The notes under the pieces: generated by a model
Database searches by the model: none
What the model was told of the DNA's origin: nothing
The model's input: only the letters and a program-made list of their open reading frames with translations
IMG/VR virus record: IMGVR_UViG_3300028608_000030
Span: 1-44,736 of that record
Length of the DNA: 44,736 bases
Reading direction: 5' to 3' (one strand)
Source: a virus
Translations under genes and position numbers: made by a program
Shown here: in pieces, positions 1-44,736 of the stretch
Layout of the letters: every line of letters begins with the position of its first letter
Numbering within the stretch: position 1 is the first letter of the stretch

Positions 1-16
1 CCCCGCAGCCCCGTAC
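1..16. repeat. Left copy of 16-bp terminal repeat
   Basis: These 16 bases recur exactly as the last 16 bases of the window. Genes on both sides of the junction are on the + strand (exonuclease gene ending at 44714, small membrane gene starting at 63), so a circular or terminally redundant molecule is the simplest reading. The break point is far from the terminase genes, so it is more likely an assembly cut than a packaging end. Confidence 0.8.
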
Positions 17-62
17 CCCGCCGTCTGTCCGGGGCTGCCCTTCTATTGCCTGGAGATCCGAA

Positions 63-221
63 ATGGAATCCAAAGACCCCCCGCACTACGACGAAGACCC
101 CGTAGTCAATTTCGTAATGGCCCTGGGTCTTCCGGGCTTCGTTATCGGGTTCACCGTCGTGATTTGCACCATCCTATTCATCTGCCGCCGCGCGATGGAA
201 TTCTTTTTCCCCGGAGCCTGA
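63..221 (+). CDS. Small single-span membrane protein
   Basis: A 52-residue open frame starts at ATG 63, with GGAG about nine bases upstream, and ends at TGA 219-221, five bases before the next gene. The N-terminal 16 residues are acidic. Residues about 17-41 are hydrophobic and end in Cys-Arg-Arg, a good inner-membrane segment with a positive cytoplasmic flank. It belongs to the rightward early transcript that crosses the window junction. No family recognised; function unknown. Confidence 0.6.
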   Translation: MESKDPPHYDEDPVVNFVMALGLPGFVIGFTVVICTILFICRRAMEFFFPGA

Positions 222-225
222 GAGC

Positions 226-945
226 ATGAACACAGAATGGAAGCCTATCGCCGCCCACTGGTACGCCGTTGATAAGCATGGCGCGGCCACGCTTTGCACC
301 TGCGAAGAGGATGCTCGCGAGACCGCCGCAGAGTCGGCGCAAATGTTCCCGAACTGCGCGCCGTACACCGCCGTGCAACTCGCCCCGGTTCCCGCCCCTA
401 CCTCGCACCCTATACCCACCGGAGCGACGGGGGAGGATGGGGAGAAGCGCGCACACAAGAACGGCTTCGGCTCCGTGTCGTTCACGCTTTCGGACGGCAG
501 CACCGTGTCATGCGAATGGGCGCCCAGCCAATGGGAAGTGAGTATCCCCGCCAAACGCTTGGACCGCGATGTCGCCTTCAAGGAGCTTTTGCAGGAGATC
601 GGCTGCTTGCGTGCTTCGGCTCCCGCTGCTGGCAATGCGCTGACCGATGCCGCGCGCGACGTGCTGGCAGAGCGCCAGCGGCAGATCCGCGCTGAAGGCT
701 GGACGCCGGAACACGACGATGCTTATGCAGATGAGCAGTTAGCGCGCGCCGCAGTCTGCTACGCCTTACCGCAGGGCGACTACGAGATTCCGGAGCCGCC
801 CGAATTCTGGCCCTGGGATGCAGCCTGGTGGAAGCCCGGCGACCGCCGCCGTGAACTGATCAAGGCCGGCGCCCTGATCCTGGCCGAAATCGAACGCCTG
901 GACCGCTCCGCCATTGCCCAGCAGTCCCAGCGGAAGGAGGCGTGA
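226..945 (+). CDS. Hypothetical phage protein with conserved C-terminal domain
   Basis: A 239-residue protein with a variable N-terminal half rich in Pro, Ala and Thr, then a conserved-looking block from about residue 140 (AERQRQIRAEGWTPEHDD) and a C-terminal LIKAGALILAEIERLDR segment. This C-terminal pattern is frequent in hypothetical proteins of temperate phages of Proteobacteria. The variable-head, conserved-tail layout suggests recombination-driven mosaicism. It overlaps the next start (ATG 945) by one base and is probably co-translated. No enzymatic motif is visible. Confidence 0.8.
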   Translation: MNTEWKPIAAHWYAVDKHGAATLCTCEEDARETAAESAQMFPNCAPYTAVQLAPVPAPTSHPIPTGATGEDGEKRAHKNGFGSVSFTLSDGSTVSCEWAPSQWEVSIPAKRLDRDVAFKELLQEIGCLRASAPAAGNALTDAARDVLAERQRQIRAEGWTPEHDDAYADEQLARAAVCYALPQGDYEIPEPPEFWPWDAAWWKPGDRRRELIKAGALILAEIERLDRSAIAQQSQRKEA

Positions 946-1283
946 TGGACGAAACCACCGCCTGGCTAAAGAGCCTTCAATACCTGCCGCCGCCGCTGCG
1001 CGACTTCCACGACCAAAAGGAAGTCTTCAAAGCTATACACCAGATCATCAACGTGGATGGACATGAGTACGCCCGGAGCGTCGATTGGGTGACCGGCCAA
1101 TGCTATGTGATCGACATCTTTCTCTGGTTCATGGCGCGACGGGGCTACACGCTCCAGCGCAGCCGCGCCAGCGTCCCCTTCCGTGACCTGCAGGAAGACC
1201 TGGCGGAAGCGAGGAAATCGCGACTCTCCAAGGGGCTGCCAAACGCCGCCCAGCCCACCACCAAGGAAAGGAACTCGCGATGA
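945..1283 (+). CDS. Hypothetical protein, 112 aa
   Basis: The start is set at ATG 945, which overlaps the TGA of the previous gene and follows GGAGG at 936-940. A GTG at 942 is also in frame. The protein has mixed hydrophobic and aromatic content (LRDFHDQKEVFKAIHQI, DIFLWFMARRGYTL) and a basic, Ser/Thr-rich C-terminus. No known family is recognised. It overlaps the HNH gene start at 1280 by four bases, so it is translationally coupled within the rightward early operon. Confidence 0.7.
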   Translation: MDETTAWLKSLQYLPPPLRDFHDQKEVFKAIHQIINVDGHEYARSVDWVTGQCYVIDIFLWFMARRGYTLQRSRASVPFRDLQEDLAEARKSRLSKGLPNAAQPTTKERNSR

Positions 1284-1768
1284 GCACACTTACAGCGGAT
1301 GAAGCAAGGGAGATGTTGGCATACGACCCGGCTACTGGAGCCTTGGCCTGGCGCAAGGCCGTTGCCAGGAACGTGAAGGCCGGCGGAAAAGCGGGGTCGC
1401 TGGACGCGCGAGGTTATGGGCAGGTTCGCCTCCATCGCAGGCACTACATGGCGCACCGGCTAGTGTGGCTCTTGCACTACGGCGAATGGCCCAAGGGTGA
1501 GATCGACCATATTGATGGCAACCGCGCCAACAATCGCATCTGCAATCTTCGCGAGGTCGACCGAAGCATCAATACGCAGAATTTGCGACGCGCCAAGAAG
1601 AATAGCCGGTCCGGCCTACTAGGCGTTTCTCCTAGCGGCCCCCGTTGGCAAGCCCATATTCAGGCCAATAAAGAACAGTTCTACCTCGGAACATTCTCTA
1701 CCCCAGAACTCGCCCATGCCGCGTACCTAACAGCCAAGCGCGCGCTCCATCCAGGCTGCACGATCTGA
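1280..1768 (+). CDS. HNH endonuclease with AP2-type DNA-binding domain
   Basis: A 162-residue protein of the free-standing HNH homing-endonuclease type common in phages. The HNH core spans about residues 74-95: EIDHIDGNRANN followed by a CNLREV segment, giving the catalytic His pair and Asn. Residues about 112-158 (GLLGVSP, WQAHIQ, YLGTFSTPELAHAAYLTAKR) match the AP2/ERF-like DNA-binding fold usually attached to these enzymes. It probably nicks or cuts DNA and acts as a selfish or accessory element. It is coupled to the preceding gene by a four-base overlap (ATGA). Confidence 0.9.
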   Translation: MSTLTADEAREMLAYDPATGALAWRKAVARNVKAGGKAGSLDARGYGQVRLHRRHYMAHRLVWLLHYGEWPKGEIDHIDGNRANNRICNLREVDRSINTQNLRRAKKNSRSGLLGVSPSGPRWQAHIQANKEQFYLGTFSTPELAHAAYLTAKRALHPGCTI

Positions 1769-1804
1769 GTAGCAGCCTTCACGAAAAATTGAGGTGACCT
1801 TCAA

Positions 1805-2749
1805 ATGACTGAGAACAACGCCGCCCAGGCTATCCAGGAAGGCGAGCGAAACTCCGCTGCTGACCAATATTTCAAGGCCCGCGCCTGGGTCATGGACACC
1901 AACGACAACCGGCGAATTTTCGAGGCTGGCTTTGATCGCGCCTACGTCCTGCTGTCCAAGCTGCGCGCGGAGGGCGTGCAGGCGGGCGATGAGCGGTCGG
2001 CGTTTGGCTCGCTCCAGCAGGAAGCCAGCAAGATGGCGAGCGACTGGGCGGCCAACATGCGCGTTTCTGTGGGGCCGCCTACAGAAGATGAGATCGACGC
2101 TTACGAGGAAGGGTATCTCGCGTGTGCGATATCTCGTCGGCCTGCCTCCCTGGCAAGCGCCCCTGTAGCCGAGCCGAAGCGCGCGCCCGCCGATGACGGC
2201 ATTTGCTGGACATCGAAGGAGATCCAGCGCCGCCAGAAGGAAGAAGACGATGCTCGCGCCGCCTACTACGCCGCACGGGCAAGCGCCCCTGTAGCCGGGG
2301 AGGCGCCGACGGACCGCGAGATTGGCGCACTGTGGGCGGCGACGCCAAACCCCGGCCGCGTGATTGCTTTCGCTCGTGCGTTGCTGTCCAAGTATGCCGC
2401 GCCCCAGGCCAGCGAGGCGGTGCGCAGTGAACGTCTGGAACGAGCCAACAAGCTGCCTGAAGTGGAATGCCCGCGTTGCGAACTCAAGGTTATCTCGTCT
2501 TGCGGCAGCAAGGGATGCCCGACCAATGATGGCTATGCCGATCTATGCCAGACCCAGGCGGACAAGGACGGCGGCGATTGCGCGAAGGGTGCGGGGGATG
2601 GCCAGCAGAAGTACTGGCTGTGCTGCGGATCGAAGGACCCCAACCACCCGAATCGCCGCGCGCCCGACTGTTTCAACACCGACCGGGCCAGGTGGGGAAC
2701 CGCTGACCGGCATTCGGCCGCGCAGAAGCAAGGGGATAGCGATGCGTGA
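1805..2749 (+). CDS. Mosaic hypothetical protein, 314 aa, Cys-rich C-terminus
   Basis: Starts at ATG 1805 after a GAGGTGA ribosome site. The N-terminal half is helical and charged. The middle has two copies of an ASAPVA linker encoded by a 20-bp direct repeat. The C-terminal third has many cysteines (ECPRCEL, SSCGSKGC, WLCCGSKD), suggesting zinc binding. The build resembles Ea22-type mosaic phage proteins, in which shared linkers join exchangeable modules. Function unknown. Confidence 0.7.
   Translation: MTENNAAQAIQEGERNSAADQYFKARAWVMDTNDNRRIFEAGFDRAYVLLSKLRAEGVQAGDERSAFGSLQQEASKMASDWAANMRVSVGPPTEDEIDAYEEGYLACAISRRPASLASAPVAEPKRAPADDGICWTSKEIQRRQKEEDDARAAYYAARASAPVAGEAPTDREIGALWAATPNPGRVIAFARALLSKYAAPQASEAVRSERLERANKLPEVECPRCELKVISSCGSKGCPTNDGYADLCQTQADKDGGDCAKGAGDGQQKYWLCCGSKDPNHPNRRAPDCFNTDRARWGTADRHSAAQKQGDSDA
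2152..2297. repeat. 20-bp direct repeat inside the mosaic gene
   Basis: The 20 bases at 2152-2171 recur exactly at 2278-2297, in the same frame, each encoding an ASAPVA linker. A shared linker repeat could act as a recombination seam between protein modules. Confidence 0.75.
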
Positions 2750-3413
2750 ACGCCCTATTCTGTTCAGCGCGCCGATGGTGCGCGCGTTGTTGGCTGGCAC
2801 GAAGACGCAGACTCGGCGGATCGCCAAACCTGTAAAGCACCCGGACCTTGGCAATCTGTACGACGCCGGAGCGCTGGTGCTGGAGCAGGAACCGCAGCAT
2901 GTGATTGATCGTGCCTGTCCCTACGGCCAGCCCGGTGACCGTCTGTGGGTGCGCGAGACGTGGAGCAGCGATTTCGCGGGCCACTACCCGAATGACCGCG
3001 TCTGGTATGCCGCCGATGACGACCGGCAGCATGACATCGAGGTGCGCAACGGCGTGCGCGGCATCTACAGTCCGGAGAGCCAGCAATTCGTTCCCTTCCG
3101 CTGGAGGCCCAGCATCCACATGCCGCGCTCCGCGTGCCGCCTGGCGCTGGAAACCACTGGCGTGCGCGTGGAGCGGTTGCAGGCCATCAGCCAAGCCGAC
3201 GCCATGGCCGAAGGTGTGTGGACGGCTGGCGCGGCCAAGGAAAGCGGGATTCTTGACCGAAGCCCTGGCGGCGGCGTTCTGAACCACGTTGGGGCCTTCC
3301 GCAACCTCTGGGAGGAAATCAACGGGGCCGATGCCTGGCAGGACAACCCTTGGGTCTGGGTAGTGGAGTTCCGCGTCTTGCACCCCCGCACGGACGGAGG
3401 CGGACGTGGCTGA
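2742..3413 (+). CDS. ASCH/PUA-like hypothetical protein, 223 aa
   Basis: The start is set at ATG 2742, overlapping the previous stop by eight bases. The N-terminus (MRERPILFSAPMVRALLAG followed by TKTQTRR) and the blocks PYGQPGDRLWVRETW, WRPSIHMPR and NPWVWVVEFR are the signature of a widespread phage protein related to ASCH/PUA-like RNA- or nucleotide-binding domains. That assignment rests on family memory. The conserved aromatic and Arg residues suggest nucleic-acid or modified-base binding. A frame opening farther upstream (2364) is only a shadow. Confidence 0.8.
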   Translation: MRERPILFSAPMVRALLAGTKTQTRRIAKPVKHPDLGNLYDAGALVLEQEPQHVIDRACPYGQPGDRLWVRETWSSDFAGHYPNDRVWYAADDDRQHDIEVRNGVRGIYSPESQQFVPFRWRPSIHMPRSACRLALETTGVRVERLQAISQADAMAEGVWTAGAAKESGILDRSPGGGVLNHVGAFRNLWEEINGADAWQDNPWVWVVEFRVLHPRTDGGGRG

Positions 3414-3927
3414 TCCGTGCTGGTGCGCCACCTGCCGCCCCGTGTCGTTCGGGGATATGAGGATGGTGCTCTGCCCGGTATGCGGGAATAAGCGCTGTCC
3501 CCGGGCGAGCAATCACATCTACGCCTGCACGGGGGGCAACGAGGTTGGGCAGGTTGGCGTAGATGTAGCAGATATGGCGCATCGGGCGCCGCAATGTCTC
3601 ATAAATGGAGTCAACATGACGCAAGAGGAAATCGAAGCCATCGCACAGCGTCCTACGTGCTGCAAGCCGTTTGGCGAAGCGGTCACCCTGTCGCGAGCCG
3701 AGCGGGATAAGTTGGTAGCACTGGCGCGGATCGGCTTTCAGCAAAGCGACGAGCTACCCGAGATCGATATAGACGACACGCAGGACTGGTCAAAGACCTC
3801 ACCAGCGGTAGCGTGGCATCTCATCTTTCGGCATGGCGAGAACTGGACGCATACCGGCGTACTGATGGAGCGCTGGGCCAGGGCTTGGGTGAAGGCTAAT
3901 CCGGAGAAGGAAGATGACAGATCGTGA
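3406..3927 (+). CDS. Zinc-finger protein fused to a second phage domain
   Basis: A 173-residue frame. Residues 1-50 form a small Cys-rich domain (CWCATC, LCPVCGNKRCPRAS, YACTGGNEVGQVG) that usually exists in phages as a free protein of about 50 residues. After a low-complexity join near residues 51-70, an unrelated acidic domain starts at Met71 (MTQEEIEAIAQR). ATG 3616 has GGAG five bases upstream and could be used independently, so the locus may make a fusion, a separate C-terminal protein, or both. It overlaps the neighbours at both ends. Confidence 0.65.
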   Translation: MADPCWCATCRPVSFGDMRMVLCPVCGNKRCPRASNHIYACTGGNEVGQVGVDVADMAHRAPQCLINGVNMTQEEIEAIAQRPTCCKPFGEAVTLSRAERDKLVALARIGFQQSDELPEIDIDDTQDWSKTSPAVAWHLIFRHGENWTHTGVLMERWARAWVKANPEKEDDRS

Positions 3928-4237
3928 ATTGCTGGAACTGGCGGCGAAGGCGGCTGGACTCGAATACCACTGGGTCAAGGTTGACGGGGGCAGTCTGATG
4001 CAAGCGTCCGAGCCGGGTAGCAGGAGCGAGGAATCGTGGAACCCGCTCACCGACGACGGCGATGCGCTGCGCCTGGCAGTGAAGCTCAGCATTCGCTTTG
4101 CGTGCATGTTCGGCTTCGCCCATGCCTGGACTGGACTGAGGGAGTGCCGGGAAGCTGAAGTATCCGACCCATACGCAGCCAGCCGCCGCGCCATCGTTCG
4201 TGCAGCAGCAGAAATAGGAAAGACCCGTAGTGACTGA
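3914..4237 (+). CDS. Hypothetical phage protein, 107 aa
   Basis: Starts at ATG 3914, inside the end of the previous gene, after a GGAGAAGG ribosome site. The sequence begins TDRELLELAAKAAGLEYHWV, contains a WNPLTDDGDALRLAVKL motif, and ends ASRRAIVRAAAEIG. The W-N-P-L-x-D-D-G-D-A-L-R-L motif is common in short phage proteins that also occur in prophages of many Proteobacteria. Function unknown. It is the last gene before a terminator-like hairpin and the excision/integration module. Confidence 0.75.
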   Translation: MTDRELLELAAKAAGLEYHWVKVDGGSLMQASEPGSRSEESWNPLTDDGDALRLAVKLSIRFACMFGFAHAWTGLRECREAEVSDPYAASRRAIVRAAAEIGKTRSD

Positions 4238-4284
4238 CGTTATTGAGCAGATGCTCAGAACCACCCGCAAGAATTGGATGAAAC

Positions 4285-4310
4285 AGCCCGCCTAGCGCGG
4301 GCTTCGTTTT
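4285..4310 (+). terminator. Rho-independent terminator before xis-int
   Basis: A 7-bp stem AGCCCGC/GCGGGCT (4285-4291 with 4297-4303), loop CTAGC, then TTCGTTTT. It ends the accessory gene block and would make read-through into the excisionase and integrase depend on antitermination or on a local promoter. Confidence 0.7.
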
Positions 4311-4320
4311 GGAGGTTCAG

Positions 4321-4605
4321 ATGAACGACTATCTATCGGCGTCCGAGCTGGCTGAACTGGTTGAGTGCCAGCCTAATCAAAGGGCGATCATGGCGCGCTG
4401 GCTCAGTCGCCATGGATGGCGCTACGTGCTGGGCAAAAATGGCGTCCCGCGCGTACTGCGGGCATACCGAGATAAGAAACTTGGAGTAGCAGATGGCCAG
4501 CAAAAAGCCGGTCCCACGTCCGCCCCGAACCGCGAAGCCTTCACCCGCGTGGGAGAAGACCGGGATAGCAAGGCTGTACAAGCGCGTCGGCAAGCAGCGC
4601 ATTAG
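4321..4605 (+). CDS. DUF4224 protein, putative excisionase
   Basis: A 94-residue protein starting at ATG 4321 after GGAGG. The first 51 residues (NDYLSASELAELVECQPN, then ARWLSRHGW and NGVPRVLRAYRDKKLG) fit the DUF4224 domain, usually found next to phage tyrosine integrases. The size, basic helix-turn-helix-like fold and position suggest a recombination directionality factor; this is inference. The gene overlaps the integrase gene by 113 bases, so its last 37 residues are encoded in the integrase start region and may be dispensable. Confidence 0.8.
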   Translation: MNDYLSASELAELVECQPNQRAIMARWLSRHGWRYVLGKNGVPRVLRAYRDKKLGVADGQQKAGPTSAPNREAFTRVGEDRDSKAVQARRQAAH

Positions 4606-5638
4606 CTGGATCTATAAGCACATGGACGGGCGAAGCGAAACACTCGCCTCGGCCGTCCTCGGGGACCGCGCCGCGCGCTACGACGCTGAACGACTCGCGG
4701 CCAAGCTAGCGGTCGAGATCCAGCAAGGCGTCGTTGTCGCTGGCGCCGTTTCAGAGATGATTGAGCGGTTTGAACTTAAGGAAGATCCGACGTACTACGA
4801 GGATCAATCAGTAGACGGGAAGAAGACCCGGAAAGCGATGTACGCGAACCTGACAAAGTTCTTTGGACGCATGAGCCCTGCCGATCTGACCACACAGCAC
4901 GGCTACCAGTACCTTGAAGATCGGGCGGCAGCCGGCGCACCTGTGAAGGCAAACAAGGAGATCAGCCAGCTTTCGGTCATCTGCCACTACGGCGTCCGTT
5001 GGGGCCTTCTGCCAGCGAACCCGTTCACCAATATGATGAAGAACCGCTCCACCACTAAAGCAAAGGTTATTTCCCGGCGCCAGGTCCTGCGGTTCTATCT
5101 CTGGTCGGTGAAGCAGCGCGAGAATTACCGCGTCATGGGCTGCGCGGCCATGTTCACGTACTTAACGGGATTTCGCTCATCGGAAACGCGCCCATTTCTC
5201 AAAACCGGCTTGACGGAGGGCGGCGTTACCGTTCTTTCGAGCAAGCGAAAGAAGGGGCAGATGGAAGTGCTGAAGATCCGGGAATGGTCGACGCGGCTTC
5301 GTGTTGTCGTCGCTCGCGCATTGGACCGACAAAACGCCAGTCCGTATCTATTTGCGCCCACGAAGAGATCGGAGGCATACACGCGGCACGGGTGGGCTTC
5401 CAGTTGGAAGGACGCTCAATTGGCCTGGCTTCTGACGTTCGATGAGGGAGTGAAGGAGGAGACACTTACGGCCCACCCCCAGTACTTCACCCTACAGGAT
5501 ATTCGTCCGGCAGCGATTACCCAGAAGATCGCGAATCGGGACCATGACGCCTACGATTTCGCTGCCCATGCTGACCCGTCCACAACCCACAAACACTACG
5601 ATAGGCGACTGGTGAAACGGGCTACGGCAACCGAGTAA
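4493..5638 (+). CDS. int: Tyrosine-type site-specific integrase
   Basis: A 381-residue phage integrase. The N-terminal part (to about 85) is basic and likely binds arm sites; residues about 85-185 form the core-binding SAM-like domain; the catalytic domain follows. Visible catalytic residues are Arg228 (LTGFRSSETR), Arg338 in LQDIR (the usual His of the HxxR box is Gln here), His359 in AAHADPSTT and the nucleophile Tyr369 in HKHYDRR. It catalyses integration at the tRNA-Arg attB and, with a directionality factor, excision. The attP core lies 86 bases downstream. Confidence 0.95.
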   Translation: MASKKPVPRPPRTAKPSPAWEKTGIARLYKRVGKQRISWIYKHMDGRSETLASAVLGDRAARYDAERLAAKLAVEIQQGVVVAGAVSEMIERFELKEDPTYYEDQSVDGKKTRKAMYANLTKFFGRMSPADLTTQHGYQYLEDRAAAGAPVKANKEISQLSVICHYGVRWGLLPANPFTNMMKNRSTTKAKVISRRQVLRFYLWSVKQRENYRVMGCAAMFTYLTGFRSSETRPFLKTGLTEGGVTVLSSKRKKGQMEVLKIREWSTRLRVVVARALDRQNASPYLFAPTKRSEAYTRHGWASSWKDAQLAWLLTFDEGVKEETLTAHPQYFTLQDIRPAAITQKIANRDHDAYDFAAHADPSTTHKHYDRRLVKRATATE

Positions 5639-5724
5639 AATTCTAACGCAGGCATTTTTATTCTAATGATTAACCTGCTAGCGAATTTCGAAACCCAGTA
5701 AGTACTTGTATTTACTACATATTC

Positions 5725-5774
5725 TGGCGCGGCAGGAGGGGCTCGAACCCCCGACCCCGGGCTTAGAAGGCCCG
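5725..5774 (-). other. attP: attP core: 3' half of tRNA-Arg(UCU)
   Basis: Read on the minus strand, this is a tRNA 3' half: anticodon stem-loop CGGGC-CTTCTAA-GCCCG (anticodon TCT), variable loop, T arm GGGGG-TTCGAGC-CCCTC, acceptor strand CTGCCGC, discriminator G and encoded CCA (5725-5727). No D arm or 5' acceptor strand follows on the far side, so it is not a complete tRNA. Phages that integrate into a tRNA gene carry this segment to rebuild the gene. The int gene would lie next to the rebuilt tRNA in the prophage. Confidence 0.9.
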
Positions 5775-5817
5775 GGGGGAATCAAGCTAACAACTTGATT
5801 TTGCTCGGGTCTTTTTT
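5771..5817 (+). terminator. Terminator overlapping the attP core
   Basis: Stem CCCGGG/CTCGGG (5771-5776 with 5804-5809, one G-U pair), a three-base internal loop on each side, then AATCAAG/CTTGATT (5780-5786 with 5794-5800), followed by TC and six T. It would end the integrase transcript. Its left arm shares bases 5771-5774 with the tRNA anticodon stem, so the terminator straddles the edge of the recombination core. Confidence 0.7.
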
Positions 5818-5898
5818 ATTGGCGTTAGAACTGTTTGCCAATTTCTGCTACGGTTCTATGCGGTTCTCCAAAGGTCTCTTCTAACGCAAAGGCCCTCG

Positions 5899-6003
5899 AT
5901 GTGCAGCCACTATCAGACCCTGAAAGACGCCGAACTGCTGCTTAAGAAGTTCGGCGCCCAGAAAGAAACACTTCATCAGGCCGTGCGGGGGGGCTGGGAC
6001 TAG
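5899..6003 (+). pseudogene. Truncated SRAP (YedK/HMCES-like) gene stump
   Basis: A 34-residue frame, ATG 5899 to TAG 6001-6003, with AAAGG eight bases upstream. It begins MCSHYQTLKDAELLLKKFG, the N-terminus of SOS-response-associated peptidases, whose Cys2 forms the DNA-protein crosslink at abasic sites. Full SRAP proteins run to roughly 200 residues or more. Here similarity stops after about residue 27 and the frame ends, 74 bases before the asparagine-synthetase-like gene. The start and ribosome site survive, so a short peptide may still be made. It probably marks where cargo replaced the rest of an SRAP gene. Confidence 0.7.
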
Positions 6004-6004
6004 C

Positions 6005-6010
6005 TATACT
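6005..6010 (+). promoter_or_regulatory. Possible -10 element for the cargo gene
   Basis: TATACT lies 67 bases before the ATG at 6078, right after the stump of the SRAP gene. No good -35 element stands at 16-18 bases upstream, so this is a weak candidate. No clear Shine-Dalgarno sequence precedes the ATG. Confidence 0.3.
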
Positions 6011-6077
6011 TGGCAGCCCACTGCGGCGCGCCTACCTACTGGGCATAGGGGCGTTCGCGCAACGAACAAGCAGAGCA

Positions 6078-7853
6078 ATGTCAAATTACGTAGCTGTGGT
6101 AGTAAAGCGCCCCAAACTCTTGAAAATTCAGAGTTGGCTAAAGGCCTATTGCACCGATCCGAGCGAAATCTCGACTACCAAGTTGACCGAGAACACGTTC
6201 CTTGTAGTCGTATCGAAGGGTGCTACGGAAGACGTTTATGCCGCCGACCGATTCTTCTTTAAGGGCCATGCGGTAGACCATGCGAACAAGGCTGTAATTT
6301 TCGGGGCGCATGGCAAGAAATTGCACAATGCCGCAACAACTAGCGCCTCGCGCCACCAACTCGAAGGTTGCTACATCCACTGCAGTTGGAACGAAGGCGA
6401 AATCGTCTTCAACAACGATGCGTTCGCCATCTGTTCCATGCTCTACTTTTCCGAATCGGATGTGGTTGCCGTGTCGGATTCGATGTTCATCCTAACCAGG
6501 ATACGGCGCCACCTAGGTTTGCCCAACACTCCGAACGAAGAAGCCCTCGTCGCTCGGTCATGGGGCAACACCATGGCGGGCCAGTTGCTTAGCAATGAAA
6601 CCCAAATTGACCAGATAAAGTACGCCACCATCGGTACCACGTTGAGAGTGGCAAACGGAAATCTACTATCGTCCAAAGCCGTTGCCGTTCCTTTCGGTGG
6701 CACACCAAAAATTGATGAGCTAGGAACCTACGAAGAGGAAATTCGAGATTCGGTAAAGCGGGTTAGCTCGTTGATACATACCCTGTCACAGATATCCGCC
6801 AATAGCGTTCGGGTCGCCCTATCCGGTGGATTCGACTCAAGGGTTGTGTTGGCCTCTGCCCTGAAGTCTCCCGCAGCTCGGGAACTCTGCGTTTTTAATT
6901 GCACTGGCATCTCTTCCACTCAGAAGATCGATTACGAAGTTGTCCGAGCGCTGAGCGAGAAATTTGGTTTCCCTCTTGGTCTTCGTGATCAAGAGACAAA
7001 AAAATTCGTAAAGAACTCCGTCGAGAACATTGCAAACCTATGGGTTTTGTCGAACGCCGGCCTATACGATTTCCTGTACACACCCAACTTTTATGCAAAG
7101 AAGGCAGCCGTATTTAACTTTGGCGGTTTCGGCGCTGAAGTCTACAAAGGCATGTATGGGTGGAAGCGTATCAACAAAATTGCCAGCGCCATCAAGAACA
7201 AGGCCACTTCGGAAGCATTCAGGTCGCAGGCGACCAAGGGGATAGGACAACTCGGGATAGACCCATCCGACAACATCGGGTCGGAATGGCATTACCTCGG
7301 CTATCGTAACGCTATCCATTCTGGCAGGGCGACTATGACGTCCATGCTAGGAATGCGACCGCTCATTCAGCGTCAGCTAGTGACGCTCTCTCGTTCTGAT
7401 CTGAATCCTTTCCCCGCGCCAAAGAAAGGCCAAATGAGCATGGTGAGTGACATGCTTATTTATGCGAACCCGGACCTAGCGAAATGCGACTTCGACACAC
7501 CAGATAAGAACTTAAAGGCAGACTATGTCGAAAATCGTTCGAAGCACTTCGGTCAACTATCGACCGCAGATATCGACACCTACACCCTTCTAGGAAAAGT
7601 TGAACGCATCCACCATGGGGCGCCGGAATTGTTCTACAACATGGCGAAAACGTTCAATGACCAGATCCTTTCACAAAGCTTGATTGAAGAAAAAATGGCT
7701 GCGGGATTCGAATGCCTGCCGACCGAGTGCAGAGATCATTACGCTGCCGGCTTTGAAGGGGCTAAGGAGGCTCTTAGCGCGGACGGGAAAATCGGCAGCA
7801 TGCTCCCCTCCTACGCAGGGAAGCTCACCGGAATCGCAGCGCTATTCGCGTAA
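6078..7853 (+). CDS. Asparagine-synthetase-like PP-loop protein (lysogenic cargo)
   Basis: A 591-residue AsnB-superfamily protein. Residues about 70-200 resemble the glutaminase-like half (LEGCYIHCSWNEGEIVF, NNDAFAICSMLYF, VVAVSDSMFIL), but the N-terminus MSNYVAV lacks the catalytic Cys2 of class-II glutamine amidotransferases. The synthetase half has an intact ATP-pyrophosphatase PP-loop, SGGFDS at 249-254, and a GGFGAEVYKGMYGW segment (349-362) like the GGDE-type loop of AsnB. It may adenylate a carboxylate and join it to ammonia or an amine, as in asparagine synthetases, O-antigen uronamide amidotransferases or lasso-peptide cyclases; which one is unknown. Base composition is visibly more AT-rich than its neighbours, a sign of recent transfer. 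It converges on Rz with two bases between the stop codons. Confidence 0.8.
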   Translation: MSNYVAVVVKRPKLLKIQSWLKAYCTDPSEISTTKLTENTFLVVVSKGATEDVYAADRFFFKGHAVDHANKAVIFGAHGKKLHNAATTSASRHQLEGCYIHCSWNEGEIVFNNDAFAICSMLYFSESDVVAVSDSMFILTRIRRHLGLPNTPNEEALVARSWGNTMAGQLLSNETQIDQIKYATIGTTLRVANGNLLSSKAVAVPFGGTPKIDELGTYEEEIRDSVKRVSSLIHTLSQISANSVRVALSGGFDSRVVLASALKSPAARELCVFNCTGISSTQKIDYEVVRALSEKFGFPLGLRDQETKKFVKNSVENIANLWVLSNAGLYDFLYTPNFYAKKAAVFNFGGFGAEVYKGMYGWKRINKIASAIKNKATSEAFRSQATKGIGQLGIDPSDNIGSEWHYLGYRNAIHSGRATMTSMLGMRPLIQRQLVTLSRSDLNPFPAPKKGQMSMVSDMLIYANPDLAKCDFDTPDKNLKADYVENRSKHFGQLSTADIDTYTLLGKVERIHHGAPELFYNMAKTFNDQILSQSLIEEKMAAGFECLPTECRDHYAAGFEGAKEALSADGKIGSMLPSYAGKLTGIAALFA

Positions 7854-7855
7854 GG

Positions 7856-8338
7856 TCAAGGCGGTGCGACGGATCTCGCCCAAGCATCGCCCTCCCTCAT
7901 TTTGTCGATTGCTGCGTCAGCGTCTCTTGCCATCGCTGCATATTCGTCCGTGCACGCTTTGAGAACGTCCCAGGCTCGGGTAGCGGTTTGCTCAGAGAGG
8001 CCGGCGCGGGCGGCAGCCTGGGCGGCTCGGGCACGCTGGGCGGCGATGGCGTCCCGCAAGCTGCCAGCAGCACCAGCAGCAAGGTCGCGCTCAGCATTCG
8101 ATAGGCGGGTTGCTTCATGGGCTTTCTCCAGGCGGCTCGTGTAGTCGGCCACCAGTTCCTGTTCCTGGCGCCGGTACTGCGCCTCGATCTGGCGGGCATT
8201 GGCTGCCGCCTCCAGTTGCGTGCGCGTGACACCTTCTGCTTCCCGATGCGACCCGTACCAAGCCACACCAAGGCCCAGGGCCAGCAGCGCCCCGGCACCG
8301 ATCAGATAGGGAAGCGCGGCCCGCAGCAGCGGGTTCAT
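7856..8338 (-). CDS. Rz: Rz-like inner-membrane spanin
   Basis: A 160-residue protein started at ATG 8338, which overlaps the previous stop (ATGA). It has a short N-terminus, one transmembrane segment (PYLIGAGALLALGLGVAWYG) and a long periplasmic Ala/Arg/Glu-rich coiled coil. That is the layout of i-spanins, which fuse inner and outer membranes in the last step of lysis with an Rz1 partner. The partner gene is embedded in another frame at 7897-8118. It is the last gene of the late operon. Confidence 0.85.
   Translation of the reverse strand: MNPLLRAALPYLIGAGALLALGLGVAWYGSHREAEGVTRTQLEAAANARQIEAQYRRQEQELVADYTSRLEKAHEATRLSNAERDLAAGAAGSLRDAIAAQRARAAQAAARAGLSEQTATRAWDVLKACTDEYAAMARDADAAIDKMREGDAWARSVAPP
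7897..8118 (-). CDS. Rz1: Rz1-like outer-membrane lipoprotein spanin, nested in Rz
   Basis: A 73-residue frame wholly inside Rz in another reading frame, from ATG 8118 with GGAG eight bases upstream. A signal sequence (ATLLLVLL) ends in lipobox LAAC with Cys21. A Pro-rich stretch follows (PSPPSVPEPPRLPPAPA), as in lambda Rz1. After lipidation it would sit in the outer membrane and bind Rz across the periplasm. Nested Rz/Rz1 pairs are the classical arrangement. Confidence 0.9.
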   Translation of the reverse strand: MKQPAYRMLSATLLLVLLAACGTPSPPSVPEPPRLPPAPASLSKPLPEPGTFSKRARTNMQRWQETLTQQSTK

Positions 8339-8796
8339 GGCGTGTTCAACCATTCCGGGACTTGGGCCGGGGCAGCAGGCGCTGGCGCAAGTACTTCTTC
8401 CACCTTCCTGACTGCCGTGCTGGCCGACTTGGCTGCTGCGGTAGCCTTGGTCGCCGCTGTTCCGGCTTTCGTAGCGGCTCCCTTCGCAGCTTTGATTGCC
8501 CCTTCCGCCGCGTCTGCCGCTCGGTCGACCTTATCTGCGGCCTGCTCTGCCGTCCCTGCCGCGCGGCTCACTGTGGCCGACATAGCAGCCAGCGCCTGGC
8601 GGTAGTCTTCTCGTTGCTGTGCGTTCGCTTCGCCCTGAAGCGCAAGAGCCTGAGTGGCGCTATTCCACGTCACCAAACTCCCCAGCGAATACCCTCCCCC
8701 GAAAATGCAGACCAGCAAGAACACCGCGTACACCATGCGTAGAGCGCGCGCTAGCTTGGGGTGCCGGCACAAGCACCATTCATGAAGTTTTTCCAC
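8335..8796 (-). CDS. Lysis-cassette membrane protein (holin candidate 2)
   Basis: A 153-residue protein with a GTG start at 8796, chosen because GGAGG lies six bases upstream; it overlaps the previous gene by 17 bases. One strong hydrophobic segment (about residues 21-43: VYAVFLLVCIFGGGYSLGSLV) follows a short basic N-terminus. The rest is an Ala/Lys/Glu-rich helical tail (KAAKGAATKAGTAATKATA) ending in a Pro-rich segment. Its place between endolysin and spanins suggests a role in membrane permeabilisation or its timing. A holin or antiholin function cannot be proved from sequence. Confidence 0.65.
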   Translation of the reverse strand: MEKLHEWCLCRHPKLARALRMVYAVFLLVCIFGGGYSLGSLVTWNSATQALALQGEANAQQREDYRQALAAMSATVSRAAGTAEQAADKVDRAADAAEGAIKAAKGAATKAGTAATKATAAAKSASTAVRKVEEVLAPAPAAPAQVPEWLNTP

Positions 8797-9217
8797 GGAT
8801 TTCCTCCTTCAACGCTATCACCTGCGACTTAAGGTCGGCGATGATTTGCGACTGATACTCTGCCCGCTCGTTAAGGGCCGCGACTTGGGCCTGAAACTTG
8901 GCTAACTCAAGATAGATATCGTTGCGCTGCTTGTACGCCTCGTTGGCCGAATCTCTGGCTGCTGCGGCGGCTTGCCGCTCTACAGCAAGCTGTCCTTCAA
9001 GGCGCTCAATCGCGTCCTTCTCTGATTTGGCGCCAGCGGCCGAGACCGCCAAGCGCGCCATAAGAATCGGCAGGACCTTCCACGCGGCCCCCGTCCCGAC
9101 GAGCGCCGCGACCAGATAACCAACGATCTGTGAAATAGTCAGGGGCTCGCCGGCCGCTGCTGCGGTCACAGCGTCCGATCCAACCACGGCTAGCAGATAC
9201 CCTAGGTTCTCCTGCAT
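8780..9217 (-). CDS. Lysis-cassette membrane protein (holin candidate 1)
   Basis: A 145-residue protein. ATG 9217 was chosen because it lies three bases after the endolysin stop, with a GGGTAGGG ribosome site. A hydrophobic segment at about residues 28-50 (IVGYLVAALVGTGAAW, then KVLPILM) is preceded by a weaker one. Residues from about 63 on form a charged coiled coil (AIERLEGQLAVERQAAAAA). Since the endolysin has no signal peptide, a holin is expected here and this gene is the likelier candidate. Confidence 0.65.
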   Translation of the reverse strand: MQENLGYLLAVVGSDAVTAAAAGEPLTISQIVGYLVAALVGTGAAWKVLPILMARLAVSAAGAKSEKDAIERLEGQLAVERQAAAAARDSANEAYKQRNDIYLELAKFQAQVAALNERAEYQSQIIADLKSQVIALKEEIRGKTS

Positions 9218-9219
9218 CC

Positions 9220-9705
9220 CTACCCCGCGATGGTTCCGCCAGCGCGCACGTATGCGTCGCGTAGGCGCTCGATTTTCTGCTCGTGCTGTCCGTACCCAGC
9301 CCCGGGCAAGGAGGCCCAAATGTTGCTGACCTTGGCTACGGCCTCGTCGAAATGCCCGGCCTGGATATCAGCTATGGCACGGCGCTCCTTGATCTGCTGA
9401 ATGGCGTAGCGGTCCTGCGATAGAGGGCTGAAGTCAGGCAGCTTCAGCATCGCCTTGTAATGCGGCCAATACCGATACAGGATCTGGTAGCGCCCCGCTG
9501 CCGTAGACGACAGCTTGGCGTTCAACTTGACCAACACGTTGGGGTGATCGTCATAGCCCGTAAAGAGCTTCCCACCCACAAGCACGTCGTAGCCATCGTC
9601 CTTCGTCGGCTGCCGGCCATCGTCCGTTCCTTCCGACACGGCCAGCATGTCTAGAAATGCCAGGACGTTCCACCCGCCCGCTTCTTTTTCACTGAGTCGT
9701 GCCAT
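9220..9705 (-). CDS. Endolysin, lambda R/GH104-like transglycosylase
   Basis: A 161-residue muralytic enzyme. The motif LDMLAVSEGTDDG places the catalytic Glu at residue 25. YDVLVGGKLFTGYDDHP and SSTAAGRYQILYRYW follow the lambda R (GH104) pattern of cleaving the MurNAc-GlcNAc bond to give anhydro ends. There is no signal peptide, so release depends on a holin. It follows the fibre gene after a terminator and starts the lysis cassette, with GGAGGCAGAG upstream of its ATG. Confidence 0.9.
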   Translation of the reverse strand: MARLSEKEAGGWNVLAFLDMLAVSEGTDDGRQPTKDDGYDVLVGGKLFTGYDDHPNVLVKLNAKLSSTAAGRYQILYRYWPHYKAMLKLPDFSPLSQDRYAIQQIKERRAIADIQAGHFDEAVAKVSNIWASLPGAGYGQHEQKIERLRDAYVRAGGTIAG

Positions 9706-9725
9706 CTCTGCCTCCTTAAAGGCGT

Positions 9726-9748
9726 AAAAAATCCCGCCGAAGCGGGCT
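9726..9748 (-). terminator. Terminator between fibre and endolysin genes
   Basis: On the minus strand, stem CCCGC-TTCG-GCGGG (9733-9746) is followed by a run of T (9726-9731), just downstream of the fibre gene stop. The stable TTCG tetraloop supports a genuine terminator. Lysis genes beyond it need read-through or antitermination. Confidence 0.8.
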
Positions 9749-9752
9749 GTTC

Positions 9753-11858
9753 TTAGTTAGCAGTATTGATTTGATAGAACGACTCCCACTCCCACACATC
9801 AGCAGTCAATGCGGAAATGAGGGGATCGCCGGCAGTCGCGTCGCCGCGCAGGTTGAAATACACCTTGTTGTAAGCGCTGGTGTTGGTGCTGATGTATACC
9901 TTTTGATTCGGCAGGTCGGGGGTGCGTGTGAATTGAACCTTTCCGCTGATCCCGGACGTCGCTCCCCACAGAGTCACGGAATCCCCGTCTTGCACGGGCG
10001 TATAGGTCAGCGCGCCGCCTTCGTCCCAAGTTGACAGGTCCTCCACCTCAAAAAGGCGAGAGCGGATGGCAGCGTCGGTGATCAGCGGGCCGGTAGTCGA
10101 ATCACGGTTTCGCAAAATCGGGAACATTGCGACCCAGGCGGATACCAGCGAACGGTCTTGCAGCCACTCCAACCGTTGGGCTACCCGTACCCCCTCGGCC
10201 GTAAAGAAGTACCGCTTGGAGTGCTTCGCAATGGCGTTCGTCGGCAGGCCGGTGCCAGCGTCAATGATTGCCTCAACGTTCTCATCAAACACATAGCTGT
10301 TCTGAAGCGCCTGGACTTCACGGGCGCCTCGCAGGGAAACAGTAGCGGTTTGGCTAAGCGGAACGCCATCGACCAAGAGCAGCATATCGTGCTGCAATTC
10401 ATCCCCATGGTAACCACCCACGGAATCGGAGTCGCCCGAAATTCGGAGCGCCATTTCCCACTCGCCCGTATTGATAATCTGATTGCCTCGGACGTGTTCG
10501 GCGGTCGTCTCCCACCCACCTTTCAAGCGCCAGTTATCCAATTGACTGTTGGGGCTGGTGCCGTCGAAAGGAACGACCTCGCGGGCGAAGTCCAGTTCAA
10601 TCTTATTTTCCGAAGAGCTGCCGAAATAAAAAACAATCAAGTTTTCGGATTTCTGAAACATCAAGCTGAAAGCTGAAATTCCGTCGCCACTAGAAGCCCC
10701 GACGGGAAACCCCCTTACGCCCGCGTACACGCCTGCGCGCTCACGATAAAAGATCGGCAACTGATGCGGCAGGTTCTTAAATGCGTTATCGGTCGTCTCG
10801 TTGTACCCACCCACCTTTACGGCGGCGGCCGGAAAATTCCCGTTAGGCGTCGGCACCTGGCTAAGATCGAGCCAAACGATCTGATAGTTGGCATCAGGGA
10901 TCGTTACCGTCTGCGCCAGCAGATTAATGCGAGTGCTGCCGTTGATGAGCATCGGGCAAAAGATGCCGCCGTCCCAAGCCAGTTGCCGTGTCGTGTCGTC
11001 GTAGGAGATAGACGTGGATGCAGCGGACTTAAACCAAATGGGGCCGTTCCCGTAGTCTATCGGCCGTTCTGCCAGCATGCCGCCCTTGTTCGTCGCGCCG
11101 TCGGCCACTCGATTGACGAAAAGCGGAATCCGCAAATCATCGACAAATGCTCCAAGGCCATTATTGATACTGGAAATATCGTAAGCGGTTACCTCGCCCG
11201 CAACCGTCGGGCCGGTCGTACCGTCAGCGGTACGGAGATCTGCGATAAGCGCCCGACCGTTCGGGATCACCACGTCAGAGGCGGCCGCCACACGGACAAA
11301 GCCCTTACCAGCGCCCAAATCGAACTGCAATCGTGTGTGACTGACGGTCCACTCGCTGGTGCTGGGATTGAAAACAGCTTTGGTGATCTTCCCCGTAAAG
11401 ACGAACCCATTCTTACGCGTGGCGGCAAGTGCGTTCTTATTTGGGTATGTGTCTACGTAAACAGCACTTCCCGCGTTATGGAAATAGAGGTCAAGGAATC
11501 CATCGGTATCAGACGATGGTACGGAGAAGTACTCTCCATTGACAGTGCCCGCAATACCATCCGCTGTATTTGGGAAAACGTTCCCGCTGATAGTGGCGGC
11601 ATCGGCCGCCTCTTGGGCTCGTAGCGCCTGCTGGGCTGCGTTTTGGGATGCCTCTAGAGCATCCTGGGCCGCCTCAATCGCAATCGTTGCATCACCGGCA
11701 GCCGAGGACATGCCCGCCATGCTCAAGCGGACATTACCGAGACGGTCGATCCAGGTAGTGGAGGTCGTATTGACCGCTTCGTCCAGGTTCTCGGTATTGT
11801 CGAAAAGGTCACGCACATCAGTGCTAGGAACCGGATTGCCAGTTTTGTAGGTGGTCAT
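9753..11858 (-). CDS. Tail fibre / receptor-binding protein
   Basis: A 701-residue protein started at ATG 11858. The N-terminal YKTGNPVPSTDVRDLFDN with NTENLDEAVN is a typical virion-attachment domain of tail fibres in phages of Burkholderiales. It is followed by an Ala-rich coiled coil (about 55-90: AIEAAQDALEASQNAAQQAL). The rest is beta-rich with no clear enzymatic motif, as expected for a receptor-binding trimer. It lies after the tail tip gene and between two terminators, so it forms its own transcriptional segment and could be exchanged as a unit. Confidence 0.8.
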   Translation of the reverse strand: MTTYKTGNPVPSTDVRDLFDNTENLDEAVNTTSTTWIDRLGNVRLSMAGMSSAAGDATIAIEAAQDALEASQNAAQQALRAQEAADAATISGNVFPNTADGIAGTVNGEYFSVPSSDTDGFLDLYFHNAGSAVYVDTYPNKNALAATRKNGFVFTGKITKAVFNPSTSEWTVSHTRLQFDLGAGKGFVRVAAASDVVIPNGRALIADLRTADGTTGPTVAGEVTAYDISSINNGLGAFVDDLRIPLFVNRVADGATNKGGMLAERPIDYGNGPIWFKSAASTSISYDDTTRQLAWDGGIFCPMLINGSTRINLLAQTVTIPDANYQIVWLDLSQVPTPNGNFPAAAVKVGGYNETTDNAFKNLPHQLPIFYRERAGVYAGVRGFPVGASSGDGISAFSLMFQKSENLIVFYFGSSSENKIELDFAREVVPFDGTSPNSQLDNWRLKGGWETTAEHVRGNQIINTGEWEMALRISGDSDSVGGYHGDELQHDMLLLVDGVPLSQTATVSLRGAREVQALQNSYVFDENVEAIIDAGTGLPTNAIAKHSKRYFFTAEGVRVAQRLEWLQDRSLVSAWVAMFPILRNRDSTTGPLITDAAIRSRLFEVEDLSTWDEGGALTYTPVQDGDSVTLWGATSGISGKVQFTRTPDLPNQKVYISTNTSAYNKVYFNLRGDATAGDPLISALTADVWEWESFYQINTAN

Positions 11859-11871
11859 ACTTTGGCCCAAT

Positions 11872-11897
11872 AAAAAAAGCCCCTTCAGAGGGGCTTT
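11872..11897 (-). terminator. Terminator between tail tip and fibre genes
   Basis: An 8-bp stem AAAGCCCC/GGGGCTTT (11876-11883 with 11890-11897), 6-base loop, and a seven-base T run on the minus strand. It lies only 14 bases upstream of the fibre ATG, so fibre transcription needs read-through or antitermination. Confidence 0.85.
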
Positions 11898-11914
11898 GTT
11901 TGTTTCGGTGTTTC

Positions 11915-14578
11915 TTATGCTGGGGGAAAAGCGTTATCGAACGAATAGACCCGCTGGTCGTAGTTCACCGCCGTCACTGCCACCTCGAAATCACCGCGTG
12001 GCAGGACGCCGGAAATTAGAGCGGGGAAGCAGAATGACGAGAGTGGGCCAAAGTACAAGTGCGGTGGCTCATGGCTAAGCGATATGGACGGCCAGGGCTC
12101 GGGAACCGTGGCGCGTATGTGATATTCGTCGACGCCTTCTGATGCCGTGAACGGCCCTGCAAACGACCCATCTAGGCGGCGATAGGCGACCACATGCGGG
12201 CCCTCCGAGGAATTCCAGGTGATGGGCTCGCTGCTTTCCAGAATCGCACCGCCGGCGCCATCAGACTCAATGCCAACAAGCAAGCCGGTGCGGCCATATC
12301 CAAACAGCCCCACATAGCCCATATACTCGCTGTTGAGGGCGTCCAGCTCAGTGTTAAAGCTGTAGTCACTCTTGCGGTAATAGAGAGCCGCCCGCCTACG
12401 CATGCCGATACGCCAAGCGCGGGTACGATCCGTTACCCCATCCAGAGTTATCTTTTGGACCTTGGCGCCCAAGTCGCCAGGCAAACGGCACTGCACCGTC
12501 TCCCGCACCCACGTTTCGGCATTCACGTACTCGACATCAACTCCGTCGTAATCGGTGATCTCTGAATGGGTGGAGCGATTGCGGCGCAGCGGCCCTTTCA
12601 TGTTGAAGGGTCCGTATGATTGTTGAAATTCTTCATTAGCGGGCTTCACATCCTCCCGCACGGGCCGGACCAGGCCATCGCCGCACGTAAATTCAGCCAT
12701 GCCGGCGCCGAAGGTCGTATCGAGCGCTTCCTTCACCGTCGTGGCATCAAACACGAAATCCAGCGTGTCTCCCCGCGCTTTCCAAATGGCGTCAAGGCGT
12801 AGCCATTCTTCAATGTCAATAGCCTCGTCGCCCACACCGGCCGATTGAAGTATGTAGCGCGCGAAAGCCGTAATGTCGCGCGTGGGCGTGGGCGATGACC
12901 AGGTGCCGTCCGGTAGTAGCGTCGGCAGTACACGTACGGGGATGACGTTGATTTGGTTCTCACTCTGAGCCGCCAGCTTGCCGCCGCTGCGCAGCATCAC
13001 GCTTATGGTCGTCCAGTCTGGATATACCCAATAATCAGGCATGCGCGCCTTGAGGCCGTACCACTGGCATTTGTCCTGGGCCTGAGTGCTGGTGGACTGC
13101 GCGCCCACGCGGCGCATGCGAACCGCCGGCACCATGGGCGCAATGGCGAATTGCTCGGTGAATCCGATTTGGTCCACAGTGGCATCGGAAAAAGTACGCG
13201 CCACCGTCACCCGCGGGCCGCCAGCCACGTTACGGTATTGGTACTCGACGCTGACCGAGCGTGACTCTACGTCTCCGCCATCGGACAAAAAGCACAGCCC
13301 ATTGGGGAAAAAGACATCAAGCTCCAACGTGCTGGTGACGGCGCCGTCCGGGGTAGCGATAAATTCGTTCGTCCACTCCCCATACACCGACCCGCCAGCA
13401 AACCGCAGTCGCACGGACGCCGAACCCGTCTCGAATACACCAGGAGACACCGTGATGCTAACGGGGTCAAAGCCGGTTATGGTGCGCGCAACGTCCGAAC
13501 CAAAAATGTACGAAACACCTGAGCCTGGCGCCACACGAATGGGCGTGAATGTCTCGGCATCCTCCTCGAACTCCAGCGTATAAATTCCGGAACCCGGAGA
13601 CGCGACAATCGTCTTTACTCGCCACTCCACGTTAGACCCGAACGCACCCACTTGGAACACATCACCGACAGCGACGCTAGGCATATGGCCAAAGTAGCCT
13701 CTAAAGCGGCTGATCACGTAGCCCGGATCAAATTCTGTAGGATCAACGGCATGGTCGACAATGTCGTACGGTCGCACGTACTCGATAGCCACCACAGTGC
13801 TCACACCCCAGCCGCTCGGGTATTCACCGCCGCTGCGCGTGATGGTGGCGCCGCTCAGCGAATAGGAGGCGGGGTCGGTGTTGTCCCGATTCGCTAGATC
13901 CGTCGTCAGCTCCAGGCCTGCGGAGCCTGACGAGGTGCCGCCCACTTCCGTTACCGTGTGCCATATCTGCGCGGCCACCTGCCCGGACAAGTTTGTGCCC
14001 GGAGGATAGATCCCGTAGGCGGCGTCATCCCCAAGCGCGCTAAATGGCGTAGACCCGACGCGCACGTCCGCATCCGCGATTTGGTAGTAACCGGGTCCGA
14101 CGTTGGCCAGAAAGACCAGCCATTGTTCTCGCTTGTTCACGAAGTACCGGCGCGGCGGTGTGAGATAGTCCACGTACCGTCGATACCGGCCGGCTGGCTC
14201 GGCAACCACACTGCCAAGTTTGGCGGTGTTGGCTTTCCCGTCTGCCGCTTCCAGGTTTCGCGATTCCGGCGTCTCGCGATTCGTCACGGGGCGCTTGCCC
14301 CGGAACACGTTCAACAGCTTTGACAAGATCGGGTCGATGATCTTGAACAGACCGCCCATCGGAATCGTGTTCACGCGCACCACAGCGCCCGGCGCCAGCG
14401 TTTCGCCCCACCGGTCTTGCGGCCACTTGACTCCATCAAGGTAAGCCGCGAAGCGCTGAACTTCCATGTCGCGCCAGGTCGGAATCGTGGCGTCCAGGTA
14501 TTGCTCAAACGTGCCGGCCCAATCTATCGACTCCAGCCGCGTTTCCAACTCGGGGGCAGAGTAGATGTCAATCCGCAT
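11915..14578 (-). CDS. Central tail tip / host-specificity protein (J-like)
   Basis: An 887-residue protein; ATG 14578 overlaps the stop of the NlpC/P60 gene by 11 bases. The N-terminus (MRIDIYSAPELETRLESIDW, then DATIPTWRDMEVQRFAAYL) and later blocks (LPDGTWSSPTPTRDITAF, IDIEEWLRLDAIW, FDATTVKEALDT) match central tail tip proteins of lambda-like siphoviruses, which form the baseplate hub. Its position directly after the K-like peptidase matches lambda gene order M-L-K-I-J. Confidence 0.85.
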   Translation of the reverse strand: MRIDIYSAPELETRLESIDWAGTFEQYLDATIPTWRDMEVQRFAAYLDGVKWPQDRWGETLAPGAVVRVNTIPMGGLFKIIDPILSKLLNVFRGKRPVTNRETPESRNLEAADGKANTAKLGSVVAEPAGRYRRYVDYLTPPRRYFVNKREQWLVFLANVGPGYYQIADADVRVGSTPFSALGDDAAYGIYPPGTNLSGQVAAQIWHTVTEVGGTSSGSAGLELTTDLANRDNTDPASYSLSGATITRSGGEYPSGWGVSTVVAIEYVRPYDIVDHAVDPTEFDPGYVISRFRGYFGHMPSVAVGDVFQVGAFGSNVEWRVKTIVASPGSGIYTLEFEEDAETFTPIRVAPGSGVSYIFGSDVARTITGFDPVSITVSPGVFETGSASVRLRFAGGSVYGEWTNEFIATPDGAVTSTLELDVFFPNGLCFLSDGGDVESRSVSVEYQYRNVAGGPRVTVARTFSDATVDQIGFTEQFAIAPMVPAVRMRRVGAQSTSTQAQDKCQWYGLKARMPDYWVYPDWTTISVMLRSGGKLAAQSENQINVIPVRVLPTLLPDGTWSSPTPTRDITAFARYILQSAGVGDEAIDIEEWLRLDAIWKARGDTLDFVFDATTVKEALDTTFGAGMAEFTCGDGLVRPVREDVKPANEEFQQSYGPFNMKGPLRRNRSTHSEITDYDGVDVEYVNAETWVRETVQCRLPGDLGAKVQKITLDGVTDRTRAWRIGMRRRAALYYRKSDYSFNTELDALNSEYMGYVGLFGYGRTGLLVGIESDGAGGAILESSEPITWNSSEGPHVVAYRRLDGSFAGPFTASEGVDEYHIRATVPEPWPSISLSHEPPHLYFGPLSSFCFPALISGVLPRGDFEVAVTAVNYDQRVYSFDNAFPPA

Positions 14579-14966
14579 AGTAAACAACCCTTGAATATCG
14601 CTGTTCGAAATGACGAACCCGAGTAAGGCACGGCCCGGTCGGCTCGTCGGTTTCCAAGATTCTGAGAACGCCTTCTTGATCTCGGATAACGAGCCCAACA
14701 TGAACGCATACGCGGCCATGCCAAGCGGTGGCCACGTGGCCCGGCTGTGGTCGCTCTGCTGGCACCAAAGAATGGGCTTGCGCCACTCGTGCGACCTCTC
14801 GCGTAATGACGGGCATCAGCCCGGGCTTGGCGTCGGCACAACTGGGCAACATGACACCGCCAAACAACTCCACGCGGGCCACGCGAGTTAGCCCCCAGCA
14901 GTCGAATTCAGTGGGACCTCGTCCGCCGGCGACGTACCGCGTGGCGAGGTAACGTTGCAGGCTCAT
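14568..14966 (-). CDS. NlpC/P60-family tail peptidase (K-like)
   Basis: A 132-residue protein started at ATG 14966, which overlaps the previous stop (ATGA). The catalytic Cys23 is in FDCWGLTR and the catalytic His is about residue 89 in VCVHVGLV, the hallmark of NlpC/P60 cysteine peptidases. In lambda-like phages this tail-tip protein cuts peptide crosslinks in peptidoglycan during DNA entry. Its tail-assembly neighbours agree. Confidence 0.9.
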   Translation of the reverse strand: MSLQRYLATRYVAGGRGPTEFDCWGLTRVARVELFGGVMLPSCADAKPGLMPVITREVARVAQAHSLVPAERPQPGHVATAWHGRVCVHVGLVIRDQEGVLRILETDEPTGPCLTRVRHFEQRYSRVVYYAD

Positions 14967-15445
14967 AGGTATTTGATACCTGGTGCATTGGTCGCCGTGT
15001 ACAACTGGCGAGACCACCGCAGATTCAATAGGTCAAAGAACGCTGCGCTCAACGTCGCCTCATCGCCCTCAATCGTGCCGCCCAGCAATTCCATGACATA
15101 CGGCTTTCGGGCTGGCTGGCTTTTATCGCTTTCCAGATACTCGCGGTAGATGACCTGCACAGGCTGCCCTGACTCTTCCGCAAGATCGAAGTAGCGATCA
15201 ACGATGGCCGATACGCCGGCGACACCAAAATTCAGCGTCTGACGCCCCGTGTTGTTCTTCGCGGGGAGCGCAACGGAAAGCGAGCCCGCTTCGAACATGA
15301 CGAACGAGCCAGACACACCCAAAAGCTGGTTTTCAAAACCATCGCAGATTCGAATCGGAGTCTGGCCAGCCACGCTGATTTCCAGCGTGGAGATGATCAA
15401 CTCGCCAGCGGGCGCGCTTGCGTAGACTTCGGCAAGGGTGCTCAT
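14963..15445 (-). CDS. DUF1833 tail assembly protein
   Basis: A 160-residue protein started at ATG 15445, overlapping the upstream stop by four bases. STLAEVYASAPAGELIISTLEI, read as an N-terminal block, and DGFENQLLG, LNFGVAGVSAIVDRYFD and LNLRWSRQ resemble DUF1833, a minor tail tip component found next to NlpC/P60 and J-like genes. It probably corresponds in position to lambda gpL. No catalytic motif is visible. Confidence 0.8.
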   Translation of the reverse strand: MSTLAEVYASAPAGELIISTLEISVAGQTPIRICDGFENQLLGVSGSFVMFEAGSLSVALPAKNNTGRQTLNFGVAGVSAIVDRYFDLAEESGQPVQVIYREYLESDKSQPARKPYVMELLGGTIEGDEATLSAAFFDLLNLRWSRQLYTATNAPGIKYL

Positions 15446-15903
15446 GCTTTCGGCCACTCCCGGTTCATCGCCAGATCAAAAATCTCCGGATTCACCACGA
15501 AACTCGGAAGACTTGCCCACTCATCAGGAAGCAGCGGACGTTCCCACACTTCCAAGGTTGCAGAGAACTGCCAGCGATCTGCGCCCCAGGCTATCGGGCC
15601 GTTGTAGACGCCAGAAATGCGGCACACCCGCACCGCATAGCCGATGGGATGCCGTAGATAGATGTTGAACCACTCAGTTCCGTCTTTGAGCGTCGCCTTG
15701 TACCAAAGCTCGAACAGCCGGGCTTGTGCGCTCGTCATAACCCACGTGGCCGAGCGCATCACCGGCACAGAACTGAATTTCCGGCGTTGCCGAGCGCGGC
15801 CGGAATCCATTGTCGTGCGTTGATTGGGGGACGTGACCGCATACTGATTCGGTGCCCACAGGGGCGCGGGAAGCTCTGCGGGGTAGTCGATCGAGGTTTC
15901 CAT
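15442..15903 (-). CDS. Minor tail protein, 153 aa (M-like position)
   Basis: A beta-rich 153-residue protein starting two bases after the tape measure stop. Features are PAELPAPLWAPNQYAV near the N-terminus, a basic RARQRRKFSSVP segment and DRWQFSATLEVWERPLL. It resembles short distal tail proteins seen between tape measure and DUF1833 genes in phages of Burkholderiales and takes the place of lambda gpM. No finer function can be given. Confidence 0.75.
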   Translation of the reverse strand: METSIDYPAELPAPLWAPNQYAVTSPNQRTTMDSGRARQRRKFSSVPVMRSATWVMTSAQARLFELWYKATLKDGTEWFNIYLRHPIGYAVRVCRISGVYNGPIAWGADRWQFSATLEVWERPLLPDEWASLPSFVVNPEIFDLAMNREWPKA

Positions 15904-15905
15904 TT

Positions 15906-18878
15906 TTACCGACCTTGGCGCTTAAGGCCGTATGTGGATTCCAGAGTTTGAGACATCTCACCCCCGCCTTGTATATCGGCAACGAACAGGTCCGCCGTCA
16001 AGTTGCCATCGCCATCTCGGCTTTGGGAAACTTGGCCGGCGCGGTCCCGATTCTCAATCAGATTTATCGTCACGCCAGGGATCGAGCCGCTGCCGCCCGT
16101 AGCATCCTTGTTGCTGACGACTTCGCCGCGTCGGTTGGGCAGCATGAATTGCTGGCCGTTGGCTGCGTTAAAGACCTCGGGCGCGCCGTTCTCGTTGATG
16201 CGGTACATCTTCGCGGCATCTACTCCCCCGCCGTACTGTCGACCGCCACCGCCGACCAGGGCCAAGCCTTCGGCCAGGCCGACCGTTGCGCCGATGCCCG
16301 CCATGGCAGGCGCTGAGTTGGCGCCAAACGACGCGAGCGATGCGAAAGCGGCGGGTATAGCCCAAGCCGTAGCCAGTGTGGCGGCCGCCGCTGTGCCGGC
16401 CGCCGTCGCCGCCGCGGTGGCCGTCTGGCCCATGATCAGATTTTTGACGTACTGCAAGCCCATCTGAACGAGTGCGCTAACGCCTTGCTTCAGGATGGCG
16501 CCCGCCAGTGCCTTGACTGCATCCTCACCGTTGGTAGCGCCAGTCGCAATTCCGACGAGCGTATCAGTTGCTGTAGCGCCCAACTGGTCCAAGCTGGACA
16601 TGAGAAGCTCGTTCCATCCCGACTGACGGCGGAAGTTCTCTTCTTGCAGTACACGCGACCGTTCGTCATAGGCAGTCTCGGCTTGCGCTTTCAGCTCTAG
16701 ATAGCGCTGATCTTCCAGAAGCTTCGCTTCGTTCAGCTTTCGGAGGTTCTCGATCTGGGCCTGGAACTCCATTTGAGCGCCGGCAATTGGGTCTGCGTGG
16801 CCCAGAAGCTTGCGGTTTTCTTCGGCTTGCGACACTTGCGAGATGGCGCGCGCGAGTCGTTCCACTTCGGCCACTTGCTCAGGCGTGGCAAACTCATTGA
16901 GCGCGGCCTTCGCCTTTGCGATTGCCAACTCTTCGCCGGCAAGCCCCGCTTGATATAGCGTGGTTGTCAGCGACTCAATGGTTTTTTGATTCTCCTTGTT
17001 GGCCTCGTTGGATTTCTTCGTGGCATCGCCGCCAGCCTTTTGAGCTTGCTCCAACTGGTACAGCGTGGTCGCCAGCTTCTCAGCCTCTTCACGCTCCGGC
17101 TTGGTGGCATTGACGCCCAACTTCTGAATCGCTTGCAGGCGCGCGCGGGCCTCTCCGGTCAGCTTGGCAAGCGCGATCTCATCCCGCATGCCTTGCAGCC
17201 GCTTGGCAACTTCAGGGTCGGCGGCGGGCGCGGACGGTGCGCCACCTTCAACGCGCTCGCGCGGCTTCTGGTTGGCCAGCTTGTCCTGCAATTCGTAGAG
17301 CTTTTGCAGCCGCGTGTTGACTTCGTCTAGATTGGCCTTTTGCTCGACTAGCGACTTGTTGGCGTTACCTAGGTCATCATTGCTGATGTTGACGCCTTGC
17401 CCCTGCGCCTTCTTCAGATCAATGATGTCTTTGGTCAGGCTGGACACCATGCGGGACGAGTCGCGCGCCTCTTTCTCAATCTGCTCGATCGCATCACCGA
17501 CCTGGACGCGGCGAAGCTCAAGCTGCGCTTGCGTGAGGTTGTCCACCGCCGTGGCCAACTCTTCTACGTTGGGTGCGGCGCGCTTGGCGTTGTCGCCGAA
17601 CAGCAGCACACCGGTAGCCACGCTGGCAACCAGACCAATGAGGCCGGCCGGGCCGCCTAGCAGCGCCAACATGCCAGAGCCGGCCGCAGTCGCGGCACGT
17701 TGCGCACCGGCAAGGGCGGTCTGCGCCACGCGGTGCGCATTGGCAGCAGCGGTGGACGCGGCGAGAGAACCGCCAAGACGGACTTGCGCGGCGGCGTGGC
17801 CAGCGGCGGCAGCGGCGGCGCGCTCATTGGCAACTGCGGCGGCCAGCGCGGCGGCGGCCTGGGCGCGCGCGGCAAGCGAGGCCTTGGCCGATTCAATGGT
17901 GCTCGCGGCCATGTTGGCCAGCAATTTCGCCAGGGCGCCGGCGCCAAGAATGGTCAGCCCCGTGATAACCGTTTGCAGGTTATTGGCGAGCCCAAGCATG
18001 GCCTTGGAAAGCAGTTGCGTGGCGCCGCTGGACTTGTTCGCTTCGCCAACGATGGCCGACAGGTTGTTGCGCAGCGCCGTGAATGCGTCCTTGACCGTGG
18101 TGGCCATGCCATCCGCGGCGGCCTTGTTATCGTCCAGTGACTTGCGCAACCCTTCGGTCAGCATGCGCGCGGTCAACTCGCCGCTGACGCCCATCTGGCG
18201 GATTTCCTGTGCACTACGGCCCGACGCGGCGGCCACATCGTCAATGACGGTGGGTATGGCCGCAAGGATCGTTTCCCAGGCGTCGGCTTCAACCTTGCCT
18301 TTATTGAGTACCTTGCTGAATGCGTCCGTCGCCCCGCGCGCCCGGTCCACGCTCGTCGCGTTCTTCACGAACGAGTAGGAAAGTGAGTCGGTCACATCAA
18401 GCGCCGATTCCGTTTCGTAACCCATCGCCTTAAGCGAGGCCGACGTACGAACGAATACCTCTTGCGCTTCGGACAGCGAGCGATACGTCTTGTTCGCGGT
18501 ATCCAACAGGCGCGTCTGCACCATGTTGAACTCGGCGGTGTTCGATGTGGCCATCTGAACCCGCTCGGCCATTTCGTTGTACGCCTCGGCCATCTGGATC
18601 AGGCTGGACACGCCTTGAAGCGAGATAAGCCCCGCCAATACGCCAGAGAATCCCTTGAGCGCAGACGACGAAACAGATGCCTCGCGTCCCAAACCCTTGA
18701 CGGCCGCAGCCGTCTGGGTCATTTGGAACTGCGCCTGGTTGGCCGCCTTATCCGTTTGGCCAAAGCGCTTGTTCATCTTGTCCAGCGCCGAATCGACGTT
18801 GGTGGAGCTATTGACGAGCTTCGACGTGTCGGCTTCTACCTCGTAGTAGATCGACCCGACATTCATTCCGCCTGCCAT
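15906..18878 (-). CDS. Tail tape measure protein
   Basis: A 990-residue protein. The N-terminal 250 residues carry the tape-measure domain (YRSLSEAQEVFVRTSASLK, AFSKVLNKGKVEADAWE, SAQEIRQMGVSGELTA). Hydrophobic Ala-rich segments (about 310-430) may insert into the host membrane. Long coiled coils follow, then a Gly/Ala-rich C-terminal part. At roughly 0.15 nm per residue the tail would be about 150 nm, a siphovirus tail. Its ATG overlaps the previous stop (TGATGG). Confidence 0.95.
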   Translation of the reverse strand: MAGGMNVGSIYYEVEADTSKLVNSSTNVDSALDKMNKRFGQTDKAANQAQFQMTQTAAAVKGLGREASVSSSALKGFSGVLAGLISLQGVSSLIQMAEAYNEMAERVQMATSNTAEFNMVQTRLLDTANKTYRSLSEAQEVFVRTSASLKAMGYETESALDVTDSLSYSFVKNATSVDRARGATDAFSKVLNKGKVEADAWETILAAIPTVIDDVAAASGRSAQEIRQMGVSGELTARMLTEGLRKSLDDNKAAADGMATTVKDAFTALRNNLSAIVGEANKSSGATQLLSKAMLGLANNLQTVITGLTILGAGALAKLLANMAASTIESAKASLAARAQAAAALAAAVANERAAAAAAGHAAAQVRLGGSLAASTAAANAHRVAQTALAGAQRAATAAGSGMLALLGGPAGLIGLVASVATGVLLFGDNAKRAAPNVEELATAVDNLTQAQLELRRVQVGDAIEQIEKEARDSSRMVSSLTKDIIDLKKAQGQGVNISNDDLGNANKSLVEQKANLDEVNTRLQKLYELQDKLANQKPRERVEGGAPSAPAADPEVAKRLQGMRDEIALAKLTGEARARLQAIQKLGVNATKPEREEAEKLATTLYQLEQAQKAGGDATKKSNEANKENQKTIESLTTTLYQAGLAGEELAIAKAKAALNEFATPEQVAEVERLARAISQVSQAEENRKLLGHADPIAGAQMEFQAQIENLRKLNEAKLLEDQRYLELKAQAETAYDERSRVLQEENFRRQSGWNELLMSSLDQLGATATDTLVGIATGATNGEDAVKALAGAILKQGVSALVQMGLQYVKNLIMGQTATAAATAAGTAAAATLATAWAIPAAFASLASFGANSAPAMAGIGATVGLAEGLALVGGGGRQYGGGVDAAKMYRINENGAPEVFNAANGQQFMLPNRRGEVVSNKDATGGSGSIPGVTINLIENRDRAGQVSQSRDGDGNLTADLFVADIQGGGEMSQTLESTYGLKRQGR

Positions 18879-19507
18879 CAGTGAACCCCTTTAGCTGCCT
18901 TTCGCTTTGCTTCGATCTTGTCGAACCACGCCATCGTGGCGTTGTGTTCCTCTTTCGTTGGCGCCCTTGCGCCAGGTGCATTGCTTTCGGCCGGCGGAAA
19001 CTTAGCCCGCAATGCGCCGACCAACCCCGTCATCGTCAGATTCCAGGCGTCCCGCTCCGACACGCCTAGATGGGCCATAGCAGTGGCCACATGGTCCCTG
19101 GCCAAAAACTCCTTCACATACACTGGCTCGTCGTCACCCGGCCGCCTTGGCATCGGGGGCAATGCGCCCGTAACGCCGTGCTTCAACAGGCAGCGCGCAA
19201 GCGGAACCACATGCTCTGCCGGAGCCACGCCTGGCACGTATTTAAGCGCCCCGGAAGTGGTCTCGTACGTCCCAAACAATGACGACGGGTCGACGTCATC
19301 AACCGCACATGCATAAATGACGCCCAGAGCCGCCTGAAACAACCGGCTCGCCTGGGCGTCATCCTCTGCCCCACCCATGACCGTGGCGAAGGTTTCGACT
19401 ATCTCGACCGGATCCCCCAGCCGAGACATCGCGTACAAGGAGGGGCGTAGACGCACCACCCGCTCCCCCGCGTACACGCCGACTTCGCCAATTTCGGTCA
19501 GGATCAT
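18878..19507 (-). CDS. Tail assembly chaperone
   Basis: A 209-residue protein between the tail tube and tape measure genes, where lambda has G/GT. It starts three bases after the tail tube stop. The sequence (YAGERVVRLRPSLYAMSRLG, DPVEIVETFATVMGG, CLLKHGVTGALPPMP) fits the chaperones that coat the tape measure. I see no second overlapping frame or slippery site of the kind that makes the extended product in lambda, so a single product is likely. Confidence 0.75.
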   Translation of the reverse strand: MILTEIGEVGVYAGERVVRLRPSLYAMSRLGDPVEIVETFATVMGGAEDDAQASRLFQAALGVIYACAVDDVDPSSLFGTYETTSGALKYVPGVAPAEHVVPLARCLLKHGVTGALPPMPRRPGDDEPVYVKEFLARDHVATAMAHLGVSERDAWNLTMTGLVGALRAKFPPAESNAPGARAPTKEEHNATMAWFDKIEAKRKAAKGVH

Positions 19508-19510
19508 GGG

Positions 19511-20509
19511 TTAGGGCGCCGTGACGGTCACCGGAACGGTCACGCTCACCGACGGGCGCGCCGCGCTGGTGATCTTGACGGTGGTGGTGCCTTCAGTCAC
19601 GCCAGTGACCAGGCCGACATTGCTGACGGTAGCAACGGCCGGCGCCGCGCTTTCGTACACCAAGCCCGAAGCAGCCCCGGACGGCGAAACGGAGGCCGTC
19701 AGGGCCTGCGTCGCACCTTCGTCAACCGATACCGAAGTGGGCGACACATTGATAGCTTGCACCAACGGCACAACGGTCAGAGCAATCGTGTTGGTCACTG
19801 CCGGCGCCACGCTGGATGCCGCGGTGATCGTGACCGCGCCGGCCGAAACGGCCAGGATCTGGCCAGTAACCTGGTTGACGGTTGCCATTGCGGGGTTGGA
19901 CGACGTCCAGCGCAGACCTTGCGGCGCACCGACCGGCAGGACGATGCCTTCCGCGTCGAACGACTCACCCACCGTCAGGCTCAGGGTGGACGGGATGACC
20001 TCCACGCTCGTCGGATCCGCGGCGTCCGGGTTGGGCGTGTCTTCGACGATCAGGCCGTAGTCGCTGCCCGTGGCGCTCGCTTCCAGGCTGAACGTCACTA
20101 CGTCGTCAAACGGAGCGCTGCGGCTCATGTTCGACACCAGCATGAACGCCGTGAACGTCAGATCCGGAAACGTCATGCGCATCCAAGCCACAGGCTGGCC
20201 GCCGGTGGCATCGGGTCGCGCAACGTGTTTCGTGATCTCGATCAGATTTTCCGAGCCGGTCCCGGACGCCTTGGCCGTGCCGTCGCCGGAAATGCTGAGC
20301 GTCTGGAAGGTGGCGATGTTCTCGCGCAGAGCCCCGACCGAGTCGTCAGCCGTGGTATCGGCGGTTTCCCATTCCAGGGTGAATTCCTTCGTGCGGAGAG
20401 CGGCAAAGCGCTTCCAGTCGGTTTCAGCGGGCAGTTGGTCGCCGCAGCCGATGTGGTATTCCAGGACCACGTCACGGCCAACATACTTCTGGTTCTTGCA
20501 AGTAGCCAT
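19511..20509 (-). CDS. Major tail tube protein with two Ig-like (BIG2) domains
   Basis: A 332-residue protein. The first 165 residues form the tube fold (KRFAALRTKEFTLEWETADT, FQTLSISGDGTAKASG). Two BIG2-type repeats follow at about 167-248 and 252-332, each with the pattern VxPxTxxVxxGxxxxL ... VxSVGxVTGVxxGxxxV. Such domains decorate siphovirus tails and may bind host surface glycans. Its start is preceded by GGAGG held in a hairpin (20514-20550), which could throttle translation of this abundant protein. Confidence 0.9.
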   Translation of the reverse strand: MATCKNQKYVGRDVVLEYHIGCGDQLPAETDWKRFAALRTKEFTLEWETADTTADDSVGALRENIATFQTLSISGDGTAKASGTGSENLIEITKHVARPDATGGQPVAWMRMTFPDLTFTAFMLVSNMSRSAPFDDVVTFSLEASATGSDYGLIVEDTPNPDAADPTSVEVIPSTLSLTVGESFDAEGIVLPVGAPQGLRWTSSNPAMATVNQVTGQILAVSAGAVTITAASSVAPAVTNTIALTVVPLVQAINVSPTSVSVDEGATQALTASVSPSGAASGLVYESAAPAVATVSNVGLVTGVTEGTTTVKITSAARPSVSVTVPVTVTAP

Positions 20510-20513
20510 TAGT

Positions 20514-20550
20514 GGCCTCCTTAGATCAAGTGAATTGATCCGGGGAGGCC
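20514..20550 (-). promoter_or_regulatory. Hairpin sequestering the tail tube ribosome site
   Basis: GGCCTCC (20514-20520) pairs with GGAGGCC (20544-20550), and GATCAA (20524-20529) pairs with TTGATC (20535-20540). On the minus-strand mRNA the Shine-Dalgarno GGAGG of the tail tube gene lies in the outer stem, a few bases before the ATG. No T tract follows, so this is not a terminator for the late transcript. Confidence 0.6.
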
Positions 20551-20606
20551 GTTTTGTCAGGGGGGCTAATGCGTGCCTGACCTGCGTGCCCGGTACTGAT
20601 AATGCG

Positions 20607-20714
20607 TTACTTCTTAGCGCCCTCTTGGGCCTGGAGCCACCGCTCCCATGCAGCGATTGCCGCTTTCAGCGCCCGCAGAAGGTTGCGGTGCAGTTCAAGT
20701 GTCACCAGATTCAT
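20607..20714 (-). CDS. Tiny amphipathic protein, 35 aa
   Basis: A 35-residue frame from ATG 20714, with GAGGAA five bases upstream, overlapping the previous gene by 20 bases. The sequence is one likely amphipathic helix (ELHRNLLRALKAAIAAWERW) with a polar Gln/Lys end. A longer frame opening at 20858 is mostly a shadow of the neighbour. It belongs to the tail gene block; function unknown. Confidence 0.5.
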   Translation of the reverse strand: MNLVTLELHRNLLRALKAAIAAWERWLQAQEGAKK

Positions 20715-20913
20715 TTGTTCCTCGTCTGAGAAGTGCTTCGTATTCGAATCGGCTGAGCTGGCATCCGCATGTGTCGCAACGGAACTGAATCGCAGGAATG
20801 TCGAATAGAGAAAAACTTGCCGAGATTGCGTAATGTCCGCATGGTTGGTCGGGAACAATGACGAACCGCTTCACGGCATCGCCCCAACATGTGATGTCAA
20901 TCTCCATCAGCAT
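20695..20913 (-). CDS. Small Cys-containing protein, 72 aa
   Basis: Starts at ATG 20913, overlapping the previous stop, with GAGGTGAG upstream. A CDTCGC motif near residue 46 and other cysteines suggest a zinc ribbon. The position between tail terminator and tail tube genes is unusual for a Cys-rich protein. No family recognised. Confidence 0.55.
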   Translation of the reverse strand: MLMEIDITCWGDAVKRFVIVPDQPCGHYAISASFSLFDIPAIQFRCDTCGCQLSRFEYEALLRRGTNESGDT

Positions 20914-21275
20914 CTCACCTCAAAATCAAGCGAGTACCAGGGTCGGTTCTCGCTCGTGTAGCCGGGGCCGACGGCTTCGCCGACCGCGCGCACGGACGCA
21001 GCGCCGCAGGGCGACGAATCGCCTAATGCGGCCTGGGCCAGTGATTCCATGGTTTGTTCGATAGCGACGACATGCTTGCGCCCGTCTCGCGGGCCTAGCA
21101 GGATCACTTTGAAGCGGATAACGCGGTCTTCGACATTCGGAGCGGATCCACCCATTTGCTGAACTGCGCAAATGAACACGCCGCTGACGGATGGGCTATC
21201 TACCCACATCCCGCGGCTGTACTGGTATCCGTCGCCCACAACCGCTTTGAGCCAATCAGTGAAGGCGTCAAACAC
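20907..21275 (-). CDS. Tail terminator-like protein
   Basis: A 122-residue protein with a GTG start at 21275, chosen because AAAAGGA lies six bases upstream and the previous gene ends at 21268. The sequence (VFDAFTDWLKAVVGDGYQY, FICAVQQMGG, RVIRFKVILLGPRDGR, YSLDFEVRC) fits the small alpha/beta tail terminator proteins (lambda gpU position) that cap the tube. Order gp10-like protein, terminator, tube supports it. Confidence 0.7.
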   Translation of the reverse strand: MFDAFTDWLKAVVGDGYQYSRGMWVDSPSVSGVFICAVQQMGGSAPNVEDRVIRFKVILLGPRDGRKHVVAIEQTMESLAQAALGDSSPCGAASVRAVGEAVGPGYTSENRPWYSLDFEVRC

Positions 21276-21705
21276 CGTAAATCCTTTTGAGAATGGCCGG
21301 CACCGCGCCCTTGATCTGATCAAAGCCCTTGGTAAGGAATTCGGGCTCTGCGTTGGGGTCCCAGTAGTTGCCGTTGCCTGTGCCGCCTCCGAAACCCACG
21401 CCTGCGCGCGTCGTGCCGAAGTCGGACCGGGGCTTTCCCTTGAGCTTCCCGGATGCTTCGTGAACCGCCGCCGCATAGGAGGCCGTGTAACCGACCGAGC
21501 CGGACACCTTTCCTTCCTTCACGTCTATCTGTGGTGCGTACTGGCTATTGATCAGGTTGCTTGAGTCGATCGGTGTAATCTGGGCGGCCATTGCCGAGCC
21601 CTGCGACAGCGTCTCGTAGACGGCGCGCTCGGTCTTGCCTTCGCCAATCTCCTTCACTGCGATGCGAAAGCCGCGCTTGACGCGCTCGATGCCCTTGACC
21701 GGCAC
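21268..21705 (-). CDS. HK97 gp10-like tail completion protein
   Basis: A 145-residue protein. The basic N-terminus (VKGIERVKRGFRIAVKEIG), the motif TPIDSSNLINSQY, the Gly-rich middle (GVGFGGGTGNGNYWDPNAEP) and the ending FLTKGFDQIKGAVPAILKRI are typical of the HK97 gp10 family, which completes the tail before head joining. Two bases separate it from the upstream stop. Confidence 0.85.
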   Translation of the reverse strand: MPVKGIERVKRGFRIAVKEIGEGKTERAVYETLSQGSAMAAQITPIDSSNLINSQYAPQIDVKEGKVSGSVGYTASYAAAVHEASGKLKGKPRSDFGTTRAGVGFGGGTGNGNYWDPNAEPEFLTKGFDQIKGAVPAILKRIYGV

Positions 21706-21706
21706 G

Positions 21707-22045
21707 TCAGGTCACCAACTTGAAATCCGGCTCTTCGCCGAAGAAGGACATATCCCAATTCGTCACCGAACGGATCTCTTCCCAGCCGTTCGAACCGTCA
21801 AAGCTGATCTGATCCAGGTACTTCGGGCGCTTGTCTTCGGTGAAGATGATGTGCTGCGACAGGAACTCCGCCCCGCGCGCCCCACTCTGCCCGCCCGACT
21901 CGCGCTCCATCTTGCTTTCTGCCGTCCAGGTGCAGGCGATATCGAACTCAGGGCCGTATACCGTTTCGCCGGTCATCATGTCGATCGACACGAACGGCCG
22001 CACCGTCGCGATGTTCGTATAGCTCCAGTTGGCGGTAGCGCTCAT
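21707..22045 (-). CDS. Neck / head closure protein candidate
   Basis: A 112-residue protein started at ATG 22045, overlapping the upstream stop (ATGA). It is beta-rich: NWSYTNIATVRPFV, MTGETVYGPEFDIACTW, EFLSQHIIFTEDKRPKYLD. Size, fold signature and place between the connector and gp10-like genes suggest a head-tail stopper. Family not firmly recognised. Confidence 0.65.
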   Translation of the reverse strand: MSATANWSYTNIATVRPFVSIDMMTGETVYGPEFDIACTWTAESKMERESGGQSGARGAEFLSQHIIFTEDKRPKYLDQISFDGSNGWEEIRSVTNWDMSFFGEEPDFKLVT

Positions 22046-22431
22046 TCTTGGCACCCGCCCTTGGCGATCCACATGCCCGCAAACGCCTTCTTGGTCGGAT
22101 CAGGCGGGATCAGCTCGGAAGCGCACCCGTACTTGTCCAGGCCGCGTAGCAGCGACAGCGCGCCGCTCCATCGGTCGGCGAATCCCTGATACCGGAACGA
22201 GCGCGACGCCCCGCTGGGCGCCGTCTGGCTGCTGATGTAGCGATCCCCCTGCCCTAGGCCCATCAGGCTCAGCAGGTACAACTGGATCAGCAGGGCCGTT
22301 TCCGGCGTGTAATGCTCATCCAGACATTCCTGGATGCTGTTTGCCTGGGCGACGAGCGCAGTCAGGACGAAATCCGGCAGGACGATCCCCTGGCCTTCCA
22401 GATACTGCTTGGCTTGGTCGATCGTCACCAT
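22042..22431 (-). CDS. Head-tail connector (adaptor) protein
   Basis: A 129-residue, mostly helical protein: TIDQAKQYLEGQGIVLPDFV, CLDEHYTPETALLIQLYLLS, YISSQTAPSGASRSFRYQ. The Ser-Gly-Arg-Ser-Phe segment and length match connectors that dock on the portal in HK97-like phages. It starts right after a pair of terminator hairpins. Confidence 0.75.
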   Translation of the reverse strand: MVTIDQAKQYLEGQGIVLPDFVLTALVAQANSIQECLDEHYTPETALLIQLYLLSLMGLGQGDRYISSQTAPSGASRSFRYQGFADRWSGALSLLRGLDKYGCASELIPPDPTKKAFAGMWIAKGGCQE

Positions 22432-22442
22432 ATCCAGACCTC

Positions 22443-22500
22443 AAAATAGAAATGGCCCCACCATCAGGCAGGGCCAAAAGAAAACCGCCCGTAGGCGGTT
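22443..22500 (-). terminator. Double terminator between head and connector genes
   Basis: Two minus-strand hairpins in tandem: AACCGCC/GGCGGTT (22483-22489 with 22494-22500) followed by TTTTCTTTT, and TGGCCC/GGGCCA (22453-22458 with 22471-22476) followed by TTTCTATTTT. They lie in the middle of the morphogenesis operon, after the 22499-22810 gene. Confidence 0.75.
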
Positions 22501-22810
22501 AGTTGGCGGCAGGCTTCAGCGGATCGCCGTCGGGCAGCAGAGAAATCAGTTCTTCAGCGCTTTTCCGGCCGTCGTACTTGATACCCAGCTCTTTCAGGCG
22601 GTTCTTGACGTCGCCCTTTTCCTGATCGGCACCACCCGAACTCGCACCGGGCGTGGCCGGCACCAGGGACACAGCGTCATCGGCCTTGCGAACGCGCGTG
22701 CGATACAGCGGATGGGCGGCCTGGTCGGGCGTGAGCTCGATCACCGCGCCAGGCAGCATCACTTCGGCACCAATGATCTTGCGCAGGAGGATGTACTTGG
22801 ATTTCGCCAT
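22499..22810 (-). CDS. Small head protein with HeH/SAP-like C-terminus
   Basis: A 103-residue protein. The N-terminal half (KYILLRKIIGAEVMLPGAVI, ELTPDQAAHPLYRTRVRKAD) is followed by a Gly/Ser linker and a C-terminal helix-extension-helix-like motif (VKNRLKELGIKYDGRKSAEELISLL has this pattern across about 25 residues). Such domains occur in small phage head-region proteins; nucleic-acid binding is possible. It lies between the capsid and connector genes. Confidence 0.7.
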   Translation of the reverse strand: MAKSKYILLRKIIGAEVMLPGAVIELTPDQAAHPLYRTRVRKADDAVSLVPATPGASSGGADQEKGDVKNRLKELGIKYDGRKSAEELISLLPDGDPLKPAAN

Positions 22811-22819
22811 GCATCCCCC

Positions 22820-23875
22820 TTATGCCGCGCTGGCGTACAGCACGCCGCTACGGCCCTGCGAGTCAGCCTTGACCTGCAATCCCGAGGCACCCCACACCAG
22901 CACATGCCAGTCGTCCATCGGCGTGACGCGCGGGATCGGCGTGGTGGTGACGGGCATGCCGACGACCGGGCGGATGTACTCGCTGGACAAGATGATGGCC
23001 AGGAATTCATTGCCGGTCACGGTGTCCGTGCGCTTGAAGCCAGCCACACCGGGGATGCGTTGCAGGCCTTGGAGGATGGTTTCGACGTTGCTGGTGCCCG
23101 GGTTGGCGATACGCAGAAGGTTGAACCAGATCTCGTCCGAGATGTAGAACGTGACATTGCCAACCGCGTTGTTTCCTTGGCCTTGGAGCGCTTGCAGTGC
23201 GGCGACGAAGGCGCCCCATGCCTGCGCAAAGGTCAGCGTCGGGCTGGTCAGATCCACGTTCAGGCCGGCGGCGCCCAAGTCCAACGCGATGGTGTTCGGG
23301 TTGTTCTTGATACCGTAGGCTTGGTAGTTCTTGTACGTCAGGTCGGGCGTGCCATCGACGAAGTTGTCGACGGTGCGCTTGCGAACAAAGCGCGTAGCCG
23401 CGGCTTGGTCATCCAGCAGAGCGTCGTAGCCTTCCGAGCGCATTCCTTCCAGCTCGCGCCAGATGCGGCCGACTTGCGTGGAGTGAACCAGAACGATTGC
23501 GCCGTCATAGTCGAAGCTGACGTGGTTCACCGGCTTGCGGTGCTGCCCGTCGATGCTGGACCGGACTTCCAGCTCATCCGCGCCGTAGCGGCGGTATTCG
23601 CTGACGATCTTGCCGATGTGGACGTTGCGCGCCAGGGGCATCAGGTCGTTCAGCAGGACGCCGCCTTCATCGGACAGCATCAGCGTCTTGGTCTGCGTGT
23701 CGAAGTCACGCCACACCTCGCCGGGGATGCGCGCCTCGTTCACTTCCAGGCCGGCGGCCTTCATCAGGCCGGTTTCGTGGTCCCAGTTCGCGGTACGCGC
23801 GTTCACGATGAACTGGTGCTGCTTCTTGAGGCCGGAATTCGCTTCCAGGCCCTTTTTGTCTACGTAAAAAGCCAT
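22820..23875 (-). CDS. Major capsid protein
   Basis: A 351-residue protein next to the decoration and scaffold genes. Blocks such as AFYVDKKGLEANSGLKKQH, QTKTLMLSDEGGVLLNDLMP and LVHSTQVGRIWRELEGMRSE, and a C-terminal IPRVTPMDDWHVLVWGASG segment, match a HK97-fold capsid family common in phages of Proteobacteria. A separate upstream DUF2213 gene and the lack of a long N-terminal delta domain agree with external scaffolding. Confidence 0.88.
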   Translation of the reverse strand: MAFYVDKKGLEANSGLKKQHQFIVNARTANWDHETGLMKAAGLEVNEARIPGEVWRDFDTQTKTLMLSDEGGVLLNDLMPLARNVHIGKIVSEYRRYGADELEVRSSIDGQHRKPVNHVSFDYDGAIVLVHSTQVGRIWRELEGMRSEGYDALLDDQAAATRFVRKRTVDNFVDGTPDLTYKNYQAYGIKNNPNTIALDLGAAGLNVDLTSPTLTFAQAWGAFVAALQALQGQGNNAVGNVTFYISDEIWFNLLRIANPGTSNVETILQGLQRIPGVAGFKRTDTVTGNEFLAIILSSEYIRPVVGMPVTTTPIPRVTPMDDWHVLVWGASGLQVKADSQGRSGVLYASAA

Positions 23876-23886
23876 TTTCGGCCTCC

Positions 23887-24354
23887 TTAGCGGATCTTGA
23901 TCGGGACCAACTGGTCCAGCGTCGACGTGGTCGGGGTCGTGCCGGGGAAGGCATTGGCCGGATCGTCGATGTACGCATGGATCGGGTCATCAGTGACGGC
24001 CAGAGCGAAGCGGCCATCGACGTTGATCGTCAGGGGCACATCATCGGCAATCGCGACGCCGGCCACCAAGCGGCCAGCCATCAGATCGGCCGAGCGCGGG
24101 GTGTACAGACGCATGGACGAGCCGCCGCCAACCTGGTTGTCATCGACGGAGCCGTGCAACTGCTCGCCGATCAAGTACCAGAAATCCCGCTCGCCAGTGA
24201 TGCCCTTCTGGACGGTCATATCACCGGCGGCAGAGGTGATGGTGACCGCCGTACCAGGCAGAAAGGTTCCCGTGGTCGGCGCGTTCACTTCGCGCGTTTC
24301 GGGCGTGGTGCGATGAACGCCGCCACGGTAAATCTTGTTCCATTTCACAGCCAT
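23887..24354 (-). CDS. Capsid decoration protein candidate
   Basis: A 155-residue beta-rich protein directly upstream of the capsid gene: KIYRGGVHRTTPETREVNAP, GTFLPGTAVTITSAAGDMTV, AVTDDPIHAYIDDPANAFPG. Its size, Gly/Thr/Val content and place resemble head decoration proteins such as the lambda gpD group. Not a firm family match. Confidence 0.6.
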   Translation of the reverse strand: MAVKWNKIYRGGVHRTTPETREVNAPTTGTFLPGTAVTITSAAGDMTVQKGITGERDFWYLIGEQLHGSVDDNQVGGGSSMRLYTPRSADLMAGRLVAGVAIADDVPLTINVDGRFALAVTDDPIHAYIDDPANAFPGTTPTTSTLDQLVPIKIR

Positions 24355-24366
24355 GATCTGGGCTCC

Positions 24367-25707
24367 TTATTCCGGGACTTCGTCAAAGCGCGGCTTGCCG
24401 GAATCGGCAACCTGGCCGTTGGTGATCGGCGCCGCGGTGCCCAGCGCCTTGAACATCGCGTCCAGAGGCTCGCCGGACAGCGCATTGGCGACGATGTCAC
24501 CATGCACGGCGGCCACGGCCTTGCGCTTTTCGGCCTCTTCGGCCTTGGCGTTGGCGGTCAAGGAGTCGGACAACGCCTTGTGGTTGGTCTCCAGGCCCTC
24601 AACCTTGGCGGTCAGCGGCTTGAGTTGTTCCGCCACGTTGGCGGCGACGGCTTTGCTGATGTCGTTGGTCAGCTCGGCCTTTTCTTCAGCGGTCAGAGGC
24701 ATATTGCCCTCCAGAGTGTTATCAGGCCGAGCCTGATGGTTGAAAATTCGTTTGAAGCTGTTCACCACGGTGGTGACCCAGGATTCCTTGCGGACGACGG
24801 GAGACCCGACATCATCGAAGACGATCTTTCCGCCTTCGGTGGCGTAGCCATAGACTTCGGCCACATCGCCGTTACGCACCAGCACCGCCTGTTTCTCGGT
24901 GAAATCGGCAACCCATACGTAATCCTCGGAGCCCGAAGCAAAGCGGGCCTTGGCGGCGGCTTGGATGCGGCTCTCGCGCTCGCGGAACGATTCGCCTACC
25001 AGCGCGCCGGCATTCACATGGAGCGGCTTGGCTTGGTCAGCGTTGACCATCAGGCCCACGCCCTGCTCGGGGGTGGCGGCGCCGACCTCATCCAGCAGAA
25101 TCGCGTCGTGATCCATTCCGTGGATCTTGGCGATCCATTCGTATTCGCCAGCGTCGTGATTCGCATCCAGCTTTTCGAGGAATACCGCCACACTGGTATG
25201 GATGGGCGGGACGTCCTCACCGCGCTCCAGCGCCTCTAGGCGCTCAAGCAGTCGCTTGCCCCCTTCGCTCTGCCCAGCCACCTCAACATCGATCCACTTT
25301 TCGACGTAGATCCGGCTTCCCGACTTCTTGACGTTTCGGTTCCATGCGCCAACGTGGCCGACATTGATACCTTCGGGGCTGAAGGCAGATACGAAGGCGC
25401 CATCCACTTGGGGGTGGCCTAAAGGCGCGAGGGTGCCTTCCAGCTTCTTGAAATGGGCGTCAATCTCGCTGGCCGGGTACAGCCCGCCGTTCATCACGAC
25501 GTCGGCCGGCAGCGTGTAGCTTGGGACCACCCAATGCTGGCGACCGTTGTGCGTCTCCCGCCGAATGGACTTAGCGTTCACCTGAGTGGTGACATTGATC
25601 TGCATGCGACTGCCGGCACCGCCGGAGTTCACTTGCAGCACAACGGCGACTTTCTCGACGCCACGCGCACGCATGCCGATTGCCCGGGCGATTCGTTTCA
25701 GATTCAT
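24367..25707 (-). CDS. DUF2213 scaffold/protease-like protein
   Basis: A 446-residue protein. The second ATG of ATGATG (25707) was chosen because GGAGG lies four bases before it; the first ATG overlaps the TGA of the previous gene. The block VMNGGLYPASEIDAHFKK, LAPLGHPQVDG is typical of DUF2213. The last third (after about residue 335) is a Glu/Lys/Ala coiled coil (KLTAEEKAEL-like), typical of scaffolding proteins. It probably combines a prohead maturation domain with a scaffold; the protease assignment is inference. Confidence 0.8.
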   Translation of the reverse strand: MNLKRIARAIGMRARGVEKVAVVLQVNSGGAGSRMQINVTTQVNAKSIRRETHNGRQHWVVPSYTLPADVVMNGGLYPASEIDAHFKKLEGTLAPLGHPQVDGAFVSAFSPEGINVGHVGAWNRNVKKSGSRIYVEKWIDVEVAGQSEGGKRLLERLEALERGEDVPPIHTSVAVFLEKLDANHDAGEYEWIAKIHGMDHDAILLDEVGAATPEQGVGLMVNADQAKPLHVNAGALVGESFRERESRIQAAAKARFASGSEDYVWVADFTEKQAVLVRNGDVAEVYGYATEGGKIVFDDVGSPVVRKESWVTTVVNSFKRIFNHQARPDNTLEGNMPLTAEEKAELTNDISKAVAANVAEQLKPLTAKVEGLETNHKALSDSLTANAKAEEAEKRKAVAAVHGDIVANALSGEPLDAMFKALGTAAPITNGQVADSGKPRFDEVPE

Positions 25708-26627
25708 CATTCCTCCGTCCAAGTGCCGTTGCCCTTGGCTTTCATGACCTGGTAGTTTTTGCGCGCTCGGTCGATGATGGCCGGCACGAGAGGCTCGCCC
25801 TTGTCGTCCACCAGAACAGACACTTGGCTGCACTTGCAATTGATTGCGTTCGCATCACGCGCGTACCACTCGCGGGTTTCTTCGCTGGTGAACAGCTTCG
25901 CGTGCCGGCGGGCATGCGTCAGGCGCGTGGTCGGGCTAAGCGCGGACATGTGCATCAGCTTCGCCTGGGTGCCGTAGTCTTCCTGGGCCTGGTCTTGCTC
26001 GTCCCAGCGGGCGCGGCGGAGGGCCATCGGCACTTCAGTACGTGCGATGCGGTGACCGCGGCGGGCTTCTATGCCCGTCTGCTCCGTCAAATTCCTGGCG
26101 ATGTCGCGCGGGTTCAAGCCCCGGCCGATACCGTCGGACAGGATGCGAGACATGTCCGCCTTGACCTGACCGGACAGACCTTTCATTTCTTCAAACTGGC
26201 GCGCTCGCACCAGGGACAGACGCGCTTGGTATGGCTCGGATCTGAGCAACGCTTGCAGAGAGTCACGCCCCGCCTTGTAGGCCGGCGACTGCTGGCCAAG
26301 GTTGGCGAACTCCTGCGCTGTGCCGCGCTGGTACGCCACGCCCACATAGGACTCAAACAGCCAAAGATTGCGCTCGCCACCTTCCAGCAGGATCTCGTCG
26401 ACCAAACGGTCTGTGTCAGCGAAGATCGACGACAGCAGCGCCTGATCAAGCCTGAACGTGTAGCTCTTGTTCACGACCGGCTCGGCCGGGATGCGGCCAA
26501 GCGCCTCAACGTAGCCATTCCGAACTCGCCGCATGCGACGGTCAAAGTCCTTCATGGCGCCCCGCTCCAGCCGATCTACCCCTGTCGGGTCTGCCTGATT
26601 ACTCGGCAGGATCGGTGATCGGGCCAT
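25707..26627 (-). CDS. Head morphogenesis protein (Mu gpF-like)
   Basis: A 306-residue protein. ATG 26627 (MARSPILPSNQADPTG) was preferred over ATG 26648 because GAGG lies five bases before it and the family usually begins this way. The C-terminal part (TARTEVP-type motif IARTEVPMALRRARWDEQ, then HMSALSPTTRLTHARRHAKL and NAINCKCSQVSV) matches the SPP1 gp7/Mu gpF family, a minor internal head protein. It overlaps the portal gene end by 29 bases. Confidence 0.88.
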   Translation of the reverse strand: MARSPILPSNQADPTGVDRLERGAMKDFDRRMRRVRNGYVEALGRIPAEPVVNKSYTFRLDQALLSSIFADTDRLVDEILLEGGERNLWLFESYVGVAYQRGTAQEFANLGQQSPAYKAGRDSLQALLRSEPYQARLSLVRARQFEEMKGLSGQVKADMSRILSDGIGRGLNPRDIARNLTEQTGIEARRGHRIARTEVPMALRRARWDEQDQAQEDYGTQAKLMHMSALSPTTRLTHARRHAKLFTSEETREWYARDANAINCKCSQVSVLVDDKGEPLVPAIIDRARKNYQVMKAKGNGTWTEE

Positions 26628-27972
26628 CGTCGTCCTCGTCGTCCTCATCTGGCAATGGCTCGTCGTCCCGAGCGTCGTAGCCGGCTGCCTCGCGAATCTC
26701 GGTCGCGGTGAACACCTCGGCGCCGGAAGCCTGCGCTGTCTGGTTGATCTCGCTCATCAGCTTGGCGTTGCCCAGCTTGTCGGCCTGCGTGGCTTCGGTC
26801 AGGTCGTCCCACATCACCGTGTATTCGGCGATTTGCTTGACCACGCCGATGCGCGTCAGGTGCTCTACCAGGTCGTGGATTTCCATACCCAGGTCGGCAC
26901 GCCGCGATTGGCACCGGGCATTGAAGTACTTCTGGTCTTCCGAGCTGGCGCGCTCGCCGGTCTGCATACCAACCAGTATCTTGCTGGGGATATCCAGCGC
27001 GGCACCGGCCGTTTGCAGGTTCACGTTGTAGGTCGGGCCAGGGTCGGCAACGGCGGTAACCAGCGGATTGACCGTAGCGCCCTGCGTGACCAGCAAAGCG
27101 TCATTGCCTCGATTGACCTCACGGGCCGCCTCATTGAAACGGGCCTGCAACTGGTCCAGCGAAACACCATAGGCCTGCGCGATGTTGCCTAGGTCCACTT
27201 CCTTGTCATAGCTGACCGACAGTTGCCGGGAAGCGTTCTTGAGGAACGATTCGCCCGATCCACCTTCAACCTTTTCCAAAGAAACAAAGGCGTTGTAGGC
27301 CGGCTCCAGGAAACCGATGGCATCACATGAGGCATCGCCCAGGATGAAAACGCGGTCGGGGTGGATGTCCACCTTGCGCCCAGCATTTCCTTCCATTCCG
27401 TACTCGGTGTACTGCCACTTGGTGACAGCGCCGTATCCCTCATCCTGGGCGTTGGTGTTGAACCCTGCCGGCTTGAGGCTTCCTGCCCAAGTCGGGATCA
27501 TCTTGACCAGTTGCGAGCCCTTGCGCTTGATGGGCTCATCCCAGCGGCCGCTGTCGCGCACTTGCAGCAACAGGCCCGAGTAACGACCCACCAGACGGCG
27601 TTTGTCGGCCTCGGCCACCGAGCGCCAGAACTTCGGCGTGAAGACCTGCTTGTTACCGCGCTCCCATGCGGTCTCATCGGTCGCGTTGTCCTGGTCGTCG
27701 CCCTCGATCACCCAAGGATTCGTCTTCCAGCACGCGGACGTAATCTTGCCGATGGCGCCGTGAGCGATACCGCCGCGACGATACAGCGCGTAGAAATCGG
27801 CAAACCCGATCTCTTCGGGGAAGCCATACTCACACCAAGCCTGGGGCCGCTTGTTGTCGATCCCCGAGCCGCCCAGCAGTCCCATGCGAGCGCGGGCGAT
27901 CTGCGCCTGGCTCAGTGCGGCATTCACCGCCAACTGAAGCTGTTCGCTGTTGTTCGTGTCTGACATGCTCAT
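26599..27972 (-). CDS. Portal protein (DUF1073 type)
   Basis: A 457-residue protein with the DUF1073 portal pattern: FYALYRRGGIAHGAIGKITS near the N-terminus, KVDIHPDRVFILGD in the middle, then PSKILVGMQTGERASSEDQK and YFNARCQSRR. It ends in a very acidic tail (DEPLPDEDDEDDDGPITD). It forms the dodecameric ring through which DNA is packaged and ejected. It follows terminase in the late operon. Confidence 0.92.
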   Translation of the reverse strand: MSMSDTNNSEQLQLAVNAALSQAQIARARMGLLGGSGIDNKRPQAWCEYGFPEEIGFADFYALYRRGGIAHGAIGKITSACWKTNPWVIEGDDQDNATDETAWERGNKQVFTPKFWRSVAEADKRRLVGRYSGLLLQVRDSGRWDEPIKRKGSQLVKMIPTWAGSLKPAGFNTNAQDEGYGAVTKWQYTEYGMEGNAGRKVDIHPDRVFILGDASCDAIGFLEPAYNAFVSLEKVEGGSGESFLKNASRQLSVSYDKEVDLGNIAQAYGVSLDQLQARFNEAAREVNRGNDALLVTQGATVNPLVTAVADPGPTYNVNLQTAGAALDIPSKILVGMQTGERASSEDQKYFNARCQSRRADLGMEIHDLVEHLTRIGVVKQIAEYTVMWDDLTEATQADKLGNAKLMSEINQTAQASGAEVFTATEIREAAGYDARDDEPLPDEDDEDDDGPITDPAE

Positions 27973-28166
27973 TCCGATTTGAGAATCAGGCCGGGCCTGT
28001 CGTCGTGGCGCACCAGTTCAACGCTCGATTGATCCGGATCACGCCAGACGGCTGTACCTTCGGCACCGGCATGCTCGACAGCCACGGTGCGCGCGCACGA
28101 GACGCACTTCGCCCGCACGACCATGGACTTGCCACTGTCGCGCTGCGTGACCTTGAAAATTGCCAT
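27969..28166 (-). CDS. Small CxxC protein between terminase and portal
   Basis: A 65-residue protein fused tightly between its neighbours: its ATG directly follows the terminase stop and its stop overlaps the portal ATG. Residues 19-24 are KCVSCA and the segment KSMVVRAKCVSCARTVA suggests a single zinc-binding or redox pair. Small genes of unknown function are common here. No family recognised. Confidence 0.65.
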   Translation of the reverse strand: MAIFKVTQRDSGKSMVVRAKCVSCARTVAVEHAGAEGTAVWRDPDQSSVELVRHDDRPGLILKSE

Positions 28167-29417
28167 TTACCGTCCTGGGAGAAGCATGCCGACGGCGCCG
28201 CGGCGCTTGATCAGCGGCCCCAGCGCGTAACGTGTCGCGTCTATGTAGTGATTGTTTTTGTCTACGATATCGGTGAGAACATCGCCAGTCAGGCGGTCCA
28301 CCTTGTAGCTGTAGGTCCTGGCCTCGTGCAGCGTCTTGACGCAGCGAGGATGGATGATGATTTCTTTGTAGCTGCGAAGATGGCTGATGCCGTCCTCAAC
28401 GCTGCCCTTCCACTTCTCCACGCCAACGATTCTAGGCAGCGCCAGGCGCGTGCCGTTGCCGTTGCTCTTTACGTGGCTGATCGTCTCCGGCCTGGCTGAG
28501 TCAGCGCGCACCGTGTGGCGCTCGACGCCCGGCAGACGTTCGATCATGAACTTGGCAATGTCGTCGTTTTCCAGGCCAACCTTGCCGGCCTCGTACTCGA
28601 TATAAAGCCTTTGGTCATGAATGCCGCACCGCACGCCAGCCGTCGGGTCCTGAGAGAACCCCCAATCAACGCCGAAATACGGCCCATCGAACTGGTCGAA
28701 CTCAAATTCCGCGACCCGGTACTTACCTGCCAGGATCTGCGCTTCACTGTTCTCGCGATACGCGCCGTCCCAAATCCAGGCATATGTCTGGTCATCCAGC
28801 CGATCGCGGTCATCCAGCCGTTCCTGCTCAAGTTCAGCAGGGAACCAGGGGTTGTCCGTGTAATTGAGCTCGACAATCTTGGCGCCGGTCGGCGGATTCT
28901 TGCGAAACCGTTCATCCGTGGGGCTGCCATCCTTCTCCGGGTTCCAGGTGATCCAGATTTCGGAGCCAGATTCGCGGACGGTGGGGGCCAGCTTCTGCCA
29001 GGCGATCTTGCTGACGCTTTCGGCCTCATCCACCCAAGCTATAAGGATGCGCGCCTTGGATTTGATGCTGTCCACGTTGTGACGAAGGCCGGCGAAGACG
29101 TATGAAACGCGGCGGTTCTTGGTCCGGACGTACTTCTCACCAATTTCAAAGTAGGCATCAAGCCACGGCACCGAGCGAATTGCCTGTTTGACCTCCTCCA
29201 TGGAGGAATCTTCCAGGCTATTCATGAACTCCCGGCCGCATAGGATCACGCCCGACGCGCCAGCCTCCGCGAACATGTACGCACGCACGGCAGTCATCAA
29301 TGCGAATGAGCGGGTCTTCCCAGATCCTCGCCCGCCGTGCGCTCCCCGGTATCGGGCCTGTCCGCTGAATACCGGAATCAGCTTCGGCGGTAGCTCAATC
29401 CTCGCTCTTTCGGACAT
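28167..29417 (-). CDS. terL: Terminase large subunit (PBSX/Terminase_3 type)
   Basis: A 416-residue packaging motor. Walker A is GGRGSGKT (28-35). Walker B is ILIAWVDEAE (124-133), with the coupling motif near WITWNP (155-160). The nuclease domain shows Asp251 in FGVDWGFSQDP, ADSARPE (305-311) and Asp393 in YIDATRYAL. It translocates and cuts concatemeric DNA at the portal. It overlaps the small terminase gene by 23 bases. Confidence 0.95.
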   Translation of the reverse strand: MSERARIELPPKLIPVFSGQARYRGAHGGRGSGKTRSFALMTAVRAYMFAEAGASGVILCGREFMNSLEDSSMEEVKQAIRSVPWLDAYFEIGEKYVRTKNRRVSYVFAGLRHNVDSIKSKARILIAWVDEAESVSKIAWQKLAPTVRESGSEIWITWNPEKDGSPTDERFRKNPPTGAKIVELNYTDNPWFPAELEQERLDDRDRLDDQTYAWIWDGAYRENSEAQILAGKYRVAEFEFDQFDGPYFGVDWGFSQDPTAGVRCGIHDQRLYIEYEAGKVGLENDDIAKFMIERLPGVERHTVRADSARPETISHVKSNGNGTRLALPRIVGVEKWKGSVEDGISHLRSYKEIIIHPRCVKTLHEARTYSYKVDRLTGDVLTDIVDKNNHYIDATRYALGPLIKRRGAVGMLLPGR

Positions 29418-29823
29418 CGGGCGCTACCAGCTCTATCGTCGTGGGCATCGTCGGGATTGGCCCTCCATTGGGGCCACTGTGCTCGATCACTTGCTTGTCC
29501 AAGCCAAGGAGCTTTGCCTTTCCCATCGTGGCGGCAACCGCTGCGGACGATTGAACCGATTCCGCAGTTAGGGCAGCTTGCCGGGCTTCTTCCAGCTCGC
29601 ACAGCAGATCATCCACTGTCAACTTGTGGCGCTCCGCGTGGGCAGCCTTCAATTCCGACACCCTTACCGAAACCTTACCGTGTGCCAGTAGTTCACTGGC
29701 CTTCACTGCAACCACAGCAGGCTTCATCTTCTCGGCGCTGTATGTGCGCCGGTAGGCTTCGGAAGCATTGCCCGTTTCCACGTAAGCAAGGGCAAAGGCC
29801 TCCTGCTTTGGGGTCAGGGCCAT
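29395..29823 (-). CDS. terS: Terminase small subunit (Terminase_2 family)
   Basis: A 142-residue protein. LTPKQEAFALAYVETGNASE, AYRRTYSAEKMKP, then KASELLAHGKVSVRV is the Terminase_2 DNA-recognition helix-turn-helix. The middle is a coiled-coil oligomerisation region (TVDDLLCELEEARQAAL). It selects the packaging site and loads the large subunit. It heads the late operon proper. Confidence 0.92.
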   Translation of the reverse strand: MALTPKQEAFALAYVETGNASEAYRRTYSAEKMKPAVVAVKASELLAHGKVSVRVSELKAAHAERHKLTVDDLLCELEEARQAALTAESVQSSAAVAATMGKAKLLGLDKQVIEHSGPNGGPIPTMPTTIELVAPDVRKSED

Positions 29824-30014
29824 CTATATTCCTTAGTGTGAATTGCGCGCCCCTACCGCCATGACCAAGCCCCGGGAGATGTGGGGAACGGTATGGCGCG
29901 CTGCTGGTGTTGTTTCGGACACTTGCCAGCTTGTCCGGGCAGCGGTGCGCGGCTTGGCCTATGACCTGGCGGTCGGAACGGCCGATGCGCACCATCCTGC
30001 GCTTTGCCAATAAC

Positions 30015-30347
30015 TCAGATTTCTGCCTGTTCGTTATGCAGGTTCTGGGAGATAGCAAGCAAAAGGTCCGGAGTGACGGACACAGTAATGGTCAACGTCG
30101 TGACGTCGTTCAATTCGCTTCCCAGACTAACGTTGTTCAGCGGCAAGGCACTGGATATTCCCAGCGCAGAACGGATGCTCTTGTACAGATCGCGACCAAT
30201 GATTTTTCGCGAGCCGGAGCGACTAGCGTTCCACTGCTCAAGCCACAACGCCTTCTGTGCCTCGGTCACATCGCTAGGCCAACCGAGATGCGCCTGAGCC
30301 TGACTAAAGCCTTGCGGGCCGCGCGTTCTCTGTACAGGCGAAACCAT
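30015..30347 (-). CDS. Hypothetical protein upstream of terminase, 110 aa
   Basis: Starts at ATG 30347 just after a strong terminator, with GAGGG nine bases upstream. Residues 1-40 are polar (FSQAQAHLGWPSDVTEAQKA); the C-terminal half (DVTTLTITVSVTPDLLLAIS) is beta-like. No known family. It may be the first gene of the late transcript. The 190 bases between it and terminase hold no confident gene. Confidence 0.6.
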   Translation of the reverse strand: MVSPVQRTRGPQGFSQAQAHLGWPSDVTEAQKALWLEQWNASRSGSRKIIGRDLYKSIRSALGISSALPLNNVSLGSELNDVTTLTITVSVTPDLLLAISQNLHNEQAEI

Positions 30348-30354
30348 TGTCAGC

Positions 30355-30391
30355 CCTCAAAAAGTAAAGCCCCGGCGCTATGCCAGGGCTT
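30355..30391 (-). terminator. Strong terminator at the early/late boundary
   Basis: A 10-bp stem AAGCCCTGGC/GCCGGGGCTT (minus strand; 30367-30376 with 30382-30391, one G-U pair), 5-base loop, then TTTACTTTTT. It separates the early replication operon and late-regulator genes from the packaging genes, where a late antiterminator would act. Confidence 0.88.
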
Positions 30392-30398
30392 CGTTTGT

Positions 30399-30692
30399 TC
30401 AGGGCGCAATGGCCCGGACGTATTGTGATGGTTTCTGAAATGCTTTTCCAGAAGTCGATGTTATGGTTTCCCACCAGTATTCAACATGGACGCGGCTTTC
30501 TACCTCGTCTCGGGTGCTGGCTATCTGCCCGGATTCCTCCAGCGCGACCAGAACGCGCCACACGCCGGTACGCACCACGGCGCGCTGGCGCTGATCGGCT
30601 CTAGGCGCCACGTGGTTGATGATCTGTCGCATCTTGAACCGACGCCCCGGGAAAGCCCCCAGCAGGTCGATAACTTCGTGTGCGTACTTCAT
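30399..30692 (-). CDS. Winged-helix-like protein, 97 aa
   Basis: The start is ATG 30692, overlapping the upstream TGA (ATGA), with GGAGG eight bases before it; ATG 30707 is less likely. The pattern KYAHEVIDLLGAFPGRRFKM, RTGVWRVLVALEESGQI suggests a winged helix. It is the last gene before the terminator and may take part in late control. Confidence 0.65.
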   Translation of the reverse strand: MKYAHEVIDLLGAFPGRRFKMRQIINHVAPRADQRQRAVVRTGVWRVLVALEESGQIASTRDEVESRVHVEYWWETITSTSGKAFQKPSQYVRAIAP

Positions 30693-31081
30693 TCGAACAT
30701 CCTCCATACCTGCTGCTTAAAACTGCCCAGCGCCACCTTGTAGTACGGCAGCGCGATACCTATCACGCGGCACGCCTTGTCCTGGCGAAGATGCGCCGGC
30801 AGATCGCCATACTCGTTGCGGCGCGTGTACTCGGCCTGGATCACGCGCTGCTCCGCCAGAGGCAGCGCCTCATACAGGCGGTTCACCTTGCGCGCGCGGT
30901 CATGGTTCACGGGGATGCGCGGGGGCTCGTCGTCGCCCTCGTGGCCTGGCTCTGCGGGGAAGGCGCACACCGCCGGCTCGTCGTGCACCGGTCGACCCGG
31001 ACCGGGCCACTCCCCCTCCCATTGCGAGCGCGCCCAGTTGTGGATCTCGTCCTCCACCCACCGCGGCAGACTGTTATCCAT
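30689..31081 (-). CDS. Putative late-gene regulator (Q/sigma-region-4-like)
   Basis: A 130-residue protein. The N-terminus is acidic and Pro-rich. The C-terminal 60 residues (VNRLYEALPLAEQRVIQAEY, EYGDLPAHLRQDKACRVIG, YYKVALGSFKQQV) have the helix-turn-helix layout of phage late regulators that resemble sigma region 4, often annotated as antitermination or RinA-like proteins. Its place near the end of the early operon, just before the terminase block, supports a Q-like role. Mechanism not proven. Confidence 0.7.
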   Translation of the reverse strand: MDNSLPRWVEDEIHNWARSQWEGEWPGPGRPVHDEPAVCAFPAEPGHEGDDEPPRIPVNHDRARKVNRLYEALPLAEQRVIQAEYTRRNEYGDLPAHLRQDKACRVIGIALPYYKVALGSFKQQVWRMFE

Positions 31082-31277
31082 TGGCCACCTCGTACCGGCT
31101 GCACTTCTTCCCGTAAGGCTTGCCTTTCAGGCAGCGCGTGACCGTGTCGCCGATGAAGGGCGTTTCGATGGTCTTGGCATGCGCGCAGCCCTCGCACGAT
31201 CGTTTCAGAGCGGCCTGCTGACGGCTCATCACCACCTGCATCGGGTCGCGGAACTCCCATTTGCGTAGGTCTTCCAT
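31074..31277 (-). CDS. Zinc-finger-like small protein, 67 aa
   Basis: A basic protein with CEGCAHA, TRCLKGK and KKCSRY: four cysteines spaced like a small zinc ribbon. It begins at ATG 31277, overlapping the previous stop by one base, and overlaps the next gene by eight. Similar small Cys-rich proteins occur near Q-like genes in phages of Burkholderiales. Role unknown. Confidence 0.7.
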   Translation of the reverse strand: MEDLRKWEFRDPMQVVMSRQQAALKRSCEGCAHAKTIETPFIGDTVTRCLKGKPYGKKCSRYEVANG

Positions 31278-31618
31278 CAGAATTCCTCCACTTGCCAGCC
31301 GCCGCCGTCTTTCTTGGCGCGAGCCTTCACGGCGATGAACTTGAAGGGGTACATGTCCGCGGCGATCTTGATCTTGGCGCGCGCGTCGTCTTGCCAGAAG
31401 CCCTTCACCTCGTGAAGCTGGATCTGGCCGTCAGGTGCCATCACCGCGAAGTCGGGCGTATAGAACGTGTTGTCAGCCAGGCGGAACTTCATCCCCTCGA
31501 ACTTGTGCCAGAGGATTCCGCCCACCGCCTGAAGCTGGCCCAGATAGTCGGCATACGCTTGCTCGGTCTTGTTGAGTTGGCCGGTCTTGAGCCGGCCTAG
31601 TGCGTAGGAGCGATTCAT
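31277..31618 (-). CDS. DUF1064 nuclease-like protein (RecU/PD-(D/E)XK type)
   Basis: A 113-residue protein. KTEQAYADYLGQL, then FYTPDFAVMAPDGQIQLHEVKGF, gives a PD-(D/E)XK-type Asp...Glu-x-Lys site, the signature of DUF1064, related to the RecU Holliday-junction resolvases. It may resolve branched DNA before packaging, the role of lambda Rap or RusA in this operon position. Catalytic residues are visible; the exact activity is inferred. Confidence 0.85.
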   Translation of the reverse strand: MNRSYALGRLKTGQLNKTEQAYADYLGQLQAVGGILWHKFEGMKFRLADNTFYTPDFAVMAPDGQIQLHEVKGFWQDDARAKIKIAADMYPFKFIAVKARAKKDGGGWQVEEF

Positions 31619-31866
31619 TCCTGCGCCTCCTGTTGCCGTAGGTACGCCTCAACATCTTTGCGCGTCGGGATCTTGCGGCCGTTCTCAGTGGCAACCTTGA
31701 TCCAGTACTCCACCACGTACAGGTCATACACGCGCCACAACCGGGCGTAGACCTTTCGCCCCATTAGGCCGGTCGCAATAGATACAAACACCAGCATCCC
31801 TAGGGCAACGAGGAAACCGGCCGCTGCCATCACTACCGCTCCGATGATCAATGCCGCCTGAGTCAT
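31615..31866 (-). CDS. Small membrane protein, 83 aa
   Basis: A strong hydrophobic N-terminal region (residues 4-36: ALIIGAVVMAAAGFLVALGM then LVFVSIATGLMG) likely makes one or two spans. The C-terminal half is basic and contains EYWIKVATENGRKIPTRKDV. It is linked by four-base overlaps to both neighbours. No recognised family. Confidence 0.7.
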   Translation of the reverse strand: MTQAALIIGAVVMAAAGFLVALGMLVFVSIATGLMGRKVYARLWRVYDLYVVEYWIKVATENGRKIPTRKDVEAYLRQQEAQE

Positions 31867-32264
31867 ACACCCACCTGTGCACGAAGGACACGGAACGGAT
31901 CGAACATGCCGGGCACGTAGCCGCTACGAACCAAGCCAATCGTCGAGGCCACGTGTTTCAGCGCCTTCTTACGATCCCGCTCGTTGATGATGGGCATTTC
32001 TGGCTCATCCGGGGCTTCACCCGCGCCAACCGCGTAGATATGCGATTCGTAAGTAGCGAATTGCCTCACTTCCGGGCGGCGATAGACCACGCAATCCGCC
32101 ATCAGAAGAACCAGCGCATTTCGAACGCTGACCTTGCTCAATCCCGTGGAGGCGGATATCTCGGCAATGGTCTGCAAGTCCTGCATCTCCAAGGCCGCGA
32201 GCACCACCCGCTTATTGCCTCTGCGATTGGCAGGAATCATCGGATTCATGTTTTTGGTGGTCAT
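31863..32264 (-). CDS. Winged helix-turn-helix protein, 133 aa
   Basis: Residues 15-65 (RGNKRVVLAALEMQDLQTIA, SASTGLSKVSVRNALVLLM) form a winged-helix DNA-binding domain of the MarR/replication-regulator type. The C-terminal half is mixed. It lies one base after the helicase gene and may regulate replication or the early operon. No specific family is assigned. Confidence 0.7.
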   Translation of the reverse strand: MTTKNMNPMIPANRRGNKRVVLAALEMQDLQTIAEISASTGLSKVSVRNALVLLMADCVVYRRPEVRQFATYESHIYAVGAGEAPDEPEMPIINERDRKKALKHVASTIGLVRSGYVPGMFDPFRVLRAQVGV

Positions 32265-32265
32265 A

Positions 32266-33657
32266 TCAGTCCCTCAACTGGCTGTATTTCGGCTTCGGTT
32301 TGAATTGCACGGCGTTGCGCGCTTCGATCACGGTTTGCTTATCGGCATCCAGGAATCGCGAATGCTGACCCTGGAACGTCAGGAAGACTTCACCCAGCGG
32401 CCCCATGCGCTGCTTGCGGATAAGGATCTCGGCCAAGCCCTTGAGCGGGCTGTCAGGCGTGTAGTAGTCGTCGCGGTAGGCCATCAGAATGACGTCGGCG
32501 TCCTGCTCGATAGCCCCAGACTCGCGCAGGTCGCTCATGAGCGGACGCTTGTCGACGCGCTTCTCAACCTCGCGCGAAAGCTGGGAAAGCAAGATGATTG
32601 GGCAGCCCAACTCACGGGCCAGAAGCTTCAGCGCGCGGGTGATTCCGCCCAACTCTTCGTTGCGGTTGCCGCCTTCCCCCTGCATGAGTTGCAGGTAGTC
32701 GATGACGATCAGGTCCAAGCGCTTATGGCGCTGGCGCACCTTCCGTGCCGCGATTCGAATGCGCGAAGCGTTCGCCAAGCGGGGATCGTCCGCGATGACC
32801 AGCTTCTGGTTCTCCAGGAGCCCCAACGCTGAAGTCAGCCGTGTGAAGTCACTCTGGCTGAGCCGGCCCGTGCGCATCCGTTGGCTGTCGATTTCTCCGA
32901 AGCGCGACACGCTACGCTCGGCGAGTTGACGCGAAGCCATCTCCAGGCTGATGACGAAAGCCACCTTCCCGTCGATCGCCACGTTCTCAGCGATGTTCAC
33001 GGCCAGGGTCGTCTTACCCATGGACGGCCGGCCAGCGACAATGATCAAATCCCCGGGCTGCAATCCGCACGTCTGGCGGTCCAGGTCTTCGAAGCCGGTC
33101 GACAACCCCGAGACTTCGCCGCCGTGTTCCATCCGCGCCTCAAGCGCCTCCAGGACACCGGGAAGCAATTCGCCGATCGGCTTTGGGTCTTCCCCGGCTT
33201 CGCGCGTATCCGCCAATGCCATGGTCATGCTGGTCGCGCGCTCGATCAGGGCGGATGCCTCGCCCGCCTCATCAGCCAACGCGGCGATCTGCTGGCCTAG
33301 AGTCTGCAAGTCACGGCGGATACGGTGCGCCCGAACGATTTCGGCATAGCGCCTGATGTTGGCGCTGCTCGGCGTGTTCTGCGCGATCGCGTTCAGATAC
33401 GCAATGCCACCCGTCTGGTCAGAGTCACCGGCCGCCTGCAAAGCGTCATGCACGGTCAGGACGTCAGCCGGCATGCCGCGATCTAGCAACATCGACGCTG
33501 CGCCGAAGATCAACCGGTGATCATGGCGGTAGAAGTCTTCCACGGCCACCCGGCCATCCAGACGTTCCCAAGCGCTGTTATCCAGCAGCAGGCCGCCAAG
33601 GATTGATTGCTCGGCATCCACGGAATGCGGCGGTACGCGCACGGCTTCGGCGCTCAT
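32266..33657 (-). CDS. dnaB: Replicative DNA helicase (DnaB-like)
   Basis: A 463-residue protein with full DnaB architecture: N-terminal domain (HSVDAEQSILGGLLLDN), linker helix, then a RecA-like C-terminal domain with Walker A GRPSMGKT (209-216), Walker B in LIVIDYLQLM and an arginine-finger region near the C-terminus (GPLGEVFLTF). It unwinds DNA at the phage origin, loaded by the preceding gene product, and would let the phage replicate without recruiting host DnaB. Confidence 0.95.
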   Translation of the reverse strand: MSAEAVRVPPHSVDAEQSILGGLLLDNSAWERLDGRVAVEDFYRHDHRLIFGAASMLLDRGMPADVLTVHDALQAAGDSDQTGGIAYLNAIAQNTPSSANIRRYAEIVRAHRIRRDLQTLGQQIAALADEAGEASALIERATSMTMALADTREAGEDPKPIGELLPGVLEALEARMEHGGEVSGLSTGFEDLDRQTCGLQPGDLIIVAGRPSMGKTTLAVNIAENVAIDGKVAFVISLEMASRQLAERSVSRFGEIDSQRMRTGRLSQSDFTRLTSALGLLENQKLVIADDPRLANASRIRIAARKVRQRHKRLDLIVIDYLQLMQGEGGNRNEELGGITRALKLLARELGCPIILLSQLSREVEKRVDKRPLMSDLRESGAIEQDADVILMAYRDDYYTPDSPLKGLAEILIRKQRMGPLGEVFLTFQGQHSRFLDADKQTVIEARNAVQFKPKPKYSQLRD

Positions 33658-34517
33658 GCTGCCTCCCTATTTGCTTGAGCAAGCTGGGCCTGCAACCCGA
33701 CAGTTGTGAGCTCGTAAACGAGCGAATCACCATGTTGTTTGGCGTACCAAAGCCGATAGAAATTTCGCTCCACAAAGTTCTGGAAATGCTGTCTCCAACG
33801 GGCTTGTTGCTTCTTCTCGTTCTTGCCGCCAGGCAAAAAATCACGTTTGAATTCGGCCCAGCACAAGTTCACAAAGTCGACGGGCAAACCGGATTCTTCG
33901 ATGTAGCGTTCAAGCGGCGCGTAGCCGCTGATGGCTCGTTCCCCAGCGGTATTGCAACGGTCCAGGAACGTCCGCAGGGTCATCCGCTCAGCCTTGACCT
34001 GTGACTTCTGCTCAGCGAGCGTCCCGACACTCCCCCCTGCCAAGGGGGGTTGGGGGGGGTTTGTAGTTTCAGTAGTTGAAGATGAAGCAGAAGATGAAGG
34101 GGTTGGAACTTGCTTGGACGGGTGGTTAAGGTTTTGGTTAACCTTCCCTTCAACCTTCGACCCAACCAAACTAGGATTCCCCCCCTTTTTTCCAGCTTCA
34201 GCACGAACGTTGCGGAGGTGTTCGTCCTTAACCATCCGACGGGAATAAATGCAACCATCGTCGCTGACAGACGGCACGCCAGCTTCTTGCAATTCGGCCA
34301 GCAGCTTGGCGTAATCCTTATCCGAGATTCCAACCAAGCGAGCAACTTGCTCGGCCTTCATGGGCTTGCCGTTGATCGACATATGACCGTACGGCTCGCA
34401 CTCGTGCATCAGGCACATCATTTCGTGCCACAAGCCACGGGCTGCCAGAGAGCAGCTTTGGAGGGCTGCATCTTTGCGCCAGTCAGCGGGATAGAACTGG
34501 AATGCGGGGCGCTTCAT
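33654..34517 (-). CDS. Replication initiator / helicase loader (O-like)
   Basis: A 287-residue protein started at ATG 34517, which overlaps the HNH gene stop (ATGA). The N-terminal region (PAFQFYPADWRKDAALQSCS, LAARGLWHEMMCLMHE) is a winged-helix domain of the DUF1376/phage replication type. A Ser/Thr/Pro linker follows (about 160-185), then a C-terminal domain (DFVNLCWAEFKRDFLPGGKN) like DnaT/O-protein loaders. Phage origins often lie inside such genes; the A/T- and C-run-rich linker DNA (about 34020-34190) is the candidate spot. Confidence 0.8.
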   Translation of the reverse strand: MKRPAFQFYPADWRKDAALQSCSLAARGLWHEMMCLMHECEPYGHMSINGKPMKAEQVARLVGISDKDYAKLLAELQEAGVPSVSDDGCIYSRRMVKDEHLRNVRAEAGKKGGNPSLVGSKVEGKVNQNLNHPSKQVPTPSSSASSSTTETTNPPQPPLAGGSVGTLAEQKSQVKAERMTLRTFLDRCNTAGERAISGYAPLERYIEESGLPVDFVNLCWAEFKRDFLPGGKNEKKQQARWRQHFQNFVERNFYRLWYAKQHGDSLVYELTTVGLQAQLAQANREAA

Positions 34518-35071
34518 TGACGTGCCCCTTTGATCTGTTTCCAGCAAATGCCGCAGAAGTACTTGGTGGCGTCGCCCATGCTGTTTACGCGGCTGCATGC
34601 CAGGTGCATGTAGTCCACGACCTGATGTGCCGGTAGCCTCTGGACGAACACACGGACCGACTGGCGAAACTTTGGAGTGAAGCTGTACCCGCTAAAGTGA
34701 ATGCGAAAGGCGCTTTCAACCTCGTCGATATGCTCCTCTTCAAGCTTGCGCTGAGACTTGATAAGGCGGTCAAAGGCCTTCACCTGTGCCAACTTCTCCG
34801 CAGCGATTTCGGATTGTGTAGCCAGACTTTCCGGGATCGAAGACAGCAGACCAGCAGACTTTCCACGGTTGCAGTCAAAGCAGGCCGTGATCAGGTTGTG
34901 CATAGCGTTCGTTCCGCCGGCGGCGACCGGAAGAACATGGTCGACTTCCAAGACAACGGCGGGCGGTGTGCTGCCGCAGTACTGGCATTTGAAGACGTCA
35001 CGCTTGAACACTTCGAAGCGGACCTTCTTGCTCAAAGCTTGCCGTTTGGATTTACACGGTTCATTGGTCAT
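34514..35071 (-). CDS. HNH endonuclease-like protein, 185 aa
   Basis: The HNH core begins with Cys29-x-x-Cys32 (KCQYCG), then VDHVLPVAAGGTNAMHNLIT and CFDCNRGKS, giving the two zinc Cys pairs, the Asp-His pair (44-45) and Asn59. The C-terminal 110 residues are helical, with a second Cys pair (FCGICWKQIKG). Within a replication operon it may be a recombination or repair nuclease or a mobile HNH. It heads the replication gene pair. Confidence 0.85.
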   Translation of the reverse strand: MTNEPCKSKRQALSKKVRFEVFKRDVFKCQYCGSTPPAVVLEVDHVLPVAAGGTNAMHNLITACFDCNRGKSAGLLSSIPESLATQSEIAAEKLAQVKAFDRLIKSQRKLEEEHIDEVESAFRIHFSGYSFTPKFRQSVRVFVQRLPAHQVVDYMHLACSRVNSMGDATKYFCGICWKQIKGARQ

Positions 35072-35087
35072 GTGATAATTACCTCGC

Positions 35088-35588
35088 TCAAGTAGTACCC
35101 AGGCCGCTCGTCACAGCGGCCTTTTCTATTTCGTCGTCACCCTTCACTAGGCGGCGCAGCGGCTCAACGGCCCGCTGGTAGTGCAGCTCCACTTCTGCCG
35201 GCCACTTGCCCAGCTGCATCAGCGCAGCACGCGTTGCATCCACGTATTCCCATTCACGCTTCCAGCGCTCAGCGCGCGGAATTCCGCCTTGGTCGTGTTG
35301 GCGGTGCAGATCGGGGTTCAGCGGGAAGCAAAGGCTGTCGCACACCTTCAGGCGTTCGCCCTTTCCCAGGTTCACGTGGCATGCCTGCGCGGGCTTGCCG
35401 GTCACCAGGCAGCCCAGCGCGGCAACGTTGCGGCGGTGCTGTTCACTGCGGAGCAACGTCGGCAGCTTGTGACCCGGCGGGCGATAGAAGCCCATGACGA
35501 TCTCCACCTTGCGGCCCAGGCCTTCGCTACGGGCGGCCTTGGCGCGCTTCATGGGCGTCTTGCGCTGAAGGGTCGAGTTGCGAATCAC
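35088..35588 (-). CDS. Phage recombination nuclease-like protein (DUF968/NinG neighbourhood)
   Basis: A 166-residue protein. The block RRNVAALGCLVTGKPAQACHVN, read over 22 residues, and LCFPLNPDLHRQHDQGG, WKREWEYVDATRAAL resemble a small HNH-fold family often found in nin-like regions; the Cys-His-x4-His arrangement fits a zinc-nuclease core. Family name uncertain (DUF968/Ref-like). It is coupled to NinB by a four-base overlap. Confidence 0.65.
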   Translation of the reverse strand: MIRNSTLQRKTPMKRAKAARSEGLGRKVEIVMGFYRPPGHKLPTLLRSEQHRRNVAALGCLVTGKPAQACHVNLGKGERLKVCDSLCFPLNPDLHRQHDQGGIPRAERWKREWEYVDATRAALMQLGKWPAEVELHYQRAVEPLRRLVKGDDEIEKAAVTSGLGTT

Positions 35589-35995
35589 GCCCCTCTCCCA
35601 AGGCTGGTACGGGACCAGTCAACACCCTTCTCATTGCCGAAGGCGTAGGCGAGTTCGATGAGTTCCGTCATCTGGCGCACATTCATCTTGCTGGTGCGTT
35701 GCCCCAGCAGAACCATGCCGCCGTCAATGCCCATTGCCATCCGAGTTTCGCGGCGCAGGCCAGCGGTCAGGATGTCTTTGACTTCTTCGGGCTCAACCTT
35801 GACCAGTGCGCCGTTGACGATGAATTCCACTTGGCGGCTGATGTCGGTCAGGATCGACCACATCATGTCGTTCTGCGCCAGCGTGCGAGTACGAGGCTTG
35901 ATTTCCACTCGGTAGCCTTCCGGCGCGTTGGAGCATGCGTAGGCAGCGTTGCGCCGTGCCAACGGGTGCGACAGGACGAACACTTGTTTGTCCAT
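35585..35995 (-). CDS. ninB: NinB-like recombination protein
   Basis: A 136-residue protein started at ATG 35995 (GTG 35998 is an alternative). KPRTRTLAQNDMMWSILTDI followed by EEVKDILTAGLRRE and QMTELIELAYAFGNEKGVDW is the NinB/Orf pattern, a single-strand DNA-binding recombination mediator that supports phage recombination without host RecFOR. It follows the CII-like gene in the early leftward operon. Confidence 0.88.
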   Translation of the reverse strand: MDKQVFVLSHPLARRNAAYACSNAPEGYRVEIKPRTRTLAQNDMMWSILTDISRQVEFIVNGALVKVEPEEVKDILTAGLRRETRMAMGIDGGMVLLGQRTSKMNVRQMTELIELAYAFGNEKGVDWSRTSLGRGA

Positions 35996-36513
35996 CACTT
36001 CAAACCTTTCCGAGCAGCGCGGCGCGCGTTGCGAGCCAAGCGGAATAGAAGCCTGATTTCTTCCATGGCATGCGATTCGATGGCATCCGCATCCTTCTCG
36101 CAGATAACCCCATCTGACATGGCTTCAAGTCCAACGCTGGTCAAACTCCCGCCCTGGGCGGCCAGCTTCAGCAGCTTCGTGCGGATGGCCGTCAATTCGT
36201 CTTCCCATCCGCCCGACGGCGCCGCATCGATGCTCTCGGCAGCCAAGCCAAAACGGTTGTTGAATGCGAACAGCCAGCCCATGGCATCGGGGCGGTTCAT
36301 GTCCTGCATCCACTCCGTCAGGAGCTCGGCCATTTCGACACTCACGGAGTCGCCATCAACGCCGCGCAACTTGGCGCGCAAGCTTTCCGGGTGAATCGTC
36401 TTACCGCGGCGCTCGCTCAGAAACTTGGCCGCTGCGTTGATCCCGCCAGGTGCGTTGCGCACTGCGGTGTAAAGCACATCGCGCCAGTCAGTTTGGGAAT
36501 ATCGGCAGGTCAT
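35995..36513 (-). CDS. CII-like phage regulator (Phage_CII/CP76 family)
   Basis: A 172-residue protein. TAVRNAPGGINAAAKFLSER, KTIHPESLRAKLRGVDGDSV and MAELLTEWMQDM match the CP76/Phage_CII regulatory family of P2-like and lambdoid phages, with an N-terminal helix-turn-helix. By position after cro it is the likely activator of lysogeny. No direct repeats of the lambda CII type were noticed near it. Confidence 0.75.
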   Translation of the reverse strand: MTCRYSQTDWRDVLYTAVRNAPGGINAAAKFLSERRGKTIHPESLRAKLRGVDGDSVSVEMAELLTEWMQDMNRPDAMGWLFAFNNRFGLAAESIDAAPSGGWEDELTAIRTKLLKLAAQGGSLTSVGLEAMSDGVICEKDADAIESHAMEEIRLLFRLARNARRAARKGLK

Positions 36514-36565
36514 GCGTCACCTTGAAATCTGAGGCCTTTCAGCCTTTCACCGTTTGTGCGCCGCC

Positions 36566-36571
36566 TATAAA
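36566..36571 (+). promoter_or_regulatory. Possible -10 of a counter-transcribed small operon
   Basis: TATAAA lies nine bases before ATG 36581. The best -35 match upstream (TTTCAC, 36545-36550) is at a short 15-base spacing. If used, transcription would start at or just before the ATG and give a leaderless or nearly leaderless mRNA, opposite to the cro-cII transcript. Confidence 0.35.
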
Positions 36572-36580
36572 GTTCGGCAC

Positions 36581-36739
36581 ATGGAAAACAACAACGAATC
36601 CAAACCAGTGACCCGAGCGCACCTCTTCGCGCGCATCGATGCCACCCTTCTCTCTCAGCCGTCCGAGAAAACGGACGAACGCGAGACCGCGAAGCCGCTG
36701 GACGTAGAAATTCCCGCCGACGACGCCGAAAAGAAATGA
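36581..36739 (+). CDS. Small acidic protein, opposite strand to cro-cII
   Basis: A 52-residue frame from ATG 36581 (MENNNESKPVTRAHLFARID), with a charged, disordered C-terminus (DVEIPADDAEKK). No good Shine-Dalgarno precedes it, but a -10 element ends nine bases upstream. Its stop overlaps the next ATG (ATGA), which supports genuine coding. It lies in the gap between cro and cII on the other strand, so its RNA would be antisense to the leftward early transcript. Confidence 0.55.
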   Translation: MENNNESKPVTRAHLFARIDATLLSQPSEKTDERETAKPLDVEIPADDAEKK

Positions 36740-36900
36740 CCGAGACCGAGCAGCTTTTGAAGAACGCGGCCGCAGTGGCCAAGCGCACGTTCATCGACCC
36801 CACCGAAACGGCGGTGCTGGAAATCTTTAAGGAGCTGTGCGCCGAGCGTGACCGCATGGCGTGGGCGAGTGAGGGCCGCGAATCGGCGACGGTTCATTAA
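36736..36900 (+). CDS. Small helical protein, opposite strand to cro-cII
   Basis: A 54-residue frame coupled to the previous gene (ATGA overlap). The sequence is TETEQLLKNAAAVAKRTFI, then PTETAVLEIFKELCAERDRM: two helices with good codon use. It ends two bases before the cro stop, so the pair fills exactly the space between cro and cII. No family recognised; a modulator of the switch is possible but unproven. Confidence 0.6.
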   Translation: MTETEQLLKNAAAVAKRTFIDPTETAVLEIFKELCAERDRMAWASEGRESATVH

Positions 36901-36902
36901 TG

Positions 36903-37181
36903 TCATGCCGCACTCGCTGTGGCGCCCAGGCCGGGCTTCTTTTTCATCCGGCGGCCTGATTTACGGAGAACATCCCAGCGGAAAGTCGGCAGAAGCTCTT
37001 CGCATCGCACGCCTGTCGCCTCCTCAATCAGCGGGCAGTGCTCTGAAGGCAGCGGCCGCTTAAGGTGGACCCAGTCGTGAACGCTCACGGGCGTAACCTT
37101 GAGAACCCGAGCAAGGGCAGCTTGACCGCCCGCGATGTCGCAGGCTCGGGCGAGGGATTCGTGTCGCTTTTTCGTGTCCAT
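36903..37181 (-). CDS. Cro/YdaS-like repressor
   Basis: A 92-residue protein. SLARACDIAGGQAALARVLK, VTPVSVHDWVHLKRPLPSEH and CEELLPTFRWDVL match YdaS/Cro-like helix-turn-helix proteins, with the turn at GGQAALARVLKVTPVSVHDW. It is divergent from cI, and its promoter overlaps operator 1. The -10 AATAAT ends five bases before the ATG, so the mRNA is probably leaderless. The role is the lytic repressor. Confidence 0.88.
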   Translation of the reverse strand: MDTKKRHESLARACDIAGGQAALARVLKVTPVSVHDWVHLKRPLPSEHCPLIEEATGVRCEELLPTFRWDVLRKSGRRMKKKPGLGATASAA

Positions 37182-37186
37182 GCCAC

Positions 37187-37265
37187 ATTATTAGGCGACG
37201 CCTAATGAATGTCAATAGGAATTGCCTAACGTGGCGTATAAAGGTGAAAGTTAGGCAATGCTTAA
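37187..37265. promoter_or_regulatory. cI-cro operator region with divergent promoters
   Basis: Three 15-bp operator-like sites: TTAGGCGACGCCTAA (37191-37205, perfect palindrome apart from the central base), ATAGGAATTGCCTAA (37215-37229) and TTAGGCAATGCTTAA (37251-37265, over the cI start codon). The leftward cro promoter has -35 TTGACA (minus, 37210-37215) and -10 AATAAT (37187-37192) at 17 bases, with operator 1 in the spacer. For cI, TATAAA (37237-37242) lacks a good -35, as expected for an activated maintenance promoter. Confidence 0.85.
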
Positions 37266-38355
37266 TGGAACGGAACTAGGCGCTGCGATTAAAGCAGCCA
37301 TTGAACGCAAGATCGCCAGTGGTGCTGCGGCCTCACAGGCGGCGATTGCACGCCACTTCAATGTCAAGCCTCCATCGATCCATGATTGGATCAAAAAGGG
37401 ATCCATCTCCAAGGACAAGCTGCCTGAACTGTGGCGCTACTTCTCGGACGTAGCTGGGCCTGAGCACTGGGGTTTAAGGGCGTGGCCGGACATGGGCACA
37501 CCCTCCGAAGGCTCGATGCCCGTACCAGCGGATCCGTGGCCATTCCCCGATATATCGGAAAAGGACGTGCGCGCTCTTGCGCCTGCTCAACTGAACGCAT
37601 TACAGGGGGCTTTGGCCTTAGCGATTGCGCAGTTAAGGCTGGGTGTCAACATCGCGCCTACAGCCGTCCCATTGCCGAATCCGACTAGCACCCCTCTTCG
37701 CTCGCACAAACCCGGCGGCTTGGTAGACATGGACCATGCTGACGACGCATTCCCAATGCGGATACCCGGCTTGCCGGCCCCTTGGGAAGGCGGACGCACG
37801 ACACATCAAGCAGAGCGCGAGCCGAGGCTTCGGATCAGCACGCAGGAAGGCGTGGTGGCCAATGTGGGACCAGGCGAGCCGCACGCCGCAAACGACAAGT
37901 TCGAGAAGGTTCCGGAACTATCAGATGTTCGCTTGGCGGCGGGCGATGGAATCGAGAACGACGACGAGACTCAAACCGGCGTGATCCAGTTCCGCAGATC
38001 TTTCCTGCGGTCTGTGGGCGCCGACGCCGGTAAGGCCCGCGTGGTCTACGCAAAGGGCGACAGCATGGAGCCGGTAATCAAAGATGGCGCCGCCCTGCTC
38101 GTTGTGCCGAACGAAGATCTGACGCTTCGCGACCTGGCTGGCGGCGGCGTCTACGCCATCAACTATGACGGCAAGATGATCGTGAAGACGGTGGCTAAGG
38201 ACAAGCTAACAGGGCGGTGGGTTGCTCGTTCGTTCAACTCAGCCTACCCCGATATACCCCTGGAGAATGGGCACCCAGCCCGTGTTCTAGGTCAGGTTGT
38301 TTGGGTTGGCGCCCGGCTACGTGATGACGAGGCGGGGCAGTGGATCCGCTCATGA
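37258..38355 (+). CDS. cI: CI-like repressor with S24 (LexA-type) autoprotease
   Basis: A 365-residue repressor. The N-terminal helix-turn-helix is at about 25-50 (SQAAIARHFNVKPPSIHDWI). A long variable linker follows (about 80-220). The C-terminal LexA-like peptidase has the likely cleavage bond Ala228-Gly229 (LAAGDG), catalytic Ser269 in GDSMEP and Lys310 in KMIVKTV. It keeps the prophage silent and should self-cleave when RecA is active, so the phage is probably SOS-inducible. Operator 3 covers its start, which suggests autorepression. Confidence 0.93.
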   Translation: MLNGTELGAAIKAAIERKIASGAAASQAAIARHFNVKPPSIHDWIKKGSISKDKLPELWRYFSDVAGPEHWGLRAWPDMGTPSEGSMPVPADPWPFPDISEKDVRALAPAQLNALQGALALAIAQLRLGVNIAPTAVPLPNPTSTPLRSHKPGGLVDMDHADDAFPMRIPGLPAPWEGGRTTHQAEREPRLRISTQEGVVANVGPGEPHAANDKFEKVPELSDVRLAAGDGIENDDETQTGVIQFRRSFLRSVGADAGKARVVYAKGDSMEPVIKDGAALLVVPNEDLTLRDLAGGGVYAINYDGKMIVKTVAKDKLTGRWVARSFNSAYPDIPLENGHPARVLGQVVWVGARLRDDEAGQWIRS

Positions 38356-38419
38356 CATGTAGGCGTCGAATCTAATTTCCGCCGCTATACTGCGGCGCTC
38401 ACTTCTACGAGGGAACTGG

Positions 38420-38740
38420 ATGAGAATGTCATTGCTGTTTGTCGCCGCCATCGTGACTGGCTGCGCCAGCTCCGGGGCGAAGATCGACCAAGCAAAGGTG
38501 CAGGCTATCCAACCGGGCGTCACCACCTACAACGACATGGTCCGTGATTTTGGCTCCCCCTTGAGCCAAGCCTTCAACCAAGACGGTCTGCTCACGGCGC
38601 AATGGTTCTATTTCTACACCGCCGCGTTCGGCATGAACCAAAAGCAACAGCACCTGACAGTGCTGTTCAACAAGGACAAGACCGTCAAGGATGTCGTCAG
38701 TTCTGCCGGCGGCGGTAATGGCGCCAGGCTTGGCCGCTAG
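38420..38740 (+). CDS. Lipoprotein with BamE/SmpA-like domain
   Basis: A 106-residue protein with GAGGGAA seven bases before ATG 38420. A signal sequence MRMSLLFVAAIVTGC ends in a lipobox with Cys15. The mature part (AIQPGVTTYNDMVRDFGSPL, WFYFYTAAFGMNQK, HLTVLFNKDKTVKDVV) follows the SmpA/OmlA fold of BamE and related lipoproteins. Directly downstream of cI and before a terminator, it is probably expressed in lysogens and sits in the outer membrane, where superinfection exclusion or envelope adaptation is plausible. Confidence 0.8.
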   Translation: MRMSLLFVAAIVTGCASSGAKIDQAKVQAIQPGVTTYNDMVRDFGSPLSQAFNQDGLLTAQWFYFYTAAFGMNQKQQHLTVLFNKDKTVKDVVSSAGGGNGARLGR

Positions 38741-38909
38741 CTAAGCGGGCCAACAGCACGTTAACTCTAGTCGGCTCCCGCCTAGCGCAGAGTGATAGAG
38801 CAATTCGGGTTCGGCGATCGACTCATCTATTGCGTTCGATGCCCGCCACCTTTTGGATGGCCTTTCCTTCAGAATTGAATATCCCAAGTTGAGTTGGCAG
38901 TGGCCCTTC

Positions 38910-38942
38910 GGGGCTGACCGACCTAGTAAGCCAGTCAGCCCC
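38910..38942 (+). repeat. 9-bp inverted repeat upstream of terminator
   Basis: GGGGCTGAC (38910-38918) and GTCAGCCCC (38934-38942) form a perfect stem with a 15-base loop, just before the terminator at 38952. It may stabilise the 3' end of the cI-lipoprotein mRNA or be part of a small RNA. The stretch 38741-38909 shows no gene. Confidence 0.5.
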
Positions 38943-38951
38943 CCCCCCTAT

Positions 38952-38974
38952 AGCCCGCCTAGTGCGGGCTTTTT
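38952..38974 (+). terminator. Terminator ending the cI-lipoprotein transcript
   Basis: Stem AGCCCGC/GCGGGCT (38952-38958 with 38964-38970), loop CTAGT, then TTTT. It insulates the lysogeny transcript from the early promoter 34 bases downstream. Confidence 0.85.
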
Positions 38975-38993
38975 CACGCCCGCGCTAAAAATA

Positions 38994-39036
38994 TTAGGCG
39001 ACGCCTATTGACATGCAATTAGGCGTCGCCTAATAT
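38994..39036 (+). promoter_or_regulatory. Rightward early promoter with two CI/Cro operators
   Basis: -35 TTGACA (39008-39013), 17-base spacer, -10 TAATAT (39031-39036), near the sigma-70 consensus. Operators TTAGGCGACGCCTAT (38994-39008) and TTAGGCGTCGCCTAA (39019-39033) touch the -35 and fill the spacer and -10, so repressor binding would block polymerase. It is the counterpart of lambda PL and drives the recombination, tmRNA and integration genes to the right. Confidence 0.9.
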
Positions 39037-39042
39037 TCATCC

Positions 39043-39141
39043 ATGCGCTGCAAACACGGCGCCGCAACAAGCCCTCGGCCTCGTATCCCAGCGAGAGGAC
39101 GTTACCGCCACAAAGTCGGGTGGGCATGGGAAGCAGGATAG
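39043..39141 (+). CDS. Leaderless Arg-rich peptide, 32 aa (candidate)
   Basis: An ATG at 39043 lies exactly where transcription from the early promoter should begin. The 32-residue frame is rich in Arg, Lys and His (MRCKHGAATSPRPRIPARG, RYRHKVGWAW) and ends at TAG 39139-39141. Lambda-like phages often encode an Arg-rich antiterminator first after PL, but this peptide is much shorter than lambda N, so the parallel is weak. No gene is confidently seen in 39142-39374. Confidence 0.35.
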   Translation: MRCKHGAATSPRPRIPARGRYRHKVGWAWEAG

Positions 39142-39374
39142 CAGTACCTCAGGCAGGTTTATGGCGCCACCTGACGCCCGTTAGCCCGAATGACGCCAGT
39201 ACGGGTCGCGTGAGAAGGGAATTGCCTAGCCAGGGCTGCAACCTGGTGGACCGGATCGCCACGACGAGTACCCCTTGGGAGACGTGGACGCTGCGAGCAA
39301 GGGACGCAAATGAGCCTCTATGAGGCCACATTTGAATCGCCGCTGACGACAGCGCAGCGATTCATGTGTGAAGG

Positions 39375-39695
39375 CTACCTAGAGCTTTTGCCCAAGGACG
39401 GCAAACCGCCGCCGATGACGTGTACGCGCCCGGTTGACAGGGTTGATTTGGCACGTTCCCACGGTGTGGCTTGCTTCTTACGCTTTACCGACATAGGAGG
39501 TGGCGTGTGGTTTTTCGCATCTTCAACTTTTAGCTGGCCAATTTTCCTTGCGAATCCATCAGGAGAGCCGGCTTCAAAAAGTGTCGCTAGGAGCTCTTCA
39601 GTTGCGCCGGGGTCCCCTTGGCTTGCCTCTCTCCAAAGGCAGCGAATTCTGTGCAGTTCCGCAGACGCCGCAGATTTTGTTTTCTTCTTGGCCAC
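39375..39695 (-). CDS. Basic hypothetical protein, 106 aa, against the early transcript
   Basis: GTG start at 39695 with AGGGGA seven bases upstream. A Lys-rich N-terminus (AKKKTKSAASAELHRIRCLW), an acidic helix (GATEELLATLFEAGSPDGFA) and a basic C-terminal half. Codon use looks genuine and is less GC-rich than the neighbours. It is leftward inside a rightward operon, so it may be expressed in the lysogen and give antisense RNA to the early leader. A plus-strand frame at 39310-39708 competes but looks less protein-like. Confidence 0.5.
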   Translation of the reverse strand: MAKKKTKSAASAELHRIRCLWREASQGDPGATEELLATLFEAGSPDGFARKIGQLKVEDAKNHTPPPMSVKRKKQATPWERAKSTLSTGRVHVIGGGLPSLGKSSR

Positions 39696-39797
39696 AGCGT
39701 TCCCCTAGATGGTCGGTTGACTGCCAAATGTACCCGAAACCAATTCATCCGCCAGCCCGTTCCTAGAGCGGGCTTACGAATGAACAAGGAGAGAGGC

Positions 39798-40067
39798 ATG
39801 TCTGAACTGGATGCGGGCTACGACTTCAGCGGTCTGACGCCTGCGCAGGAATGGCTGATTTGCCTGCAAGGGTGGCGCGTTGGGTCGAAGTATCCCGATG
39901 GAAGCCCCTGGCCGCAGCCCACCAAGCGGACGGTGAAGAAGTTAATTGAGCGTGGCTTGGTGATCGAAAAGCAGCGCCGGACAGAAACCGCCAGCGGATG
40001 GGCCTTGACTGTCACCGAGTACGAAGTACCGCTGGCTGTGCATCTCGCGTACTGCATGAGCCAGTGA
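39798..40067 (+). CDS. Hypothetical protein, 89 aa, winged-helix-like
   Basis: The start at ATG 39798 follows AAGGAGAGAGGC, a strong ribosome site; the longer frame upstream crosses a hairpin (39752-39773) and is unlikely. The segment TPAQEWLICLQGWRVGSKYP, KRTVKKLIERGLVIEKQRR, TASGWALTVTEYEVP has the helix-helix-wing pattern of small DNA-binding proteins. It is the first well-supported gene of the rightward early operon and may be regulatory. Confidence 0.75.
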   Translation: MSELDAGYDFSGLTPAQEWLICLQGWRVGSKYPDGSPWPQPTKRTVKKLIERGLVIEKQRRTETASGWALTVTEYEVPLAVHLAYCMSQ

Positions 40068-40111
40068 GCCCGCTTCTTTCAGGATTCATACCGATTAACA
40101 AGGAGAACGAG

Positions 40112-40567
40112 ATGGCCATCAACGACAAGTCGCCGCGTCCCACTGTCACCGACGGAATGGTGATCGAAGCCGCCCTGACTGAATACCCGGAACTGGCCGA
40201 AGCCGAGTCCATTGCCGAGCATTTCCACCGGCACATGGACGGCTACGAGTTGGCCAAGGAGTTGGATCGCAGTGCTTGGTGGGACTGCAACCGTGATGAC
40301 GTCGACAAGCTGGATAACGTCAGTTCCAAAGTTGAACGACTCCTGGTCGAGGCAGAACGGGCATGGTGCATCGCTCACGATATCCAGCCCGACCTTCCAG
40401 TCGGGACGCGGCTTCGCCTTCCTCGTGGGGGTGTCGGTGAAATCACCGGCATCGCCAGCAGTCACAGTCCGGCGTCCTACTTGGTGAAGGAAGAGGGCCA
40501 GGACGACGAGGTGAGCGGCAACCGTCGATACATCATCAAATTTGAAGACGCGGTTGTGGACGATTAA
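40112..40567 (+). CDS. Hypothetical protein, 151 aa
   Basis: Starts at ATG 40112 after AAGGAG. Acidic helical N-terminal two-thirds (LAEAESIAEHFHRHMDGYEL, KVERLLVEAERAWCIAHDI), then a beta-rich part with PVGTRLRLPRGGVGEITGIA, which looks like a small SH3/KOW-type barrel. Neighbouring genes on both sides also have strong ribosome sites and no overlaps, so they may be expressed at independent levels. No known family. Confidence 0.75.
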   Translation: MAINDKSPRPTVTDGMVIEAALTEYPELAEAESIAEHFHRHMDGYELAKELDRSAWWDCNRDDVDKLDNVSSKVERLLVEAERAWCIAHDIQPDLPVGTRLRLPRGGVGEITGIASSHSPASYLVKEEGQDDEVSGNRRYIIKFEDAVVDD

Positions 40568-40608
40568 CCCCCCAACCCGTTGATAAGCCCGAGGGCAAAG
40601 GAGAAGAG

Positions 40609-40995
40609 ATGACACCTGAACAGAAGATCAAGCACTTGATCCTCAACCGGCGCGCCGAGCTGGCTGACGAAAGCGCCCCGGTAGTGACTGCCGAAAACGT
40701 CGACGACTTGTATGAAGAAGCCGAGACAAACGACGACGGCAACTTGCAGGACGCACGCAACGAAGTCCGATGTTCCGGCATCGAAACCGGCCTGGGCTGC
40801 GATTGGTCGCGCCACTACGAAAGCAACGCGGTTGCGGCTCAAACGCCGGACGGTTCTTGGGTGGGCTGGACCTACTGGTACGGCGGCGGCAAGCACGGCG
40901 AACCCGATGCCGTTGATTGGATTGAAGACGCCTACGACGTGGCCTGCGTTGAAGAACAGAAGATGGTGACGGTCCGCACCTTCACCACGCAGTAA
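40609..40995 (+). CDS. Hypothetical acidic protein, 128 aa
   Basis: Starts at ATG 40609 after AAAGGAGAAGAG. The strongly acidic middle (TAENVDDLYEEAETNDDGNL) and the segment WVGWTYWYGGGKHGEPDAVD, IEDAYDVACVEEQKMVTVR suggest a compact fold. Similar acidic early proteins in phages are often inhibitors or DNA mimics, but nothing here shows that. It is the last gene before the tmRNA locus. Confidence 0.75.
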   Translation: MTPEQKIKHLILNRRAELADESAPVVTAENVDDLYEEAETNDDGNLQDARNEVRCSGIETGLGCDWSRHYESNAVAAQTPDGSWVGWTYWYGGGKHGEPDAVDWIEDAYDVACVEEQKMVTVRTFTTQ

Positions 40996-41144
40996 TTCTC
41001 CCCCTGGTGCTGCATAGCAGCCGTAGCCGCACGAAACGCGGCGCTATCAAGAGAGGCGGTTGACGCGCCATGTTTCACCAGCCACTAGGTCTGGGTCGGG
41101 CATGGGCGTAGAAGCCGGTGGACGGCGCCGGAAGCCGGTCCAGC

Positions 41145-41230
41145 CGCCTCCCTTGATGGTAGTAGCAGGCAACTGCAGAAGTGAAGTGAATGGCGTTCGG
41201 ACGCGGGTTCAATTCCCGCCGGCTCCACCA
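41145..41230 (+). ncRNA. ssrA: Permuted tmRNA, acceptor (3') piece
   Basis: Bases 41196-41230 match the 3' end of bacterial tmRNA closely: TTCGGAC, T stem GCGGG/CCCGC (41203-41207 with 41215-41219), T loop TTCAATT, acceptor strand CGGCTCC (41220-41226), discriminator A and encoded CCA (41228-41230). TAGTAGCAG at 41160-41168 can pair with 41340-41349 of the coding piece to form helix P2 with one bulged A. The 5' end is not defined; 41145 is an estimate. Because this piece precedes the coding piece, the gene is circularly permuted, as in alphaproteobacteria, cyanobacteria and some betaproteobacteria. Confidence 0.88.
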
Positions 41231-41302
41231 CTGGCGGCATTGGCGTCGAACTCATAACCACCCGGGGTCCGGATCACGGGGAGTTCCAGTGCCGCCAGCC
41301 AT
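41231..41302 (+). ncRNA. tmRNA intervening segment, removed on maturation
   Basis: CTGGCGGCATTGG (41231-41243) pairs with CCAGTGCCGCCAG (41286-41298) over 13 bp with one G-U pair, stacking on the acceptor stem. This is the expected shape of a permuted pre-tmRNA, in which the loop is excised to leave the mature 5' end at 41303 and CCA at 41230. Confidence 0.85.
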
Positions 41303-41580
41303 GGGGCCGATCGGTTTCGACGGGCGTACTGAAGCGGATCTGACTACTAGGCAAGCGGAGCCTTAAACCAAGCAAATTTGTAGACGCCAACGACGACTAC
41401 ATCCGTGCCGCTGCGTAAGCGGTAACGGCCTCCCCCGGCAGGTGGCAACAGAAGCCGGGGACTTCCCCCAGACGTCACTGCGGTAGCGCCTTAGCCGCGC
41501 TGCACAACTCAACTTTCAACACGCGAAAACGGGTACGACAAACCGGTGCTTTATCCGGGGCGCAGTGACGTCTGGAAGAA
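41303..41580 (+). ncRNA. ssrA: Permuted tmRNA, coding (5') piece with tag ANDDYIRAAA
   Basis: It begins GGGGCCGATCGGTTTCGACG, the tmRNA 5' signature. GGGGCCG pairs with CGGCTCC of the acceptor piece over 7 bp, with G3-U70, the alanyl-tRNA synthetase identity pair. The tag frame starts at GCC 41386 after GTAGAC and reads Ala-Asn-Asp-Asp-Tyr-Ile-Arg-Ala-Ala-Ala, stop TAA 41416-41418. The stop lies in hairpin CCGCT/AGCGG (41408-41422), as in other tmRNAs. Further hairpins are CCCCGGC/GCCGGGG and a perfect 15-bp helix (41468-41482 with 41561-41575). The 3' end near 41580 is estimated. The RNA would rescue stalled ribosomes and tag their products. Confidence 0.9.
41468..41575 (+). repeat. Perfect 15-bp inverted repeat closing the tmRNA 3' domain
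   Basis: The arm at 41468-41482 (CCAGACGTCACTGCG) is exactly complementary to 41561-41575. It encloses about 78 bases with smaller helices (GCGG/CCGC at 41481-41499) and an A-rich unpaired stretch. It probably folds the end of the coding piece. Confidence 0.8.
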
Positions 41581-41715
41581 GTGAATCTACGACTTACGCA
41601 GTCTTCCCCCACCCTTCAAGCCCTCCACACCATACCGCCGCGTGCGCACAAAGCGTGGTGTGTGGTTGGCCGTGAGGATCTGGCCGGAAGACTGCACCCC
41701 TACATAGGAACCACC

Positions 41716-41937
41716 ATGAAGAGCAAAGCGCTGTACCTGCTTGGCGCGTTGGTTATGCCGGTCTTTCTTCCGCTTTGGCTGCTGTGGTGCTTCCTGGCGG
41801 ATTTTGGCGGCTCTCTGAAGATCGCCCTTCGGAATACCTACTTCAGCACCCGCCATCAGGCCAAGCAGGACTGGCGGACGCTGGTCTCTTACTACGCCGA
41901 CGGGTTCCCGAAGGCTTTGGACAAGGAACGACCATGA
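41716..41937 (+). CDS. Small membrane protein, 73 aa
   Basis: ATG 41716 after AGGA. Residues 5-32 are hydrophobic (ALYLLGALVMPVFLPLWLLW), followed by a basic/aromatic cytosolic tail (RHQAKQDWRTLVSYYADGF). The longer upstream frame runs into the tmRNA region and is not used. It overlaps the next start by four bases (ATGA). No family recognised. Confidence 0.7.
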   Translation: MKSKALYLLGALVMPVFLPLWLLWCFLADFGGSLKIALRNTYFSTRHQAKQDWRTLVSYYADGFPKALDKERP

Positions 41938-42203
41938 GCACGATAAAGCTGCCGCCGCTTCCGACTCTCGCAGGCGATGACGCTGCGAACTACTTCTGCC
42001 ACGTCGTCAGCGTCGAAGAAGCACAAGCCTACGCCACCGCCTACGCCGAGGAAGCTGTACGCCAGGCTCTGGTGGAAGCCGCTGCGATCTGCAATCGGAA
42101 GTTCATTGCAATGGCTGAAGGCGGATTCCCTCGCGAGGCTAGCACAGCCAGAAAGCTGACAGCGGAAATCGTTGCGCTCTTACCGGAGAACCGTGATGGA
42201 TAA
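41934..42203 (+). CDS. Hypothetical protein, 89 aa
   Basis: Begins TIKLPPLPTLAGDDAANYFC, continues with SVEEAQAYATAYAEEAVRQA and ends TARKLTAEIVALLPENRDG. This layout (Pro-rich start, Y-T-x-x-Q-x-x-A-Y-A helix) is common in short early proteins of phages of Burkholderiales. Coupled to both neighbours by overlaps. Function unknown. Confidence 0.75.
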   Translation: MSTIKLPPLPTLAGDDAANYFCHVVSVEEAQAYATAYAEEAVRQALVEAAAICNRKFIAMAEGGFPREASTARKLTAEIVALLPENRDG

Positions 42204-42468
42204 ATGGCATGGCGACGAACAGTACGAGGTCTTAACGGCCACCGTCCAAGACGTATGCCAGACGCTTGGCAATCCTGCTAGCTGGGATGCAGACAACCAC
42301 GACGCGCTGTACTGGGCCAAGCGGCTGGGGGATGCGGACTTCTTCGCCAATCTCGGACCGGCTGACCACATGGCGATTCTGAGCGCGGTGATGAACAGCA
42401 ATTCGCAGTGGTGCTTGCCCTTGCAGCGCGATATCAAGCACGCCATAGCCATCGAGTTGGACGGCTGA
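42196..42468 (+). CDS. Hypothetical protein, 90 aa
   Basis: ATG 42196 overlaps the previous stop by eight bases. It is an acidic helical protein: YEVLTATVQDVCQTLGNPAS, WAKRLGDADFFANLGPADHM, QRDIKHAIAIELDG. No recognised domain. It is part of the run of small, tightly packed early genes between the tmRNA and the recombination genes. Confidence 0.7.
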   Translation: MDKWHGDEQYEVLTATVQDVCQTLGNPASWDADNHDALYWAKRLGDADFFANLGPADHMAILSAVMNSNSQWCLPLQRDIKHAIAIELDG

Positions 42469-42573
42469 ATGGAACTCCCCACCCTATCCCAATTAATCGG
42501 CCTGTTCGCCGCCCTGTACCTGGTTGCGCTCATCGGTAATGAGGTGGCGGCCATCCTGAGGAAATCAGCATGA
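42469..42573 (+). CDS. Tiny membrane protein, 34 aa
   Basis: ATG 42469 directly follows the previous TGA, and the stop overlaps the next ATG (ATGA), so spacing supports translation. Residues 7-29 (SQLIGLFAALYLVALIGNEV) are one transmembrane helix with a basic C-terminus (LRKSA). Small membrane peptides of this kind in early phage operons can target host envelope proteins; nothing more can be said. Confidence 0.55.
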   Translation: MELPTLSQLIGLFAALYLVALIGNEVAAILRKSA

Positions 42574-42806
42574 ACATGGACAAAGACGGCGGCAACGCTT
42601 TCCCCATCCCGGGACTGCAAGAAGATCCCGACTTCAACGGCATGAGCCTGCGCGACTACTTCGCGGCTAAGGCTATGCAGGCTTGGCTTACCACCTACGA
42701 GCGTACTGATGAACACCCATCTGAGTGTGACGGAGCACTAACCGCTCATGCGGTGAATGCCTATGCAATGGCCGACGCCATGCTGGCCGCGCGAGGTCCC
42801 CAATGA
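42570..42806 (+). CDS. Conserved phage protein with GMSLRDYFAAKAMQ motif
   Basis: A 78-residue protein. DKDGGNAFPIPGLQ, then FNGMSLRDYFAAKAMQAW and AYAMADAMLAARG form a widely distributed short phage protein pattern of unknown function. Aromatic and acidic residues flank the central helix. The gene is coupled to the flanking small membrane genes by four-base overlaps. Confidence 0.8.
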   Translation: MNMDKDGGNAFPIPGLQEDPDFNGMSLRDYFAAKAMQAWLTTYERTDEHPSECDGALTAHAVNAYAMADAMLAARGPQ

Positions 42807-42979
42807 TCCGCCTCCTGCGCAAGCTACTCCAAACCGATGCCCACCTAGCCGTGGGCCTTTTTTCGATCATCTGCGCCATCGTCGGCGTGCTGGGAAGCGT
42901 TCAGCAGTCCGATCAAGCTTCTAACGAACGCTGGGCGAAGGATGGCAAGACGGCGGTTGCCTCACGGGAATCGCCATGA
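42803..42979 (+). CDS. Small membrane protein, 58 aa
   Basis: ATG 42803 overlaps the previous stop (ATGA). A basic N-terminus (MIRLLRKLLQ) precedes a membrane span at about 15-33 (LAVGLFSIICAIVGVLGSV) and a polar tail (SNERWAKDGKTAVA). The positive-inside rule puts the N-terminus in the cytoplasm. It is the third predicted membrane peptide in this 1.3-kb segment. Confidence 0.6.
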   Translation: MIRLLRKLLQTDAHLAVGLFSIICAIVGVLGSVQQSDQASNERWAKDGKTAVASRESP

Positions 42980-43149
42980 GCCACGACGACGAATCCGCCG
43001 CGCTGGCCTATCAGCAAGAACTCGAACATCAGGAGCAAGACCATGCAACACAGCGAATCGATGAAGGCAATCGCCCCGGCGCTCTTGGCAGCGCAGAAGG
43101 CTACGGAGTTCGCCAAAAAGGACGCCACGAACCCGCATTTCAAGAATAA
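42976..43149 (+). CDS. Possible short protein overlapping ERF, 57 aa
   Basis: ATG 42976 overlaps the previous stop. The first 22 residues (SHDDESAALAYQQELEHQEQ) are acidic and look coded; the rest overlaps the ERF gene in another frame by 107 bases. It may simply be a leader that couples translation to the ERF gene, whose own AGGAG lies inside it. Confidence 0.4.
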   Translation: MSHDDESAALAYQQELEHQEQDHATQRIDEGNRPGALGSAEGYGVRQKGRHEPAFQE

Positions 43150-43642
43150 GTACGCCGACCTCCCCGCCGTCATTGAGGCCGTCAAACCGGCCCTGAACGC
43201 TGCCGGCATCGTGTACATCCAGACCGCCAGCCCGTCCGACGACAACCGCCTGCATCTGACGACCATGCTGATGCATGAATCCGGGGAATGGATTTCCGAC
43301 ACGCTGGTCATGCCGCTGCCCAAGCAAGACCCCCAAGGCTATGGCAGCGCGATGACCTACGCCCGTCGCTATGCCTTGGCGGCCATCACTGGCGTCTACC
43401 AGGACGACGACGACGGCAACGCAGCGTCCGGCCCGGCTACTCGCCCCACCCAGGCACAGAACGATGCGGCGCCATCTGAGTCGCAGACCGCCGAAGCAGA
43501 CGCAATGATCGTCGCGCAGATGAACGCCGCAGCGACCGTCCCCGACTTGGTGAAGCTGATGAACGGCCTTGCTGCCGACCAAAAGCGCCTTGTCACCCAG
43601 CATTTCAATCAACGCATGAATGAACTCAAGAAGGCAGCGTAA
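43043..43642 (+). CDS. erf: ERF-family single-strand annealing recombinase
   Basis: A 199-residue protein with AGGAG seven bases before ATG 43043. NPHFKNKYADLPAVIEAVKP, LTTMLMHESGEWISD and YGSAMTYARRYALAAITGVY, then QDDDDGN, are the conserved blocks of ERF recombinases (P22 Erf group), which anneal complementary single strands independently of RecA. The C-terminal part is a linker and helical domain. With the adjacent SSB and exonuclease it forms a recombination module. Confidence 0.92.
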   Translation: MQHSESMKAIAPALLAAQKATEFAKKDATNPHFKNKYADLPAVIEAVKPALNAAGIVYIQTASPSDDNRLHLTTMLMHESGEWISDTLVMPLPKQDPQGYGSAMTYARRYALAAITGVYQDDDDGNAASGPATRPTQAQNDAAPSESQTAEADAMIVAQMNAAATVPDLVKLMNGLAADQKRLVTQHFNQRMNELKKAA

Positions 43643-43968
43643 TGAGCAACGACCTGAACCAATGCCAGTTTATTGGCCGACTCGGCAAAGACGTAGAAAT
43701 CCGCTATGCCCCTGACGGCGCTGAAGTAGCCACCTTTTCTCTGGCTTGCGGCTGGAAGACCAGCAGCAAAGAAGGCACTGAATGGGTACGAGTCACCGCC
43801 TTTGGGAAGCTGGCGAGCATTTGCGGCACCTATCTGAAAAAGGGGAAACAGGTGTTCATTCAGGGCCGCATGCAAACCCGCGAGTATGAGAAAGACGGCA
43901 GTAAGCGCTACGTCACCGAGATCATCGCAGACCAAATGCAGATGCTTGGGTCGAAGGAAAGCCAATGA
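43642..43968 (+). CDS. ssb: Single-stranded DNA-binding protein
   Basis: A 108-residue OB-fold protein: NQCQFIGRLGKDVEIRYAPD, WVRVTAFGKLASICGTYLKK, KQVFIQGRMQTREYEKDGS, VTEIIADQMQML. It ends without the acidic, Phe-ending tail of host SSB, so it should not recruit the host SSB-binding proteins. It works with ERF and the exonuclease, overlapping the upstream stop by one base. Confidence 0.95.
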   Translation: MSNDLNQCQFIGRLGKDVEIRYAPDGAEVATFSLACGWKTSSKEGTEWVRVTAFGKLASICGTYLKKGKQVFIQGRMQTREYEKDGSKRYVTEIIADQMQMLGSKESQ

Positions 43969-44714
43969 CCCACGTCTACATCGATATCGAATCACTGCCG
44001 GACATGCGCGAAGGCGCGCTGCAAGCCTTCATCGATGACGCCAAGGAGAACTTCAAGGCACCCTCGACGCTGACGAAGGAGCAGGCAGCGGCCGATCTGG
44101 GGTTGACGGACAAGGATCAGATCAAGTTCACCAGCAAAGACGCCATGATTGCGCAATGGGTGAACAACTTCAAAGAATCGAAGGGGCCGGAACTTGCTGA
44201 GCAGGAATGGCGCAAAACGGCGCTGAACGGTGCATCTGGCCAAGTCCTGATGATCGGCCTCGCATTTGATGACGCCGAACCAGTGGTCGCCCATGCGTCG
44301 ACCGAGGCGGAAACACTGGCCGTCGCGTTCGACATGATCCGCCAAGGTATCGACCCGAATCGCCGCCCGGTGTTCATCGGGCACAACGTGACCGGCTTTG
44401 ACCTTCGCTTCATCTACCAGCGCGCAGTCATCACGGGCGTACAGCCGCCGCTGGCTATCCCCTTCGGCGCGCGCCCTTGGGACGATTCTGTGTTCGACAC
44501 CATGACGCAATGGGCTGGGCACGGCAACCGTATCTCGCTGGACAACCTCTGCACCGCCCTGGGCCTCCCCGGTAAGGGCGAGATCGACGGCAGCCAGGTC
44601 TACGACTACTGGAAAGCCGGACGCGTTGCCGAACTGATCGCGTACTGCGCCGATGACGTTCACAAGGCCCGCGAAGCCCACCGCCGCATGACCTTCCAGC
44701 GCTTGGCCGCGTAA
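43965..44714 (+). CDS. PolB-type 3'-5' exonuclease (DnaQ fold)
   Basis: A 249-residue protein. ExoI motif YIDIES (Asp7, Glu9), ExoII in FIGHNVTGFDLRFIYQRA and ExoIII in YCADDVHKAREAHRRM give the DEDD active site. The family is the predicted exonuclease related to the PolB proofreading domain. It would generate or trim single strands for ERF annealing. It overlaps SSB by four bases and is the last gene before the junction, after which the same transcript continues at base 1. Confidence 0.9.
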   Translation: MTHVYIDIESLPDMREGALQAFIDDAKENFKAPSTLTKEQAAADLGLTDKDQIKFTSKDAMIAQWVNNFKESKGPELAEQEWRKTALNGASGQVLMIGLAFDDAEPVVAHASTEAETLAVAFDMIRQGIDPNRRPVFIGHNVTGFDLRFIYQRAVITGVQPPLAIPFGARPWDDSVFDTMTQWAGHGNRISLDNLCTALGLPGKGEIDGSQVYDYWKAGRVAELIAYCADDVHKAREAHRRMTFQRLAA

Positions 44715-44720
44715 CCCTCC

Positions 44721-44736
44721 CCCCGCAGCCCCGTAC
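44721..44736. repeat. Right copy of 16-bp terminal repeat
   Basis: Exact copy of bases 1-16; see the left copy. Merging the two gives a continuous rightward transcript from the exonuclease gene to the small membrane gene. Confidence 0.8.

Follow-up and report, generated by a model that had tools for sequence, protein, structure and literature searches.

Does a temperate phage carry a working two-piece tmRNA of its own, and what would such an RNA do during infection? The question is raised by a locus in an IMG/VR record of a lambda-like temperate phage (IMGVR_UViG_3300028608_000030), the whole 44,736-nucleotide stretch of which was analyzed and is referred to here as the window.

Structure and subtype of the tmRNA gene

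The gene is encoded in reversed order, with the 3' half of the tRNA-like domain preceding the 5' half. The acceptor piece terminates in an encoded CCA at 41230, and 72 nt of spacer separate it from the coding piece, which begins with GGGGCCG at 41303. This arrangement had been claimed in a sequence-only reading of the window, which placed the 5' start 73 bases after the CCA end, and the claim proved exact to the base. The 7-bp acceptor stem with G3-U70 described in that reading pairs at 7/7 positions, and the P2 helix that it proposed is present and varies in a compensatory manner among related phages. The tag frame has an alanine resume codon (GCC) and a stop codon, and encodes ANDDYIRAAA. 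The pseudoknot loop GGCAACAGAA is also found in alphaproteobacterial two-piece tmRNAs. Features of the gene and its surroundings are collected in the table.

Table. Features of the tmRNA locus and of its phage setting (window coordinates)
Feature	Position	Strand	Basis or remark
Acceptor piece: 3' half of tRNA-like domain, encoded CCA	41155..41230	+	Rfam match and CCA end; 5' end approximate
Intervening sequence, predicted to be removed in the mature RNA	41231..41302	+	Hairpin 41231-41243 with 41286-41298, 11/11 pairs; 4 nt left before coding piece
Coding piece: 5' half of tRNA-like domain, P2 strand, tag frame, pseudoknot	41303..41462	+	3' end approximate
Tag reading frame ANDDYIRAAA*	41386..41418	+	ARAGORN; tag shared with PHB04 and IMG/VR virus
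Hairpin across tag end and stop codon	41403..41428	+	4/10 pairs changed on both sides; 100% of cells paired
Terminal pseudoknot, first stem 41433-41439/41454-41460, loop AGGTGGCAACAGAA	41425..41462	+	One two-sided change in first stem; second stem assigned by eye
Upstream bracketing stem, arms 41046-41059 and 41144-41157	41046..41157	+	Fold; candidate processing signal
Downstream bracketing stem, arms 41461-41482 and 41561-41582	41461..41582	+	22 nt, 91% complementary
CI-like repressor, S24 peptidase domain	37258..38355	+	Profile matches
OR-like operators between cro-like and cI genes	37191..37265	.	37191-37205 perfect; 37251-37265 with 3 mismatches
PL-like promoter: TTGACA at 39008, spacing 17, TAATAT ending 39036	38994..39036	+	Straddled by operator palindromes 38994-39008 and 39019-39033
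Early genes beyond the tmRNA: ERF annealing protein, SSB, 3'-5' exonuclease	43043..44714	+	Downstream, same strand as tmRNA
Tyrosine integrase	4493..5638	+	Weak profile match; R, HxxR-like and Y motifs read by eye
tRNA-Arg(UCU) 3' part, probable attP core	5724..5778	-	Adjoins integrase

Covariance searches identified the gene as permuted. It scored 106.3 bits (E 6.9e-20) at 41168-41418 against Rfam RF04321 (tmRNA_permuted), compared to a cut-off of 47, over the full model length (1-213), and ARAGORN reported a permuted tmRNA with the same tag at 41138-41509. RF04321 is Rfam's merged permuted model, and separate subtype scoring covered the alpha and beta models. The gene fits neither of these, because its scores lie under both curated cut-offs: 65.6 bits against 84 for beta_tmRNA (RF01850), so that the RNA is not simply of the beta type suggested earlier, and 49.3 bits against 50, in a partial match, for alpha_tmRNA (RF01849). 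In the same searches, two-piece genes above the beta cut-off scored 121-251 bits and genomes with an alpha-type permuted tmRNA 254-295. Judged by these scores, the window gene is a permuted tmRNA outside both the alpha and beta subtypes. A plain beta-type gene or a host-derived gene was ruled out by the model scores together with the identity to bacterial genes.

Conservation among unrelated phages

The same tmRNA lineage occurs in four other phages: PHB04 of Bordetella, Axy11 and JWDelta of Achromobacter, and a 109.6-kb virus from IMG/VR (3300020594). By blastn, PHB04 matched at 92% over 286 bases, and the N4-like Axy11 and JWDelta were also matched. These carriers are unrelated phages from different groups (Phabquatrovirus, Schitoviridae and an unclassified 109-kb virus), and the GenBank records of PHB04, Axy11 and JWDelta have no tmRNA annotated at the locus. 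In the coding piece, the four carriers share 86-89% identity with the window, compared to at most 58% for sampled bacterial two-piece tmRNAs, from which the phage tmRNAs separate as a clade with support of 0.995. An intact frame, stop codon and CCA, as well as the GU at the third acceptor pair, are present in all five aligned phages. The tag is ANDDYIRAAA in the window, PHB04 and the IMG/VR virus, ANDDYIRVAA in Axy11 and ANDDYIRLAA in JWDelta, and is thus identical at nine of ten positions, with positions 1-7 and the final two fixed. When some 85,000 prokaryote genomes were searched for the tag motif, none of the 25 matches lay at a tmRNA, and an exact 25-base tmRNA pattern had no match among viral contigs.

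JWDelta (L004 3074-4286) differs from JWAlpha (L142 629-841) in having the tmRNA together with an adjoining HNH endonuclease gene; JWAlpha seems to retain a bracketing-type stem at the locus that lacks the tmRNA. Because JWAlpha, which is close to JWDelta, is without the gene, the phage tmRNA is dispensable. A different permuted tmRNA, also unannotated and with the tag ANDSVYAQAIAA, was observed in Stenotrophomonas phage QDWS359 (L005 1961-2378), where it is overlapped by a hypothetical CDS on the opposite strand.

Covariation was scored on the joined mature pieces of the five phages. In this set 97.6% of cells pair and 13 of 68 pairs have changed on both sides, values that are somewhat favored by a structure predicted from the same alignment. 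None of 500 column shuffles reached the covariation score, and controls in which the partners were slid brought pairing down to 33-53%. The compensatory changes come from the acceptor stem, P2, the T stem, the tag-end hairpin and the pseudoknot stem; pairing in the T and acceptor stems has been kept via two-sided changes. The third-last tag codon (GCC, GTT or CTC) covaries with bases after the stop codon within the tag-end hairpin, and the third-last tag residue varies because its codon pairs there. Since its stems have been kept by compensatory changes, the tmRNA is under selection. A chance structure was ruled out by the shuffles and by the fold of the region (z = -5.5).

The spacers range from 72 to 207 nt, and only those of the window and PHB04 are related in sequence. 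Each of the five nevertheless forms a hairpin directly after the CCA, with 4 nt remaining before the coding piece, and both sides have changed in 10 of its 11 pairs, a covariation likewise reached in 0 of 500 shuffles. Flanking sequences are also mostly unrelated between carriers, but stems bracket the gene: upstream stems that are analogous yet unrelated in sequence occur in PHB04, Axy11, JWDelta and L037, such that all five phages have one, and downstream stems occur in at least three phages, with similar ones in PHB04 and JWDelta. These long bracketing stems are candidate processing signals, likely for RNase III. Elsewhere, on the minus strand of the virus L009 (1440-1780 and 2830-3000), several stretches are enclosed by inverted repeats of the CCATCATG/CATGATGG type, one of them containing a tRNA-like T arm, as if each small RNA of an array were bracketed by processing stems.

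Phage control and host background

Besides the CI-like repressor, the window encodes a divergent Cro/YdaS-like protein, a CII-like activator, a replisome organizer and DnaB; its terminase and portal resemble those of Pseudomonas phage phi297. The operator palindrome TTAGGCGWCGCCTAA has five matches in the window, compared to 0.7 expected, and four of these lie at the OR-like and PL-like sites. The tmRNA is approximately 2.1 kb downstream of a promoter that looks like a CI-controlled PL, and no terminator-like site was found on the plus strand between the two. The earlier placement of a phage-borne permuted tmRNA in a PL-type operon is thus borne out by Rfam and ARAGORN, by the cI/cro/cII order, by operators common to OR and OL and by the promoter itself. 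Because the tmRNA lies downstream of a PL-like promoter with CI-type operators and no intervening terminator-like site, it should be expressed early in the lytic cycle and largely silent in the lysogen. The sequence-only reading had allowed for a role either during infection or in the lysogen; early lytic expression is predicted here as well, and expression in the lysogen is unlikely given CI control of the operon. Right behind cI (38420-38740) is a gene for a small BamE-domain protein, possibly a surface or exclusion gene expressed in lysogeny.

Next to the integrase lies the 3' end of a tRNA-Arg, which probably serves as attP, and the tmRNA is therefore not the attachment site; this ruled out the view of the gene as an attachment-site relic. 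In the same part of the window (6078-7853) is a gene for a 591-amino-acid protein of no clear family, with only a faint likeness to PP-loop ATPases (LarE, GuaA).

The relatives' hosts are Bordetella and Achromobacter. For bacterial comparison, we sampled an order of genomes recognized as betaproteobacterial by their tmRNA tags, and what is said here about the distribution of the permuted form among betaproteobacteria depends on this sample. The permuted model matched in 9 of 200 sampled genomes, one match being a standard gene (L141) and one having an alpha-like tag (L139), and 29 of the 30 best T-arm loci held one-piece genes. Sampled betaproteobacterial tags are mostly ANDE(R/S)(F/Y)ALAA. 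Among genomes with ANDE-type tags, four one-piece tmRNAs (L103, L107, L130 and L131) have an unusual 13-residue tag, ANDSFYGESRLAA. As one-piece ssrA prevails in the sampled betaproteobacterial genomes, the host probably has a one-piece tmRNA of its own. A search for lysogens gave no terminase match at E 1e-100 in 399 genomes of this order. A Pfam scan that took in all but a few window ORFs brought up no SmpB. With no SmpB in that set and one-piece ssrA retained in the sampled genomes, supplementing host trans-translation fits better than replacing it, the two roles between which the sequence-only reading had not chosen.

Proposed function and comparison with known systems

We consider it probable (approximately 0.78) that the locus encodes a functional two-piece tmRNA. 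In the mechanism we propose, the RNA would be transcribed within the PL operon after infection or prophage induction, and RNase P, 3' nucleases and probably RNase III, acting at the bracketing stems, would excise the spacer and flanks, leaving two pieces that remain paired. Host AlaRS would charge the RNA via G3-U70, and host SmpB and EF-Tu would deliver it to ribosomes stalled on broken mRNAs, where nascent chains would receive the tag (A)ANDDYIRAAA and be degraded by ClpXP or a similar protease. Such an RNA could supplement the host one-piece tmRNA at a time of high mRNA turnover and translation load, with CI keeping it mostly off in the lysogen. A tmRNA requirement has been described for growth of lambda-immP22, as cited in PMC12656738.

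Some observations weigh against this reading: the phage proteins scanned included no SmpB, JWAlpha does without the gene, and the residue at -3 of the window tag is alanine, which in ssrA tags, in place of leucine, valine, isoleucine or methionine, may weaken recognition by ClpX. One alternative, which we regard as unlikely, is that ribosomes are rescued and the tag is then handled differently from ANDERFALAA by host proteases or adaptors, sparing or redirecting phage or host proteins. ANDDYIR(A/V/L)AA is unlike the sampled betaproteobacterial tags and yet conserved between unrelated phages, as would be expected of such a device, but the residue at -3 can change along with the RNA helix and the A-A ending has been retained. 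It is quite improbable that the RNA instead acts as a decoy, competing for AlaRS, SmpB or ribosomes and thereby blunting host trans-translation: although tagged proteins may be stabilized by the alanine at -3, and the tag-less tmRNA of mycobacteriophage DS6A, on expression in E. coli, inhibits the cell's own tmRNA (cited in PMC11915505), the window RNA has a complete tag frame and stop codon, unlike DS6A, and two of the five near-identical tags end in LAA or VAA.

Phages often integrate at ssrA, and the 3' end of ssrA is a common attachment site. This, together with 35 T-arm bases that are identical to those of one-piece ssrA genes, could suggest a non-functional passenger, for example a piece of host ssrA acquired by a phage on integration. 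Such an origin is very improbable, given that both pieces are complete and covarying, that the coding piece has no close counterpart among the sampled bacterial two-piece tmRNAs, that the probable attP is a tRNA-Arg and that two carriers are N4-like phages.

The locus represents a two-piece lineage outside the alpha and beta models, in phages that probably infect hosts with a one-piece tmRNA. The compact and conserved RNA, its CI-type control, the strictly conserved tag core and the JWDelta/JWAlpha pair allow a direct test of what a phage gains from its tmRNA. We also offer, as a doubtful extension, that these RNAs constitute a phage-born fourth two-piece lineage, a cassette that moves among unrelated phages with one-piece-tmRNA hosts, is excised via RNase III-type bracketing stems and runs phage-controlled rescue and tagging in place of the host's.

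The description of the locus as an undescribed system, made with reference to one-piece phage forms only, was too strong. A two-piece tmRNA has been reported in methylophage Melnitz by a study that also counted 53 such structures in a phage database, 50 of which came from marine or aquatic samples (PMC9004378); that database may already include PHB04 and Axy11, which are in RefSeq. In PMC11915505, 79 phage tmRNA sequences are listed. In the open-access literature, we found no discussion of the present lineage, of CI-type control over it or of stems that bracket it. What is new is the tmRNA lineage, the CI-controlled setting and the bracketing stems; phage two-piece tmRNAs as such were already published.

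Compared to known families, the window gene shares with RF04321 the reversed order, spacer, G3-U70 stem, P2, tag frame and pseudoknot, and has the same terminal loop as the alpha type (RF01849), while scoring under the cut-offs of both the alpha and beta (RF01850) types. Melnitz also carries a complete two-piece ssrA on a phage, read in PMC9004378 as early-expressed. Its tmRNA, however, groups with alphaproteobacterial tmRNAs and is tied to a glutamine riboswitch in a marine myophage, whereas that of the window belongs to a lambda-like temperate phage with CI-type operators. DS6A, as cited in PMC11915505, has a phage-borne tRNA-like tmRNA domain too, but a tag-less one, whereas the window gene has a full tag frame and the two-piece form.
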